Shown here piece after piece: positions 1-64,000 of a DNA stretch of 64,000 bases. The notes below the pieces were generated by a model. It had not been told where the DNA came from and did not search any database. It saw nothing but the letters and a program-made list of their open reading frames with translations. Both the position numbers and the translations under genes were made by a program. The DNA is taken from positions 1,178,001 to 1,242,000 of the forward strand of contig NZ_CP018789.1 of assembly GCF_002139855.1 (NCBI RefSeq), written 5' to 3'. This DNA is from Campylobacter porcelli. GTDB lineage: Bacteria > Campylobacterota > Campylobacteria > Campylobacterales > Campylobacteraceae. The stretch's first letter is position 1. The number at the start of each line of letters is the position of its first letter.

Positions 1-210
1 AGCCACCGCACACGCACCAAGCCAAATATTATCAAATTTCATACTAGCGATTGCATAAATCGTCAAAATAATCATAATCACTAAAGTGCTTCTACGCTCT
101 AAATATTTAAGCACCTCCCCATTACTTCGTTTTTTAAACAAAAAATAAGGCAAAAATCTACAAAGTAAGGTTGCTACACAACCAGCTAAAATATATGGCA
201 AATACTCCAT
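1..210 (-). CDS. azlD: AzlD-family branched-chain amino acid transport subunit (partial)
   Basis: The visible 70 codons run from an ATG at 210 off the left edge of the window. They encode a hydrophobic start (MEYLPYILAGCVATLLCRFLP), a basic stretch with KKRS, and a second hydrophobic segment. This is the pattern of the small AzlD subunit, which works with AzlC in export of branched-chain or similar amino acids across the inner membrane. The ATG overlaps the stop of the upstream azlC-like gene by one base (TAATG), so the two are translationally coupled. The C-terminus is outside the window. The family call rests on context plus the N-terminal pattern; the substrate cannot be read from the sequence. 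Confidence 0.75.
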   Translation of the reverse strand, partial: MEYLPYILAGCVATLLCRFLPYFLFKKRSNGEVLKYLERRSTLVIMIILTIYAIASMKFDNIWLGACAVA

Positions 211-875
211 TAAAACAGCCTTTTAAAAATTATCAAAATAAGCATAACCAAAATAAGTGAGCAAAATAGATAGTAGTGCAAAGGAAATAAAAATAGCCCC
301 AAAATCCCCACGCCAAATCCAAGCATAGCCACACGATTATTTTTATCTCGTTTAAAAACCTCATATGAAAGCACACCAAACAAAGCAGCCAAGCTAAACT
401 CAATCCCCTTATAATTTAAATTTAAATTTGAGCCCAAAATACTACCTAAGATTACGCTAAATACCCAGTAAATTTGGTTTAAAAAAGCGGTAAAATTAAA
501 TATCAAATCCCTATTTGTGTCATCAATATCATTGCGTGATTTAATCAAAGCATAAGTCTCATCGCTTAAAGCATAGATAAAATAATATCTAAATTTAAGC
601 TTTTTAATCTCCTCTAAAAGTCCTAAAGTGTAGAAAAAATGTCTAAAATTTAGCAAAAATGAGATAAAAAATACTCCCCACAAATTCGCTCCACTTACGA
701 TAAAAGCAACAAACAAAAACTCCACACTACCAGCATAAACCATCACGCTTGTAATGCCCATTATCCAGCTTGGCATACCCATACTAGCACCATATAGCCC
801 AAAGGCAAAGCCAAGTGATGCGTAACCCATCATAACAGCAATTGTGGATTGAAATATTTTAAATTTAAGATTCAT
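210..875 (-). CDS. azlC: AzlC-family amino acid exporter, large subunit
   Basis: A 221-residue inner-membrane protein with several hydrophobic segments and the AzlC-type N-terminus (GYASLGFAFGLYGASMGMP, then GSVEFLFVAF and a FRHFFY motif after the second membrane segment). AzlC proteins form a two-subunit exporter with AzlD for branched-chain amino acids and analogues. Here the azlD-like gene follows with a one-base overlap. Length is normal for the family. The gene lies 43 bases downstream of fumC on the same strand, so it may be read from the fumC transcript. Substrate is inferred from the family only. Confidence 0.85.
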   Translation of the reverse strand: MNLKFKIFQSTIAVMMGYASLGFAFGLYGASMGMPSWIMGITSVMVYAGSVEFLFVAFIVSGANLWGVFFISFLLNFRHFFYTLGLLEEIKKLKFRYYFIYALSDETYALIKSRNDIDDTNRDLIFNFTAFLNQIYWVFSVILGSILGSNLNLNYKGIEFSLAALFGVLSYEVFKRDKNNRVAMLGFGVGILGLFLFPLHYYLFCSLILVMLILIIFKRLF

Positions 876-918
876 AAGTCAAACGCACTGCCAAAATAGG
901 CAATGCGATTTTAAAAAT

Positions 919-2316
919 TTACTTTTTAGGAGCGGTCATATCTTCAGGTTTTACCCACTCATCAAACTGAGCCGCTGTCAAAAGACCTAAATTTATAGCT
1001 TCTTCTTTTAAGGTTGTGCCATTTTTATGAGCTGTTTTTGCTATTTTTGCTGCATTTTCATATCCAATATGTGGATTTAAAGCAGTTACAAGCATAAGGC
1101 TTTCGTGAAGAAGTTTATCGATTTTAGCTTCATTTGCAGTAATTCCCACCGCGCAATGGTCATTAAAGCTAATCATAGAATCGCTTAATAATCTAATGCT
1201 CTCTAAAATATTGTGAGCTATAACTGGCTTAAATACATTTAGCTCAAAATTTCCTTGAGATGCCCCCATAGCCACACTTACATGGTTGCCTGCTACTTGG
1301 ACAGCTACCATTGTTACGGCTTCGCATTGAGTAGGATTTACCTTACCTGGCATAATAGAGCTTCCTGGTTCATTTTCAGGGATATTTATCTCGCCAATAC
1401 CACATCTTGGACCGCTTGCTAACCATCTTATATCATTTGCTATTTTCATTAAATTTGATCCAAGACCATTTAAAGCACCGCTTAAGAAAACTTCAGCGTC
1501 ATGGCTTGTTAATCCGTGGAATTTATTTGGATGAGATTTAAATTTAAACTCAGTTTTAGTTATCTCATTTAAGACCTCACTAACCATAGGGCTAAAATCA
1601 GGATGGCTATTTAATCCAGTTCCCACAGCTGTCCCACCGATAGCAAGCTCTTCTAAAAATGGAATTGTAGCTAGAATTTGATTTTTACTAGCTTTTAGCA
1701 TATGGGCATATCCACTAAACTCTTGACCTAAGGTTAAAGGTGTAGCATCTTGTAAGTGAGTGCGACCGATTTTTACGATATTTGCAAACTCTTTGCTCTT
1801 TGCTTCAAGCGTAGATAAAAGCTTATCAATAGCTGGAAGTAGCTGCTTAGCAATCTCTAAGACAAAAGCAATTCTCATAGCAGTTGGATAGGTATCATTT
1901 GAGCTTTGACCCTTATTTACATCATCATTTGGATGGATTAGCTTTTTACTTCTAAAATCCTCGCCCAAAATCTCAGTAGCTCGGTTAGCTATAACCTCAT
2001 TTAAGTTCATATTTGACTGAGTTCCGCTACCTGTTTGCCATACTACAAGTGGGAAATTTCCATCTAATTTACCAGCTAATACCTCATCGCAAGCTTGAGA
2101 AATAGCTTTTGTCTTAGCTTCATCTAAGCGACCAAGCTTATTATTTACGATAGCGCAAGCCTTTTTAAGATACGCAAAACCCTCTATAACCTCACTTGGC
2201 ATAGTGCCTTTACCGATCTTAAAGTTCTCTAAACTTCTTTCAGTTTGAGCTCCCCAATACTTATCATTTGGCACCTTAATCTCGCCCATTGTGTCTTTTT
2301 CTATACGAAAATCCAT
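919..2316 (-). CDS. fumC: Class II fumarate hydratase
   Basis: Interconverts fumarate and L-malate in the TCA cycle, in the cytoplasm. The protein carries the class II fumarase/aspartase signature [15 protein letters not shown], the substrate-site stretches [13 protein letters not shown] and [16 protein letters not shown], and the HPNDDVN motif, so the oxygen-stable iron-independent type is clear. An upstream in-frame ATG at 2361 would give 480 residues, but the ATG at 2316 is preceded by a good AAGGA ribosome-binding site and gives the usual start [16 protein letters not shown] and about 465 residues, so I use it. The gene diverges from valS; the 136 bases between them must hold both promoters. 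Confidence 0.95.
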
Positions 2317-2452
2317 TTTAATCCTTTCATAATTTAGAAGTCTAAAGTCGCTATTATCCATTAAAATGGCTTACAGCTTCATAAATTTTATTATTTATTT
2401 ATATAAATTTAGCTAAAATCGCATATTTTTTATATTTCATTAAAGGCAAAAA

Positions 2453-5209
2453 ATGGCTGAATTTTATGATGCGAAAATGGTAGAAGAGAAATTTTATAAA
2501 ATTTGTGAAAATCGTGGATATTTTGAGATAGATGGAAACAAAAATATTCAAGAAGACAATAAAACTTTTTGCATTATGATGCCGCCCCCAAATGTTACTG
2601 GAGTGCTTCATATAGGGCATGCGCTTACCTTTACCTTACAAGATATAATAACAAGATATAAAAGAATGGATGGGTATAAAACTCTATGGCAACCAGGGCT
2701 TGATCACGCTGGAATTGCTACTCAAAATGTGGTTGAAAAACAACTTTTAGCTAGTGGGCTTACAAAAGAGCAAATTGGAAGAGATGAATTCCTTAAAAAA
2801 ACTTGGGAATGGAAGGAAAAAAGCGGTGGCATAATACTCCACCAAATGCGTCGCCTTGGTATAACTCCAGCGTGGAGTAGAGAGCGATTTACTATGGATG
2901 AGGGGCTAAAAAACGCCGTGCGAAAAGCCTTTGTAAATTTATATAATAAGGGCTTGATAGTCCGCGGAAACTATATGGTAAATTGGTGTACTCACGATGG
3001 AGCCTTAAGCGATGTAGAGGTCGAGCATAGGGCAAATAAAGGCAAATTATATCATTTGAGATATTTTTTATGTGAAAATAGTTGTTCAAACCATAGCCAG
3101 ATAGGTGGCGATTGCGAAGCGGATTTGGGGGTTGCGCAGAATTTTGCGAGTGCAGATAGAATAAATAATTCATCAAGCGAGCAAAATTCAAGCTCCGCTA
3201 AAGATGCGAGCAAGCGTCCCTATATCGTGGTGGCTACTACTAGACCTGAAACCTACTTTGGCGATACTGCTGTGATGGTAAATCCAGATGATGAGAGATA
3301 TAAAAGCTTAATTGGTAAAAGCGTAGAGCTACCGCTACTAAATCGTAAAATCAAGATTATTGCTGATAGTCATGTTGATATAAGCTTTGGAACTGGCGTG
3401 GTGAAAGTAACTCCAGCTCACGATACAAACGACTACGAAGTGGGTAAACGGCATAATTTGGAATTTATAACTATCTTTGATGAAAAGGGAATTTTAAACG
3501 AGCATTGTGGGGAATTTCAAGGATTAGAGAGATTAGAAGCTAGAGAAAAAATCATAAATGAGCTAGAAAGCAAGGGCTTTGTAGAAAAAATCGAAGATTA
3601 TGAAAATCAAGTAGGATATTGCTACCGCTGTAAAAATGTAGTTGAGCCATATATAAGTAAGCAGTGGTTTGTAAAAGCCAATATCGCAAAACAAGCCATA
3701 GAAGATGTAAATGATGGCGGAGCTAAATTCTACCCATCGCACTGGATAAATAGCTTTAATGCGTGGATGAGAGAGCTAAAAGATTGGTGTATTAGTCGCC
3801 AACTATGGTGGGGGCATCAAATTCCAGTATTTTACTGCGAGTGCGGATATGAGTGGGCTGATGAGAGTGAAAAATCGCTAAAATGTCCAAAATGTGGTGG
3901 AGTTAAATTCACTCAAGATCCTGATGTGCTTGATACTTGGTTTTCTAGTGGGCTTTGGCCTATTTCTACGCTTGGCTGGGGAAATGGAGATGCGCTGAAA
4001 AATGATAAATGGTTTGATGGCGATTTGAGCGAATTTTACCCAAATACTATGCTAATTACTGGCTTTGATATACTCTTTTTCTGGGTTGCTAGAATGATGT
4101 TTCAGTGCGAAAATGCCACAGAAAAACTACCTTTTAAAGATATTTATCTTCACGCACTTGTAAAGGATAAAGATGGCAAAAAGATGAGTAAATCAAGTGG
4201 AAATGTGATAGACCCACTAGAAAAAATAGATGAATATTCAGCTGATATTTTGCGTTTTACCCTTACTTTACTTTGCGTTGCTGGTCGAGATATAAGGCTA
4301 AGTGAAGAGAAGATGGTGCTAGTAAGGAATTTTACAAACAAGCTTTACAACGCAAGTAAATTCCTAATGCTAAATGCAGATAAATTCCCAGATTTTGATG
4401 AAAATGCTGTGCATTCAGAGCTTGGAAAATACATACTAAGCCGATTTAAAATAGCTACAAATGAGACTAGAAAGGCTCTTGATAGCTATAGATTTAATGA
4501 TGCAGCAGATAGGGTGTATAAATTTTTGTGGGATGAGTTTTGTGATTGGGGAATTGAACTATCAAAAGCTAATAAGAGTGCGATTATCGAGCTTGGCTCT
4601 ATTTTTAAAGAGAGTATGAAGCTATTAAGTCCGTTTATGCCTTTTATAAGCGAGTATTTGTATCACGAGTTAAGTGGCACAAATTTAGAGAATTCTACCT
4701 CCATAATGGTGATGAAATACCCAAAATCTAGCTCAATAGATGAGGAGATCGTAGCTAAATTTGAGCTAATTATCGAAGCCATTATAAGCATTCGCCGTGC
4801 TAAGGCTACAATCGACCAAGGAAATGCTAAAATTTCAAAAGCCTTCATAAGGATAAACAAAAACTTAAATATAAACCAATATCTAAATTTCATCAAACTC
4901 CTAGCCAAATGCGAAGAGATAGAGCTTACAGATGAGATAGTGCCAAACTCAGCTAGAGATGTAAGTAAGAATTTAGAGAGCTTTATCCCGCTTTCAGGAG
5001 TGGATACGACTGCCATCATCGCACGGCTAAATTCGCAAAAAACCAAGCTTGAAAAAGAGATAGCTAAGCTTGAAAATATGCTAAATAATGAAAAATTTGT
5101 AGCAAATGCTCCACAAGCCGTGCTACAAACCAATAAAGATGGTCTAGTAACTGCTAAGGAGAAATTTGAAAAAGTGTGTAGTGAGCTGAGAAATTTTGGA
5201 GAAATATAA
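2453..5209 (+). CDS. valS: Valyl-tRNA synthetase with an extra loop in the editing region
   Basis: Class I aminoacyl-tRNA synthetase charging tRNA-Val. The HIGH motif is at PPPNVTGVLHIGHAL (around residue 50), the KMSKS motif at KKMSKSSGN, followed by the anticodon-binding domain and the C-terminal coiled coil (KTKLEKEIAKLENML) typical of ValRS. At 918 residues it is slightly long for the family. The excess is a Ser/Asn/Ala-rich stretch at about residues 206-255 (bases 3070-3215) between the RYFL strand and VVATTRPET, at the start of the CP1 editing domain. In C. jejuni, as I recall, valS is followed directly by the metN-type ABC gene; here two other genes intervene. Confidence 0.97.
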   Translation: MAEFYDAKMVEEKFYKICENRGYFEIDGNKNIQEDNKTFCIMMPPPNVTGVLHIGHALTFTLQDIITRYKRMDGYKTLWQPGLDHAGIATQNVVEKQLLASGLTKEQIGRDEFLKKTWEWKEKSGGIILHQMRRLGITPAWSRERFTMDEGLKNAVRKAFVNLYNKGLIVRGNYMVNWCTHDGALSDVEVEHRANKGKLYHLRYFLCENSCSNHSQIGGDCEADLGVAQNFASADRINNSSSEQNSSSAKDASKRPYIVVATTRPETYFGDTAVMVNPDDERYKSLIGKSVELPLLNRKIKIIADSHVDISFGTGVVKVTPAHDTNDYEVGKRHNLEFITIFDEKGILNEHCGEFQGLERLEAREKIINELESKGFVEKIEDYENQVGYCYRCKNVVEPYISKQWFVKANIAKQAIEDVNDGGAKFYPSHWINSFNAWMRELKDWCISRQLWWGHQIPVFYCECGYEWADESEKSLKCPKCGGVKFTQDPDVLDTWFSSGLWPISTLGWGNGDALKNDKWFDGDLSEFYPNTMLITGFDILFFWVARMMFQCENATEKLPFKDIYLHALVKDKDGKKMSKSSGNVIDPLEKIDEYSADILRFTLTLLCVAGRDIRLSEEKMVLVRNFTNKLYNASKFLMLNADKFPDFDENAVHSELGKYILSRFKIATNETRKALDSYRFNDAADRVYKFLWDEFCDWGIELSKANKSAIIELGSIFKESMKLLSPFMPFISEYLYHELSGTNLENSTSIMVMKYPKSSSIDEEIVAKFELIIEAIISIRRAKATIDQGNAKISKAFIRINKNLNINQYLNFIKLLAKCEEIELTDEIVPNSARDVSKNLESFIPLSGVDTTAIIARLNSQKTKLEKEIAKLENMLNNEKFVANAPQAVLQTNKDGLVTAKEKFEKVCSELRNFGEI

Positions 5210-5218
5210 GGATAAATA

Positions 5219-6568
5219 ATGAATTTTAAGGTTAAAAATCTAGGACTTTTAAATCAAGCGGAGATAGAAATTGGCGACTTAACCATTCTTTGCGGTGAAA
5301 ATAATAGTGGTAAAACCTATGCTGTTTATGCTTTTTATGGTTTTTGGAGATTATTACCTGAAAATATTAATGAGCTTATTTTAAGGCATAAAGATAGTTT
5401 TATACAAAAAGAAAAAAATATTATCGCTATTGAAGAAACAAAATTTATCCAAATTCACGCAAATCTAAAAAACGAAATGAATAAGCTATACAAAAATAAA
5501 CTTGTAAAAGTTTTAGGAGGCAATGCAGATATTTACAAAGATGCTAAATTTGAATTAAGTTTTGAAATTTTAAATTACGAAAAGATTTTTAAACAGCAAA
5601 ATTCTTTCTTTAATGTTTATAAAGCAGATGAAAATATAATATTTGAATTTTTTGATAGAGATGATTTATCATCTCAAAATATACATTTATTTTTAGTTTA
5701 TCTTATAATAAGCAGATTATTTTATAGACATCAAATAAATATTATTAGTGTAGAACGCACAGGTATTGCTATGTTTTATAGTGAGTTAAATATAAGCAGA
5801 AATAACATCCTAGCAGGTCTAACCCAAAATAATCAAGGAGATATCATCGATAATATAAATAACTATATACAAAAAGCTACCTCTCGCTATCCTTTGCCAA
5901 TTACTGACAATATATCTCTTATAAATGATATATCAAATGTTACTAATCAAAAAAGCTTTATCGCTGAAAGTAAAAATAATGAAATTTTAGATTTGCTTTG
6001 GCAGATAGTTGGCGGAAAATATATAATAAATGATTATGGATTACAATTTGCGACTGGTGCAAAACAAAAAATACTCCAAAAACACAAAACTATAAATATC
6101 CAGCAAACTTCTAGCTCTGTTAAATCTTTATTTTTATTAGATTTATATATTAGATTTCAAGCACAAAAAAATGATATTTTAATTATAGATGAACCAGAAT
6201 TAAACCTGCATCCAAAAAATCAAATTCTACTAGCTAGGCTTTTAGTTATGTTGGTAAATATCGGCATAAAGGTGTTTATCAGCACTCATAGCGATTATAT
6301 TTTGCGTGAGTTTAGTTCATGTATTTGCCTAAAAAATATTAGCGATGAAAATTTGAAAAATTTAGAAGAGTATTCAAAACAAATGCAATTAGACGCTAAT
6401 AAAGTAAGAGCTTATCAAACTATAAAAATTAGAGATGAAATAACTACTGAAAGTGTTAAAATTACTCAAGATGATGGTATTTTTATGAAAACTTTTAATG
6501 AAGTGATAAATATGCAAAACATAGCTCAAGATAAAATTTATGAGCAAATTTTAAAGAGCCGATTATGA
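5219..6568 (+). CDS. OLD/SMC-like AAA ATPase of a two-gene cassette
   Basis: A 449-residue ABC-class ATPase of the OLD/SbcC-like AAA_15/AAA_21 type. The Walker A GENNSGKT is at residues 26-33 after the typical start FKVKNLGLLNQAEIEIGDLTI; the Walker B block LIIDEPELNLHP is at about 321-332; the switch region STHSDYIL follows at about 355. The middle (about 50-300) is a family-specific insert. No TOPRIM domain follows the ATPase core, unlike OLD nucleases. The ATG has an AAGGAT site and sits 9 bases after valS; the stop overlaps the next gene by four bases, so the pair is one unit. Such ATPases coupled to small nuclease-like partners are common in phage-defence systems (Gabija, Septu, PARIS are analogies). 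Defence is an inference. Confidence 0.85.
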   Translation: MNFKVKNLGLLNQAEIEIGDLTILCGENNSGKTYAVYAFYGFWRLLPENINELILRHKDSFIQKEKNIIAIEETKFIQIHANLKNEMNKLYKNKLVKVLGGNADIYKDAKFELSFEILNYEKIFKQQNSFFNVYKADENIIFEFFDRDDLSSQNIHLFLVYLIISRLFYRHQINIISVERTGIAMFYSELNISRNNILAGLTQNNQGDIIDNINNYIQKATSRYPLPITDNISLINDISNVTNQKSFIAESKNNEILDLLWQIVGGKYIINDYGLQFATGAKQKILQKHKTINIQQTSSSVKSLFLLDLYIRFQAQKNDILIIDEPELNLHPKNQILLARLLVMLVNIGIKVFISTHSDYILREFSSCICLKNISDENLKNLEEYSKQMQLDANKVRAYQTIKIRDEITTESVKITQDDGIFMKTFNEVINMQNIAQDKIYEQILKSRL

Positions 6569-7113
6569 AAAAAGAATTACAAAATTTTTATAGTTTTTTA
6601 AGCGATAATTTAAAATGCGGGGATGGGAAATATTATATAATAGAAGAAATAAATAATAAAAGTTATATCAAGAAAGTTAGTATAGAAAAAAATGGAAGTT
6701 TTTTTGTTCTAAAACAAAAAGATCAATTTAAAGCTGAACTATTTAAAGATGCTATTCCATCTTGCGATTTTATAGTAGTTAGTTATGATAAAGTATATTT
6801 TGTAGAGCTAAAATCCACCTCAGGCGATACAATATATAATAATGATGAAAATCCACGTGATAAAGCTTTAAAACAATGCAAAAATAGTCAACTTCTATTC
6901 GATTATTTATATAGTGCTTATAATTTACACAAATCAGCAAATTTAAATTTTGAAAATAAACAATTCATTTATCTATATCCAAAAAGAGCAATCTCTGAAA
7001 AATCTCCAACAAATATGGATACAAAAAATTCTTCCTTAATACCAAAAGAAGTGGAATGTGATAACAATGGTTGTATTGAGTTAGATCTCGATTTTTTCAA
7101 AAAAATAGGTTAA
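6565..7113 (+). CDS. Unrecognised partner of the ATPase with a possible PD-(D/E)XK nuclease core
   Basis: A 182-residue protein translated from an ATG overlapping the ATPase stop (ATGA), which ties the two products together. I do not recognise a named family. A strand-loop-strand stretch CDFIVVSYDKVYFVELKSTSG (Asp68, Glu81-Leu-Lys83) has the spacing and shape of a PD-(D/E)XK nuclease core, and a downstream helix with ALKQCKNSQLLFDYL could supply the extra polar residue often found there. No HNH or TOPRIM motif is visible. Codons are very A/T-rich. The gene ends 3 bases before metN, so the cassette fits tightly between two housekeeping genes. A substrate-binding role without nuclease activity remains possible. 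Confidence 0.6.
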   Translation: MKKELQNFYSFLSDNLKCGDGKYYIIEEINNKSYIKKVSIEKNGSFFVLKQKDQFKAELFKDAIPSCDFIVVSYDKVYFVELKSTSGDTIYNNDENPRDKALKQCKNSQLLFDYLYSAYNLHKSANLNFENKQFIYLYPKRAISEKSPTNMDTKNSSLIPKEVECDNNGCIELDLDFFKKIG

Positions 7114-7116
7114 AAT

Positions 7117-8085
7117 ATGATAAAAATCTCAAATTTAAAAAAATATTATGGCAAAAATCTCATCATAAATAATGTTAGTTGCGAGATAAATAAGGGTGAA
7201 ATATTTGCTATCGTTGGTCACAGTGGTGCTGGTAAAAGCACGCTTTTACGCTGTATAAATGGGCTTGAAAGCTATCAAAATGGCAGTCTAAAAGTGCTAG
7301 GGCGTGAGATAAAATCGTTAAATGAAAATGGATTAAGAGATCTTAGGCGAGATATAGGCATGATATTTCAGCATTTTGCTTTAATGAGTAGAAAAACAGC
7401 TTTTGAAAATATCGCTATGCCTTTGCGTGTGTGGGGCTATGATGAAAAGGCTATAAAAGCCCGTGTTGATGAGCTTTTAGAGCTTGTAGGATTAAAAGAT
7501 AAGGCTAGAAGTTACCCAAGTCAGCTAAGTGGGGGTCAAAAGCAGAGAGTTGCCATTGCTAGGGCTCTAGCACTTAATCCTAAAATCTTACTTAGCGATG
7601 AGGCTACGAGCGCGCTTGATCCAAACACAACAAAGCAAATTTTAAGCCTACTTAAAGAGATAAATGAGAAGCTTGGTATCACAATAGTGCTAGTCACACA
7701 CGAAATGGAGGTGGTAAAAAACATAGCAAATAGAGCTATTTTACTCCAAAGTGGCGTGATAACCAACTTCGGATCAATTGTAGAGCTATTTTTAAATCCA
7801 GATGAAAATATGAAAAACTTCCTTGGAGAAGATGAAATTTTACCAGATACTGGGGTAAATATAAAGATATTTTTCCCACCAAATGTAGCGATGAATAGCA
7901 TTATCACATCTATGGCTAGAAGGCTTGATATTGATTTTAACATAGTTTGGGGCAAATTAGAAAAGCTAGGTGGTAGCGTCCTTGGAAGTCTAGTTATAAA
8001 TGTAAAGCCAAAAGATGAGCTTAGAGTGGAGGAATTTATAAAAAGTCAAGGGGCTTTATATGAAATTTTAAAGGAGAAAAAATGA
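7117..8085 (+). CDS. metN: Methionine ABC transporter ATPase
   Basis: ATP-binding subunit of the D/L-methionine uptake system MetNIQ. Walker [10 protein letters not shown], signature [15 protein letters not shown], Walker [14 protein letters not shown] and the H-loop THEME are all present. The C-terminal 80 or so residues match the position and length of the NIL regulatory domain that binds methionine in MetN. The 322-residue length is normal. The stop overlaps metI by four bases. The ribosome-binding site before the ATG at 7117 is weak, so translation may depend on the upstream gene. Confidence 0.93.
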
Positions 8086-8723
8086 TAGCAAAACTACTTT
8101 TTGAAGCGACTTTAGACACTTTATATATGAGCTTTGTCTCTACATTTTTAGCCTTTATCATTGGATTAGTCTTAGCCATTATATTAGTCATAACTAGCAA
8201 AAATGGCCTAAAACCAAATAGAGCAATCTACAATTCATTAGATATAATAGTAAATACTCTTAGAAGTTTTCCATTTATTATTCTTATAATTGTATTATTT
8301 CCATTTACCAAATTTATTGTTGGGACAAGTATTGGCACCACAGCGGCTATCGTTCCGCTTACTATTGGTTCAGCACCCTTTATAGCTAGGCTAATTGAAA
8401 ATGCAATGAATGAAGTAGATAGCGGTATAATTGAAGCTGCGCTAAGCTATGGAGCCACTAAAACTCAAATAATATTTAAGGTTATATTTGTAGAGGCACT
8501 GCCAAGCATCATAAATGCCATAACCCTTACATTAATAGTAGTTGTTGGCTTTACAGCGATGGCTGGTGCGGTTGGCGGTGGCGGACTTGGCGATGTAGCT
8601 ATGAGATATGGCTTCCAAAGATTTCGCCCAGATATTATGGCTTATACTGTTATTATTTTAATCATAATGGTTCAAATAATACAAAGTAGCGGAAATTTAC
8701 TATATAAAATTGTTAAAAAGTAA
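8082..8723 (+). CDS. metI: Methionine ABC transporter permease
   Basis: Inner-membrane permease of the MetNIQ importer, 213 residues with about five membrane segments. The MetI/BPD permease EAA-type loop is visible as [28 protein letters not shown], followed by the conserved [22 protein letters not shown] segment. It is translationally coupled to metN (ATGA overlap). Its stop codon lies in a sigma-28-like promoter for the next gene. Confidence 0.94.
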
Positions 8724-8747
8724 TTAAATTTAAATTTTAGCCGATTT
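8721..8747 (+). promoter_or_regulatory. Putative sigma-28 (FliA) promoter for the small motility-type gene
   Basis: TAAT at 8721-8724, a 15-base spacer, then GCCGATTT at 8740-8747. The sigma-28 consensus is TAAA-N15-GCCGATAA, so spacing is exact and the -10 core GCCGAT is intact. Predicted start of transcription is about 20 bases before the ATG at 8776. The -35 overlaps the metI stop codon. Confidence 0.55.
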
Positions 8748-8775
8748 TATTTATAAATAAATCAAGGAGTTTGAT

Positions 8776-8997
8776 ATGGTATCAAGTGTAAATGCCGATG
8801 CCCAATTAGCAGCAAGCACTATGGCGCTTAAAAAATCAATGGATGTAGAGAAAACTGCGATGAGTAATATCCTAAATGGCATAGTCGGTGCAAATATGCA
8901 AACACCAGCTAGCAACGCACCTTTAGCGGTTACTAATCCTACGCAATTTGTTCAAAATGAAGCCGCTAAAGCCGGTAGATTAGATATATACGCTTAA
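8776..8997 (+). CDS. YjfB-like putative motility protein
   Basis: A 73-residue protein resembling the YjfB family of short putative motility proteins: an N-terminal helix with MALKKSMDVEKTAMSNILNG, a proline-rich middle and a C-terminus ending AGRLDIYA. It has a strong ribosome-binding site (AAGGAG) and is preceded by a sigma-28-type promoter, which supports co-expression with late flagellar genes. It has no signal peptide or membrane segment. The molecular role of the family is not known to me; the flagellar link is an inference from family name and promoter. A hairpin terminator follows. Confidence 0.7.
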   Translation: MVSSVNADAQLAASTMALKKSMDVEKTAMSNILNGIVGANMQTPASNAPLAVTNPTQFVQNEAAKAGRLDIYA

Positions 8998-9000
8998 TCA

Positions 9001-9022
9001 TCAAGGGGCTTTAGCCTCTTGA
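9001..9022. terminator. Hairpin between convergent yjfB-like gene and thiD
   Basis: TCAAGGGGCT and AGCCTCTTGA pair with one G-T wobble around a two-base loop. It is followed on the plus strand by a mixed A/T stretch. It lies between two convergent genes and may serve both. Confidence 0.6.
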
Positions 9023-9043
9023 TAAAATCTCTTTAAACTAAAT

Positions 9044-9823
9044 TTATAAATTCCAGCAGTGATTGATCGGTCCATTTCCATGCCCTATGGATAAATTGCT
9101 ATTGATAGCATTTCTTACATAATCTTTTGCTTTTTGGATTGAATCTTCTATACTTAATCCATTAGCGATATTACACGCAATAGCAGATGAGAGAGTACAT
9201 CCCGTGCCATGGGTATTTTTAGTATCTATTCTAGTAGCATGAAATAGGCTGATTTCTCCATCTTTATAGAGCAAATCAGTAGCATCACTAGAAAAATGCC
9301 CACCTTTGATAAGCACACTATCGCACCCATAGCTACTAATCTTGATAGCTGCTCGCTCCATATCATCTATATTTTTTATCTTTATACCACTTAATATACT
9401 AGCCTCGGGTAAATTTGGCGTTACGATTTTTGCCATACCAAAAAGCTCATCAATATAAACATTTAAAGCGTCTTTATCCATGAGCCTAGTACCGCTTGTA
9501 GCTACCATCACTGGGTCTAAAACTATATTTTTACAATCATATTGCCTTAACGCCTTTGCTATTATACGCATTATATTAGAATTTGAAAGCATTCCTAGCT
9601 TGATTGAATCTGGAGTAATATCGCTTAATACAGAATCCATCTGTGCTTTAATAAACTCAATTGGACAATCAAAAACCCCGCTTACTTCTTTTGTATTTTG
9701 TGCAGTCAAGGAGACTATAACAGCCATCGCATAAAGCTTATGGGCGGTTATGGTTTTAATATCAGCTTGAATTCCAGCCCCACCAGATGGATCAGAACCT
9801 GCTATGGATAGCACTTTTTTCAT
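9044..9823 (-). CDS. thiD: Hydroxymethylpyrimidine/phosphomethylpyrimidine kinase
   Basis: Phosphorylates HMP and HMP-phosphate to HMP-diphosphate for thiamine synthesis. The ribokinase-fold ThiD features are present: start VLSIAGSDPSGGAGIQADIKT, middle NIVLDPVMVATSGTRLMD, and the C-terminal anion-hole motif NTHGTGCTLSSAIA with the catalytic base region. Length (259) is typical. It is read against its neighbours and sits alone between the yjfB-like gene and the metQ-like gene. I do not see a convincing TPP riboswitch in the 78 bases before it. Confidence 0.94.
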   Translation of the reverse strand: MKKVLSIAGSDPSGGAGIQADIKTITAHKLYAMAVIVSLTAQNTKEVSGVFDCPIEFIKAQMDSVLSDITPDSIKLGMLSNSNIMRIIAKALRQYDCKNIVLDPVMVATSGTRLMDKDALNVYIDELFGMAKIVTPNLPEASILSGIKIKNIDDMERAAIKISSYGCDSVLIKGGHFSSDATDLLYKDGEISLFHATRIDTKNTHGTGCTLSSAIACNIANGLSIEDSIQKAKDYVRNAINSNLSIGHGNGPINHCWNL

Positions 9824-9901
9824 TATATTTTTCCTTATTATTTTAAATTTATAATCTATTTTGTATAATAGCAGATCAAATTTAACACTTAAGGATAAAA
9901 T

Positions 9902-10675
9902 ATGAAAAAACTACTAGCTTTAAGTATAGTCGCTGCTGGGCTTATCACCTCTGCTTTTGCACAAACTCTAAAAGTTGGCGCCACTCCAGTTCCACACGCT
10001 GAGATACTCGAATTCATCGCACCAGAGCTAAAAAAATCTGGAATAAATTTAGAGATTAAAATATTTAATGATTATGTTATCCCAAATATTGCCGTTGAAG
10101 ATGGCGATCTAGATGCTAATTTCTTCCAACATATCCCTTATTTAAATGAATTTAACAAAAATAAAGGCACTCATCTAGTAAAAACTATTGGCGTGCATTT
10201 AGAGCCAATGGGAGTATATAGCAAAAAGATAAAATCCATAAATGAGCTAAAAAACGGCGCTATAGTAAGCATTCCAAACGACCCTACAAATGAGAGCCGT
10301 GCCCTAGATGTGTTAGCTTCTGCTAAGTTAATTGAGTTAGATCCAAACGCACAACTACGCACTCCATTAGATATTACCAAAAATCCTAAAAATCTAAAAT
10401 TTAAAGAGATAGAAGCGGCCACTTTGCCACGCACTTTAAACGATGTTGATATTGCGGTTATAAATACAAATTTTGCAATGAATGCTAATTTAAATCCTAC
10501 TCAAGATGCTTTGATTATAGAATCTAAGGAGAGTCCATATGTAAATATCTTAGTTGTTAAAGATGGCAATCAAGATAAAGATGAGATAAAAGCTCTTGGA
10601 AAAGCACTTCAAAGTCAAGCTGTTAAAGATTTTATAGCCAACAAATATAAAGGCTCTATAGTTCCAGCATTCTAA
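9902..10675 (+). CDS. metQ: MetQ/NlpA-family substrate-binding protein
   Basis: Periplasmic binding protein of the NlpA family, probably delivering methionine to MetNI. The mature part begins TLKVGATPVPHAEILE, then NIAVEDGDLDANFFQHIPYLNEFN, both typical of MetQ. The signal peptide MKKLLALSIVAAGLITSAFAQ ends in a signal-peptidase I site (AFA-Q) with no lipobox cysteine, whereas most MetQ proteins are lipoproteins. It is separated from metNI by the yjfB-like gene and thiD and has its own upstream region and terminator. Methionine specificity is inferred. Confidence 0.88.
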   Translation: MKKLLALSIVAAGLITSAFAQTLKVGATPVPHAEILEFIAPELKKSGINLEIKIFNDYVIPNIAVEDGDLDANFFQHIPYLNEFNKNKGTHLVKTIGVHLEPMGVYSKKIKSINELKNGAIVSIPNDPTNESRALDVLASAKLIELDPNAQLRTPLDITKNPKNLKFKEIEAATLPRTLNDVDIAVINTNFAMNANLNPTQDALIIESKESPYVNILVVKDGNQDKDEIKALGKALQSQAVKDFIANKYKGSIVPAF

Positions 10676-10693
10676 ATTTGTTTTTAAGCTAAT

Positions 10694-10730
10694 TTTGGGG
10701 TTATTTTAGATATAATTAACCCCAAATTTT
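10694..10730 (+). terminator. Rho-independent terminator after metQ
   Basis: TTTGGGGTTA pairs perfectly with TAACCCCAAA (10717-10726), followed by a T run. It lies between metQ and rpmB; rpmB then needs its own promoter in the loop or just downstream. Confidence 0.75.
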
Positions 10731-10749
10731 TATAAACTAAGGATATAAA

Positions 10750-10941
10750 ATGTCAAAAAAATGTGCAATTACTGGCAAAGGCCCTATGGTCGGAAACAAT
10801 GTAAGCCACGCTAACAACAAAACAAAAAGAAGATTTATGCCAAACCTTCGCACTGTAAGAGTAACACTAGAAGATGGCACAACTAGAAAAATTAAAGTCG
10901 CAGCTTCTACTTTAAGAACAATGAAAAAACAATCAAAATAA
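10750..10941 (+). CDS. rpmB: 50S ribosomal protein L28
   Basis: A 63-residue basic protein with the L28 start [29 protein letters not shown] and the conserved PNLRTVRV segment. It is a structural part of the large ribosomal subunit. An AAGGA site precedes the ATG. In Helicobacter pylori, as I recall, rpmB also sits beside the potassium-channel gene found next here, which supports the neighbour call. Confidence 0.97.
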
Positions 10942-10959
10942 CCATATAAAGAGGGATTT

Positions 10960-12090
10960 ATGTCTTTGATAAAAAAGATTAAAAAATTCCTCAATTGGAC
11001 TGATGAGTCCAAACCTGAATATGATTTAAATACTGAATTATACCAACAATTAAAAGCCTTTCGTCTTCCAATTATCTTTGTAGTTTTAATGATGCTATTT
11101 GGCACACTTGGCTATATGATTACTACTGGATTTACGCTTGTTGATGCAATATATCAAGCTGGAATGACATTTACCACAGTTGGCTTTACCGAAGTTTCAC
11201 ATATAAATACCGCCGGACGCCTTTTTACCATATTATTTATACTCATAGGATTTGGATTATTTACATTCTCTTTGGGTCTTATAATTGAAGTTGTCAAAAA
11301 AGGTGTTTTAACTAGGATATTAAAGGAGAGAAGCATGATATATAAGATCGCAAGACTTAAAAATCACTTCGTTATCTGCTACCACAATCTCTATACTATT
11401 GAGCTATCAAGGCAATTTAGAGAAAATCATATTCCATTTGTGGTTATAGATAGCAATGAGAATTTAGCTCAAATAGCTGAAACATATAAATATCCATACT
11501 ACATAATTGATGAGCCACACACACAATCAGCTATTTTAAAATCTCATCTCTCAAGCGCTAAAGGATTAATCACCCTTAGCCCAAATATTGCTGATAATAT
11601 CGCTTTGATAGCCACTGTTAGATTATATGAAAAAGAGCTTGGTAGAGTAAAGCCATATTTCATTATGACAAACTCAGATAATGATAGCGATACTGATAAA
11701 CTCATCAAGCTAGGTGCTGACTCTGTCGTAAGCCCATCTAAGCTAGTAGCACAAAGAATATCTGCTATAAGTGTGCGACCAGATATGGAGAATATACTAG
11801 AGCAATTTTTGTATAAGAAAAATTCCCCAATAGACATAGAAGAGATCAAGGTTCCAGAGGCTTCTTGGATTAGGTTTAAGCGGATCAAAGAGACGCATTT
11901 GAGAAAATTAACAAATGCTGATATTGTAGGTATAACAGATCAAAATGGTAAATTTAGCCCAATGCCAAATGGCGATACGCTAATCGGAACTGGCTCAAAG
12001 CTCCTAGTTATCGGCACAGCTGAGAGTATTAGATCTACAAAACGCCTAATCTTTAGCAAATACAAACCAGAGGAGTTAAAATATGTTTAA
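10960..12090 (+). CDS. kchA: Potassium channel with RCK (TrkA-N/TrkA-C) domains, HpKchA-like
   Basis: A 376-residue two-membrane-segment channel: TM1 around residues 30-55 (LPIIFVVLMMLFGTLGYMI), a pore loop AGMTFTTVGFTEVSH, TM2 (LFTILFILIGFGLFTFSLGLI), then a cytoplasmic RCK_N Rossmann-like domain and a C-terminal RCK_C domain. The filter TTVGFTE departs from the usual TVGYG, which is seen in other epsilonproteobacterial channels. The normally glycine-rich nucleotide-binding turn reads VICYHNLYTIEL, so the glycines are missing. Gene order next to rpmB matches the H. pylori channel gene. It overlaps argJ by eight bases. Confidence 0.82.
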   Translation: MSLIKKIKKFLNWTDESKPEYDLNTELYQQLKAFRLPIIFVVLMMLFGTLGYMITTGFTLVDAIYQAGMTFTTVGFTEVSHINTAGRLFTILFILIGFGLFTFSLGLIIEVVKKGVLTRILKERSMIYKIARLKNHFVICYHNLYTIELSRQFRENHIPFVVIDSNENLAQIAETYKYPYYIIDEPHTQSAILKSHLSSAKGLITLSPNIADNIALIATVRLYEKELGRVKPYFIMTNSDNDSDTDKLIKLGADSVVSPSKLVAQRISAISVRPDMENILEQFLYKKNSPIDIEEIKVPEASWIRFKRIKETHLRKLTNADIVGITDQNGKFSPMPNGDTLIGTGSKLLVIGTAESIRSTKRLIFSKYKPEELKYV

Positions 12091-13270
12091 TCTAATAAGC
12101 CTTAAAAATGGCCTTGAGAATGTAAACGGATTTTTCTTTGGCGGTGTTAGCACTGGACTAAAGGCAAATGGCGATAATGATTTGGGATTTATAAGGTCAA
12201 ATGAGCCGTTTATGCTCTCGGCTAAATTTACATCAAATAAATTTCAAGCCGCACCGATTCTTCATTTCAAACGCTATCCAAAGGCTTTTAAATCAAATTT
12301 CTTACTACTAAATTCCAAAAATGCCAACGCCATGACAGGACAAAATGGCGTAAATGATATTGATGAGATATTTAAAACTCTAAACTCTAAAACCCATCTA
12401 ATAAATCCTATTATGAGTTCCACTGGCGTAATTGGCTATAGATTAAATCAAGAGAAGATAAAATTAGGATTTGATAAATTTAATCTAAACCAAAGAGATA
12501 GCGATGGCGTTGCTAGGGCAATTATGACAACTGATAGCTTTAAAAAAGAGATCGCTTTTAGGGTTGAGCTAGATAATAATAAAAGCTTTAATATCGCTGC
12601 TATTTGTAAGGGTGCAGGTATGATAAATCCAGCGTTTGCTACCATGCTTTGCTTTATTCTTACTGATGCTGATATCCCTCAAGATGATATGGATAAACTA
12701 CTAAATTCTACTACTAAAAATAGCTTTGATGCCATTAGCGTTGATGGCGATACTAGCACTAATGATACTCTAATGCTACTTAGCTCAGCCAAAAGTGGCG
12801 TATATGATAAAGAGGCTTTTAAATTCGCACTTGATAAAATAACCTTAGAAATGGCATTAAATTTGGTAAAAGATGGTGAAGGTAGCACTAAGGTTGTAGC
12901 TTTTAAGGTTAAAGGTGCTTTAAATACCGATGAAGCCATCAAAGCCGCAAAAGCTCTTTCAAATTCGCTCCTAGTCAAAACGGCAATTTTTGGCGAGGAT
13001 CCAAACTGGGGTAGAATCGCCTCTACAATAGGTGCTAGCGGAGTTAGTTGTGATGCTAACAAGCTTATTATACACTATGATGATGTGCTAGTCTATGATA
13101 TAGATCATCCTGAACTTGATGAAATTAGAGAGCAAAAAGCACACAAAGTAATGCAACAAGATAGCTACCATATCACTTGTGATTTAGGTATTGGCAATGG
13201 CGAATTTACCGCTTATGGATGCGATTTAGGGCATACATATGTAAAAATCAATGCTGATTATAGATCATAG
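12083..13270 (+). CDS. argJ: Bifunctional glutamate N-acetyltransferase / amino-acid acetyltransferase
   Basis: ArgJ recycles the acetyl group from N-acetylornithine to glutamate in arginine synthesis. The autocleavage region appears as KGAGMINPAFATMLCFILTDA, where the Thr of ATML is the nucleophile after self-processing. Also visible are the substrate region DGEGSTKVVAFKV and the end segment DPNWGRIASTIGASGV. Length (395) is normal. The ATG lies inside the end of the channel gene, with GAGGAG just before it as ribosome-binding site. Confidence 0.93.
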   Translation: MFNLISLKNGLENVNGFFFGGVSTGLKANGDNDLGFIRSNEPFMLSAKFTSNKFQAAPILHFKRYPKAFKSNFLLLNSKNANAMTGQNGVNDIDEIFKTLNSKTHLINPIMSSTGVIGYRLNQEKIKLGFDKFNLNQRDSDGVARAIMTTDSFKKEIAFRVELDNNKSFNIAAICKGAGMINPAFATMLCFILTDADIPQDDMDKLLNSTTKNSFDAISVDGDTSTNDTLMLLSSAKSGVYDKEAFKFALDKITLEMALNLVKDGEGSTKVVAFKVKGALNTDEAIKAAKALSNSLLVKTAIFGEDPNWGRIASTIGASGVSCDANKLIIHYDDVLVYDIDHPELDEIREQKAHKVMQQDSYHITCDLGIGNGEFTAYGCDLGHTYVKINADYRS

Positions 13271-13332
13271 TTGGCTTGTTTTAAGTATCTTTTTTGTATA
13301 ATGTCGAAATTTTAAATTCAAAAGGAGTATAA

Positions 13333-13563
13333 ATGCTACATGAATATAGAGATCTAATCACAGAATTAAAAGGCAAAAACGCCCACTTTGATGCTGTATT
13401 TAACAAACACAATGACTTAGACCAAAAAATTTTAGATGTAGAAGAGGGTCGTGAGCATATGGATCAATTTGAGCTAGAAACTCTTAAAAAAGAGAAATTA
13501 AGACTCAAAGATGAAGCTTATCACATTTTAATGGAATACAAAAAATCAAAAGAGAGTGAGTAA
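13333..13563 (+). CDS. DUF465 (YdcH-like) protein
   Basis: A 76-residue, highly charged, helical protein (HEYRDLITELKGKNAHFDAVFNKHNDLDQKI, then LKKEKLRLKDEAYHIL) typical of the DUF465/YdcH family. The family has no settled function. In C. jejuni, as I recall, the same small gene lies between rpmB and the Tlp6 chemoreceptor gene, so this pair with the following gene is conserved. A perfect 9-bp hairpin follows it. Confidence 0.85.
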   Translation: MLHEYRDLITELKGKNAHFDAVFNKHNDLDQKILDVEEGREHMDQFELETLKKEKLRLKDEAYHILMEYKKSKESE

Positions 13564-13566
13564 ATT

Positions 13567-13585
13567 TTTGGGCTTAAAGCCCAAA
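13567..13585. terminator. Hairpin after the DUF465 gene
   Basis: TTTGGGCTT and AAGCCCAAA form a perfect inverted repeat four bases after the stop codon. No long T run follows, so strength is uncertain. Confidence 0.5.
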
Positions 13586-13777
13586 GTTACCTATAAAAAA
13601 TTTTAATAAATAATATACTTAATTTCTCTTATCATAATATTACTTCATTCAAATTCAATTTTTTATCTATATTTAAATCTTTTTATAATATAATAATGAA
13701 TAGAAAAATCAAATTATTTATCTTGGCTTGTAAATTATATAAGTTTGGATATAGTTAATATTTAAAAAGGAAAATAT

Positions 13778-14875
13778 ATGTTTAGTTCATCTAAAAAAAT
13801 CTCTCATTATGAGGAACAAATCGTCGCTCTAAAAAAAGAGCTAGAAGCAAGAAATGCTGAAAATAGCAAACTTCGTGCTGAAATAAAGGAGCTATCATCT
13901 TCTCAAAGCAACCTAAAAGAGTGCGAAATAATAACTGAAATAGCCAAAAATATGATTGAAGGCGTCAAAGCAAATTCAAAAAATATCCAATCTGGCATTG
14001 AAAAGAATTTAGAGCTATCTCGTGCCTCTATCGATAAAATCGAATTCAATCTAAATAACATAGCTGAACTAAGCCAATCTAGCAATAAGCTAATCGACTC
14101 TCTAAATGAGATTACAAGCTCAAGTAATAAAACTCGCATAGCAGCTGAAAATCTACACAAAAGTGTCGATGAGATCACAAATGTAATCAACCTAATTAAA
14201 GATATATCAGACCAAACAAACCTTCTAGCGCTCAATGCCGCCATTGAAGCAGCTAGAGCTGGAGAGCATGGTAGGGGATTTGCTGTTGTCGCAGATGAGG
14301 TAAGAAAACTAGCTGAAAGAACACAAAAAGCCACAGCAGAAGTAGAGATGAATATAAATCTATTAAAACAAAATGCTAGCGATATGTTTGCTCAAAGCGA
14401 AGAAGTAGAGAATATTTCAATCGAATCAAATAAACATATCGAAGGCTTTATAACCAAATTTGATCTACTAATAAGCAATACAAAAGATATAGAAGATAAT
14501 GCTAAATTAATTTCATATGATATATTTACAAGCCTTGTTAAGATCGATCATATGCTATTTAAAACAAATGGATATAACCAAATCTATACTAAAAATTATG
14601 AGCAAATGCTAGATCACACAATGTGTCGTCTTGGCAAATGGTGCGAAGATCGCGGTAAGGCTATATTTGGCAATCTTCCTGAATTTGGTCAAATACTTGA
14701 GCCTCATAGTATGGTTCATAAATATATCAATTCTGCCATCAGCCTTGCGGGTAAAGATTTCACCAGCAACGCTTCAATGATTGTTAAAGAATTTAAAACT
14801 TCAGAAGAGTATTCACTCAAGCTATTTGATATATTTGACGCGATGATACTATCTAAGTCTAGATCTACAAATTAG
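13778..14875 (+). CDS. Soluble methyl-accepting chemoreceptor with CZB zinc-binding domain (Tlp6-like)
   Basis: A 365-residue receptor without membrane segments. An N-terminal coiled coil (residues about 5-45) leads into the signalling hairpin with the conserved tip [36 protein letters not shown]. The C-terminus is a CZB domain: His in [11 protein letters not shown], the CxLGKW-type motif [12 protein letters not shown], and the His pair around [12 protein letters not shown], the usual zinc ligands. Such cytoplasmic receptors (H. pylori TlpD is the model) sense redox or energy-related signals and act through CheA/CheW. Position near rpmB and DUF465 matches C. jejuni Tlp6. Confidence 0.9.
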
Positions 14876-14881
14876 TATCCA

Positions 14882-14904
14882 TAAGAGAGTATAAAGCTCT
14901 CTTA
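14882..14904. terminator. Hairpin after the chemoreceptor gene
   Basis: TAAGAGAG pairs with CTCTCTTA across a short loop, starting seven bases after the stop codon. Confidence 0.5.
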
Positions 14905-14959
14905 CGCCATATCGTTAAGGTTTTAAATTTATTAAAATATTTAAAATTAAGGATTAAAT

Positions 14960-15574
14960 TTGAGAGTAATTATCCTACTTTCTTTATTCTATATGCTCTT
15001 AAATAGCTTTGAGCTTAGTAGCGAGCAAATAGATAGGGATAGCACTAAGCTCTCACTTTCGCCAGTAAATTTAAATGATGATATGATTAAAAACTTAAAT
15101 ACACAAAAATTCAAAATATTAACATCGCATTACACCCTTAATAATAAAGACAACAATGGGCTAAACAATATTGATTTTATTGATATTGAATCGCTTAAAT
15201 TTAACCACTGGACTACAAAAGATATTAGTTTTAATATAACCCAAACGCTAAATAAAAATGATAAAGATTATAATTTATATGGTATATATTCAGCATCGCA
15301 TAATCTAAATTTAAACATATTCACATTCACCAACTCCATAAACACAATATATGATATTAAGAGCAAAACCACATGTACGCACTCATCTGATATTAGTGCT
15401 CAAATATTTAAAAACACCAAAATTGGCACCCTACTCTACCAAGATGATAGTAGCAAATACAATGCAAATTACTACATAAATACCCAAATTTATAAAAATA
15501 TACATATAGATTTATCGCTTTATAATACTCAAAGTAGCGATAATTTTTATACTAAATTTAAAATCAACTACTAA
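14960..15574 (+). CDS. Unrecognised exported protein, possibly outer-membrane
   Basis: A 204-residue protein with an N-terminal signal-like segment (MRVIILLSLFYMLLNSFEL) and no later membrane helix. The rest alternates polar and hydrophobic residues (for example FNITQTLNKNDKDYNLYGIYSASHNLNLNIF) and ends YTKFKINY, with a terminal aromatic residue as in outer-membrane beta-barrels. I do not recognise a family. It lies nine bases before the cinA-like gene and probably shares its transcript. Barrel topology is an inference from residue pattern only. Confidence 0.6.
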   Translation: MRVIILLSLFYMLLNSFELSSEQIDRDSTKLSLSPVNLNDDMIKNLNTQKFKILTSHYTLNNKDNNGLNNIDFIDIESLKFNHWTTKDISFNITQTLNKNDKDYNLYGIYSASHNLNLNIFTFTNSINTIYDIKSKTTCTHSSDISAQIFKNTKIGTLLYQDDSSKYNANYYINTQIYKNIHIDLSLYNTQSSDNFYTKFKINY

Positions 15575-15583
15575 AGGGTCGAT

Positions 15584-16669
15584 ATGAAAAATTTAATTAT
15601 AATTCTAGGTGAAGATTTACAGATAAATCACCCATTTTTAGACTATTTTTTCTCTTGCTATAAAAAGAAATTTGACTCACTTGCCTCTATAAAATACATA
15701 CAAAATAATAACAAAGAGCTACCATTTTATATAGAAAATGCCACTAAAAATTATGATAATATAACAATATGTGCTAATGAAAATGGATTTTATACGCTTA
15801 GTAGAATCCTAGCCACGCTTACAACTGATACAATAGAGCTTAAATCTGACACGCTTATGCCATCTCAAGTAGTTAAATTTAGCAAAAATAGCTTCTTAAT
15901 AGATATAAATAACTCCAAAATAAACTTAATCAAAGCTGAGCCAACCAAAGAGTTGCCAGAAATTCTCACCCAAGATAACCACAACTCAAAGGTATTTCAT
16001 ATAATTGATATTGATAAAGAGAGCGCTCAAATACTGCTAGAGCCACTTACCACCACTTATAATGTCAATATCGCCCTTACTCAAGTCATAGATGGCTTAA
16101 CTAAAATTAAGGTTAGCACCAGCAAATACGGCCATATAGATAGCTTTATTGATAGTGTGGCAAATTTATTTATCGGTAAAATTATTCCTTCAGACAATAT
16201 AGTTGAATTTATCGCTAAAAAGCTAATCCAAAATAATAAAAAAATAACATTTGCAGAGTCTTGTACCGCTGGAATGTGTGCTGCGACACTTGGCAATACT
16301 CCTGGGGTTAGTGCTATCTTTGATGGCTCACTTGTAACATACTCAAATAATATTAAAAACCACTGGATAAAGGTCGATAACGAGATATTAGATAGCTTTG
16401 GAGCCGTTAGCGCTCAATGCGTAGAAGCGATGGCAAATGGCGCTATGAAGCTAAATGGTGCTGATTATGCCATTGCTATTAGCGGGATAGCTGGTCCAGA
16501 TGGTGGTAGCGAGCAAAAGCCCGTAGGAACGGTATTTATAGCAGTTGCTTCCACTAGCGGCACTATCTCATCTAGACTACTACTAAGTGGCGATAGAGAC
16601 TACATAAGAGCTCAAAGCGTCCTACACGCCTACACGCTGCTACTGCGCACCTATCCAGAGTTAAACTAA
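15584..16669 (+). CDS. cinA: CinA-family protein with PncC-type nicotinamide-nucleotide amidase domain
   Basis: The C-terminal 160 residues are a clear CinA/PncC domain (FAESCTAGMCAATLGNTPGVSAIFDGSLVTYSN, then ISGIAGPDGGSEQKPVGTVFIA), which deamidates NMN in pyridine-nucleotide recycling. The N-terminal 200 residues do not show the usual molybdopterin-binding-like CinA start and lack its GxE and TGG motifs, so this half is either strongly diverged or a different domain. The gene converges with hemH and overlaps it by four bases. Confidence 0.8.
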   Translation: MKNLIIILGEDLQINHPFLDYFFSCYKKKFDSLASIKYIQNNNKELPFYIENATKNYDNITICANENGFYTLSRILATLTTDTIELKSDTLMPSQVVKFSKNSFLIDINNSKINLIKAEPTKELPEILTQDNHNSKVFHIIDIDKESAQILLEPLTTTYNVNIALTQVIDGLTKIKVSTSKYGHIDSFIDSVANLFIGKIIPSDNIVEFIAKKLIQNNKKITFAESCTAGMCAATLGNTPGVSAIFDGSLVTYSNNIKNHWIKVDNEILDSFGAVSAQCVEAMANGAMKLNGADYAIAISGIAGPDGGSEQKPVGTVFIAVASTSGTISSRLLLSGDRDYIRAQSVLHAYTLLLRTYPELN

Positions 16670-17598
16670 ATATTATTAGCGATGAAATCAGCAAATTCAT
16701 CGCTATCATTTGGGGCTTTAACTACCTTGTAATACTCAAATTTATTCTCATCTGCGATATGCTTATACTCAATTGCTAGCTCAAAATCAGTCTCAGAATT
16801 ATCAATACAAAAACTAATTGGATATATCATCGCCCTTTTGCTAGTTAAATTTGGCAATACTTCGCTTAAATTTGGCTCTAGCCACTTCACAGGCCCAAGA
16901 CGAGACTGATATGCTAAAGTTAAGCTTTTAAATTTCATTCCATCTTTGCTTAAAATATCCTTTAAAATCTCCAAATGCCCCTTTAAATGCCTCTCATACA
17001 AATCCCCATTATCAATAATCTTTTGCGGAAGTGAGTGAGCTGAAAATATCAAATCAATCTTACTAGCATCATCATCACCCAAACATTTAGAGATATGATT
17101 GGATATGATATTATTAAATTCAATATTACTATAAAAATGCTCTACAACTCTCACTTTAGCGCCAATCCCAAGCTGTTTAATCGCCTTATTTGCCCCTTCT
17201 AAACTAGAAGTAATTGTCGTTGCTGAATGGTGTGGGTATAGCGGAAATAGCACTATCTCATCAGCATCTTTATACTTAGATAAAGTATCAATAGCAAAAG
17301 GCGGAGTGTAATTCATAGCATAATCAAAAACCAAGCTATCTGAGCCAAATTTAGTATTTAGCTTATTTATTAATGAGCGTGTGATATCGCCTAGAGCGGA
17401 CTTTCCGCCTAGTTTAATATAATTTTGTGTAGCTGGTTTTAATCTCATCATTGTTATTATCCATGCCACAAAAGCCCTTAAATAACGATTTTTAATCCCT
17501 AAAATATATGGGTCATTAAACATATTTGTCAAAAATATCTTGACTTGGCTTAGCTCATCTACGCCCCCCATATTTAGTAAAATCACAACTTTTTTCAT
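16666..17598 (-). CDS. hemH: Ferrochelatase
   Basis: Inserts Fe2+ into protoporphyrin IX, the last step of haem synthesis. Visible are KKVVILLNMGG at the start, the metal-site histidine region IFSAHSLPQKII, YQSRLGPVKWLEP, and ISFCIDNSETDFELAIEY. An extended reading from 17655 adds 19 residues with no family match; the ATG at 17598 has an AAAGGAT ribosome-binding site and gives about 310 residues, so I use it. A haem supply gene is expected given the cytochrome c genes later in the window. Confidence 0.92.
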   Translation of the reverse strand: MKKVVILLNMGGVDELSQVKIFLTNMFNDPYILGIKNRYLRAFVAWIITMMRLKPATQNYIKLGGKSALGDITRSLINKLNTKFGSDSLVFDYAMNYTPPFAIDTLSKYKDADEIVLFPLYPHHSATTITSSLEGANKAIKQLGIGAKVRVVEHFYSNIEFNNIISNHISKCLGDDDASKIDLIFSAHSLPQKIIDNGDLYERHLKGHLEILKDILSKDGMKFKSLTLAYQSRLGPVKWLEPNLSEVLPNLTSKRAMIYPISFCIDNSETDFELAIEYKHIADENKFEYYKVVKAPNDSDEFADFIANNI

Positions 17599-17648
17599 TA
17601 CTATCCTTTGGCTAAATTTAAGTAATTGTATTTCAAAATAATTAATAT

Positions 17649-19670
17649 TTACCACTCAATGGCACGATTATAGCGAATTTTTTGACCTTTTTGTATCCCC
17701 ATCACCTCGCCATAATCCCCCACCCCAACCCAAGGAGTATCCCTAAATAATCTAACCAAAATAAAATCACTGCCATAAAAATGCGTATTTTTAATCTCAA
17801 ACTCAATCTTTTGCTCATTATCTACTTGCACATCCATCACCCCACCAATCACATCGCTAGGAGAATTTAGACTAGATTTTAACTCCACAATCTTGCTTGA
17901 AGCGTTAAAATCTTTAAAGATAAAATGCTCTTTTAGCTCAGGTATAACGCTCATATTATTATCTAAAATAGGGCTATATTCGCCGCTATTTCTAGCTATA
18001 TTTTGACACTCATTATCACAATAAATAGCAAAATAAATATTAGCCATATGCGGATAGCTCGTTGCTTGAGTTAGCTTTTGACCATACGCCTTAGCATAAT
18101 ATAAATAGCTATAATTTTTATTTTGATCTAAATTTGATTTTATTGTTAAATTTGTATCTATATCATTTGGTGTGATTTTATAAGGATTTTGTGCTCTATC
18201 TCTTGGCAATGATAGCTTTACAAGACCCTTACCAACGCCATTTTTAAAGCTATTTTTACTGATAATATAGGTATTAATACCGCTTTGATAAATTCCATTT
18301 TGATCTTTTGGCTCATTTGGAGCACTCATAATTAGCTTACTAGAATTGCTAAAGCTTACACTATTAGCGTAGCAATTAGCACTAAAAAGCTTAGCCGTGC
18401 TATTATCAAATAGCTTAGCTTCAAACTCCAGCCCAGCCTCAACTCCCATAAAATCATCATATTGAGCTTGAGTAATATTAACTTCAACTACGCCAAATAA
18501 TCCAAATTTAGAGTGAAAATCGCTCTTTATATGAGCGATTTTATCATAATCAAAATATCCAATATCTTGAGCGATTTTAGTATAGCAGCCGATTTTACCA
18601 TCTTTATTTGGCTCATTTGTAAAGCTATTTATCAAACAAGCATCACGACCCTTATCGCTATTATCAAAATCAGCAAATTCAAGCCTAGCCACTCCCATAT
18701 CAGGATAAACAAATCCATCTTGATCTGTTCTAATCTCGCCTACCCCACCTCTAAATTCTATAGTCTCATCAGCCATATTTGCTAAGCAACTTGGCAAAGT
18801 GTGCTTTATAAAATCTCCACTAAAACTAGCATTATACCCAACAATCCTAGCACCACTATAATCAAGCGCAAGAAGTCTAAAATCCTTATATTTCACCCCG
18901 CCTTTTGGATTTTGCAAAACTTTTTCTAGCTTAAACTCAGCCACTCTGGCATTGAAATTTTGCGATTTTACCTCTCTTAGCGCACCTTTTTGATCCTTAA
19001 ATCTAGCTAAAAAATATAAATTTTTATAGTTTAAATTAGCTAAATTTGGGATTATCGCTTTGATTTTCCCTCCATCAAAGTTACTAGATCTATAAATTTC
19101 ATAACCATTATTTAGCCTTATCTCAAGATCGCTTATCATCTCATTACTATAAAACTCAATATCAAACTCACGCCCAATAATCTGCGTATAAATATCTCCA
19201 AAACCAATATCTATATTTTGATTGGAATTTAACAAAACTCTCTCAAATACAATATTAGACTCAAACTCATATTTATCAGCTCCGATATCAGCCACACCAA
19301 AGATTATTAATAGATTTTGACCGCTTTTTAGCCTAATATCTTGATACTCATAACCATCGATTAAATAAGAATTATTACAAATAAGATGGCTATTTTGCTT
19401 AGAATTTGAGATTTGAAAACTAAATTTCGCCATTGTGGCACTAGCAAAACTAACGCTAACTAAGGTATCAAATTGCGCCGTTATCGATATCGCAACTTGC
19501 TTATTTGCTTCAATTTTGGTTGATTTAATCTTATAATGTTCTTTTGTATTTTGACTTACAATTGATGTATTAATATCGTCACCATTATGCTCTATGGTAA
19601 TAACCTTGGATATATCACAATCTGCCACCAAACTCATCACGCAAAAAATAAATAAAAATATAACTCTCAT
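17649..19670 (-). CDS. Large unrecognised exported protein
   Basis: 673 residues with a clear signal peptide (MRVIFLFIFCVMSLVADC) and no later membrane helix, so periplasmic or surface-located. The chain is rich in beta-type segments and has scattered cysteines. A segment around residues 260-330 (RLLALDYSGARIVGYNASFSGDF, later FVYPDMGVARLEF) faintly recalls the DUF6701/MshQ-like region of pilus-associated surface proteins, but I cannot confirm this. The cysteine at the end of the signal (ADC) is not in a proper lipobox. It sits 50 bases upstream of hemH on the same strand. Function unknown. Confidence 0.7.
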   Translation of the reverse strand: MRVIFLFIFCVMSLVADCDISKVITIEHNGDDINTSIVSQNTKEHYKIKSTKIEANKQVAISITAQFDTLVSVSFASATMAKFSFQISNSKQNSHLICNNSYLIDGYEYQDIRLKSGQNLLIIFGVADIGADKYEFESNIVFERVLLNSNQNIDIGFGDIYTQIIGREFDIEFYSNEMISDLEIRLNNGYEIYRSSNFDGGKIKAIIPNLANLNYKNLYFLARFKDQKGALREVKSQNFNARVAEFKLEKVLQNPKGGVKYKDFRLLALDYSGARIVGYNASFSGDFIKHTLPSCLANMADETIEFRGGVGEIRTDQDGFVYPDMGVARLEFADFDNSDKGRDACLINSFTNEPNKDGKIGCYTKIAQDIGYFDYDKIAHIKSDFHSKFGLFGVVEVNITQAQYDDFMGVEAGLEFEAKLFDNSTAKLFSANCYANSVSFSNSSKLIMSAPNEPKDQNGIYQSGINTYIISKNSFKNGVGKGLVKLSLPRDRAQNPYKITPNDIDTNLTIKSNLDQNKNYSYLYYAKAYGQKLTQATSYPHMANIYFAIYCDNECQNIARNSGEYSPILDNNMSVIPELKEHFIFKDFNASSKIVELKSSLNSPSDVIGGVMDVQVDNEQKIEFEIKNTHFYGSDFILVRLFRDTPWVGVGDYGEVMGIQKGQKIRYNRAIEW

Positions 19671-19867
19671 CTCTATCTTAACCTTTTAAAATTATATCTA
19701 CTAAATGATAAATTTAGCTTATTAATTAAAACAGCTAAATTTTTAAGTATTTTATAAAATTTTATCAACAATATATTTCGAAAATAATTATATTTAAAAA
19801 CAGATTTTTCAAAAAGTATGAACTAATATTAAAAATTAAACTAGATAAAAGCCATATTTTACTTCAA

Positions 19868-19953
19868 TGGTGCGATCAGCGAGACTTGAACTCGCACACC
19901 GTAGCGGCACTACCCCCTCAAGATAGCGTGTCTACCATTCCACCATGATCGCA
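19868..19953 (-). tRNA. tRNA-Leu (GAG)
   Basis: Reading the minus strand, the acceptor stem GCGATCA pairs with TGATCGC, and the T arm carries the expected GTTCAAGTC. The anticodon stem CTATC/GGTAG encloses loop TTGAGGG with anticodon GAG. A variable arm of class II type is present and CCA is encoded (19868-19870). It lies 23 bases downstream of atpE. Confidence 0.93.
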
Positions 19954-19976
19954 AAGCCCCATTTAGGGGCTGAAAA

Positions 19977-20279
19977 TTAACCTAAAAATGGGTTAGCATA
20001 AAGTGCGATAAGAGCGATAACAAGTGCGTAAATAACTTGTGCTTCGATCATCGCAAGAGCGATAAACATTGTAGTAAGAAGTTTTCCGCCAAGACCTGGA
20101 TTTCTAGCTGTACCTAAAATAGTAGCAGCAGCAGTATGACCCATACCGATAGCTCCACCAAGAGCAGCCACACCAAGACCGATACCAGCAGCTACAACTG
20201 AGAATGCTTTGATTTGTTCGCCATCAGCACCAAATGCCAAGCCTGTTAAGGCTACAAGTAGAAAAAGAATTTTTTTCAT
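19977..20279 (-). CDS. atpE: ATP synthase F0 subunit c
   Basis: A 100-residue proteolipid: an N-terminal signal-like segment (MKKILFLLVALTGLAFG), then two membrane helices joined by the polar loop ARNPGLGG. The ion-carrying carboxylate is Glu79 in ALAMIEAQVIYALVIALI. It forms the rotor ring of the F1F0 synthase. Epsilonproteobacteria keep atpE away from the main atp operon, consistent with its isolated position here. Confidence 0.95.
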   Translation of the reverse strand: MKKILFLLVALTGLAFGADGEQIKAFSVVAAGIGLGVAALGGAIGMGHTAAATILGTARNPGLGGKLLTTMFIALAMIEAQVIYALVIALIALYANPFLG

Positions 20280-20747
20280 AAAATTTCCTTAAAAAATTAT
20301 TGTTTGAACTAGTTCGGATAAAATCCCTACTTAAAATTCAAAACTCGGAATTATATATAAATTTGGTTTAATCTTTCATAAATTTATCCATTTAATCATA
20401 AATCACTCTACTTAAATTAGCAATAAAGCATAACATAAATTAATATTTCTAATAAAGCACTATCATAATCATTGAATAAATATTTATTATTAAAAAATCA
20501 ATTTAATAAAAATATATTTGTTATCAATAATTATATGGTTGTTTTGTATTATTTTTTACTTCGCAGTGGAGCTAAGCTCCACTTTGCGACCAAAAAAAAA
20601 AGGGGGGGGGGGAGCCTTTCACAGAAACCTCGGCTAAAGCCGTCGCATTCGCTGGTTTTGGAAACCCCTAAAGTCCCCACTTCGTGGGGTTGTTCCCCTT
20701 ATAAAATCTGAGCGTAGCTCAGCTTTTATAGAAGTTTAAAATTTAAT
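20280..20747. other. Intergenic region between atpE and flagellin: AT-rich, then a hairpin repeat with A10G11
   Basis: The first 270 bases are AT-rich and must contain the atpE promoter. The rest holds repeat copy A with several hairpins and the A10G11 tract. An open frame of 79 codons crosses the repeat but shows no ribosome-binding site and its composition follows the repeat, so I do not call a gene. Confidence 0.7.
20552..20731 (+). repeat. Hairpin repeat copy A (with A10G11 tract)
   Basis: Starts TTTTTTACTTCGCAG, then a hairpin (GTGGAG/CTCCAC inside CGCA/TGCG), ACCA, A10 (20592-20601), G11 (20602-20612), AGCCTTT, a small CGGC/GCCG hairpin, GGAAACCCCTAAAGT, a hairpin CCCCAC-TTC-GTGGGG (20675-20689) and a last hairpin CTGAGC-GTA-GCTCAG (20708-20722) flanked by AAAT and CTTTTATA. 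The same ordered blocks occur in copies B and, in part, C. Confidence 0.8.
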
Positions 20748-22334
20748 TTACTGTAACAATCTTAATATATTTTGTTGAACTGCATTAGCTTGGCTCATAG
20801 CATAACTACCACTTTGAGCTAGGATATTAAATTTAGAGAAATTCGCACTCTCACTAGCAAAATCCACATCCCTTATCTGGCTTTCAGCTGATTTGACATT
20901 GACTTGAGTAACTGTGATATTGTTTATCGTAGCTACTAATTGGTTTTGGACTGAGCCTAGATCTGCTCTTAGTTTATCTAGTGTTTTTCTAGCACTCTCA
21001 GCTACATCTACCATAGCTTGAGCTCCACCATAGGTATTTACGCCACCGGCTTGATCTGCTTCGCTATATACATTTGAGAAACCGCCATCGAAATACCCCA
21101 TTGCTTTAGCAATTGAAAAATCAATTGTTCCTGAATTCATATATTTAAGGTTAATTGAAGCTTGATTATAAGTTGCCGTAGCAATTGAAGCCTCAGTAAT
21201 GGCTGCTGCCGTCATACCGCTAATAGCTGACATACCATTTAATCCTACTTTAATATCTCTAGCGTCTTGGCGAACAAAGGTTATCTGACCCATTAATACA
21301 ACACCTAAAGAAGCAGCACCTTGACCAGAAGCAGCTGAGGCTCCAGACAATCTACCACCTAATTTGCTGTAACTTGTAGATATTGTTCCTATTCTAATAG
21401 CTCTACCATCTTTAGCAGCTAATACTAAACGACCATTATCTAAACTTGCTTCTACACCAGTTTCATCTTTTTTAGCATTGATAGCTCCAATTAGTGTGTT
21501 ATCGCTATCGTTGGCTTTAACTTCTATATTTCCTATAATAACACCATTTATTTGAAGTCCTTTTACTGTTCCAGCTTGAACTGCAGTAGACATAATTTGA
21601 GTATTGTTTACATTTACTTTTACACCAGTTTTATCTGAAACTCCATTCATCATTTCAGCTACGGCTTTGTAGCCATCAGTGTATAAAGTACTGGCTTCTA
21701 TTTTTTGAAATTCATAACCATTAGGAAAACCATCTATACCGCTTAATTTTACTTGAACGCCATCTGAAAACGCACCAGAAACGACAGAGAATATACCATT
21801 ATTCGTAGTCTCAAACCTCGTATGCCCTATAGTATTTGAATTTGTAGCCCCTATACTTACCTTAGCAGTCTCATTGCTATAAGCACCTATTTGGAAGTTT
21901 TTGTTTGAGAAGTTACCATTTAATAGTTGTTGTCCATTAAAGCTTGTAGTAGTAGCTATCATATCAAGCTCTTCAAGTAGTCTTGATATATCGTTTTGTA
22001 AAGCTCTTCTTGAATCACTATTTTGTCCATCTTGAGCTGCTTGGATAGCTTTAGTTTTAATAGTATCAAGTATTTTAATCTGCTCATCCATAGCCTTATC
22101 AGCTGTTTGGACTATACCTATAGCGTCATTACCATTAGATATAGCCTGACCTAGAGAATTTGCTTGAGATTTTAAGCTATCAGCTATAACAAGCCCTGAG
22201 GCATCATCAGCTGCTGTTTGTATCCTAAGACCAGAGCTAAGGCGACCTAGTGAGCTACTAAGAGCTCTATCATTTACTACTGAGTTAGCATGAGCATTCA
22301 TAGCTGCTATGTTGGTGTTTATTCTAAAACTCAT
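20748..22334 (-). CDS. flaA: Flagellin
   Basis: A 528-residue flagellar filament protein. The conserved N-terminal D0/D1 (SFRINTNIAAMNAHANSV, then LSSGLRIQTAADDASGLVIADSL) and C-terminal D1/D0 (AESQIRDVDFASESANFSKFNILAQSGSYAMSQANAVQQNILRLLQ) flank a variable centre. Secreted through the flagellar export system without a cleaved signal. In campylobacters the centre is glycosylated, and pseH elsewhere in this window belongs to that pathway. A sigma-28 promoter lies 60-90 bases upstream with a G11 tract touching its -35. No second flagellin copy is adjacent, unlike the C. jejuni flaA-flaB tandem; flaA versus flaB is assigned by promoter type only. Confidence 0.95.
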   Translation of the reverse strand: MSFRINTNIAAMNAHANSVVNDRALSSSLGRLSSGLRIQTAADDASGLVIADSLKSQANSLGQAISNGNDAIGIVQTADKAMDEQIKILDTIKTKAIQAAQDGQNSDSRRALQNDISRLLEELDMIATTTSFNGQQLLNGNFSNKNFQIGAYSNETAKVSIGATNSNTIGHTRFETTNNGIFSVVSGAFSDGVQVKLSGIDGFPNGYEFQKIEASTLYTDGYKAVAEMMNGVSDKTGVKVNVNNTQIMSTAVQAGTVKGLQINGVIIGNIEVKANDSDNTLIGAINAKKDETGVEASLDNGRLVLAAKDGRAIRIGTISTSYSKLGGRLSGASAASGQGAASLGVVLMGQITFVRQDARDIKVGLNGMSAISGMTAAAITEASIATATYNQASINLKYMNSGTIDFSIAKAMGYFDGGFSNVYSEADQAGGVNTYGGAQAMVDVAESARKTLDKLRADLGSVQNQLVATINNITVTQVNVKSAESQIRDVDFASESANFSKFNILAQSGSYAMSQANAVQQNILRLLQ

Positions 22335-22394
22335 ATTATATCCTTTTAAAAGAAATTTGCCTTAAGCTTAATCCTTTGCTTAGGCTTATTTGAT

Positions 22395-22422
22395 TATATC
22401 GCAAGGTAGATTAAATTGTTTA
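22395..22422 (-). promoter_or_regulatory. Sigma-28 (FliA) promoter of flagellin
   Basis: On the minus strand TAAA (22419-22422), a 16-base stretch, then GCGATATA (22395-22402). TAAA to CGAT distance is 17, as in TAAA-N15-GCCGATAA. It lies about 60 bases before the flagellin ATG. Confidence 0.75.
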
Positions 22423-22425
22423 TAT

Positions 22426-22436
22426 GGGGGGGGGGG
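22426..22436. repeat. G11 homopolymer abutting the flagellin -35
   Basis: Eleven G on the plus strand (C11 in the direction of flagellin transcription), three bases upstream of the -35 TAAA. Tracts of this length are slippage-prone in campylobacters. Confidence 0.9.
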
Positions 22437-22443
22437 AATTTAA

Positions 22444-22463
22444 CACTTTTTTTAAAAAAAGTG
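22444..22463. repeat. Perfect 20-bp palindrome upstream of the flagellin promoter
   Basis: CAC-T7-A7-GTG, a perfect self-complementary sequence seven bases beyond the G11 tract. It could be a protein-binding site or a terminator protecting the promoter; nothing in the sequence decides. Confidence 0.85.
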
Positions 22464-22970
22464 CAAATTTAATATAAATTTTTCAAATTTTCATTAAATT
22501 TGGCTTAAATTTAATAAATTACTCTAGATATTAACCAGATGAAAATTTAAGAAAATTTATAAATTTAGGCTGTGAGATAAATTTGTAATGGTTTTATAAT
22601 TAAATTTGGGAAGGTGAATTTTATTTTAAGTTGGGAGTTTGATTAAAAGCATTACTAATAGTGATGAAAAATAAAATAGTAAAAATAGTCAAGCGATAGC
22701 TTGACAACCTTGAAAGGCTTTTTCAAGGGGTTGGGGGTTGTTAAAAAAAAGGGGGGGGGGAGGGTAAGGTAGCTTTGCTCTTATGTTTCGTAGTGCCGTC
22801 AAACGATAGTTAGTATCGTTTGACTATTGCACCACTCATCTGCCAAAAAAGCGTCCCCCTTCCCCCTTAAAAGAAAAAGAATTTCTTTGCGATAAAAGAT
22901 TTTTTAAATTCTTTTCTTTAAGGGACAGGGGAAACTAAAATTTGAAAGCCAAAACAGTTTCCCCTGTCCA

Positions 22971-23077
22971 TTTTTAACTTCGCAGGTCAGCAAAGCCGAC
23001 CTTTGCGACAAGGAGCTACACTCCCTTGACCCACCTAAAGCCCCCACAAGTGGGGTACCCCATTTATGGGGCTTTAG
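22971..23077 (+). repeat. Hairpin repeat copy C
   Basis: Starts TTTTTAACTTCGCAG and forms CGCA-GGTCAG-CAAAG-CCGACC-TT-TGCG (one mismatch), then GACAAGGAGC, and CCTAAAGCCCCCACAAGTGGGG with the same second hairpin as copy A. The terminal CTGAGC hairpin is absent; instead CTAAAGCCCC pairs with GGGGCTTTAG (23035-23044 and 23068-23077). Confidence 0.75.
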
Positions 23078-23185
23078 TATTTGCTACTTTAGCACGGACT
23101 TTGTTCGTGCGTTAAAAGTAGGTAAAAATGGGTTCCCCTATCCCTTAAAATCCCAACCCCTTCCCAGTTTGGCTTTTTTATTTTA

Positions 23186-23306
23186 TAAAAGCTGAGCGTT
23201 AGCTCAGATTTTAATAGGGTCACCCTACGGAGTAGAGACTTTAGGGGTTTCCAAAGGCTCCCCTTTGGTCGAAAAGACTAGCTTGGCTAGTCTGCGAAGT
23301 TAAAAA
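23186..23306 (-). repeat. Hairpin repeat copy B (inverted relative to A)
   Basis: Read on the minus strand: TTTTTAACTTCGCAG, hairpin GACTAG-CCAAG-CTAGTC, TTTTCGACCAAAGGGGAGCC, GGAAACCCCTAAAGT, hairpin CTCTAC-TCC-GTAGGG with one G-U pair, and the terminal CTGAGC/GCTCAG hairpin flanked by AAAAT and CTTTTA. Block order equals copy A; stem sequences differ but remain paired. Confidence 0.8.
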
Positions 23307-23609
23307 TAGGGACTTTCTCAAAGAGAGTGCAAAGCACAAGAATGAAGGGTCAATGGTTGCATTTTAAATTTTCGCCAATGGATTAGTAAAAATTCCGCGT
23401 AAGAAGTGGAGCGAAATTTTATTATGAAATTATAATTATTCAATTTAACCGTAAGCCAAAAAATATGGTGAATTATAATAAAGCGAAGTGGCTAAAAAGA
23501 AAAATAGTAAAATTTAGCCTTGTTTAGCCAAATTTTATATACAAAGCTAGTATTTATATATATCTTATATATCTGTATAAAAAGCGTAAATAAATTTCTT
23601 ATTATGATA

Positions 23610-23999
23610 TTAAAACTCTATGCTTTCGGCTACTGGAATTTTATCTGCTGTGAGATTTTTCTTGCTGCGATGGTAACTTTTGATTATGGCTGGCTCTTTT
23701 ATGCTTTCATAGCCTTGGATTAAAATAGCAAAATAATCAAATTTAGCTCCATTTAATCTCGCATAAACTAAATCCCCTACATTGCAAGGTTTCGTGCTAA
23801 ATCCTTGTGCTGATGAGAGCTTACCATTGCTTGTATCAGTTGATGTGATGGTATAGACATAGCCACCATTTACCTTACTAATGGAGGTTATAGTGCCTTT
23901 TATATAGTTATTTTTAACTAATTCTTGTGTGCTTTTAGTAGCTACGCACCCAGCCACTAAAAGCGTAAAAATAATCAAAAATACACTATGCAGTAACAT
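23610..23999 (-). CDS. Small putative lipoprotein of unknown function
   Basis: About 129 residues. The N-terminus LLHSVFLIIFTLLVAGC is a lipoprotein signal with lipobox LVAGC, so the mature protein is probably anchored in the membrane by its cysteine. The remainder (IKGTITSISKVNGGYVYTITSTDTSNGKL... VGDLVYARLNGAKFDYFAILI) looks like a small beta-domain. I do not recognise a family. The start is uncertain: ATG at 24008 or 23999 both lie inside the upstream gene, so the two genes are coupled. Link to flagella is inferred only from the upstream gene's promoter. Confidence 0.65.
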   Translation of the reverse strand: MLLHSVFLIIFTLLVAGCVATKSTQELVKNNYIKGTITSISKVNGGYVYTITSTDTSNGKLSSAQGFSTKPCNVGDLVYARLNGAKFDYFAILIQGYESIKEPAIIKSYHRSKKNLTADKIPVAESIEF

Positions 24000-24573
24000 T
24001 GATAGCATTACCGCTAAGCTCCATAATAGCTTGATTTAATCTATCTAGCGTTTTTCCCATTGTTTGTTGCGATATATCTGGCAAGGATTGTCCCCATAGG
24101 GCTTCAGCTTGAGAAAAGCCATTTTTGACCCCTTCTAGACCGCTTCTTAGCTTATCTACATCGCCACCAGCTCCATTTATGACAAAATCAGCTATGCGAT
24201 TTGCGGTATTATTAATACCAAAGTATCCATTATCACTTATTAGATTACTTGCTTCTTGCGAGCTTAGATCGCCAATTGGTTTGCCATTGTAGCCAGTGAT
24301 ATTTATATTTTGGTTTAATAGATCTTTTAATCCTTGAGTGAAATCGCTTGCGCTACTACCCTGATTAGTAAAGCTAAGGCTAGTAAGACCTATTTGCATA
24401 TTAAAATTGCCATTTGAATAATCAAGAGTTTGCTGCATAAACTGCATATAATAGCCTCTTGTTAGCTCGTTTGCATTTACTTTGCTTGCAGACTCTTTGA
24501 TTTTGTCGATATTGGTTTGGGAATTTGGATTGATACTTAGAAAATCTAAGCTATTTGTGTTATTTACTTGCAT
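23986..24573 (-). CDS. DUF5610-like ('hydrogenase-4 component G'-type) protein
   Basis: About 195 residues, no signal or membrane segment. The C-terminal half reads GYFGINNTANRIADFVINGAGGDVDKLRSGLEGVKNGFSQAEALWGQSLPDISQQTMGKTLDRLNQAI, the pattern I associate with DUF5610 proteins, often mislabelled hydrogenase-4 component G. The ATG at 24573 follows AGGAG at good spacing. An upstream ATG at 24591 would overlap a sigma-28-like -10 element, so I prefer 24573. The promoter and the neighbouring flagellin suggest a motility-linked role, but function is unknown. Confidence 0.7.
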   Translation of the reverse strand: MQVNNTNSLDFLSINPNSQTNIDKIKESASKVNANELTRGYYMQFMQQTLDYSNGNFNMQIGLTSLSFTNQGSSASDFTQGLKDLLNQNINITGYNGKPIGDLSSQEASNLISDNGYFGINNTANRIADFVINGAGGDVDKLRSGLEGVKNGFSQAEALWGQSLPDISQQTMGKTLDRLNQAIMELSGNAINVTA

Positions 24574-24590
24574 TTTATCTCCTTTATCCA

Positions 24591-24619
24591 TATATCGGAT
24601 TTTTTAAAAAAATATTTTG
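24591..24619 (-). promoter_or_regulatory. Putative sigma-28 promoter
   Basis: On the minus strand CCGATATA (24591-24598) with CAAAA around 24615-24619 at the right distance. The -10 is good, the -35 weak. It would start transcription just before the ATG at 24573. Confidence 0.4.
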
Positions 24620-24678
24620 ACCTTATGAGTGTAAAATGTGCTAAGCAAATTTGGCTATAAATAGCCAAATTCATATTA

Positions 24679-26190
24679 TTATTTTTTCATACTTAAATAG
24701 CTATTTAACGCACTTACATATGCTTTTGCACTTGCCATCATAGTATCTATATCAAGCCCATGCCCGATAAATGGAGGCTCACCAGAGCCAAATGCCACTT
24801 TAACCGTAACTTTCGCAAGAGCGTCTTTGCCCTGTGATACTGCTGAGACCTTATAATCTTTTAACTCACCAGCAACCTTGCTAATTCTATCTATCACTTT
24901 AAATATCGCATCGGCTGTGCCATTGCCAAGAGCTGCATCACTGATAATATCATCATTAAATTTAATACTAATTGCCGCACTTGCGTGGCCTAAATTACAA
25001 GAGTTGGTGCTTAAGGCCTCAATAGTATAAATTTCAGGAATTTTAATAATCTCATCGCTTACAAGCGCTCTAATATCATCATCAAAAATCTCTTTTTTCT
25101 TATCGCAAAGTATTTTAAATTTACCAAAAGCTTCATTAATCTCATCATCATCAAGATCAAAACCCAAATTTATAAGCTTATCTTTAAAAGCGTGTCTGCC
25201 ACTATGCTTACCTAAAACTAGAGTATTTCTCTTAGCACCTATATCTTCAGCTTTGATTATTTCATATGTTTGAGCACATTTTAATATACCATCTTGATGA
25301 ATGCCACTTTCGTGAGCAAAGGCGTTTTTACCTACAATTGCCTTATTTGGCTGAGGCTCAATACCAGTGATACTAGCTACTAGGCGACTTGTAGGGTAGA
25401 TCTCTTTTGTAACAATATCAGTATATAATCCACTAAATTCATCGCTTCTTGTTTTAATCGCCATAACGATCTCTTCTAAAGCAGCATTACCTGCTCTCTC
25501 TCCAAGTCCATTTATGGTGCATTCCACCTGTCTAGCTCCAGCTTTTATACTTGCTAAAGTATTTGCTACAGCTAGGCCAAGATCGTTGTGATTATGAACT
25601 GAGATAATAGCTCTATTGCCGATATATTCACTCATGATTCTAACCATATCAGCTATCTCATAAGGCAATCTAAAACCCACCGTATCAGGTAAATTTAAGG
25701 TTCTAGCTCCAGCATTTACCACCGCATCGCAAATCTCTTTTAAGAATGATATATCGCTTCTTCCAGCATCTTCACAGCTAAATTCAACATCATCTACAAA
25801 GCTTTTAGCGTATTTAACCGCTTCAACTGCTCTTTTGATAACTTCATCTGGCTTCATTTTAAGCTTGTGTTCCATATGGATTGGGCTAGTGGCTATAAAT
25901 GTGTGAATTCTTTTATTTTTAGCCGGTGCAATGGCATCTGCAGCCGCCTTAATATCGCGCTCAAGAGCTCTTGAAAGGCTAGCTACCTTAATATTTTCTA
26001 CCTGTTTAGCAATCTGATTAATCGCATCAAAATCCCCAGGACTAGCAGCGGCAAATCCAGCCTCCATAACATTAACCCCAAGACGCTCCAACTGAAGTGC
26101 TATTTGAATTTTCTCTTCAGTATTCATAGATGCACCAGGGCTTTGCTCACCATCTCTTAAAGTCGTATCAAAAATTATAATCTTATCCAT
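24679..26190 (-). CDS. leuA: 2-isopropylmalate synthase
   Basis: Condenses 2-oxoisovalerate with acetyl-CoA, the first committed step to leucine. The HMGL-like TIM barrel starts [19 protein letters not shown], and the metal-binding HNHNDLG-type motif is [17 protein letters not shown] with [15 protein letters not shown]. The C-terminal regulatory LeuA dimer domain (about residues 370-503) is present, so leucine feedback is expected. Length (503) fits the long LeuA form. It stands alone with AAGGAT before the ATG. Confidence 0.95.
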
Positions 26191-26317
26191 TTTATTATCC
26201 TTAAATTTAAAATATTTTATAGCGTATTACGCATGAATTTGAATTAAAAAGAGCTACAGAGCAGATTTAACAAAGAGAGTTTATAAATAAATATATAAAT
26301 TTTTTTACCATTTGCTA

Positions 26318-27046
26318 TCATTTTTGCTCCTTTATCTTTATATTTTTGGCAAAAAACATTGCCCAAATAGCGCGAATTATACCATATATAGTATAAATAG
26401 AAATCAAAGCAGTGGCTGATTCTAATGGGTATAAATATAAAAAAGAGAATATAATTACCAATATAACAAGAGCTTTAATGTAATTTGCGCGACTAAAATC
26501 CACTTTTTTAAAGCTTGGATACCTCACATTAGAAACCATCAATATAGAAAGCAGACACATTAAAATAAGAAACGCAAACTCATATCCTTGCATAATCTCA
26601 TATTTATTATAAATTCCAATCCAAAATCCAGCCACTATAGCAGCAGTTGGAATAGGCAAACCGATAAATATATTTGGCTCATTTTCATTGGTTGTAACAT
26701 TAAATCTAGCTAGTCTAATCGCACCAAATACCACAAACATCGCCGTAATAAGTGAGCCAAATCTACCAAATTCATCTGCAATACTAAAATAAAATAGCAT
26801 AGCAGGAGCCACTCCAAAAGCTACTAAATCAGCCAAACTATCAAATTCTACCCCGAATTTAGAAGTAGTCTTTGTAAGTCTTGCCACTCTACCATCTAAA
26901 CCATCAAGCACAAGTGAGACTACAATATAAAAAATAGCCTTACCAAACTCACCATTTGCACTTGCTAAAATACTAATAATACCCGTAAATGCACTACCGG
27001 CTGTAAATAAATTTGGAAGTATGTATATAAATTTATTATTATTCAT
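26318..27046 (-). CDS. pssA: CDP-diacylglycerol--serine O-phosphatidyltransferase
   Basis: Makes phosphatidylserine from CDP-DAG and serine in the inner membrane. The CDP-alcohol phosphatidyltransferase motif is LDGLDGRVARLTKTTSKFGVEFDSLADLVAFG, followed by several membrane helices. Length (242) matches the PssA type II enzyme. The ATG overlaps the upstream PSD-like gene by eight bases. The order pssA / PSD-related / ftsH / prmA / cheY is the same as I recall in C. jejuni. Confidence 0.94.
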   Translation of the reverse strand: MNNNKFIYILPNLFTAGSAFTGIISILASANGEFGKAIFYIVVSLVLDGLDGRVARLTKTTSKFGVEFDSLADLVAFGVAPAMLFYFSIADEFGRFGSLITAMFVVFGAIRLARFNVTTNENEPNIFIGLPIPTAAIVAGFWIGIYNKYEIMQGYEFAFLILMCLLSILMVSNVRYPSFKKVDFSRANYIKALVILVIIFSFLYLYPLESATALISIYTIYGIIRAIWAMFFAKNIKIKEQK

Positions 27047-27650
27047 CTATATAACCTATAACATTACAAGCTTTAATTTTATCCCCTTTGGAATAAGATA
27101 TTCTCGTATTTAACGGCATTAAAACTACGACTTTGCCATCTTTTAAAAAACCAATTCTACGACCAGATTTCATATGAGTGAAATTTTCTAAATATATTTT
27201 AGAGCTAAACGCTGAAGTGCTAATACGGATTATAATATCCTCTTTTTTTGACATTATAGTAACTCGGTTACTAAGTAAATTTAGATTTGAATCGCTACTA
27301 TGTATATTAAGACCGCTTCGTTTTTTGATAATCAACTCATCAACATCGCAAACGGCACGCAAAACCCCAGAATCAAAAATTCTATTGCGAATCACAATTT
27401 GGCTATAGCTTCGTCCATTATAATTACACTTTTTTATACTATCTACGATCCCATCAATTGGTGATAAAATGGCCTTTGCTTCTTCACTTTGTGGTAGTCT
27501 CTCAGGGTTTCTATATACCCATAAAGTAGCAATAAATAAAGCAGCAAAAAGCCAAAACCAAATATCAAAAATCCAAGATAGTATAAAAATCAATCCCGAT
27601 ATTAAAACGCATTTATAGCCATATTTGCTTATAATTCCTAGATTATCCAT
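27039..27650 (-). CDS. Phosphatidylserine decarboxylase-related membrane protein
   Basis: 203 residues, two N-terminal membrane helices, then a PSD-like domain (YRNPERLP, ILSPIDGIVDSI, IRNRIFDSGVLRAVCDV). In true short PSDs the chain cuts itself at a GS(S/T) near the C-terminus to make the pyruvoyl cofactor; the equivalent place here reads RRIGFLKDGKVVVLMPLN, with no Gly-Ser. It therefore probably cannot form the cofactor. C. jejuni has a similar PSD-related gene in the same position. It lies between ftsH and pssA and may still bind phospholipid. The catalytic activity of the family should not be assumed. Confidence 0.75.
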   Translation of the reverse strand: MDNLGIISKYGYKCVLISGLIFILSWIFDIWFWLFAALFIATLWVYRNPERLPQSEEAKAILSPIDGIVDSIKKCNYNGRSYSQIVIRNRIFDSGVLRAVCDVDELIIKKRSGLNIHSSDSNLNLLSNRVTIMSKKEDIIIRISTSAFSSKIYLENFTHMKSGRRIGFLKDGKVVVLMPLNTRISYSKGDKIKACNVIGYIDE

Positions 27651-27655
27651 CTATT

Positions 27656-29572
27656 TTAATTCTCTTTTGCCTTTTTAATATCTGAATTCTCATCTTCGAT
27701 ATCAACCAAACGAGTAGGCAATCCATTAGCCTCTTCAAACTCCCTAATAATTGCCCTTACCTTAGCTCCTTCTATAGTCTCTTCTTCATATAAAGACTCT
27801 ACCATCTTCTCTATAGCACCACGATATAGCTCAAGTGTAGCTACAACTGCTTCAAATCTCTCATTTAAGAAATTTTTTACAAATTCATCTAATTTTTTTG
27901 CCATATCATCACTATAATCTTTTAAGGTTTGACCACCATTTAAGAATACATTTCTTTGCTTTTCAAGCACCATAAGCCCTGCTACATCAGTCATTCCATA
28001 CATTGAAACCATAGCTTTAATAATATCAGTAGCACGCTCAAGGTCGTTACTAGCACCTGTGCTAATCTCTTTGATAAATACTTGCTCTGCTGCCCTACCA
28101 CCTAAGAGAACATCAACTTTTGCTATAAGCTCATGCTTTTGCATTAAGAATTTATTCTCTTCTGGGGCATTTAGAGTATAGCCCAAAGCTGCTATCCCCC
28201 TTGGGATAACTGAAACCTTAGTAACCTTATCAGCACCTTTAGTAGTTTCAGCTATAAGGGCATGTCCGCACTCGTGATATGTAACTATCTTTTTCTCTTT
28301 TGGATTTATTCGGCGAGATTTTTTCTCAAGCCCTGCAATAGCTCTCTCAACCGCTTCAACTAAATCTTGTTGGTCAATCTTAGCCTTATTAGATCGACCA
28401 GCCAAAAGAGCGGCTTCATTTATAATATTAGCTAAATCCGCCCCAGCAAGCCCAGCAGTCAAACGACCAATCTCATCCATATTGACATCATTTGAGAGTT
28501 TAACCTCTTTACTATGCACCTTTAATATATCCACACGACCTTTAAAATCAGGTTTATCAACCAAAACTTGGCGATCAAATCTACCTGGTCTTAAAAGTGC
28601 CGCATCTAAAACCTCTGGGCGGTTAGTCGCTGCTAGGACAATTACCGGACTTTTATCACTATCAAAGCCATCCATTTCAGCCAAAAGCTGATTTAAAGTC
28701 TGCTCTCTCTCATCATTGCCGCCCATCATAGATCCAGCGGCTCTACTTTTACCAATGGCGTCAATCTCATCGATAAAGACAATAGCTGGGGCTTCTTTTT
28801 TAGCATTTTCAAAAAGATCTCTAACCCTACTTGCACCAACGCCAACAAACATCTCTATAAAGCTAGATCCTGAAACTGAAAAAAATGGCACTTCAGCTTC
28901 ACCGGCCACAGCTTTAGCAAGTAAGGTTTTACCAGTTCCTGGAGGCCCTACTAATAATACCCCTTTTGGTATCTTAGCCCCAAGGCGGATATATCGCTCA
29001 GGATTTTTAAGAAAATCTACAATCTCCTTAACCTCATCTTTAGCCTCTTCAACTCCAGCAACATCATCAAATTTAACCTTTGGCTTTTCGCTATTAATTA
29101 GCTTTTTACTGCTTCCCATACCCAAAATTCCGCTACCCATATTTTTTTGCATTCTACTAGCAAGAAACATCCAAATAGCAAAAAATATAAACACAGGAAT
29201 AACCCAAGAAAATAGCATATCGCTTAGCCAATTACTCTCGCTATATGCACCATAACTGATATTATTCTCTTCTAAAAGCGGAACTAAAGTCTGGTCGTTT
29301 GCAACCTTTTTAACCACATATGTTTGAGAATTTCCACTTGCTTTGATTGTGGTTTGACCAATCACAACTTCATTTATCTGCTTTGATTTAATGAGTGATT
29401 TTAACTCTGAGTAGCTGATATTTTTAGAATTTCCACTAGAAATCCCCATCTCATCAGGGCTTATACTGCGAAATATAAGCACCATCACCACAGCAAAAAT
29501 CGCAAATACTAAAATAGGATTTTTGTTAAAAAAACTATTATTATTTCCATTTGATTGATTTTTATTTTCCAT
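27656..29572 (-). CDS. ftsH: ATP-dependent zinc metalloprotease FtsH
   Basis: Membrane-bound AAA protease that removes misassembled membrane and regulatory proteins. Two N-terminal membrane helices flank a periplasmic domain; Walker [14 protein letters not shown], Walker [12 protein letters not shown], the second region of homology [20 protein letters not shown] and the zinc motif TYHECGHAL are present. 638 residues is the usual length. Its start overlaps the stop of prmA by one base, continuing a tightly packed cheY-prmA-ftsH operon. Confidence 0.97.
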
Positions 29573-30384
29573 TATTTTCCTTGATTTTTAAATACAAAGC
29601 TCTCCCACTCATTTTGAGTTAAATTTTCCACTAACTCAAATTCACTAAAGGCGTTGATAACTCTGCTTTTATATTTTGTTAGAATTCCAGATAGTATGAT
29701 AATACCACTATTTTTGACTTTAGATTTTAGGTCATTTGCAAGAAATAGTATAACATCAGCGATAATATTAGCCACCACTAAATCGTAGCATTGGTCGCTA
29801 TTTATCACTGAGCCAGTCCAGACCTTGTGTATATTTATGCTATTTTTTTGAGCGTTATCAATCGTGCTTTTAACTGCCAATTCATCTGTATCACAGCTAT
29901 CCACGCTCAAACCTAGCTTTGCCATAGCTATGCTTAAAATACCGCTACCACAGCCTACATCTAAGGCTTCATTATAATCTTTAGCATATTTTGAGATTAG
30001 CTTTAGGCATGAATTTGTGCTCTCATGATGCCCTGATCCAAAGGCAAGAGCTGGGTCAATGATAATGTCTATCAACCCATCTTTTGGCTGCTCCCAACTA
30101 GGTCTAATATAAAAATCACCAGCCACGATAGGGGCTACACCCTTTTTATACTCATCAATCCAATCTTTATTATCTTTAAGCTGCAAATCGCTCTTTATAT
30201 CATACTCAAGGCGATTAGCAAACTCTTCAAGTCCCCATTTAATATCATTTAAATTATGTTCATCTCTAATGATAAAGCCATTATCGATCTCTTCTATACA
30301 GGTAAATCCAAATTCAAATACAAGATCTTTTAATAGCTCTATTTGCGAAGATAAGACTTTTAATTCGTAATATTTATCTTTCAT
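29572..30384 (-). CDS. prmA: Ribosomal protein L11 methyltransferase
   Basis: Methylates ribosomal protein L11 using SAM. The N-terminal substrate-binding part is followed by the Rossmann methyltransferase: EALDVGCGSGILSIAMAKLG, CDTDELAVKSTIDNAQ and the catalytic region LVVANIIADVI. Residues DPALAFGSGHHESTNSCL form the conserved pre-motif. Length 270. One-base overlaps with both cheY upstream and ftsH downstream indicate translational coupling. Confidence 0.93.
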   Translation of the reverse strand: MKDKYYELKVLSSQIELLKDLVFEFGFTCIEEIDNGFIIRDEHNLNDIKWGLEEFANRLEYDIKSDLQLKDNKDWIDEYKKGVAPIVAGDFYIRPSWEQPKDGLIDIIIDPALAFGSGHHESTNSCLKLISKYAKDYNEALDVGCGSGILSIAMAKLGLSVDSCDTDELAVKSTIDNAQKNSINIHKVWTGSVINSDQCYDLVVANIIADVILFLANDLKSKVKNSGIIILSGILTKYKSRVINAFSEFELVENLTQNEWESFVFKNQGK

Positions 30385-30749
30385 TACCCAAGGACATCTT
30401 CAAGCTTCTCTTTAAGAACTTGAGGGGTGAATGGCTTGACTATATAGTTATTTACGCCAGCTTTTAACGCTGTGATAACCTCAGCTTTACCACCTTCTGT
30501 AGTTACCATTATAATAGGCATATTTTCATATTTTGACTCTGCTCTTACCTTTTTGACAAGCTCCAAACCATTCATTTCAGGCATATTCCAATCAGTAATC
30601 AAAACACCAATATCTGGATTTTGGCAAAGTAAATCCCAAGCTTCCACGCCGTGCTCTGCTTGTAATACATCTTTGTGACCAAGTCTTTCTAATGTATTTT
30701 TTATAATTCTTCTCATAGTAGAGCTATCATCAACAACTAATAACTTCAA
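30384..30749 (-). CDS. cheY: Chemotaxis response regulator CheY
   Basis: A 121-residue single receiver domain. The acidic pair is Asp7-Asp8, the phospho-acceptor Asp53 lies in VLITDWNMPEMNG, the switch Thr is in MVTTEGG and the conserved Lys in YIVKPFTP. Phosphorylated CheY binds the flagellar switch. Position before prmA-ftsH matches C. jejuni cheY. The Tlp6-like receptor in this window would act through it. Confidence 0.95.
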   Translation of the reverse strand: MKLLVVDDSSTMRRIIKNTLERLGHKDVLQAEHGVEAWDLLCQNPDIGVLITDWNMPEMNGLELVKKVRAESKYENMPIIMVTTEGGKAEVITALKAGVNNYIVKPFTPQVLKEKLEDVLG

Positions 30750-30813
30750 TAACTATCCTTTCACAACTTTGGCGGTATTTTATCTAAAATTACTTTTAAA
30801 ATAACTTTAATAA

Positions 30814-31524
30814 CTAAAAATTATTTCCAAAAATATCATTAAGCCCTATTTTGCCTTCATAATACGCCTTTCCGATTATAACTCCAGATACCCCTTTAGC
30901 CTTGCTTGCAGCCTCTAAATCAGCTAAATTTGCTACTCCTCCACTTGCGATTGTGGCAATGCCACTAGCCTTTGCGATAGAAGTGGTAAAATCTAAATTT
31001 AACCCACAAAGCATACCATCATTATTAATATCAGTAGCTATTATCGCCTCTACTCCAGCATCTGCGTATAATTTAGCTAAATGAGTGGCCTCCATCTTGC
31101 TAACTTCAGCCCAGCCTTCAACCGCTACAAAGCCATCTTTAGCATCAATGCCTACAACTATTCTATACTTTTTTGCCATCTCTTTTACAAATTCAGGATT
31201 TTTAAGTGCCACTGAGCCTAAGATCAATCTAGTTACACCTGAGCTTAAATAGCTCTTTATACGCTCTTCATTACGAACTCCACCGCCAATTTGTATATTT
31301 AAATTCGTCGCACTCACTATCTTTTCTATGGTTTTTAAATTTAACGCATCTCCAGCAAAAGCCCCATCTAAATCTACAATATGTAGCCACTTTGCCCCAG
31401 CATCGCTAAATCTCTTAGCTAGCTCCCAAGGCTCATTAGAGTAAATTTTCGCACTATCCATAACCCCCTTTGATAGCCTTACTACCTTGCCATCTTTTAG
31501 GTCTATTGCCATATATTTTTCCAT
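30814..31524 (-). CDS. hisA: ProFAR isomerase (HisA)
   Basis: Catalyses the Amadori rearrangement of ProFAR to PRFAR in histidine synthesis. TIM-barrel features: [16 protein letters not shown] at the start, the phosphate-binding [19 protein letters not shown] with catalytic Asp, and [17 protein letters not shown]. 236 residues. Its ATG overlaps the hisH stop by one base. Confidence 0.94.
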
Positions 31525-32135
31525 TATAGCTCCATAAAATTCTTAATAATTCTTAGCCCATTATCGTGAGATTTCTCAGGATGAGGCTGAAAGCCATAGA
31601 CATTTTCATACTCTACAGCACTGACAAATTCATATCCATAATCTGTATAAGCTAGTGCAAATTTGCTATCACAAATAGCATGATATGAATGCACAAAATA
31701 TAGATAAGCACTATCTTTAAGACCTTTTATAATCTTGCTTTGTTTTGTAAATTTAGCCATATTCCAGCCCATATGCGGAACTTTTAATGGCTCTTTAAAT
31801 TTAGTTTTGTCAAACTCTACAATGCTCCCTTTAATCACACCTAAACCACTATGCTCACCAAATTCATAGCTTTTATCAAACAAAAGTTGCATTCCAAGGC
31901 ATATCCCAAGAAATGGCTTACCACTGGATATAAACTCTAAAATCGCACTATCTAAGCCACGAGATTTTAGCTCTTCCATCGCCTTGCCAAAAGCACCAAC
32001 TCCAGGTAAAAGAAGTCTATCATACTCCTTTAAACGATCAGCATCGCTAACTAGCTCACTCTTAGCACCTACAAACTCAAGCGCATTTTGCACACTTCTA
32101 ATATTCCCAGCACCATAATCAATAATCCCTATCAA
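31524..32135 (-). CDS. hisH: Imidazole glycerol phosphate synthase glutaminase subunit
   Basis: Supplies ammonia to HisF for IGP synthesis. Class I amidotransferase triad: Cys in [12 protein letters not shown], His and Glu in FQPHPEKS. The start [18 protein letters not shown] is typical. It overlaps pglG by 17 bases. hisF is not in the window. The hisHA pair lies between cheY and the pgl genes, unlike the order I recall in C. jejuni. Confidence 0.94.
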
Positions 32136-33024
32136 TACTACTCCTTCTTAAAACAAACAAATAGCAACTAAGCGCAATCATCAAAAATCCAACCCCACCA
32201 ATGAGATAGATAGCATAAAATATCTGGCTTGGATCGGTAATAGCAAATTTAAAAACAAGCATTAATGACTCAATAGCTAAGGCTATAATAATGCTACCTA
32301 TAAATCTTACCATCGTTCTGCTTCCGCCATTTTGATGATGATTTGGTCTGCCTAAAACTTCAGATTCAAAAATAGCCTTAACAAGATCAAATATCGCAAG
32401 TGCTAAAGTCAGCACAATAGTGGATTCAAAAACCTCGCTAATATTAATCTCATTAAAGCTCTTTAGCACAAAGCCCTTTATCCCATAAATAAATAAAACA
32501 AGCGAAATTACAAATAACGCAATGGAGAAAACTGAGTATATAAGCTTTGTAAATTTACCAAATATACCATCAACCGACCCAGGGCTAATAATAGCTAAAA
32601 GCTCACTTAGACCAATATCCATACAAGCTACATAAACTAGCTCTTTATTCTCATTATAAATAGGCATAGATGCTGTAACGCAAAGACGATTAGTAAGGCT
32701 TGAAGGGTATGGATCTGTTAATACACAACGCCTCTCACGCACACTTCTATAATAATAAGCCTTATTACTTCTATTAGCACCTTTGCCAATTGTATTTTTA
32801 GGATCTAAGCTTATGGTGTCTTCTAGCTGAATTCCATTTTTATCTAGTATATAAAAAGCATCAAATCCATCAACTTCATGAGCGATCTTATCAAAACCAT
32901 CTTTGATATTTTGAGCACTAACTCCTGGTAGATTATTTGGGATATTTCTATTAAATAGATAACATAGATAGGCTCTAGCTTTATAGCGTATTTGGCTAAA
33001 TTCTTCAATCTCTTTAAATGTCAC
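32119..33024 (-). CDS. pglG: PglG, general glycosylation locus membrane protein
   Basis: 301 residues. The N-terminal 165 residues resemble a PDC/Cache-like sensing domain (VDGFDAFYILDKNGIQLEDTI, SVRERRCVLTDPYPSSLTNRLCVTASMPIYNENKELVYVACMDI), followed by four probable membrane helices and no output domain. This matches PglG of the Campylobacter pgl locus, whose role in N-glycosylation is unsettled. It is packed against pglF with one base between. Confidence 0.82.
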   Translation of the reverse strand: MTFKEIEEFSQIRYKARAYLCYLFNRNIPNNLPGVSAQNIKDGFDKIAHEVDGFDAFYILDKNGIQLEDTISLDPKNTIGKGANRSNKAYYYRSVRERRCVLTDPYPSSLTNRLCVTASMPIYNENKELVYVACMDIGLSELLAIISPGSVDGIFGKFTKLIYSVFSIALFVISLVLFIYGIKGFVLKSFNEINISEVFESTIVLTLALAIFDLVKAIFESEVLGRPNHHQNGGSRTMVRFIGSIIIALAIESLMLVFKFAITDPSQIFYAIYLIGGVGFLMIALSCYLFVLRRSSIDRDY

Positions 33025-33025
33025 A

Positions 33026-35949
<2,924 letters not shown>

Positions 35950-35984
35950 TTAGTATTAATAGCTCAAATAAAGTTAAATTTAAT

Positions 35985-38900
35985 TTATAAGCCTACTACT
36001 TGCTTTGTGGCTTCTATCTTTTTTTGACTCCATATCACAAGATCTTTTATAATTAGCTTTTGAATGGCTTTAATAAAATTCTCCATAAAATCAAAATCTA
36101 TTTCACCGTTAGCGGTTATTGGTAGTGAAATAACATCATTTTCTACTTTGTCGTTCCAGGTAGCCAAAAAATCCCTAGAATATTTAGGATAAAGAACTTT
36201 TTCTAAAACACATTGAAAAAATAAATTGATCTTAAAATCTATTTCACAATTTTTAAATTTTATAAAATAACTTTCAGCCAATATCCCAGTTTCGTGTTGT
36301 TGAGCATAAACCTTACCAGTAGCAATAACACCATTATACACTATTGAGATAACATTTTTATAAGTTTCAAAATCATCTTTTTTAGCCCAATACATTATGC
36401 CATTATCTCCAAATTTACAATAAACTACTGGCACAAAAAACTCAGTTGTTTTTATTTTTGAAACTGCTTTGAATTTATCGCCTTTACCTAAAAATTTTGC
36501 TGATAATTTATCAAACAAATCGCCGATTTTAAATTCACGCTCTACCCCCCCCCATTTGCTAAATTCATCAAATTTAGCTAGGGCGTCCTTTTCGTTTTGG
36601 GTTAGCTCATAATCTTTTAAGCCAGTGGCTTTTAGATAGGCTTCTAGCTCACGCACACGCTCCGCTTCTAGCTCCGCTATAAAATTCTCCATAAAATCAA
36701 AATCTATCTCGCCATTTTTGGTTGGTAAAAGGATTTTTTCGTTTTTGATTTTAGCCCAAGAACACATATTTTCGTAGCCAAATTTATACTTTAAAAAGTG
36801 AAATGAATTTGCTATAAAAAGTCCTTGTTTTGGTGTTATTTCAAATAGCGGTTTTAAACAAAAAACTCTTGCGTGTGTTACCATTTTATATTTAAAATTG
36901 CGATAAAAAGCGTTTCCAAACATATCAATCGTAATTGTATTTTCATCAAAAATTTTAGCTTTTATATCGGTTTTTCCCAAAATCCCATTTTCGCCAAGTC
37001 CTGCTGTTATAACATATTCTCCAAGTCCATTAATATGCTCTTTTTTAATATCAAAATTGCCATTAAAGCTTTCAAATAATTTTTTAATTTCAAATTCTTG
37101 CCATTTTATAGAATTATGTTTATTAATAAGCATAGAATTTACGCTACTGGGACTATCCTTTTTAAGAATTTGAGCTACTTCCCACGCTAGATAATCACTC
37201 ACGCATTTTTTAAAGTCGTTTAAAGTTGGCTTGGTATCTATCTTTTTATGCTGTCCAAAGGTCCAATCCTTGCCATTTAAACTAATCGTATCTAAAATCA
37301 AAGTGCCATTAGCTTCGTTATAAAAATCGCTTGATTTTTTGCGGTCTAAGACTATATCTACGATTTCGGCGTATCTTAATTCAGCGTTGTCAGCGTCTTT
37401 TAAATTTACATTTAGACCGCTTTTTTTGCGGTTTTGGCGAGAGTAGCCGTCATTACTAAAATCGATAAATTTTACTATGGATTTTTCATTGTGTGGTCTG
37501 CCTACTTCAAAAAGATAAATAGCAGTCTGAACTCCAGCTTTTCCGCAGAAAATATCGCTCATTTTTATACTTGCTTTTAGTGTTGAGTGTTTTAAAATTT
37601 CTTTTGTATATGGCAAGCCGTTTCCGCTTCCTGCGTTTTCTTGTATCAAGACGGCTGCTTTTCCGCTTTTCATTTTGCTTAGGGCTTTTTCTACAAAGTT
37701 AAAGCCTTTTCCGTCTGCTGAATAAGGCGGATTTAGCAAAAATACATTTGCTGGGAATGGGGTGGATTGGTCTTGGTAATTCCCTTCGTAGTTTATCAAA
37801 CTATCTGTATTTATCACATTTGCTGAGCCATCGCCCATTAAAATCATATTTAAAATAGCAAGAAGACAAATATCAGGGCGAAGCTCAACACCTAAAAGCT
37901 GTTTAGACTTGATATGAAAAAGCTTATCCTCAAGCTCACTGCTTGAATTTATGCTATTTTTCGCATCGGCTAACATTAATTTCAAAGACGAAATCAAAAA
38001 TCCACCACTTCCCATCGCATAGTCCCAAACAAAGCTATCTTTATTTACTTCACAAAGTTTTGCCATGAGATCGGTTACATAGCGTGGAGTTAGGACAACA
38101 TCGTTTTTCTCGCCATCTGGGATATCTACATAGCGGTTTAAGACATTGAAAAGCTGACCGGTAAAATCCAAATGGTATTTGTTGTTTTTAAGATATGGCA
38201 TTACATTTTCAAGCACGATTTTATAAATTTGCTTTAATCTGCTTTGGCCGTTTTGGCTTTTCCATAAATTTGTATCTATAAAAACTTTTGTAAGTTCGCG
38301 TAAAATCATATCTTTTTTAGTTGAGTTTAGATTTTTGTGTTCTAGGTAGTCGCTAATTTTGTTAAGAATAATTTTGCCATCGTTTGAATTTGGGGTATTT
38401 TCGCCTTTTAAGTCATTTAAGGCAAGTGGTGAAATGTGATTAGCAATGCCTAAATTTGCCATGATTATACCGACTACTATTTCTACTCTATATTGAACAG
38501 CAACGCCATAAGTGTGGTGTATGGTCTCATTTAAATTTTTAAGGCGAACTTCCATTTCGTTTTCTATCTGGGCAGTTTTGGCTTCGATCTCTTCTTGTGA
38601 GAGTTCGCAGTTTTTAATAAGATCATCTAAATCGCTACTTGCTAAAAAGCTTAAATCACTAAAATCGCCAAGCTTTTTGTAAATTTTTGGGTTTGAGACG
38701 AGATAAACGGCGTATTCTATGGTGATTTTTCCTGAATTTTCATAGCCATTTATACCAATAGCGATACAATCTGCAAAATCGCTATAAAAAGTTACGGCAT
38801 CTGCGTAATGAATAGCGCCATTTAGTGCGTATTTGCTTATATTTGAGTAATTTGGCTCGTTTTTTGAGTTTTGGTTTGCGATATTTCCTTCATCGTCAAA

Positions 38901-39149
38901 TTTTGCAAGGTCGCCTTTTGTGCCTTTGACTTCTATCATTACAGGTAGATTTTTGAGCGTTGCTGTCTGGATAAAAAGCTTAATATCTGGGCGATTTACG
39001 CCATCGCCACCTTTTTTGCTTGGGGCTTTATTTAAAGCTTCATCAATGCTTTCATTTATGATTTCAGTTTTTGTGTAGTATTTTAAATTTAGCTTTTTAA
39101 GCTCAGCTTTTGCGTGGTCTTCGATTTTTTCTTCTATGCTTTTTGCCAT
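35985..39149 (-). CDS. Single-chain type IIG restriction-modification enzyme, phase-variable (ON)
   Basis: 1054 residues joining nuclease, methyltransferase and specificity parts. N-terminal nuclease: NRPDIKLFIQTATLKNLPVMIEVKG (PD...ExK). Methyltransferase: motif I YAMGSGGFLIS and motif IV LLNPPYSADG of the N6-adenine type. C-terminus: two HsdS-like target-recognition domains separated by repeated helices (GEIDFDFMENFI occurs twice, about 800 and 1020). A G9 run in coding direction (plus-strand C9 at 36545-36553) encodes WGGV at about residue 866, between the two domains; it is in frame now. A slip would remove the second recognition domain. The target sequence cannot be read. It lies where pglD might be expected. 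Confidence 0.88.
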   Translation of the reverse strand: MAKSIEEKIEDHAKAELKKLNLKYYTKTEIINESIDEALNKAPSKKGGDGVNRPDIKLFIQTATLKNLPVMIEVKGTKGDLAKFDDEGNIANQNSKNEPNYSNISKYALNGAIHYADAVTFYSDFADCIAIGINGYENSGKITIEYAVYLVSNPKIYKKLGDFSDLSFLASSDLDDLIKNCELSQEEIEAKTAQIENEMEVRLKNLNETIHHTYGVAVQYRVEIVVGIIMANLGIANHISPLALNDLKGENTPNSNDGKIILNKISDYLEHKNLNSTKKDMILRELTKVFIDTNLWKSQNGQSRLKQIYKIVLENVMPYLKNNKYHLDFTGQLFNVLNRYVDIPDGEKNDVVLTPRYVTDLMAKLCEVNKDSFVWDYAMGSGGFLISSLKLMLADAKNSINSSSELEDKLFHIKSKQLLGVELRPDICLLAILNMILMGDGSANVINTDSLINYEGNYQDQSTPFPANVFLLNPPYSADGKGFNFVEKALSKMKSGKAAVLIQENAGSGNGLPYTKEILKHSTLKASIKMSDIFCGKAGVQTAIYLFEVGRPHNEKSIVKFIDFSNDGYSRQNRKKSGLNVNLKDADNAELRYAEIVDIVLDRKKSSDFYNEANGTLILDTISLNGKDWTFGQHKKIDTKPTLNDFKKCVSDYLAWEVAQILKKDSPSSVNSMLINKHNSIKWQEFEIKKLFESFNGNFDIKKEHINGLGEYVITAGLGENGILGKTDIKAKIFDENTITIDMFGNAFYRNFKYKMVTHARVFCLKPLFEITPKQGLFIANSFHFLKYKFGYENMCSWAKIKNEKILLPTKNGEIDFDFMENFIAELEAERVRELEAYLKATGLKDYELTQNEKDALAKFDEFSKWGGVEREFKIGDLFDKLSAKFLGKGDKFKAVSKIKTTEFFVPVVYCKFGDNGIMYWAKKDDFETYKNVISIVYNGVIATGKVYAQQHETGILAESYFIKFKNCEIDFKINLFFQCVLEKVLYPKYSRDFLATWNDKVENDVISLPITANGEIDFDFMENFIKAIQKLIIKDLVIWSQKKIEATKQVVGL
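36545..36553 (-). repeat. G9 (C9 on plus strand) phase-variation tract in the type IIG gene
   Basis: Nine C on the plus strand, read as TGG GGG GGG GTA in the gene (W-G-G-V). Current length keeps the frame open to the full 1054 residues. Confidence 0.9.
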
Positions 39150-39245
39150 TTTATGCCTTTTAAATTTGATTATAAATTATAGTAAAAAAATTTAAAAAGC
39201 AAGATAAAAATCTTTGATAAATTTATATATAGTTTCTGTAAAATT

Positions 39246-39282
39246 AAACTCTTAAAAGAACATATAACCACTTTAAGAGTTT
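39246..39282. terminator. 11-bp inverted repeat between pseH and the type IIG gene
   Basis: AAACTCTTAAA (39246-39256) and TTTAAGAGTTT (39272-39282) are perfect complements. It lies downstream of pseH and upstream of the restriction gene, consistent with a terminator for pseH. Confidence 0.5.
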
Positions 39283-39378
39283 ATAAAATCTATCAAGAGT
39301 AAAAAGCTTAATAAAACAAGCTATTTACACTCTCATCGTGATATACTCTACAGATTACTTCGCCAAAATAGCTAAATT

Positions 39379-39852
39379 CTAAAATTTACGACTAAAATAT
39401 ATCATCAAATCGCTCTTTTTATATATCTCAAATCCAAATTTTTGGTATAAATTAATAGCTTTTGGGTTATTAGCATAAGCTTTAGCTAAAATCTCTTTAA
39501 CCTTTAAATGATTAAAAGCGTAATCAACTATACTACTCATCAAAATATCCCCCATTTTGCGTAAATTTGGGTTAGCATAAAGGCCAAATTCGCATTTTCG
39601 ACTATCTATATTTATAAATGAGATAACTCCGATTGGCTCACTATCTTGATATACCAAAAAATATAGTTTATCGCTACTATTTTTTAATGAATTTATGAAA
39701 TTTAGATGTTCGTCCCATTTTATGCTTTTATTTATCATATATTGTGCGATTTTAGGATCATTTCTCCACTTATATACTAGCTCTATTTGAGAGTTATTAA
39801 AATCTTTGAAATTTAATAACTCTACTTTATTAATCACGCTCTTTTCTAGCAT
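39379..39852 (-). CDS. pseH: UDP-4-amino-4,6-dideoxy-AltNAc N-acetyltransferase (pseudaminic acid synthesis)
   Basis: A GNAT acetyltransferase of 157 residues closely following C. jejuni PseH: ELVYKWRNDPKIAQYMINKSIKWDEHLNFI, LVYQDSEPIGVISFINIDSRKCEFGLYANP, and NPKAINLYQKFGFEIY. It makes the diacetylated precursor of pseudaminic acid, which glycosylates flagellin in campylobacters. GAGGAG precedes the ATG, and the gene overlaps the upstream small gene by 23 bases. Other pse genes are not in this window. Confidence 0.88.
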   Translation of the reverse strand: MLEKSVINKVELLNFKDFNNSQIELVYKWRNDPKIAQYMINKSIKWDEHLNFINSLKNSSDKLYFLVYQDSEPIGVISFINIDSRKCEFGLYANPNLRKMGDILMSSIVDYAFNHLKVKEILAKAYANNPKAINLYQKFGFEIYKKSDLMIYFSRKF

Positions 39853-40069
39853 CTATCTCCTCACTTTTATCGATCCAGCCATACTCGCACCACTCAAATT
39901 TAATATCATCGATATTTTTAAATTTATTACACTCCCATTTTTCCATGCCCAGCATTCGCATTGTCTTGCCATATCTATAGCTCTCTTTTTGCTCTTTTGT
40001 CTTTGGTTTGTGAAAAATTATCGCATTTAATGCTACTGATATTAGGCATAATATCGCTATTTTTCTCAT
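39830..40069 (-). CDS. Small putative exported protein
   Basis: 79 residues with a hydrophobic N-terminus (MRKIAILCLISVALNAIIF) and a charged remainder containing two cysteines (MEKWECNKFKNIDDIKFEWCEYGW). No family recognised. It starts at the base before the ligase gene ends and overlaps pseH, so it sits in a four-gene run exonuclease-ligase-this gene-pseH. Confidence 0.6.
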   Translation of the reverse strand: MRKIAILCLISVALNAIIFHKPKTKEQKESYRYGKTMRMLGMEKWECNKFKNIDDIKFEWCEYGWIDKSEEIDARKERD

Positions 40070-40885
40070 CTATTCGCCCCTTTTAACCCTTAGAAATATT
40101 GGAAATCTTGGTTTATTATTTTTAGTTAAATTTTGAAATTTATATGTGATTATGGTGCCTATCTTTGGCGGATTTGTTCTTATTTCATCGCTAAATCCAG
40201 AGCCGATTTTAAACGCAACCTTACTAAATATATCCACGCATTCAAGAGATCCCATCTTGCCTTCTAATCTCCCTTTTCCGCCATTTATAGCTACTATTTC
40301 GCACTCGCTATCACGCCATTTTTTTATCTTTAAGATTGATGAGCTACGACCGCTAGTATATTTAGCATTTGGATCACGCACCACTATACCCTCTCCACCA
40401 TTTGCTACTACCATATCCAAAAAGGCAAAAGCGTGATTATTATCCTTAATTTCAATCTGCTTAATAGCGCTTATAAACTCACTTGGGTTTGAGCTTAAAA
40501 AGCTATTTAAATAATCCATTTTTTGATATAAATTCCCATCAAATCTAGGCAGATCAAATACCATATATTTAATTCTCTCCCATGCCTTATCATCTGGGAT
40601 TTCATCCAATACAGCTGAGGCGATAAACTCAAATTCACCCACCCCACTCCACAGCTCTCCATCAAGGGCAAAATCTGGTAGAGCTTTTATAAATTTATCT
40701 GGAGCATTGATAGTGTTTCCATTACGGCTTTTTAGCTCTTTGCCATCCCAAATAGCACGCACACCATCATACTTTTGGCTCATTACCCAACCACTTAAAT
40801 TCTCATCTTTATACTCTTTAAGTAGCATAACCTCCCCAAAAGAGATAGCACAAAATAGCCAAAATAGTATTAAAAATCTAATCAA
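40070..40885 (-). CDS. Exported ATP-dependent DNA ligase
   Basis: 271 residues. After a signal peptide (MIRFLILFWLFCAISFG) comes the nucleotidyltransferase motif QKYDGVRAIWDG with adenylation Lys38, then SRNGNTINAP, ALDGELW, GEGIVVRDPNAKY and LKIKKWRD, followed by an OB-fold end. This is the minimal ATP-dependent ligase found in many epsilonproteobacteria and Pasteurellaceae, thought to act on DNA in the periplasm, perhaps during uptake. It is additional to the NAD-dependent LigA of replication. Ends immediately before the next gene. Confidence 0.87.
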   Translation of the reverse strand: MIRFLILFWLFCAISFGEVMLLKEYKDENLSGWVMSQKYDGVRAIWDGKELKSRNGNTINAPDKFIKALPDFALDGELWSGVGEFEFIASAVLDEIPDDKAWERIKYMVFDLPRFDGNLYQKMDYLNSFLSSNPSEFISAIKQIEIKDNNHAFAFLDMVVANGGEGIVVRDPNAKYTSGRSSSILKIKKWRDSECEIVAINGGKGRLEGKMGSLECVDIFSKVAFKIGSGFSDEIRTNPPKIGTIITYKFQNLTKNNKPRFPIFLRVKRGE

Positions 40886-40887
40886 CT

Positions 40888-41691
40888 CTACCTCATTCTA
40901 TTAAGTTCATTTTCTATATATTCACAAAATACAGAAGTATAGCTCATATCCGGTTTTTGTGTGTTTAGATAGTGGCTCATTATGCTTAAATAATCTATAT
41001 AATCATCTATATTTAGCTTTCCTCGGAGTAACTCATACTTCAAAAACAGCCAATATGTATTTAGCGTATCAGACTCACAATACTCATCAATCTTATCTTG
41101 CTTATTGCCATAATACAAGCTCATCACCTCATCGCCACAAACATCATATTTACCGGGCAAATTTAAACTAGCACAAAGCAGATCAAGCTTTAGCCCACTT
41201 ACAGCCTTAAAATCACTAATGTGATCTAGCAAATCTAGGTGAAAAACCCCATCATAACGACTTCTATAATTACACCACTTATCCTTGCCACTAACTCTAT
41301 CATTAGTGCTAAAATACTCGCTAGCATCGATATTATACCGCATAGCTCTAATCATCAGCATAGGTAGGTCAAATCCCCTGCCATTATAGCTAATCAATCT
41401 TGGATTATGCTCGTTGATAAATTTGATAAATTCAGATATTTTCTCTTTTTCGCTACTACCTGCAATTGTAGATACTCGCTTAAATCTACCAAATTCATCA
41501 GCAATTACCGCACTAATTGTAACAACTTTATGAAAGCAAACAGGTAAAAACTCATTCCCACTTTGCTCTTTTTGCGCTTTTAGTGCTATCTTTGCCACGC
41601 TCTCATCATCGCCTTCATAGCCATAAGCTGCCCTTAAAGAGTCGCTATCTGGCACAGTTTCACAATCAAAAACACAGATATATCCGCTCAT
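40888..41691 (-). CDS. Predicted 3'-5' exonuclease, PolB-like DnaQ fold
   Basis: 267 residues. The exonuclease I motif is CVFDCETVPD (Asp, Glu), motif II RLISYNGRGFDLPMLM, and motif III EYCESDTLNTYWLF, matching the PF10108-type predicted PolB-like exonuclease. Metal-dependent removal of 3' nucleotides is expected. Two bases separate it from the DNA-ligase gene. It diverges from waaC with 60 bases between. Confidence 0.82.
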   Translation of the reverse strand: MSGYICVFDCETVPDSDSLRAAYGYEGDDESVAKIALKAQKEQSGNEFLPVCFHKVVTISAVIADEFGRFKRVSTIAGSSEKEKISEFIKFINEHNPRLISYNGRGFDLPMLMIRAMRYNIDASEYFSTNDRVSGKDKWCNYRSRYDGVFHLDLLDHISDFKAVSGLKLDLLCASLNLPGKYDVCGDEVMSLYYGNKQDKIDEYCESDTLNTYWLFLKYELLRGKLNIDDYIDYLSIMSHYLNTQKPDMSYTSVFCEYIENELNRMR

Positions 41692-41751
41692 AGATTACCA
41701 ACTTTTAATCAAATTTGGATAGAATAATAGCAAAAAATCTTGGAAAATTAG

Positions 41752-42717
41752 TTGAAAATAGCAATTATTAGATTATCAGCCCTTGGGGATATAATTCATA
41801 CTAGCATCGTGATACAATTCATTAAAAAGCATTTTAAAAACGCAGATATTACTTGGTTTGTCGATGAGAAATTTAGCTCAATTTTAGAGCTTATAGATAA
41901 TATTAATGTCGTTTCTGTGCCTTTAAAGAGTAAAAAATTTTATAAAAGTTATAAAATTCTTAGGCAATTTAGCGGTAAATTTGATATTATCATTGACTTT
42001 CAAGGGCTTATAAAATCAGCAATTATAGCTAGAATTTTAGGCAAAAATATCGCTGGATTTGATAAAAATAGCATAAAAGAGCCACTAGCTTCAATATTTT
42101 ATAAAAGCAAATTTAGTATTGATTATAATGAAAATATTATAAGAAGAAATCTAACTCTTGCTAGCAAGGCTTTAGGCTTTAATTTTAGCGATGATGAGAT
42201 TACCCACAAATCTGCTTGTTTTAGCTCAACTAAAGAGCCAAAACCATCACAAACCATCTTAATAGCACCATTTGCAAGCGAACCAAGCAAGTGCTATAAT
42301 AAATTTAAAGATCTTATAAATTTGCTAAAAGATTATGAGATAAATATAATTTCTGGCAACCAAAAAGAGCTACAACAAGCAAGATTAATCGCACAAAATA
42401 CCCACGCTAAGGTGCTAAATCCAATGAGCTTAGCTGAAGTTGTAAATTTTATTTGTAAAGTTGGATTGGTAATTGGCAATGATAGCGGTATTACTCATCT
42501 TGCTTGGGCACAAAATGTAGCTAGTATCACGCTATTTGGCAACCGCCCAAGCCATAGAAATAGCTTTGCTACGCCCATAAATCGCACCATTGATACAGGC
42601 AAGAAAATTGATGCTAGAAATATCAATAAGAGTGATTATTGTATCCATGATATACCAGCAATTAGCGTAGCAAATTTGGCAAGAGAGATTTTAAATTTGG
42701 AGAATTTAAATGGTTGA
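41752..42717 (+). CDS. waaC: LOS heptosyltransferase I
   Basis: GT9 enzyme adding the first heptose to Kdo in the LOS inner core, at the inner membrane cytoplasmic face. MKIAIIRLSALGDIIHTSIVIQFIKKHF, DFQGLIKSA and NDSGITHLAWAQNVASITLFGNRP are characteristic of WaaC. The start codon is TTG. It opens the plus-strand LOS cluster, as in C. jejuni where waaC is followed by the htrB-type acyltransferase. It overlaps the next gene by eight bases. Confidence 0.93.
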   Translation: MKIAIIRLSALGDIIHTSIVIQFIKKHFKNADITWFVDEKFSSILELIDNINVVSVPLKSKKFYKSYKILRQFSGKFDIIIDFQGLIKSAIIARILGKNIAGFDKNSIKEPLASIFYKSKFSIDYNENIIRRNLTLASKALGFNFSDDEITHKSACFSSTKEPKPSQTILIAPFASEPSKCYNKFKDLINLLKDYEINIISGNQKELQQARLIAQNTHAKVLNPMSLAEVVNFICKVGLVIGNDSGITHLAWAQNVASITLFGNRPSHRNSFATPINRTIDTGKKIDARNINKSDYCIHDIPAISVANLAREILNLENLNG

Positions 42718-43573
42718 TTATCTATATTTGGGGCTTTATTATATTTTTAGAGCTATTGCGATTTACACCCCGCAAAATCTCCAACGGCCATTTTTAAACG
42801 CGCTTGCAAAGCTATTTTATAAATTTGATAAAAAGCACACTAATATAATGAGAATTAACCTTAAAATGTGTAAATTTGATAATATAGAGGAGATTATCTT
42901 AAACACTTACCGAAATTTTGCATATTTTGGTATGGAGTTTTTGCGTAATCAAAATAGCACAAAAGAGCAGATTTTAGCTAAAGTTGATTTTAAAAATGAA
43001 AAAATTTTGGATAAATTTAAAGATCGCCCCATCATAATCACCACAGCACATTATGGGAATTGGGAGCTTTTTAGCCTTGCGATGGCGGCGAAATTTGGCC
43101 CTGTAAGCATAGTAGGCAGAAATCTTGATAGCCCTGTGATGGATAAAATTTTAAGCAAAAATCGAAGTCAATTTAATATCAAAGTAATACCAAAAAGCGG
43201 TGGAGCAAAGATGATTATCAAAGCACTACAAAAAAGGCGTCTTCTTGGGATTTTAGTCGATCAAAATATAGATATTAAAGATGGGCTAGAGTGTGAGTTT
43301 TTCTCTAATAAAATAGCTCACACGCACGCAGCTAGTATATTTGCCTCTAAGCTAAATGCGGTGATAATCCCAGCTTTTATCCAAAGAGTTGGTAGTAAAA
43401 ATTTAATTAGCTTTTATGATCCAATTGATATTAACTTAATAAATGGCGATAAGATTAAGATAGCCACCCAGCTTCAAAGCGACGCTACGCAGATGGTTAT
43501 AAGCTCCAAACCAGATGAGTATTTTTGGATGCATAAGAAATTTAAACACTTCTACCCAGAGATATATAAATGA
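42710..43573 (+). CDS. htrB: Lipid A late acyltransferase (HtrB/LpxL-like)
   Basis: Transfers a secondary acyl chain to Kdo-lipid A. The catalytic HX4E motif is TAHYGNWELFSL; further conserved segments are IGILVDQNIDIKDG-like LLGILVDQN and KPDEYFWMHKKFKHF. One N-terminal membrane segment. 287 residues. It is coupled to waaC and the next GT9 gene by overlaps, matching the C. jejuni order. Confidence 0.9.
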   Translation: MVDYLYLGLYYIFRAIAIYTPQNLQRPFLNALAKLFYKFDKKHTNIMRINLKMCKFDNIEEIILNTYRNFAYFGMEFLRNQNSTKEQILAKVDFKNEKILDKFKDRPIIITTAHYGNWELFSLAMAAKFGPVSIVGRNLDSPVMDKILSKNRSQFNIKVIPKSGGAKMIIKALQKRRLLGILVDQNIDIKDGLECEFFSNKIAHTHAASIFASKLNAVIIPAFIQRVGSKNLISFYDPIDINLINGDKIKIATQLQSDATQMVISSKPDEYFWMHKKFKHFYPEIYK

Positions 43574-44631
43574 AAATATTAATTATAAAATTTAGATTTA
43601 TCGGCGATGTATTACTAACTACACCGCTAATCTCAAATCTTAAGGCTCACTATCCTAATGCCTCTATACATTATGCGGTAAATAGCGGCACACAAGCACC
43701 ACTACAAAATAATCCGCAAATTGAGAAAATTCACATTTATGAGCGTGGGATAATCAAAAAAGCAAATATATTTAAAAAAATTTATCTAGAGCTAAGGTAT
43801 GCCTTGGGATTAAAAAAAGAGAAATTTGATATTGTGATAAATACAGAAATGAGCGATAGGGGGCTATTTTTAGCCAAATTTATCGGAGCTAAAACCATAG
43901 TATCACCTAAAGGGAAAAATGGAATTTTAAATAAATTTATAACCCATATCTCAAAACCAAGCGGCCATATAGTAATGCAAAATTTATCTGCTATAAACGC
44001 CCTAAATAAGGAGATTAAAAGCACGAAAGTTAGCCTATATTTTAATGAGTATAATCTAAATTTGCCAAATAATTTTATCCATATTCACCCAATGGCTAGA
44101 TTTAATTATAAATGTGTAAGCGATGAGATAATGGCTAAAATAATTGACTTTTGCGAGATTGAGCTTGATAAAAGAGTGGTTCTAACCTGTGATAAGAGTC
44201 AAAATGAGATTGATAAAATGAAAAATATCCTATCTCTTTGCAAATCTAAGCCAATTGTATTTATGGGGAATTTAACTCTAGATCAAGTGGCATTTTTAAG
44301 CTCAAAATCACAACTCTACATAGGCACAGATACAGCCATAATGCACATAGCAGCAGCAAATGATGTGCCTTGTATAGCGTTATTTGGCCCTAGCTATACT
44401 AGTGCTTGGGGGCCGTGGGATAACTCCAAATCCAAAAGCTACTATAAAGATACAAATGGAATTCAAAAAATGGGTAAGCACACAGTCATTCAAAGCACTC
44501 TAAAGTGCGTCCCATGCGGAAATGAAGGGTGTAATGGCTCACAAATTAGCGATTGCTTAAACACTCTTGATATAAACTGGATTAAAAATGAGATAAAAAA
44601 TAGCTTTATAATACAAATTCAAACTAATTAA
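43570..44631 (+). CDS. GT9 heptosyltransferase-like LOS glycosyltransferase
   Basis: 353 residues of the GT9 family with the start ILIIKFRFIGDVLLTTPLISNLKAHYP and the donor-site block GTDTAIMHIAAANDVPCIALFGPSYTSAWGPW, followed by a cysteine cluster CVPCGNEGC. It resembles LPS heptosyltransferase III/WaaQ-type proteins more than WaaC or WaaF, which are both present separately. The acceptor cannot be assigned. Four-base overlap with htrB. Confidence 0.82.
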   Translation: MKILIIKFRFIGDVLLTTPLISNLKAHYPNASIHYAVNSGTQAPLQNNPQIEKIHIYERGIIKKANIFKKIYLELRYALGLKKEKFDIVINTEMSDRGLFLAKFIGAKTIVSPKGKNGILNKFITHISKPSGHIVMQNLSAINALNKEIKSTKVSLYFNEYNLNLPNNFIHIHPMARFNYKCVSDEIMAKIIDFCEIELDKRVVLTCDKSQNEIDKMKNILSLCKSKPIVFMGNLTLDQVAFLSSKSQLYIGTDTAIMHIAAANDVPCIALFGPSYTSAWGPWDNSKSKSYYKDTNGIQKMGKHTVIQSTLKCVPCGNEGCNGSQISDCLNTLDINWIKNEIKNSFIIQIQTN

Positions 44632-44667
44632 ACCAATTTATAAGCCTAAATATGATAAAATGAAAAT

Positions 44668-45684
44668 ATGAAAAATATAACAATCCTAGAAATAAACTCT
44701 ACAAATAAAAACCAAAGATTTTTAGAGAGGTTAAAATCAGCTTTAAGCTCAAAAGGCTTTAATCCCACAAGTAGAAATTATGATAATATAAAGGGTAAAA
44801 ATCCCATCATAAAACTATTAAAAATAAACAAACTTGCCAAAAAGCAAAAGAGTGATGAGCTATATGTATGCTTAGATAGATTTGATAGTGCTGATATATA
44901 TCTAGCTAGTGATGGAGTACAAAAGATATATAAAAGACTAGATAAATTTTGGTTTTTAAATCCATTAAGTCTTATTAGAAGTAAAATTGAGAAAAACTGC
45001 ATAAACAACTCCGCAAAAATCATAACAAACTCAAACCTAACACGCTATCAATTAGAGACGATTTATGATATAAAACCAAATAAAATTAGCACAATCTACC
45101 CTGGAATTAACCTACCAACCCAGGTGCAAAAAGGCAGTGCTAAAATGCAACTATGCAAAGAGCTTAGCCTGGATATGGAGTTCTCAATTATCCTATTTAT
45201 ATCTAATAATTTAAAAAACGATGGAGTGGCTGAGTTTATCAAGCTATTAAGCCAAATTCAAAACAAGATAAATGCTATAATCATAAGTAGCGATAAATCC
45301 GCTCCAAAATATAGAAAAATGGCTAAAAAGCTTGGAGTTAGAGCAATTTTCAAGCAACCACCAAAAACGCTAAATCGATACTACGAAGCAGCTGATATAT
45401 TTGTTTTACCATCGCTTTATAACCCATTTAGCACCCAAATTTTAGAAGCGTTAAGCTATGGCTCCATATGTTTTACTACTGCTAATAACGGAGCTAGTGA
45501 GATATTAGGCGATGAGTTTATCATAAAATCTACTGATGATACAGCAAAATATATTGATGAGCTTTTAAATAATCACGATTTAATGGTTGAAATATCAGCT
45601 AAAAATATTGAATTAGCCAAGGATTTTACAACAGATAAAAGCCTAAATCAAATAATAAAGGTCATTAGTGAAAATATTCATTGA
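44668..45684 (+). CDS. GT4-type LOS core glycosyltransferase
   Basis: 338 residues. The C-terminal GT4 region is clear: ISTIYPGINLP, RAIFKQPPKTLNRYYEAADIFVLPSLYNPFSTQILEALSYG. The N-terminal half contains YVCLDRFDSADIYLASDGV, recalling WaaG-like core transferases. Sugar donor and acceptor are unknown. It overlaps waaF by 17 bases within the same LOS transcript. Confidence 0.82.
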   Translation: MKNITILEINSTNKNQRFLERLKSALSSKGFNPTSRNYDNIKGKNPIIKLLKINKLAKKQKSDELYVCLDRFDSADIYLASDGVQKIYKRLDKFWFLNPLSLIRSKIEKNCINNSAKIITNSNLTRYQLETIYDIKPNKISTIYPGINLPTQVQKGSAKMQLCKELSLDMEFSIILFISNNLKNDGVAEFIKLLSQIQNKINAIIISSDKSAPKYRKMAKKLGVRAIFKQPPKTLNRYYEAADIFVLPSLYNPFSTQILEALSYGSICFTTANNGASEILGDEFIIKSTDDTAKYIDELLNNHDLMVEISAKNIELAKDFTTDKSLNQIIKVISENIH

Positions 45685-46588
45685 GTTGCCAACTTGGCTT
45701 GGCGATGGAGTTATGAGTAGTGCTGCAATAGCCAATATAAGAGCGAATTTCAAAGATGTGGATTTTACATTTTTTGGCTCACACGCCTCAACGGCTCTAT
45801 TTGAAAAGAGCGGAAATATCATCATAGACAGATCCAAAAAATCCAAATTCCGCCTACTCTATCTATATAAATTCGCCAAATCCCTACCGAAATTTGATGC
45901 TTTCATCAGTTTTAGAAGCCACCTTGCCTCTAAGGCTTTAGCGTTTTTTATAGGCGCTAAAAAAAGCGCCATCTATAAAACAATAAATCCAAAAGATCAT
46001 CTTGTAATTGACTATTTAAATTTCAGCTCCAAAGCCCTAAATATAGATATTTTAACTAATAAATTAGAGCTTGATTTTACCCCAGTTAAATACCCTAAGC
46101 CAACCCTAGGTATAAATCCAGGTGCTACCTATGGAAGTGCCAAAAGATGGTATCCAAGCTACTTTGCCGAGGTGGCGACTGAATTAAGCGATAAATTTGA
46201 TATTGTGATATTTGGCGGGATCGGAGAAAGTGAAATTTGCCATCAAATTAGTGAAATTCTATCTACAAATAGCGTCCCCCACCAAAATCTCTGTGGCAAG
46301 ACAACTATCAGCGAACTAGCTAGTTATATAGCTGGGCTTAAGCTCTTTATCACTAATGATAGTGGCCCCATGCATATAGCCGCAGCTTTCAAAACTCCTA
46401 CCATAGCACTATTTGGGCCGACTAATTTTACTCGCACTAGCCCATATAATAACCCAAATGCTAGACTAGCTCATCTAAGCTTAGATTGTATGCCATGTAT
46501 GAAAAGAGTATGCCCTCTTGGCACTCATGAGTGTATGAAGGCACTAAAACCTGATGTGGTTTTAAATTTAATTAATGAGCTTAACTAA
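45668..46588 (+). CDS. waaF: LOS heptosyltransferase II
   Basis: GT9 enzyme adding the second heptose. [47 protein letters not shown] and [32 protein letters not shown] are WaaF hallmarks. 306 residues. Last gene of the plus-strand LOS set; it converges with gmhA and overlaps it by eight bases. Confidence 0.93.
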
Positions 46589-47141
46589 ACGCCCCATCCA
46601 CAGCTGCGCAAATCGTATGAATTATCAAAATATGCATCTCTTGAATTCTAGCCGTGTCATTAGATGGAACTACGATATTTATATCACACGCATCATTCAT
46701 CGCTCCACCGCCCTTGCCACTTAATCCAACGCTTTTTATCCCATTTTCCTTAGCTACTTGGATAGCTTTTAAGACATTTTGACTATTTCCACTAGTGCTA
46801 ATCGCAACTAGCAAATCCCCAGCCCTACCAACTCCGCTAAGTTGCCTTGAAAATACCATATCATATCCATAGTCATTGCCAATAGCAGTAATCGCAGATG
46901 TATCGGTACTAAGTGCTATAGCCCCTAGAGAAGCTCTCTCGCTTTTGTATCTACCTGTAAGCTCAGCGGCAAAATGTTGAGCATCAGCTGCACTTCCACC
47001 ATTGCCACAAATGATTATTTTATTACCATTTTTAAGCGTATCTGTAACGATATTTGCCACCTTCATCACTTGCTCTTCCACAGACAAAACCGAATTCGCC
47101 ACCTCTAAATGCGACCTTAACTCATCACTAAATATACTCAT
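46581..47141 (-). CDS. gmhA: Sedoheptulose 7-phosphate isomerase
   Basis: First step of ADP-heptose synthesis. SIS-domain protein with [40 protein letters not shown] and the end [24 protein letters not shown] at 47147 is possible, but AAAGGG lies at the right distance for the ATG at 47141, giving about 186 residues, the usual length. It follows hldE with three or so bases. Confidence 0.94.
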
Positions 47142-47150
47142 AATCACCCT

Positions 47151-48527
47151 TTAATTTCTTATTTTTTCTATTATATTTGTAGTACTCTTGCCCTCTACAA
47201 ATTCAATCAACTCAACTCTTTTAGCAAAATCACTACCTACAACCACCTTGCCTTCATAATCAGCACCCTTAACTAGCACATCAGGCCCAATAGCCTTAAT
47301 CATCTCATAAGGCGTATCATCATCAAATATCACTACAAAATCCACAAATTCCATAGCACACAGCATAGCCGCCCTATCAAACTGCGTATTTACCGGTCTG
47401 CTATCACCTTTTAAGCCCCTAACTGAACTATCTGAATTCAACCCAACAACCAATATATCGCCAAGCATCTTAGCCTTTTGTAAATAGCTAATATGCCCAA
47501 AATGTAAAATATCAAAGCACCCATTTGTAAATACCAAGCTCTTGCCACTTCTATCAACTTTCAAAAGCTCATCAAGTTTTACTAATTTTCGCTCAAAACC
47601 TATCTTTTTGCTCTTTAAGCTCTCTATCTCTCCCCAACTAGCGTCCGCACTTCCTACCTTTCCTACCACCACGGCTGCGGCTAAATTCGCATTATCTATA
47701 GCATCTTCGATACTCATCTTACTAGCTAGGCAATACCCCAAAGTAGCCAAGACACTATCCCCCGCACCCGTAACATCAAAAACCTCTTTTGCTAAAGCTG
47801 GGAATTTAACCATCTTTTGAGCCAAAAGCCCTATCCCATCTTCGCTTAAAGTGATCAAAGAATACTCAAGCTCGTAATTCATCTTCATAGTTTTTAGAGC
47901 TAATTCCAATTTCTCATCACTATCAATCACAAACCCCAAAGCCTCGCTTGCCTCTTTTTTATTCGGCGTTAGAAGTGTTGCGCCCTTGTATTTGCTATAA
48001 TCTTTCCCTTTAGGATCTACTAAGACCATTTTGGAGCTGTTTTTGGTAATTGAGATTATCTGTTTTGTTAGATAATCACTCAAAACCCCCTTGCCATAAT
48101 CACTTAACAAAACAATATCATAACTATCCAAAATGCCTTGGAATTTACCCACTATCTCATCAGCACAATCAATATCGCTAGTGCTCTCTGTATCTAGCCT
48201 AAGAACCTGTTGATGAGTTACCATTACACGGCTTTTTTGGCTAGATTTGCGTCCTTTTTGTGCGATCACTAGCTCAGCTTTTGCGCCACGATCTTTTAAA
48301 AGCTTTAAAATTTCACTACCTAACTCATCATCGCCAACTACGCTTATTACGCCAACTTCAGCCCCAAGAGCGATTAAATTCGAAACTACATTCCCACAAC
48401 CGCCTAATCTTTTGGTCTCATTTTTTATATTTACTACTTGAACTGGGGCTTCTGGGCTTATGCGATCACAACTCCCCCATATATAGTGATCAATCATCAA
48501 ATCCCCAACTACCAACACTCTACTCAT
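47151..48527 (-). CDS. hldE: Bifunctional D-glycero-beta-D-manno-heptose kinase / adenylyltransferase
   Basis: 458 residues joining a PfkB-type kinase (VLVVGDLMIDHYIWGSCDRISPEAPVQVV, catalytic VFDVTGAGDSVLATLGY) and a cytidylyltransferase-fold domain (VFTNGCFDILHFGHISYLQKAK). It makes heptose 1,7-bisphosphate and later ADP-heptose. ADP-heptose is also a known host-detected molecule. It overlaps hldD by four bases. Confidence 0.95.
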   Translation of the reverse strand: MSRVLVVGDLMIDHYIWGSCDRISPEAPVQVVNIKNETKRLGGCGNVVSNLIALGAEVGVISVVGDDELGSEILKLLKDRGAKAELVIAQKGRKSSQKSRVMVTHQQVLRLDTESTSDIDCADEIVGKFQGILDSYDIVLLSDYGKGVLSDYLTKQIISITKNSSKMVLVDPKGKDYSKYKGATLLTPNKKEASEALGFVIDSDEKLELALKTMKMNYELEYSLITLSEDGIGLLAQKMVKFPALAKEVFDVTGAGDSVLATLGYCLASKMSIEDAIDNANLAAAVVVGKVGSADASWGEIESLKSKKIGFERKLVKLDELLKVDRSGKSLVFTNGCFDILHFGHISYLQKAKMLGDILVVGLNSDSSVRGLKGDSRPVNTQFDRAAMLCAMEFVDFVVIFDDDTPYEMIKAIGPDVLVKGADYEGKVVVGSDFAKRVELIEFVEGKSTTNIIEKIRN

Positions 48528-49492
48528 TTTCTAAACTCGCTATTATAAATTCGCTTTATCGCTGGCAAATACTCTCTTATCCCATCTTCAAGGCTATATT
48601 TTGGCTCATATTTTAAGCCAATTTTTGTAAGCGATATATCAGCTTGAGTGAAGTATTGATATTGTGATGCAAATGGATTTTTGATATATTCATTGCCTAA
48701 GCTTACGCCGATTTCTCGCTGTAAGATATCAGCGATATCTTGAAAGCTTCTAGCATTGCCTGTGCCGACATTATAGACTCCGCTATCGCCATTTATAGCT
48801 AGTTCATTGGCTAAGATTATATCTTTTATATATACAAAATCCCTTTTTATCTTATCACTTTCTTCAAAGAGTCTTGGGGCGTTGCCGCTTAAAATTTGTA
48901 AGCCAAATTGTAAAACCATAGAAGCGGTTTTGTTTTTAAAAAACTCCCCATCTCCATATACATTAAAATATCTAAGCCCAACTATATGAAGCCTTGTTTT
49001 AGCATGATACTCACGCCCCATTTCGTCCATCATAAGCTTACTAAATCCATAGACATTACCAGGATTTTCGCCCACGCCTACGCTTTGTGGGCTTGGAGCA
49101 TTTCCATATGTCGCACCGCTACTAGCGTATATCACTTTAGAGCCATTTTCATATGCTATATCAAGAATGCTTTTAAATGAATTTAAATTCACTCTCATAA
49201 TCTCATCTTGTTCAGCCACCGTAGTATCAGAGATAGCGGCCTGATGATATATCACATCTGGAGCAAAATCACGCATTTTTTTAATAGTATCTCTATCGCA
49301 TATATCTCCGCAATGAATTTGGCCCCTAAAGCCAATTAAATTTTTATAATGGCCAAAGCTTTTTAAATTTCCATTGCTAAAAGTCTCATTAGAGCGGAAT
49401 TTATCCACCACCAAAACCTCATTCTCACTCATAAAATGCTTAGCCAAATTCGAGCCTATAAATCCCGCTCCGCCAGTTATCAATACTCTCAT
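48524..49492 (-). CDS. hldD: ADP-L-glycero-D-manno-heptose 6-epimerase
   Basis: Final epimerisation of ADP-heptose. SDR-extended fold: VLITGGAGFIGSNLAKHF, catalytic YGFSKLMMDE with Tyr and Lys, and VGLRYFNVYG. 322 residues. Coupled by four-base overlaps with gmhB upstream and hldE downstream. Confidence 0.94.
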   Translation of the reverse strand: MRVLITGGAGFIGSNLAKHFMSENEVLVVDKFRSNETFSNGNLKSFGHYKNLIGFRGQIHCGDICDRDTIKKMRDFAPDVIYHQAAISDTTVAEQDEIMRVNLNSFKSILDIAYENGSKVIYASSGATYGNAPSPQSVGVGENPGNVYGFSKLMMDEMGREYHAKTRLHIVGLRYFNVYGDGEFFKNKTASMVLQFGLQILSGNAPRLFEESDKIKRDFVYIKDIILANELAINGDSGVYNVGTGNARSFQDIADILQREIGVSLGNEYIKNPFASQYQYFTQADISLTKIGLKYEPKYSLEDGIREYLPAIKRIYNSEFRK

Positions 49493-49989
49493 TCATATCC
49501 CTTTACACACTCTAAAATATCTAAAACACTACTAAATTTATCCCCATCAATCAAAAAGCTCTTGCCAACTCCAGCACCGCTAGCAGCCTCTATATCGCTT
49601 TTTTTATCCCCTATCATAATTGAGCTTTTCATATCTATATCAAACTCACTCAAAGCTTGTAAAAACATACCAGATTTTGGCTTTCTACAACTACAATTAT
49701 CATCTGGAGTGTGAGGGCAATAATATATCTTTTTGATACTTACGCCTCTTTTTTTAAACTCACTAATCATATAGTAACTAAGATTATCAAAATCAGCTTG
49801 GGTATAGTATTTACGACCTATTCCTGACTGATTTGTAACTACAAAAATTTCAAATCCAAGTGCCATAAAACCACTTAAAGCCTCAAAAATTCCAGGCATA
49901 AACTCAAAATCCTCTATGCGATAAACATATCCTGGGTCTTTATTTATCACCCCATCACGATCTAAAAATAGTGCTTTAATCTTTTCCAT
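49489..49989 (-). CDS. gmhB: D-glycero-beta-D-manno-heptose 1,7-bisphosphate 7-phosphatase
   Basis: HAD phosphatase removing the 7-phosphate in ADP-heptose synthesis. Motif I FLDRDGVINKDPGYV, motif II VVTNQSGIGRKYY, the structural zinc site CPHTPDDNCSCRKPKSGM and motif IV MIGDKKSDIEAA are present. 166 residues. First gene of gmhB-hldD-hldE-gmhA. Confidence 0.94.
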   Translation of the reverse strand: MEKIKALFLDRDGVINKDPGYVYRIEDFEFMPGIFEALSGFMALGFEIFVVTNQSGIGRKYYTQADFDNLSYYMISEFKKRGVSIKKIYYCPHTPDDNCSCRKPKSGMFLQALSEFDIDMKSSIMIGDKKSDIEAASGAGVGKSFLIDGDKFSSVLDILECVKGYE

Positions 49990-50147
49990 AGGCTGATTTT
50001 ATCTATATTTTAGTTTAAATTCACTTAATAATCATAAATTTTTGGATAATTAATATCTCTAAATTAAAATTTAATTATAATATTTAATCTAAATTTCAGA
50101 ATATTGGCACTATAATACTCATATTAAATCTTTCAAAAGGATAAAAA

Positions 50148-50456
50148 ATGAAAAAAATAGTTCTATTGGTTGCATTAGCCTGTGTTGGTGCATTCGCTGC
50201 TGATGGTGCTGCAATATACAAAAAATGTGCAGTTTGTCATGGTGCTAAAGCTGAAAAAAAATATTTAAATAAAGTTCCAGCTCTAGTTGATACAGATCCA
50301 GTTCAAAGATTAGCTGATATGAAAGCTTACAAAGCTGGTACATTAAATGATGGTAAAGGTAAAATCAATATGGGTGCTATCATGAAAGGTCAAATGGCAA
50401 CTCTAAGCGATGCTGATATGGAAGCTGTAAGCAACTACATCTCAACTCTTAAATAA
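50148..50456 (+). CDS. Small periplasmic monohaem cytochrome c
   Basis: 102 residues with signal peptide MKKIVLLVALACVGAFAAD and haem motif CAVCH at residues 27-31. The likely axial Met is in the segment MGAIMKGQMATLSD. Likely an electron carrier to the cbb3 oxidase: the next two genes are assembly factors for that enzyme. Same neighbourhood as in C. jejuni. A strong hairpin terminator follows. Confidence 0.92.
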   Translation: MKKIVLLVALACVGAFAADGAAIYKKCAVCHGAKAEKKYLNKVPALVDTDPVQRLADMKAYKAGTLNDGKGKINMGAIMKGQMATLSDADMEAVSNYISTLK

Positions 50457-50464
50457 CCCCACTT

Positions 50465-50486
50465 CTAGCTAGGTTTTCCTAGCTAG
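50465..50486 (+). terminator. Terminator after cytochrome c gene
   Basis: CTAGCTAGG-TTTT-CCTAGCTAG is a perfect 9-bp stem with a TTTT loop, followed by ATCTTCTT. It separates the cytochrome gene from convergent ccoS. Confidence 0.8.
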
Positions 50487-50492
50487 ATCTTC

Positions 50493-50714
50493 TTAATCTG
50501 GCGGTCTATATCCCTTATTTTTCATTAGCTCTTTTTTACGATTTTCTAAATTTACAGCGTCATTTAGTGCATCTTCACTATCAAATTTAGTCCCATCTAA
50601 AAACTTAGAATAGTCATCAAATTGCTTGGTTTTTACACCCCATAAAAGCCCAAAAAGTGCCAACGCACCAAGTAAAGTTGATATTCCAAGCATTATAGCT
50701 ATTACGCCACCCAT
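50493..50714 (-). CDS. ccoS: cbb3-type oxidase assembly protein CcoS
   Basis: 73 residues with a single N-terminal membrane helix (IMLGISTLLGALALFGLLWGVKTKQFDDYS), the standard CcoS/FixS pattern, needed for cofactor insertion into the cbb3 oxidase. It follows ccoI by two bases. Confidence 0.88.
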   Translation of the reverse strand: MGGVIAIMLGISTLLGALALFGLLWGVKTKQFDDYSKFLDGTKFDSEDALNDAVNLENRKKELMKNKGYRPPD

Positions 50715-50716
50715 TT

Positions 50717-53074
50717 TTATCCTTTTAATCGTATTTTGGTTGAGTTTAAAACCACAATTATAGAGCTTAAAGACATAGAAATTGCTGCAAATAGCGGTAT
50801 TATATAGCCCATCATAGCAAGTGGTATGGTTAAAGCATTATAAAATAGAGTAAATCCTAAATTTTGCTTAATAGTCCTAAATGTAAGCTTTGATAATTTT
50901 AACGCTTTTAGGAGCGAATTTAAATCATCATTTAATAGCACCACATCGCTTTTTTCTATGCTAATTTGTGCTCCACTTCCCATACATATCCCCACACTTG
51001 CCATACTTAACGCCACTGCGTCATTAATGCCATCGCCTACCATCACAACTGGGGTTTTTGAGTTTAGTCTCTGTATTATTTGCGATTTTTCAATAGGATT
51101 TTGACTAGCATAAAATTCACTAATTCCAAGAGTGTTAGCGATTTTAGAGGCCGTGAGTTCATTATCGCCTGTTAGCATTACTACCTTATATCCATCATTT
51201 TTTAGCTCATTAATTATAGCTTTGGATTCCTCTCTTAGCTCATCTTCAAGCTCAAATTTAGCCACCACCTCTTTATCCACAGCAAAATAGTAGCTAAGCC
51301 CACTAGCCTCAAACTCTCCAAACCCCATATAATTCATAAATTTCGCACTACCGCCATAAATATTTAAATCACCATATTTTGCGCTCATTCCTAGTCCATT
51401 GTGATTGGTTATATCGCTTAAATTTAGCTGCTCTCCTAGGCTAAAATCCCTAATTGCCACGCTTACTGGATGGATGGAAGAGATGGCTAATGAGTATAAT
51501 AAATCTTGATTATACTCTTTAAATTTTGTAGCTTTAACCACCTTAAGCTTGGATTTTGATAGTGTGCCAGTTTTATCAAATACCACGCAACCGCACTTAG
51601 CTAAATTCTCAATTATCCTAGCTTCTTTAAATATTATCCCGCCACGCATCGCACTACCTAAGGCTATTAGCGTAGCCACCGGAGTAGCAAGGCTTAAAGC
51701 ACACGGACAAGCGATTATAATCACGCTTACAGCTACTATCACCCCTTTGCTAATCTCTCCGCTATTAAAAAGCCAAATCGCAAATGTCAAAATCCCTAGC
51801 AAGAGGATAGTTAGAGAGAATTTAGCTGAAATTTGATTAGCTAAAAGCTCAATTTTTGGCTTCTTAAAACTTGCTTTATTTAATAGATCAATTATTTTGC
51901 TAAGAATTGAGCTTTTAAATATCTCGCTAGCCCTATATTCCACACTTCCATCTACGCACACAGCTCCACTTATAATGCTTTGACCGCTGCTAATTGTAAC
52001 TGGTAAGCTCTCCCCTGTAATGCTAGATAGATCAAAGCTCCCAGCCCCACTAGCCACGACCCCATCTATCATCACTCGCTCACCACTACGCACCTTGATA
52101 ATCTCTCCTGGCTTAATATCATTTACATCTTTTAGCTCAAATTTATCTTTGGATTTTACATAAATTTGATTTACCAAAAGAGTTCCAAGAGAGTCAATAG
52201 TATCAATGGATTTTTTCTTGCTAATTACTTCAAGAAATTTGCCTATAAATACAAAGGTAATAATCATAGCCACAGAGTCAAAATATACTTCGCCACTCCT
52301 GCTTAACATCGCATAAACTGAGTAAAAATACGCTATACTAGCTCCAGCACAAATGCTTAAATCCATATTAGCTTGGCGATTTTTAATGGCAAGATACGCC
52401 CCTTTGTAAAACTCACTTCCTGTATAAAACAGCACAGGAGAGGCCAAAACAAACTCAGCAAAATGTAAAATATCCTTGATATCATCGCTCATTCCGCTGA
52501 AATACCCACCATACAAAGCCACCGCCACCCACATAATATTCATAGTACAAAAGAGCCCAACAAGCATCTTAGAGTAAAATTCTCGCCGTTTTTGACTCGC
52601 TCTTAAATCTGCTTTTTTAGGATCGTATGGGATTGGTATGTAGCCTATGGAGTTAATTTTGCGTAGGATTTCATCTAATTTTATTACGCTATCATCCCAC
52701 TTTATATAGGCCTTATGTGTAGCTGAATTTAAGCTAAAATCAACAACCCCATCGCTTGATATAAGCACCTTTTCATTTAGCCATACGCAAGCTGAGCAGT
52801 GAATTCCATCAATTATAAGATAAATTTCGCAAAATCCATCGCTATTTCTAACATAATTTTTATAAAATGCCTCGCTATCAATTTTGGCCAAATTTGGTGC
52901 TTTGAAGTGTTTTTGATTGCCTAATTTATCATAAAATTCGCCTAAATTATGGGAATTTAAAAAATTATATACGCTCTTACACCCATTACAGCAAAACTCA
53001 TGTCCGCTCTCATCAGTGATTATCGCACTTTTGTCAAACTCGCCCTTGCAGTGCAAACAGATAAAATTTCCCAT
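50717..53074 (-). CDS. ccoI: Copper-transporting P1B-type ATPase for cbb3 oxidase assembly
   Basis: 785 residues. An N-terminal cysteine cluster (CLHCKGEF, CCNGCKS) precedes a heavy-metal-associated domain with CSACVW, as in CcoI/FixI. The pump core has CPCALSLA in the metal-binding membrane helix, the phosphorylation site DKTGTLSK and MVGDGINDAVAL. It exports copper towards the periplasm for oxidase maturation. The downstream ccoS and the cytochrome c gene fit this role. Confidence 0.93.
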   Translation of the reverse strand: MGNFICLHCKGEFDKSAIITDESGHEFCCNGCKSVYNFLNSHNLGEFYDKLGNQKHFKAPNLAKIDSEAFYKNYVRNSDGFCEIYLIIDGIHCSACVWLNEKVLISSDGVVDFSLNSATHKAYIKWDDSVIKLDEILRKINSIGYIPIPYDPKKADLRASQKRREFYSKMLVGLFCTMNIMWVAVALYGGYFSGMSDDIKDILHFAEFVLASPVLFYTGSEFYKGAYLAIKNRQANMDLSICAGASIAYFYSVYAMLSRSGEVYFDSVAMIITFVFIGKFLEVISKKKSIDTIDSLGTLLVNQIYVKSKDKFELKDVNDIKPGEIIKVRSGERVMIDGVVASGAGSFDLSSITGESLPVTISSGQSIISGAVCVDGSVEYRASEIFKSSILSKIIDLLNKASFKKPKIELLANQISAKFSLTILLLGILTFAIWLFNSGEISKGVIVAVSVIIIACPCALSLATPVATLIALGSAMRGGIIFKEARIIENLAKCGCVVFDKTGTLSKSKLKVVKATKFKEYNQDLLYSLAISSIHPVSVAIRDFSLGEQLNLSDITNHNGLGMSAKYGDLNIYGGSAKFMNYMGFGEFEASGLSYYFAVDKEVVAKFELEDELREESKAIINELKNDGYKVVMLTGDNELTASKIANTLGISEFYASQNPIEKSQIIQRLNSKTPVVMVGDGINDAVALSMASVGICMGSGAQISIEKSDVVLLNDDLNSLLKALKLSKLTFRTIKQNLGFTLFYNALTIPLAMMGYIIPLFAAISMSLSSIIVVLNSTKIRLKG

Positions 53075-53217
53075 ACCAACCCTAAATTTTTATAGGATTT
53101 TATAATAAATTTGCTTACATATGGCTCAGAAACTTAAATTTATTTTGCGATTAATATTTAAATTTTTAAGCAAATTTAGGATAGAATTAAATTTTTTAAC
53201 TATTTTAAGGGATAAAA

Positions 53218-54147
53218 ATGCGTGGATATAAGATTTTTTCTGGGACAGCAAATGTGGAATTTTCTAAAATGGTAGCAAAATATTTGGGAATTCCATTAAG
53301 TGAAGCAAGTATAAAGCGTTTTAGCGATGGTGAGATTAGTGTCCAAATCGGTGAGAGTGTGCGTGGTAAAGATGTCTTTATCATTCAGCCAACCTGTGCG
53401 CCAGCTAATATAAATTTGATGGAGCTTTTAATCTTAACAGACGCTCTAAAACGCTCAAGTGCTAGCTCTATAACTGCGGTTGTGCCATATTTTGGCTATG
53501 CTAGACAAGATAGAAAAGCCGCTCCAAGAGTACCAATCACAGCCAAACTAGTAGCAAATATGATGCAAACTGCTGGGATCGATAGAGTAGTTACTATGGA
53601 TCTTCACGCTGGGCAAATTCAAGGCTTTTTTGATATTCCAGTTGATAATCTATATGGAACGATCGTATTTTTAGACTATGTAAAAAGTAAAAATCTTAAA
53701 AATCCTATTGTCGCAAGCCCTGATGTAGGTGGCGTAGCTCGTGCTAGAAGTCTTGCTAAGAGCTTAAATTTAGATATGGTAATAGTAGATAAACGCCGAG
53801 AAAAGGCCAATGAAAGCGAAGTTATGAATATAATAGGCGATGTAAATGGCAAGGATGTGATTTTAATAGATGATATGATAGATACAGCTGGAACTATAGT
53901 AAAGGCTGCTGAGGTATTTAAGAAAAATGGCGCCACAAGCGTAATGGCATTTTGTACTCATCCTGTTTTAAGTGGCCCAGCATATGATAGGATAAATAGC
54001 GGGGCATTAGATGAGCTAGTAACGACTGATACCATCCCACTTAAAGAGCAAAGCCCGTATATCAAGGTTTTAAGCACTGCTCCGCTATTTGGCGAAGTAA
54101 TCCGTAGAGTATATCACGATGAGAGCGTAAATAGCTTGTTTTATTAA
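53218..54147 (+). CDS. prs: Ribose-phosphate pyrophosphokinase
   Basis: Makes PRPP for nucleotide, histidine and NAD synthesis. KIFSGTANVEFSKMVAKYLG at the start, PYFGYARQDRKAAPRVPITAK, and the PRPP-binding loop VILIDDMIDTAGTI. 309 residues. Stands alone with its own upstream region and a terminator-like hairpin after it. Confidence 0.96.
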   Translation: MRGYKIFSGTANVEFSKMVAKYLGIPLSEASIKRFSDGEISVQIGESVRGKDVFIIQPTCAPANINLMELLILTDALKRSSASSITAVVPYFGYARQDRKAAPRVPITAKLVANMMQTAGIDRVVTMDLHAGQIQGFFDIPVDNLYGTIVFLDYVKSKNLKNPIVASPDVGGVARARSLAKSLNLDMVIVDKRREKANESEVMNIIGDVNGKDVILIDDMIDTAGTIVKAAEVFKKNGATSVMAFCTHPVLSGPAYDRINSGALDELVTTDTIPLKEQSPYIKVLSTAPLFGEVIRRVYHDESVNSLFY

Positions 54148-54152
54148 TATAT

Positions 54153-54183
54153 TAAAGTGTTGCTATAATTTAGTAACACTTTA
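54153..54183 (+). terminator. Hairpin after prs
   Basis: TAAAGTGTTGCTA pairs with TAGTAACACTTTA with one mismatch, five-base loop. It starts six bases after the prs stop codon. Confidence 0.6.
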
Positions 54184-54631
54184 AGCTCAACTCATCTATA
54201 ATTAGCCACTGCTAGAGTGATCTAATCTTCATTAATATCATACGCCTTACTAAAGCCAAATAACGCCTTAGTAAATTCAAGCTTAAAATTACGCTATAAA
54301 TCTCATTTTTAGCCTTAAAAGCTTTAAAAATATCTTGATAAATTTTAGGGATATGAACCGCATTTGCTCTAAATATAACTCTTTTTCTAGCTAATAAATT
54401 TTAACTATCTTACTCATCTTCTATAAACATAACTTCAATATTATTTGGATTTGTTTTAATGGGGATAGTGCTGGGCTACTTGGCTTATACAGATGAAATT
54501 ATCTAGCTAATTTTGTAGTATTGAGAGTATGAGCAAACTGCCTCTTTTAAATCATTCATACTAGCTTATAACTACACTGCTAAATTTAGCCCTAAAATCA
54601 GCTATTTATTTGCTTATATCATTCACTAATC
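54184..54631. other. Non-coding gap between prs and the capsule cluster
   Basis: AT-rich with many stops in all frames. One plus-strand stretch at about 54428-54503 reads like a membrane helix (ITSILFGFVLMGIVLGYLAYTDE) before a stop, without a start or ribosome-binding site. It may be a gene remnant. I see no RNA gene. Confidence 0.4.
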
Positions 54632-55828
54632 TTACTGATTATACTCATTTTTAATATTTTTAATATCAAAATATAATTTTACAAATCCACCTTTATGCCA
54701 GTTTTTAGTAGCTTTTATCAAGGCTAAGCCAAGTTTATATGGTATGCTTTGCCTTTCTTTTAAGGCGGATTTATAATCCTCATAATGCTCTATCGGTGGG
54801 ACTTTGAGGTGTGGTTTGTTTTGGATTATCTTAAAATACTCTTTTTGTTCGCATCTATGCCTTAAATAAATAGCTAATAAAATAAAAGGTAGTTTAAATT
54901 TTCCAAATATACTATAGTAATTTTGTACCATTGCATACCCAAGCTTGTAAGCTAGATGATATCTTATTCGCTCTATAGCGTAATTTGCCTTGCAAATAAA
55001 GCCACCTTTATACTCGCTACCGCCATATTTTAACCATTTTTGATAATAGCTATTCCAAATTTCTCCCCAAAATTGATAAACTAGCTCATTATTCCAAAAT
55101 CTCCCATCTCTTCCCCAAGCGTGAATAATACTATATCCGATACTTTTACGCCAATATGTGCTACCTGTATATTCATAGCCTAGCTCTTTGACTTTAAAAT
55201 TACTATTTAATATTAATAGACTAAGCACCCCTTGGTCATTTACTCCATATTTGGTGCTGTAATTATAAATTTGCTTATAACACTCTTTTGGATTTGGTAT
55301 TGTATCATAGTAGGCTACAATACCGCTTCTATAGACCCTATAGCTTCTAAATTTACCATTATAATCTTTAAGCGTTGGGTTTAATAAGCTTTTGCCTCGG
55401 TGCGCTCCAAAATGGTAATTTTTAAATTTAAAAAGCTTGCCAATCCCCTTAAGCAGCATAATATCAAAATCAAGATATATTATACACTCACACTCATCAA
55501 GTAGCAAAAGCGGCTCAAACATTCCATAAGCCATATGCGTCCAACGAGAGAGAAATGGGGAATTTAAATTAGCGCTATTTTTATCGCCAAAAGCTTGAAT
55601 TTTAGTGATGAAATCATCCTTAGTAAAGCTAATAAATTTGATTTTTATACCATCGCAAAGCCTACAAAATGCCTCCATCTCACTTTGAGTAAATCCATCA
55701 TGAACAATATAAAATACATCCACCTCGCCACTCATCACCTCAGTGATATTAGCTACCATTGCCCCAATGGCAAAGGCGGAATTATTAGTTGCTGCTAATA
55801 AAATACCGCTTTTATATGGTTTTTTCAT
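54632..55828 (-). CDS. GT8-like glycosyltransferase at the end of the capsule operon
   Basis: 398 residues. A nucleotide-sugar transferase core is visible: LLAATNNSAFAIGAMVANITEVMS, the DxD-type metal site IIYLDFDIMLLKG, and GVNDQGVLSLLI, typical of GT8-like enzymes. The C-terminal 130 residues are basic and helical and may contact membrane or acceptor. It is the last gene after kpsE, four bases apart. It probably adds a sugar to the capsule repeat or its base, but donor and acceptor are unknown. Confidence 0.72.
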   Translation of the reverse strand: MKKPYKSGILLAATNNSAFAIGAMVANITEVMSGEVDVFYIVHDGFTQSEMEAFCRLCDGIKIKFISFTKDDFITKIQAFGDKNSANLNSPFLSRWTHMAYGMFEPLLLLDECECIIYLDFDIMLLKGIGKLFKFKNYHFGAHRGKSLLNPTLKDYNGKFRSYRVYRSGIVAYYDTIPNPKECYKQIYNYSTKYGVNDQGVLSLLILNSNFKVKELGYEYTGSTYWRKSIGYSIIHAWGRDGRFWNNELVYQFWGEIWNSYYQKWLKYGGSEYKGGFICKANYAIERIRYHLAYKLGYAMVQNYYSIFGKFKLPFILLAIYLRHRCEQKEYFKIIQNKPHLKVPPIEHYEDYKSALKERQSIPYKLGLALIKATKNWHKGGFVKLYFDIKNIKNEYNQ

Positions 55829-55831
55829 AGA

Positions 55832-56980
55832 TTAATATCTATGCTCATCGATAATAGCACGAATAAGCCTAACAATACCAAATATCAATGTCAAAATTAT
55901 AAAAATTGTGATAATATTATACATTTTATCTGGATATTTGGCACTTTGTGGCTCATATGGACTTTGGATTACCACTAGTTGCTTAGCCTTTCTGCCTATC
56001 CCAATTCTAGTTGTCTCAACTGCCTTAATAGCCGTTTTATAGACATCTTCAGCAAAGTTTAAATTTAGATATAAAGCTTCAAATTGTGCCACAACATCAT
56101 TTAATCGATTTTGCGATACATTTGATGCTACCTTGCGTTTTTCTTTTTCTAACTGCTCTTTATGCGCTCTTAATTCAGCTTTCAACGCTAAAATTTCAGG
56201 CGCATTCTCATTTAGATAGCTTCTCATTGTATTTAGCTCGGTCTCTTTTTTAGAAATTTGCAACTCTATATCTGTGATAAATCCAGCCTTGGTTTGTACC
56301 AAACTTTGCGGATCGAAGATACCATATTGATTTTGAAAAGCTAAAAGCTCATTTTTAGCATCTTTATATTTTTGCTTAGCATTTTCTAACTCACCTTGAG
56401 CAAATCGTAACTGCTCTCTAGCAATATTGTGTGAAATTTCATTTATAAATCTCTCACACTCTTCTAAAATAGCAGCTGAAATAGTGCGAGCATCTTCAGG
56501 GCTAAAGCCCTCCACAGCAACATTTAAAAGCCCAGTAGCATCATCAAATAGTATGTGAATTCTATTTCTATAATACTGTAAATAACTCTCTTTGCTAGTT
56601 GATGAATAGATACGGAAAAATAGATCTAGCTTTTGCTTCTCATAAAGCGATCTTAAATTTATCTTTTCATCAAGTTTTTGGAGCATATCAAGGGATTTAA
56701 TATACTCTTGTAAATGCTTAATATCCTCAGTTGAACTAGATGGAATGCCAACTAAACTCTCTATCCCACTAAGTGCAACCTGGGAGCTTCCATCTGTAGA
56801 TTTAACGGTCAATGATACCTCGCTTACATATCTATCAGCTGCAATAAATACATAATAAAATATTACCACGACCATTATATAAATCACAGTTTTAAAACTA
56901 TCAAGTCTATTTAGACACTCTTTATGCTGTTTTATATCCTTAATTGATCTTAAAATCATAGCTCTTTTATTCAACTGCAT
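55832..56980 (-). CDS. kpsE: Capsule export inner-membrane protein KpsE
   Basis: 382-residue polysaccharide co-polymerase/export protein with an N-terminal membrane helix (VIYIMVVVIFYYVFIAADRYVSE), a long periplasmic coiled coil (about 190-300) and a C-terminal helix (MYNIITIFIILTLIFGIVRLI). It bridges KpsM/T to the outer-membrane exporter KpsD. The ATG at 56980 has a ribosome-binding site too close; a TTG at 56974 or the ATG at 56959 are alternatives. Confidence 0.88.
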   Translation of the reverse strand: MQLNKRAMILRSIKDIKQHKECLNRLDSFKTVIYIMVVVIFYYVFIAADRYVSEVSLTVKSTDGSSQVALSGIESLVGIPSSSTEDIKHLQEYIKSLDMLQKLDEKINLRSLYEKQKLDLFFRIYSSTSKESYLQYYRNRIHILFDDATGLLNVAVEGFSPEDARTISAAILEECERFINEISHNIAREQLRFAQGELENAKQKYKDAKNELLAFQNQYGIFDPQSLVQTKAGFITDIELQISKKETELNTMRSYLNENAPEILALKAELRAHKEQLEKEKRKVASNVSQNRLNDVVAQFEALYLNLNFAEDVYKTAIKAVETTRIGIGRKAKQLVVIQSPYEPQSAKYPDKMYNIITIFIILTLIFGIVRLIRAIIDEHRY

Positions 56981-57636
56981 ATCCTTTTATACATCTCAAT
57001 CCCCTCTTTGACATCATCATAAACCGTAGTCATACCACAATTTACCAAGATCACCTTATCGCACCACTGCTCTATCTCGCTCATATCGTGAGAGACCATT
57101 ATTACCTTAGAATTGCTTAATTTTTCTTTATAAATTGCATCGCTTTTTTGCTTAAATTTAGCATCTCCCACAGCACCAGCTTCATCTATGAGATAATAAT
57201 CAAAATCAAAAGCCATACTAAGCCCAAAACCAATTCGCGATCTCATACCTGAAGAGTATGTATTCATCGGCTCATCAAAGTATTTGCCAATCTCTGCAAA
57301 CTCCTCTATATATCGCACTTTTTCTTCTAAAGCCTCGCCTTTATATCCATAAACTCTAGCTACAAATTTGACATTATCCCTAGCTGAAAGTGCGTGTTGA
57401 AATCCCCCAGCTAGACCAACAGGCCATGAGATTTTCTTATCAGTGATGACTCTACCAGCATTTGGAATATCAGCCCCACTTAATAATCGCATAAGAGTGG
57501 ATTTACCAGCTCCATTTCTACCAATTAAGCCTATACTACAATCATCTGGAAAAGTAAAGGTAAATTCACGAAATACAAAGTGCTTATCGCCATTGCTTAG
57601 TGGGTAAAATTTAGTTAAATTATCTAATTTTATCAT
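56971..57636 (-). CDS. kpsT: Capsule ABC exporter ATPase KpsT
   Basis: 221 residues. Walker A GLIGRNGAGKSTLMRLLSG, signature YSSGMRSRIGFGLSM, Walker B YYLIDEAGAVGD and switch His in VSHDMSEIEQW. It powers capsule export with KpsM. Four-base overlap with kpsM upstream. Confidence 0.94.
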   Translation of the reverse strand: MIKLDNLTKFYPLSNGDKHFVFREFTFTFPDDCSIGLIGRNGAGKSTLMRLLSGADIPNAGRVITDKKISWPVGLAGGFQHALSARDNVKFVARVYGYKGEALEEKVRYIEEFAEIGKYFDEPMNTYSSGMRSRIGFGLSMAFDFDYYLIDEAGAVGDAKFKQKSDAIYKEKLSNSKVIMVSHDMSEIEQWCDKVILVNCGMTTVYDDVKEGIEMYKRICS

Positions 57637-58427
57637 GGTCTGCTCGCTACAAGTTCTCTTCGTTTATAGTAGTAAAACCAAAATCCTATAAATAGCATTA
57701 TGATATTACAAACCAAAGGATATGCTAAATTTACCCCATCAACTAGCGGATAACCATCAAAATAGTAGTGCTTTATACTCTCACAAATATGTAGCATAGG
57801 ATTATAAAGCATATATTTTAATATATCAGATGGGATAATCCAAATAGGAAAAACAACGCAAGATAGTATATATAAAGCAACTGTAAAATATGTAAAAATA
57901 GTCTTAAGCGGCTCAATAAAATGCGTAATAATCGCAAAAATCACACCAAGGCTAAATCCAGATAGCACCATCAATAGAACGCTAATAAACATAGCTAAAA
58001 AATCCCTAGGCACTACATTATAACCTATAAACCACCCAGCCAAAATCATCACGCATAAAAATATCAAAGAGTGCATATAAAACTCAAGCAAAGCTCTAGC
58101 TAAAAATACATGAATTGGTCTAACGGGCTTATAAAAAAATAAAGATAAATTTCCAGCTATCCCACCCATAAGCTGCGTAACAATATTTCTAAACATAAAA
58201 AATGGGATAACCCCACAAGCTAAAAACATAAAAACAGGGGTGCCACCAGGGACAACTAAATGAGTGATATTCTCGCGAATTAAGGTTACTACAGTGGTAA
58301 TTACTAATATCTGTATTAAAGGCTCTCCAACTACCCAAAAGTAACCTAGATGCCTATTTTTACCAAATCTAGTCTTTAACTCTCTAAAAAATAGCGCTCT
58401 TATAACATTTAGCACTATATCCTCCAC
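57633..58427 (-). CDS. kpsM: Capsule ABC exporter permease KpsM
   Basis: 264 residues with about six membrane helices; start ALFFRELKTRFGKNRHLGYFWVVGEPLIQI is typical of ABC-2 capsule permeases. It translocates the Kdo-linked polysaccharide. It follows kpsS after 52 bases. Confidence 0.93.
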   Translation of the reverse strand: MEDIVLNVIRALFFRELKTRFGKNRHLGYFWVVGEPLIQILVITTVVTLIRENITHLVVPGGTPVFMFLACGVIPFFMFRNIVTQLMGGIAGNLSLFFYKPVRPIHVFLARALLEFYMHSLIFLCVMILAGWFIGYNVVPRDFLAMFISVLLMVLSGFSLGVIFAIITHFIEPLKTIFTYFTVALYILSCVVFPIWIIPSDILKYMLYNPMLHICESIKHYYFDGYPLVDGVNLAYPLVCNIIMLFIGFWFYYYKRRELVASRP

Positions 58428-58479
58428 AAAGCTGTTTTAAAAAATTATATCAAAATAAGGTTACAAATCAACTCAAAAT

Positions 58480-59676
58480 CTATTTAAATTCTACTCCATC
58501 TTTTAAATAGTAGCTTCCAGTTATTTGCGTATTGTCTATTAGATAGGCTCTAAATTTAGAATAAAGCTCCTTATCTACTGGGGATTGAATGCTCCAAAAT
58601 TTATCCAAATTTAAATCCTTAGTAGTAAGTCCCTTAATATCATACATAGATTTGCCAAGGCAAATTACGGGCTTAGAGTAGCTTAGAGCATTTAATCCAA
58701 CAGTGCTATTTATGAGTATTACGGCTTTTGAATTTTTAATAATTGTAGGCAGATGAGCATCAAACACAGCCATTATGCGGCCATCAACCCTATAAATTTT
58801 GGCTAAATATCTAATGTATGAGCTATAATTTTTCTTGCCTCTATCCATAGGATGGTGCTTAAAAATCAAGATTGTATCCTTAGGGGCGTATCTAGAAAAT
58901 GATGAGATAATATACTCAATAAAACTCTCCATAGTTCTAAATCTAGAGTGCGTTCTAACTTGGAAATCATCGTGAGTTTGAAGTGCTACAAAATAGTATT
59001 TTTCGCTTAACTCCCCTTCGAAACGCCCATTTAAATCTCTTTCAGTAAATTTATATTTAATCTTTCTAATTAAATTTCTTATTCCATAAAAACCCTCTTT
59101 AATAGGTGAAAAATCACGATGATGGATATAATGTGGGTATAGAAAATAGAAAATATTTGATACCAAATAATACTGCGTCGCCCACCACGCCATCAAGCCA
59201 TAAGTAGAGGTTGATTTGGCTGAAAATGGCTTGGTCTTTGGGTTATAATTATCATAAAACTCCCTATCTCTAGGCATTCTAGAGTGGTTATTTACCCCAT
59301 AATACTCCATTGTGATAAATCCAGGACGCAAATACCCCTCTTCAAATACATAAACATCAATTCCCAACCCCTTTGCTATCTTAATAGCAATCTTGTGATA
59401 AAATCTACAATCCCCAAATAAAAAAACAATATCAATATTATTATCTTGATAGAATTTATTAATAAATTTAGCCCACTGCTTTGGTCTGCCTTTATAGGCA
59501 AAATAACTCTTGGTTTTAGAAAAATACGCATCGCCAGCATTAAAGCCAATTCTTGTAACAAAAGCACCATTTTGCGTGCAAATATTATCAAGCTTATTGA
59601 AAAAATCCCCCATAGGACCTTGTAAAAGCAAGATATTTTTGCCTTTAATATCAGTAATTCTATCTTCTAATCTCAT
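58480..59676 (-). CDS. kpsS: Capsule Kdo-linker transferase KpsS
   Basis: 398 residues. Contains the Capsule_synth family segments NILLLQGPMGDFFNKL, DVYVFEEGYLRPGFITMEYYGVN, LIFKHHPMDRG and VILINSTVGLNALSYSKPVICLG. KpsS adds the first beta-Kdo to phosphatidylglycerol, starting the linker on which the capsule is built. ATGA overlap with kpsC. Confidence 0.92.
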   Translation of the reverse strand: MRLEDRITDIKGKNILLLQGPMGDFFNKLDNICTQNGAFVTRIGFNAGDAYFSKTKSYFAYKGRPKQWAKFINKFYQDNNIDIVFLFGDCRFYHKIAIKIAKGLGIDVYVFEEGYLRPGFITMEYYGVNNHSRMPRDREFYDNYNPKTKPFSAKSTSTYGLMAWWATQYYLVSNIFYFLYPHYIHHRDFSPIKEGFYGIRNLIRKIKYKFTERDLNGRFEGELSEKYYFVALQTHDDFQVRTHSRFRTMESFIEYIISSFSRYAPKDTILIFKHHPMDRGKKNYSSYIRYLAKIYRVDGRIMAVFDAHLPTIIKNSKAVILINSTVGLNALSYSKPVICLGKSMYDIKGLTTKDLNLDKFWSIQSPVDKELYSKFRAYLIDNTQITGSYYLKDGVEFK

Positions 59677-61742
59677 TTTTTTACCAAATAGTTGCGCAAT
59701 ATCTTTTGTCCAACTCTAATTAAAATTAAATAAATTTTATATTTAAATTTCATTACCATATTATTATTATTTAATATCACTTTTTGCTTTTGCAAAGCAA
59801 ATATTAAATCACTAGCATTGCAAGGCTCTAAATTTACAGGATGAATATATCTTGGATAGATTATATACGCCCCAGCTATTAACTCATCTATACTTAAATT
59901 TCTATAACGCCTAGGAAGTGATTTTTTATCATCACTTAGTCCCCAGCCAGCCCAAAATGGCCTACCATAGCAAATGACTTTTTTACCACGCAAAATAGCT
60001 TCCAATCCGCTAGTAGATGTCATCGTATGTATCTCATCAGCTAAATCAAGTAGCACAGGCATACTCACTCCAGCTACTATCTCATCGCAATATTTTAACG
60101 CCTCTTTTTCATCTACTTTGCCTATTCTATTACCACTTAGCACATCTGGGTGAGGCTTATAGATGATATGAGCCTTAGGCGAGTTTAACCTTGCTTGTTT
60201 GATTAGCTCTATATTTTTCATTCCATCAGCACCGATTTTTACACTAGCGTCATCTTCGACTTGACCGATAACTAGAGCAATTTTTTTGCCATTTTGAGAC
60301 GCAATTATACCATCTTTATCATCATTATACTTCGAAATTTTACTATTTATTAAAATTTCCCTTAACTTTTTCGCAAATTCAAGCTCATACTGACTAAATT
60401 TATGGTAGTTTAGTATGTGCTCTAGCCTACTTTCAAACCTAGTATCAAAGTATATCCCCAAATCATCAAAGACCAAAGAGTATGGTCTTGTAAGATCACT
60501 CCCAAGCCCAACTGAGCGGATAAAGCCATCTTCTACTCTAGTTATCAAAACTCCGTTTTCATCGCACCATTTTTGCAGTTTTGGATACTCTTTTTTACCC
60601 CAGATATAAACTAGCGAATTATTATCTAACCCATTTTTTAAGGCTATTTTAAGCGGATCTTTACTAAATGTGCTTATGAATTTCAAATTTTTACCCAAAA
60701 ATGGAAGTATAAATTTACGCTTCCAAATAGAAAATCCAAATAAAAATTTTACTTTATCGCTCTCATTTAACCTAGCATTTTTTATAGTATTAATCTGTGG
60801 CAATAGCCTTTTTAGCGTGGTATTTTGCCCTGTGTATGGGTCTATATACTTAGCATAAATCATATACGCCCCAGCAAATAACTGCTCTATGGCTAGCTTT
60901 TTATTGCGTCTATTTGGTGCTTTTACCCTATCATCACTTAGCCCCCAGCCAGCATAAAATGGCACCCCAAAACACACGCACTCACACCCACATATCAAAG
61001 CTTCAAATCCCATGCCAGAGCTTTTGGTATAGACTTTATCTATGTGTTTTAAAAGCGAGATTGGATTTATATCTTGAGTGATGATTTTGATTTGCGGGGG
61101 TAAATTTGATATATCTATATCGGATTTTTTCTTGCCACTTAGGGCATCTGGATGGATTTTTAAAAGCACATTTGCGCCAGGATTTTCATCTATAGCTAAA
61201 CTTACAATCTCATTGGTGCTAAATTTATCACTAAAACTATAAACTAACGACGCATCGCCACTAGTTTGAGCTATTATAAGGATATTTTTGCCTCTATTTA
61301 GCTCATATTTTTCTACCAATTCTTGAGTGATATTTGGGGCGTTATTGTATTTTGAAATATTATGCGTGATGATGTAATCCATGCACCACCTAGCATCTTG
61401 TAATAGCTCATCGCTAAATTCATAATTTGATAAAATCATCTCTAATCTGCTTGGTCTAGTGGCATCATAGTATATCCCTATATCATCTTCAACTACACTA
61501 AGCAATCTAGCACCATCAACCCCTAGCCCAACCGAGCGGATAAAACCATCTTCTAAAAGGCGAAACTCACCACTTAATTTATCTGCTAAATCGATAGCAT
61601 CATAGCCAGATTTTTTACGCCCCCAGCCATAAAATTTGCTATTTTCACCTATGAATGCAAATTTAAAATATCGCCTAAGCTTATAAAAATATTTTATATT
61701 TTTTATCAATTTTATAGATTTACTATAACCATCAAATCTCAT
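59673..61742 (-). CDS. kpsC: Capsule dual Kdo-transferase KpsC
   Basis: Extends the poly-Kdo linker. The protein is an internal duplication: each half has a GWGRKKSG/YIWGKKEY-type start, EDGFIRSVGLG, SGLEALLRGK-like SGMGFEALICG or SGLEAILRGKKVICYG, and FYAGWGLSDD or PFWAGWGLSDD. The reading frame stays open to 61958, overlapping the divergent gene, but the ATG at 61742 gives 689 residues, the length I recall for C. jejuni KpsC. The ribosome-binding site there is weak, so the start is provisional. Confidence 0.88.
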   Translation of the reverse strand: MRFDGYSKSIKLIKNIKYFYKLRRYFKFAFIGENSKFYGWGRKKSGYDAIDLADKLSGEFRLLEDGFIRSVGLGVDGARLLSVVEDDIGIYYDATRPSRLEMILSNYEFSDELLQDARWCMDYIITHNISKYNNAPNITQELVEKYELNRGKNILIIAQTSGDASLVYSFSDKFSTNEIVSLAIDENPGANVLLKIHPDALSGKKKSDIDISNLPPQIKIITQDINPISLLKHIDKVYTKSSGMGFEALICGCECVCFGVPFYAGWGLSDDRVKAPNRRNKKLAIEQLFAGAYMIYAKYIDPYTGQNTTLKRLLPQINTIKNARLNESDKVKFLFGFSIWKRKFILPFLGKNLKFISTFSKDPLKIALKNGLDNNSLVYIWGKKEYPKLQKWCDENGVLITRVEDGFIRSVGLGSDLTRPYSLVFDDLGIYFDTRFESRLEHILNYHKFSQYELEFAKKLREILINSKISKYNDDKDGIIASQNGKKIALVIGQVEDDASVKIGADGMKNIELIKQARLNSPKAHIIYKPHPDVLSGNRIGKVDEKEALKYCDEIVAGVSMPVLLDLADEIHTMTSTSGLEAILRGKKVICYGRPFWAGWGLSDDKKSLPRRYRNLSIDELIAGAYIIYPRYIHPVNLEPCNASDLIFALQKQKVILNNNNMVMKFKYKIYLILIRVGQKILRNYLVKK

Positions 61743-61911
61743 TTTAAACCCAGCCAATAAAATCCGAAGATTATACCCAATAAAGGATAAAATAAATATA
61801 AATAAATTTAATACAAAATATATCCAATTATCTAGATTTGCTAACCAAATTAAGCAATATTTTATAAAAGCATCACTATAATTCTTTAAATCAAAAATAA
61901 ATAGGATAAAT

Positions 61912-62583
61912 ATGTTTAAATTAAAATCTACAGTTCTCATACTATCTTTAAGCGCCACATTTGCTCTAGCTGATGGGTATTTTATCGGATTTAGTGGTGG
62001 ATTTAATCATAGCTCAGTAGATGAGGATAACTATGACTTAATATCAGATAATAATCTCTTATTATCACCTAAATTTGGCTATCAAGTAGATGATACGCAT
62101 AGATACTCTCTATCATATGAATATGGTGGCAAATCAATCGGCAGCAGAAGCTACAATATCGAAATAGGCGGCGTAGTTATAGCAAATGAGTGGGAAAAAT
62201 ATAAATTTACCTCTCATAGATTTTTATTAGGATATGACTACACTCCATTAATACAACCAAATTTAAGGGCTGATATAGGCGTATTTGTAGGATACTCTTT
62301 GGGCGAATTTGATGTAGAAAATAGCTTAATACAAGATATAGCCCCAGCTATTCCTAACTTTCTTGATGGATTTAGCTATGGAGCTAAATTAGGTGCCTTG
62401 TATGAAGTAGATGATAAATGGAATATAGAATTTGGTGCGAGAATTATGCACACAATGTATAAAAGTAAAGATTTAAATTTGAGCTTTGATTATGGTGGCG
62501 CAACCTACGAGATAGAAAATAAGCCATTTAGGCTAAAACAGCTTGATACATCAGCATATCTGGGCGTAAGTTATAAATTTTAA
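61912..62583 (+). CDS. Outer-membrane beta-barrel protein
   Basis: 223 residues. Signal peptide MFKLKSTVLILSLSATFALA, then alternating strands (YFIGFSGGFNHSSV, HRYSLSYEYGG, SHRFLLGYDYTPL, RADIGVFVGYSLG, WNIEFGARIMHTMY) and a C-terminal YKF-type end (LGVSYKF), typical of eight-strand OmpA/OmpW-like barrels. It diverges from kpsC and precedes capsule-type genes. Specific role unknown. Confidence 0.75.
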   Translation: MFKLKSTVLILSLSATFALADGYFIGFSGGFNHSSVDEDNYDLISDNNLLLSPKFGYQVDDTHRYSLSYEYGGKSIGSRSYNIEIGGVVIANEWEKYKFTSHRFLLGYDYTPLIQPNLRADIGVFVGYSLGEFDVENSLIQDIAPAIPNFLDGFSYGAKLGALYEVDDKWNIEFGARIMHTMYKSKDLNLSFDYGGATYEIENKPFRLKQLDTSAYLGVSYKF

Positions 62584-62652
62584 TATGTTTTATTGTAAAT
62601 ATTTATAATGGAGCATATTAATAACCAACAAACTATTTAAAAAGGATAACTT

Positions 62653-63328
62653 ATGCATATATTATCTCATCGTGGCTGGTGGCAAGATAGCAGTGAAAAG
62701 AATCAAATGATAGCATTTCAAAGAGAATTCAAGTTTTGCCAAAAAGCTTTAAATGAACAAATCGGCAAATATATGGGGGGGGGTAGAGACTGATATTAGA
62801 GATTATAATGGTCATCTCGTAATCTCTCATGATATTCCTACAAAAGACTCTTTAAGCTTAGATGAGCTTTTATCCTTATATTCTAATTGTAATATCTATT
62901 CAAATTCAACCCTAGCTCTAAATATCAAATCAGATGGCTTACAAATAGAGCTTAAATCAATACTTCAAAAATATAAAATATCTAATTATTTTTTCTTTGA
63001 TATGTCAGTTCCAGATGCCTTGGGATATATAAAATATGGATTAAATGTATTTACACGCCAAAGTGAATATGAGACTACTCCATCATTTTATCAAGAAGCT
63101 ATAGGTGTTTGGCTAGATGAATTTAACACACATTGGATAGATGAAAAAATCATAAAAACGCATTTGGAAAATAATAAACAAATTTGTATTGTCTCTCCTG
63201 ATTTACATAGTAGAGATTATCTAAAAGAGTGGCAAGAGTATAAGCAAATTGAAGCTAAATTAAACAATTCAAATTTAATGCTTTGCACTGATAAAGTAGA
63301 AGAAGCTAGGAGGTTTTTTAATGAGTAA
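62653..63328 (+). pseudogene. Glycerophosphodiester phosphodiesterase-like gene, phase OFF at G9
   Basis: The ATG at 62653 (AAAGGATAA before it) opens MHILSHRGWWQDSSEKNQMIAFQREF, with the HRG of GDPD enzymes. At nine G (62775-62783) this frame stops at 62793 (TGA). The downstream frame reads GGVETDIRDYNGHLVISHDIPTKDSLSLDEL to 63328, exactly the GDPD metal-site continuation (ETD, SHD). Losing one G (or gaining two) joins them into one protein of about 224 residues. So this is a contingency gene in the OFF state rather than decay. It overlaps the HAD gene by eight bases. Probably modifies or releases a phosphate-linked capsule group. Confidence 0.85.
62775..62783 (+). repeat. G9 phase-variation tract
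   Basis: Nine G beginning with the G of an in-frame ATG codon. Eight or eleven G would restore the full GDPD-like frame. Confidence 0.92.
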
Positions 63329-63947
63329 AATAAAAGCAGTAATTTTTGATATGGATGGAGTTTTAATAGAAGCTAAAGATTGGCATTATGAAGCATTAAA
63401 TAAGGCTTTAAAGATTTTTGGTATGGAAATTTCACGCTATGAGCATTTAACTACATTTGATGGACTTCCAACAAAAGATAAACTAAAAATGCTAACAATC
63501 ACAAAAGGCTTGCCGCAGGGATTACACTCGTTTTTAAATGAGCTAAAGCAACTTTACACAATGGAGCTAGTTCATACTCTTTGTAAGCCTACATTTTGCC
63601 ATGAATACGCACTTTCAAAGCTAAAAAGCGAAGGTTACAAAATGGCAGTTTGCTCAAATTCGATAAAAAACACAATCGAAGTAATGATGCAAAAAGCAGC
63701 ATTAGATGGCTACTTGGATTTTTATATATCTAATCAAGATGTTACAAAAGGCAAACCAGATCCAGAAATGTATAACAAAGCTATAGCAAGATTTGGTTTA
63801 AGCCCAAAAGAGTGTTTGATCGTTGAAGATAATGAAAATGGCATAAAAGCAGCAAGAGCAAGTGGAGCTAATGTTATGATAGTAAGCGAAGTAAATTACG
63901 ACAATATAAAAGCCCATATAGATCTATATAAAAAGGAAGATAAATGA
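63321..63947 (+). CDS. HAD-family phosphatase/phosphomutase
   Basis: 208 residues. HAD motif I IFDMDGVLIEAKDWHYEALN, motif II CSNSIKNTI, motif III KGKPDPEMY, motif IV IVEDNENGIKAARASG. It resembles beta-phosphoglucomutase-like HAD proteins of sugar biosynthesis clusters. Its ATG lies in the end of the GDPD-like gene and its stop overlaps the next ATG, so the three form one unit. Substrate unknown; a sugar or polyol phosphate of the capsule is likely. Confidence 0.85.
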   Translation: MSKIKAVIFDMDGVLIEAKDWHYEALNKALKIFGMEISRYEHLTTFDGLPTKDKLKMLTITKGLPQGLHSFLNELKQLYTMELVHTLCKPTFCHEYALSKLKSEGYKMAVCSNSIKNTIEVMMQKAALDGYLDFYISNQDVTKGKPDPEMYNKAIARFGLSPKECLIVEDNENGIKAARASGANVMIVSEVNYDNIKAHIDLYKKEDK

Positions 63948-64000
63948 TAAATATCCTTGTGCCTATGGCTGGTAAGAGCTATTTTTTTGATGATAAACAA
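63944..64000 (+). CDS. Probable sugar nucleotidyltransferase-type gene (partial)
   Basis: Only 19 codons are in the window (INILVPMAGKSYFFDDKQ after the initiator Met). The LVPMAGKS start resembles nucleotidyltransferase-fold proteins (LxPxAGxG-like) seen with HAD genes in capsule loci. ATGA overlap with the HAD gene. The call is tentative because the rest is missing. Confidence 0.5.
   Translation, partial: MINILVPMAGKSYFFDDKQ

Follow-up and report, generated by a model that had tools for sequence, protein, structure and literature searches.

The association of OLD-ABC ATPases with PD-(D/E)XK, HNH or PIN nucleases is a recurrent theme in a survey of these proteins (PMC12839542). The closest described system to the locus reported here is PD-T4-4 (Vassallo et al. 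2022), in which an OLD-type ATPase of ~450-480 residues is followed directly by a PD-(D/E)XK protein of ~180-210 residues, and which came from a functional selection for defence against T4 (PMC9519451). The same architecture is shared by the 'OLD-ABC ATPase + novel REase' operons and by WonAB (Adams et al. 2025), a Vibrio cholerae system whose resemblance to PD-T4-4 is pointed out in the paper that describes it (PMC12137116). WonAB function requires the ATPase residues of WonA together with WonB K71, and the outcome is abortive: DNA stays intact and translation is inhibited, with rRNA or tRNA as the proposed target (PMC12137116). The ATPase modules of Septu, PARIS, Gabija and retrons have a related OLD-type fold and are likewise paired with nucleases.

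The window analysed here is a stretch of 64,000 nucleotides from Campylobacter porcelli (NZ_CP018789.1, positions 1,178,001 to 1,242,000), in which two genes, A and B, lie between valS and a metN-type gene (Table 1). We read A-B, with a probability of roughly 0.8, as an anti-phage cassette of two genes that was gained by horizontal transfer and is of the PD-T4-4, or OLD-ABC ATPase plus PD-(D/E)XK nuclease, kind. This reading is based on features seen in these data, namely fold class, conserved catalytic residues, pairing, patchy spread, atypical composition, and defence neighbours elsewhere. The two reading frames overlap by four bases (ATGA), and ORF coordinates reproduce exactly the overlap and the spacings of 9 and 3 bases to the flanking genes that a preliminary description had given. 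At 25.7% and 24.2%, the GC contents of A and B are the lowest two among the 52 ORFs of the window (mean 34.2, sd 3.4). A scan just 5' of A found no promoter-like site exceeding the shuffled background, and A-B are therefore probably read from the valS transcript. Around the window copy of the cassette, no defence island or mobile element was seen.

Table 1. Coordinates and motifs of the cassette between valS and the metN-type gene (nucleotide positions are those of the window; residues are those of each protein).
Feature	Position	Strand	Detail
A (ORF A), OLD-type ABC ATPase, PD-T4-4_A-like	5219..6568	+	449 aa
B (ORF B), PD-(D/E)XK-type putative nuclease	6565..7113	+	182 aa
valS-A gap	5210..5218	+	9 bases; valS ends at 5209
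Gap from B to metN-type gene	7114..7116	+	3 bases; metN-type gene starts at 7117
A, Walker A	residues 26-33		G26-ENNSGKT-33, K32
A, Walker B	residues 320-325		ILIIDE, D324/E325
A, ERTG motif	R180		invariant in homologue alignments
A, SSS signature	residues 298-300
A, H-loop	H357
A, C-terminal extension	residues 396-448		strand-strand-helix, short
B, putative active site	E28, D68, E81, K83, Q104 (plus Y114)

Protein A had been described as an OLD/SMC-like ATPase with Walker A and Walker B motifs at residues 26-33 and 324-325 and without a TOPRIM domain, and its motifs, Pfam matches and AF2 model confirm each of these points. Alignments of 11 and of 30 homologues show no variation at K32, R180, D324, E325 or H357, and matches to Pfam AAA_15 (5.5e-24) and AAA_21 (5.2e-13) indicate that these motifs have not arisen by chance. 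For the AlphaFold (AF2) model (pLDDT 82), the solved folds that Foldseek places nearest are the ATPases of retrons, PtuA of Septu and GajA of Gabija (E 3e-10 to 1e-6). No TOPRIM was found in A, which has only 449 residues and whose model ends in the strand-strand-helix extension. Amongst PADLOC profiles, PD-T4-4_A (PDLC04033) matches A over its full length with an E-value of 4.8e-101 (residues 1-441 on 1-455/460), followed by PDC-M47A (1.8e-82) and a second PD-T4-4_A model (3.6e-61); AriA (3.1e-28) and GajA (6.2e-11) score far below PD-T4-4_A.

For B, the preliminary description had pointed to a D-x12-ELK core like that of PD-(D/E)XK nucleases, and D68-x12-E81-L82-K83 is indeed found in its sequence. 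Across 98 homologues, D68 is conserved in 97, K83 in 94 and Q104 in 92, with E or D at position 81 in 97 of them, and with E (88) or D (7) at position 28. The AF2 model (pLDDT 87.8) runs in the order H-EEE-EE-H, in which an N-terminal helix and three strands precede two core strands and a long helix; E81-L-K83 closes the second core strand, and Q104 sits on the long helix. This model fits the predicted PD-(D/E)XK order, and B found no confident match to a non-nuclease family, the outcome that had been named as contradicting the assignment. Direct profile matches are weak: Pfam NERD falls slightly short of its cut-off (2.9e-4), PADLOC HEC-02B gives 1.1e-5, and a PHROG Holliday junction resolvase profile gives 1.1e-3. 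NERD and Holliday junction resolvases are families of PD-(D/E)XK type. Foldseek searches of B returned zero matches at E<=0.001 against either the PDB or BFVD; the list of weaker PDB neighbours is rich in PD-(D/E)XK enzymes (Nt.BspD6I, McrC, Shedu, Hjc, and RecB), which is suggestive only of such a fold. Similarly, tblastn of B against plasmids and phages gave no matches, and phmmer against PDB sequences gave just weak, chance-level matches to unrelated proteins.

A PADLOC search, proposed as a check on the pair, thus placed A with PD-T4-4_A and gave no direct match at E<=1 between window B and the PD-T4-4_B models; PDC-M47B also returned nothing for window B at E<=1, and matched the copy of B in genome G003 weakly (1.1e-3). 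With the PADLOC profiles used, the ATPase half alone was detected in Campylobacter. The assignment of B is strengthened by a chain of homologues that reaches PD-T4-4_B. Relatives in other Campylobacter and in Helicobacter, 31-37% identical to window B, match PD-T4-4_B at 5e-9 to 1e-7 (e.g. L042 at 5.3e-9 and L051 at 9e-9), the E-values of matching relatives overall reaching 5e-6, and a profile of the Campylobacter B set matches a PD-T4-4_B-type profile with 97% probability (E 5.4e-11), with D68, E81 and K83 in register. B is a well-predicted putative nuclease with an obvious active site.

The preliminary description could match the pairing to no system it could name. That judgement is not supported: the pair falls in the group of PD-T4-4 and PADLOC PDC-M47, with WonAB and the 'OLD-ABC ATPase + novel REase' operons as relations. 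As in PD-T4-4, the ATPase comes first in an adjoining and overlapping two-gene operon, B carries the PD-(D/E)XK active site residues, and PD-T4-4_B and window B have E, D, (E/D)xK, Q and Y positions in common. The window pair differs from PD-T4-4 in that A falls in a separate Campylobacterota clade (100/100) and B is missed by the PD-T4-4_B models; window B is only 19-25% identical to the plasmid-borne PD-T4-4/PDC-M47 partners. PDC-M47 is itself a candidate pair in PADLOC. Compared with WonAB, residues K34, R182, E300 and H333 of WonA plausibly correspond to K32, R180, E325 and H357 of A, and WonB K71 to K83 of B, by motif and order rather than by alignment; WonB, at 16.1 kDa, is smaller than window B. 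The nucleases of Septu, PARIS, Gabija and retrons are of HNH or TOPRIM type (with a helicase in addition in Gabija), whereas B is PD-(D/E)XK-like. A-B lacks the TOPRIM-bearing ATPase and UvrD-like helicase partner of Gabija, and in Pfam and PADLOC searches B gave neither a TOPRIM match, as would be expected of the PARIS nuclease AriB, nor an HNH match, as would be expected of Septu PtuB. A-B is a distant, divergent member of the PD-T4-4 family; the kind is a known one, and what is new is this member and the place where it is inserted. We found no report of such a cassette from Campylobacter in the literature searched, and a little-studied but experimentally grounded kind of defence is hereby placed in this genus.

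The pairing of A with B is obligate. A homologue of A was found at 97 loci (80 genome contigs and 17 of 18 viral contigs), and at 89 of these an ORF of 112-230 residues overlaps its stop codon or starts within ~10 bases of it; several of the remaining eight lie close to contig ends. In the E. coli plasmid pairs recovered with A, each of the two genes is of PD-T4-4 type. The overlap of the two genes, and the annotation of AAA_21 as 'putative AbiEii toxin, Type IV TA system', could also suggest a toxin-antitoxin pair maintained for stability rather than phage defence, with B as toxin and A as antitoxin. We consider this improbable: A is a large ATPase conserved together with B, copies of the pair lie within restriction loci, and for WonAB simple sequestration is excluded, as WonB toxicity needs active WonA (PMC12137116).

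The distribution of the cassette is patchy. Of the 153 family genomes, 15 carry a homologue of A, and these come from four of 12 genera; the A-B pair is present in two of 16 congeneric species, at the valS-metN junction in both. The presence of both genes there in nearly all campylobacters with no link to defence, which would have counted against the proposed interpretation, was not observed. In the ATPase tree, the Campylobacterota copies group in a single clade (100/100), and within it those of Campylobacter and Helicobacter are intermixed, the pattern expected under horizontal transfer. Two genomes (G094 and G019) carry stop codons within A, as expected for a dispensable system. Synonymous divergence between G000 and G003 is 0.73-0.76 for A-B and 1.28 for metN; recent transfer of A-B as a reading of the lower value was set aside, since a GC3 of 13-18% in A-B limits the synonymous change that is visible.

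Comparison of the junction itself supports a lineage-specific insertion between valS and metN, as had been proposed. The two genes are adjacent or nearly so in three congeneric genomes (G002, G015 and G011), and adjacent with a short gap in four genomes (L170-L173) of what we take to be the jejuni group, a name that leans partly on GTDB genera; the adjacency that the preliminary description had given for C. jejuni is thereby supported. Some relatives have nothing between the two genes, and others have unrelated genes there, e.g. a DsrE-like gene in G014 and G006, of which G004 has a shorter copy that seems to have shifted. The close in-line packing of A-B and its likely co-transcription would also fit an accessory with a housekeeping role in the valS-metNI operon, acting in transport, repair or tRNA charging. 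Such a role is very improbable given that the cassette is missing in 14 of 16 congeners, that relatives have valS and metN adjacent without it, that its composition is atypical, and that its own relatives lie elsewhere, beside lpxB or restriction genes. A functional tie of A-B to valS through tRNA was ruled out on this last ground.

At several of these other sites, the neighbours are defence genes. In L154 and L157 the cassette is nested between the mod (methylase) and res (restriction) genes of type III RM loci, and L154 also carries a RhuM gene matching the PADLOC candidate PDC-S05 (3.7e-139); in L156 and L159 it adjoins mod-res pairs of type III RM. In L155, L164 and L165 it lies tight against lpxB (named by eye). 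Together with the PADLOC match of A to PD-T4-4_A, these neighbours support the earlier proposal of a defence-type ATPase-nuclease design. The short valS-metN and lpxB junctions appear to be small sites at which defence cassettes insert singly.

The precedents of PD-T4-4, WonAB and the OLD-ABC ATPase-nuclease pairs suggest that A senses and B effects. A would act as sensor and regulator, an OLD-type ABC ATPase dimerizing with ATP at the interface, and B as a nuclease effector that is probably docked on the C-terminal extension of A and inactive at rest. A phage-made trigger would alter the ATPase state of A, the altered A would release or activate B, and active B would cut nucleic acid and so halt the infection. 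The most likely outcome, and the one we favour, would be abortive infection via translation shutdown, with a tRNA or rRNA target, rather than destruction of incoming DNA; for the effector outcome as such, the odds of an RNA target may be put at about even, and direct DNA cleavage appears a tentative second. The same defence pair could instead confer direct immunity, with B cleaving phage DNA and infected cells surviving, a reading that is possible but doubtful. PD-(D/E)XK enzymes are mostly DNases, DNases are among the weak structural neighbours of B, and in the PD screen direct immunity was the outcome for seven of the 11 systems that have DNA-binding or cleavage-like parts (PMC9519451). Against this, the related WonB spares chromosomal DNA and stops translation (PMC12137116), and Septu and PARIS, whose ATPases are related, are reported to cut tRNA. 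It is conceivable, although unlikely, that the Campylobacterota clade is a distinct functional sub-type in which B has its own target (e.g. one tRNA) and trigger, and that the jejuni-group copies between type III mod and res form a second line of defence, set off once restriction is blocked.

Further genes were noted at these insertion sites. In the jejuni group, the lpxB-surE stretch (L155, L156, L157, L164 and L165) holds the cassette and/or type III RM genes, and looks like a recurrent insertion region. In G005 (L022:5367-7700) and G001 (L023:5950-8352), the closest relatives, valS and metN are separated by a tightly spaced gene for a 777-800-residue pentapeptide-repeat protein with membrane-like segments (by eye) and no PADLOC match, which may be another cassette. 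In G007 and G008 (L027 and L028), the same junction encodes a lysine-rich protein of 243-272 residues, whose C-terminal half matches the PADLOC candidate PDC-S69 (2e-37) and HEAT_CxxC_PD-DEXK (1.7e-12); by these matches, the protein is another candidate for defence at this site. The metN match in each of these two genomes (L020 and L021) contains one internal TAA.
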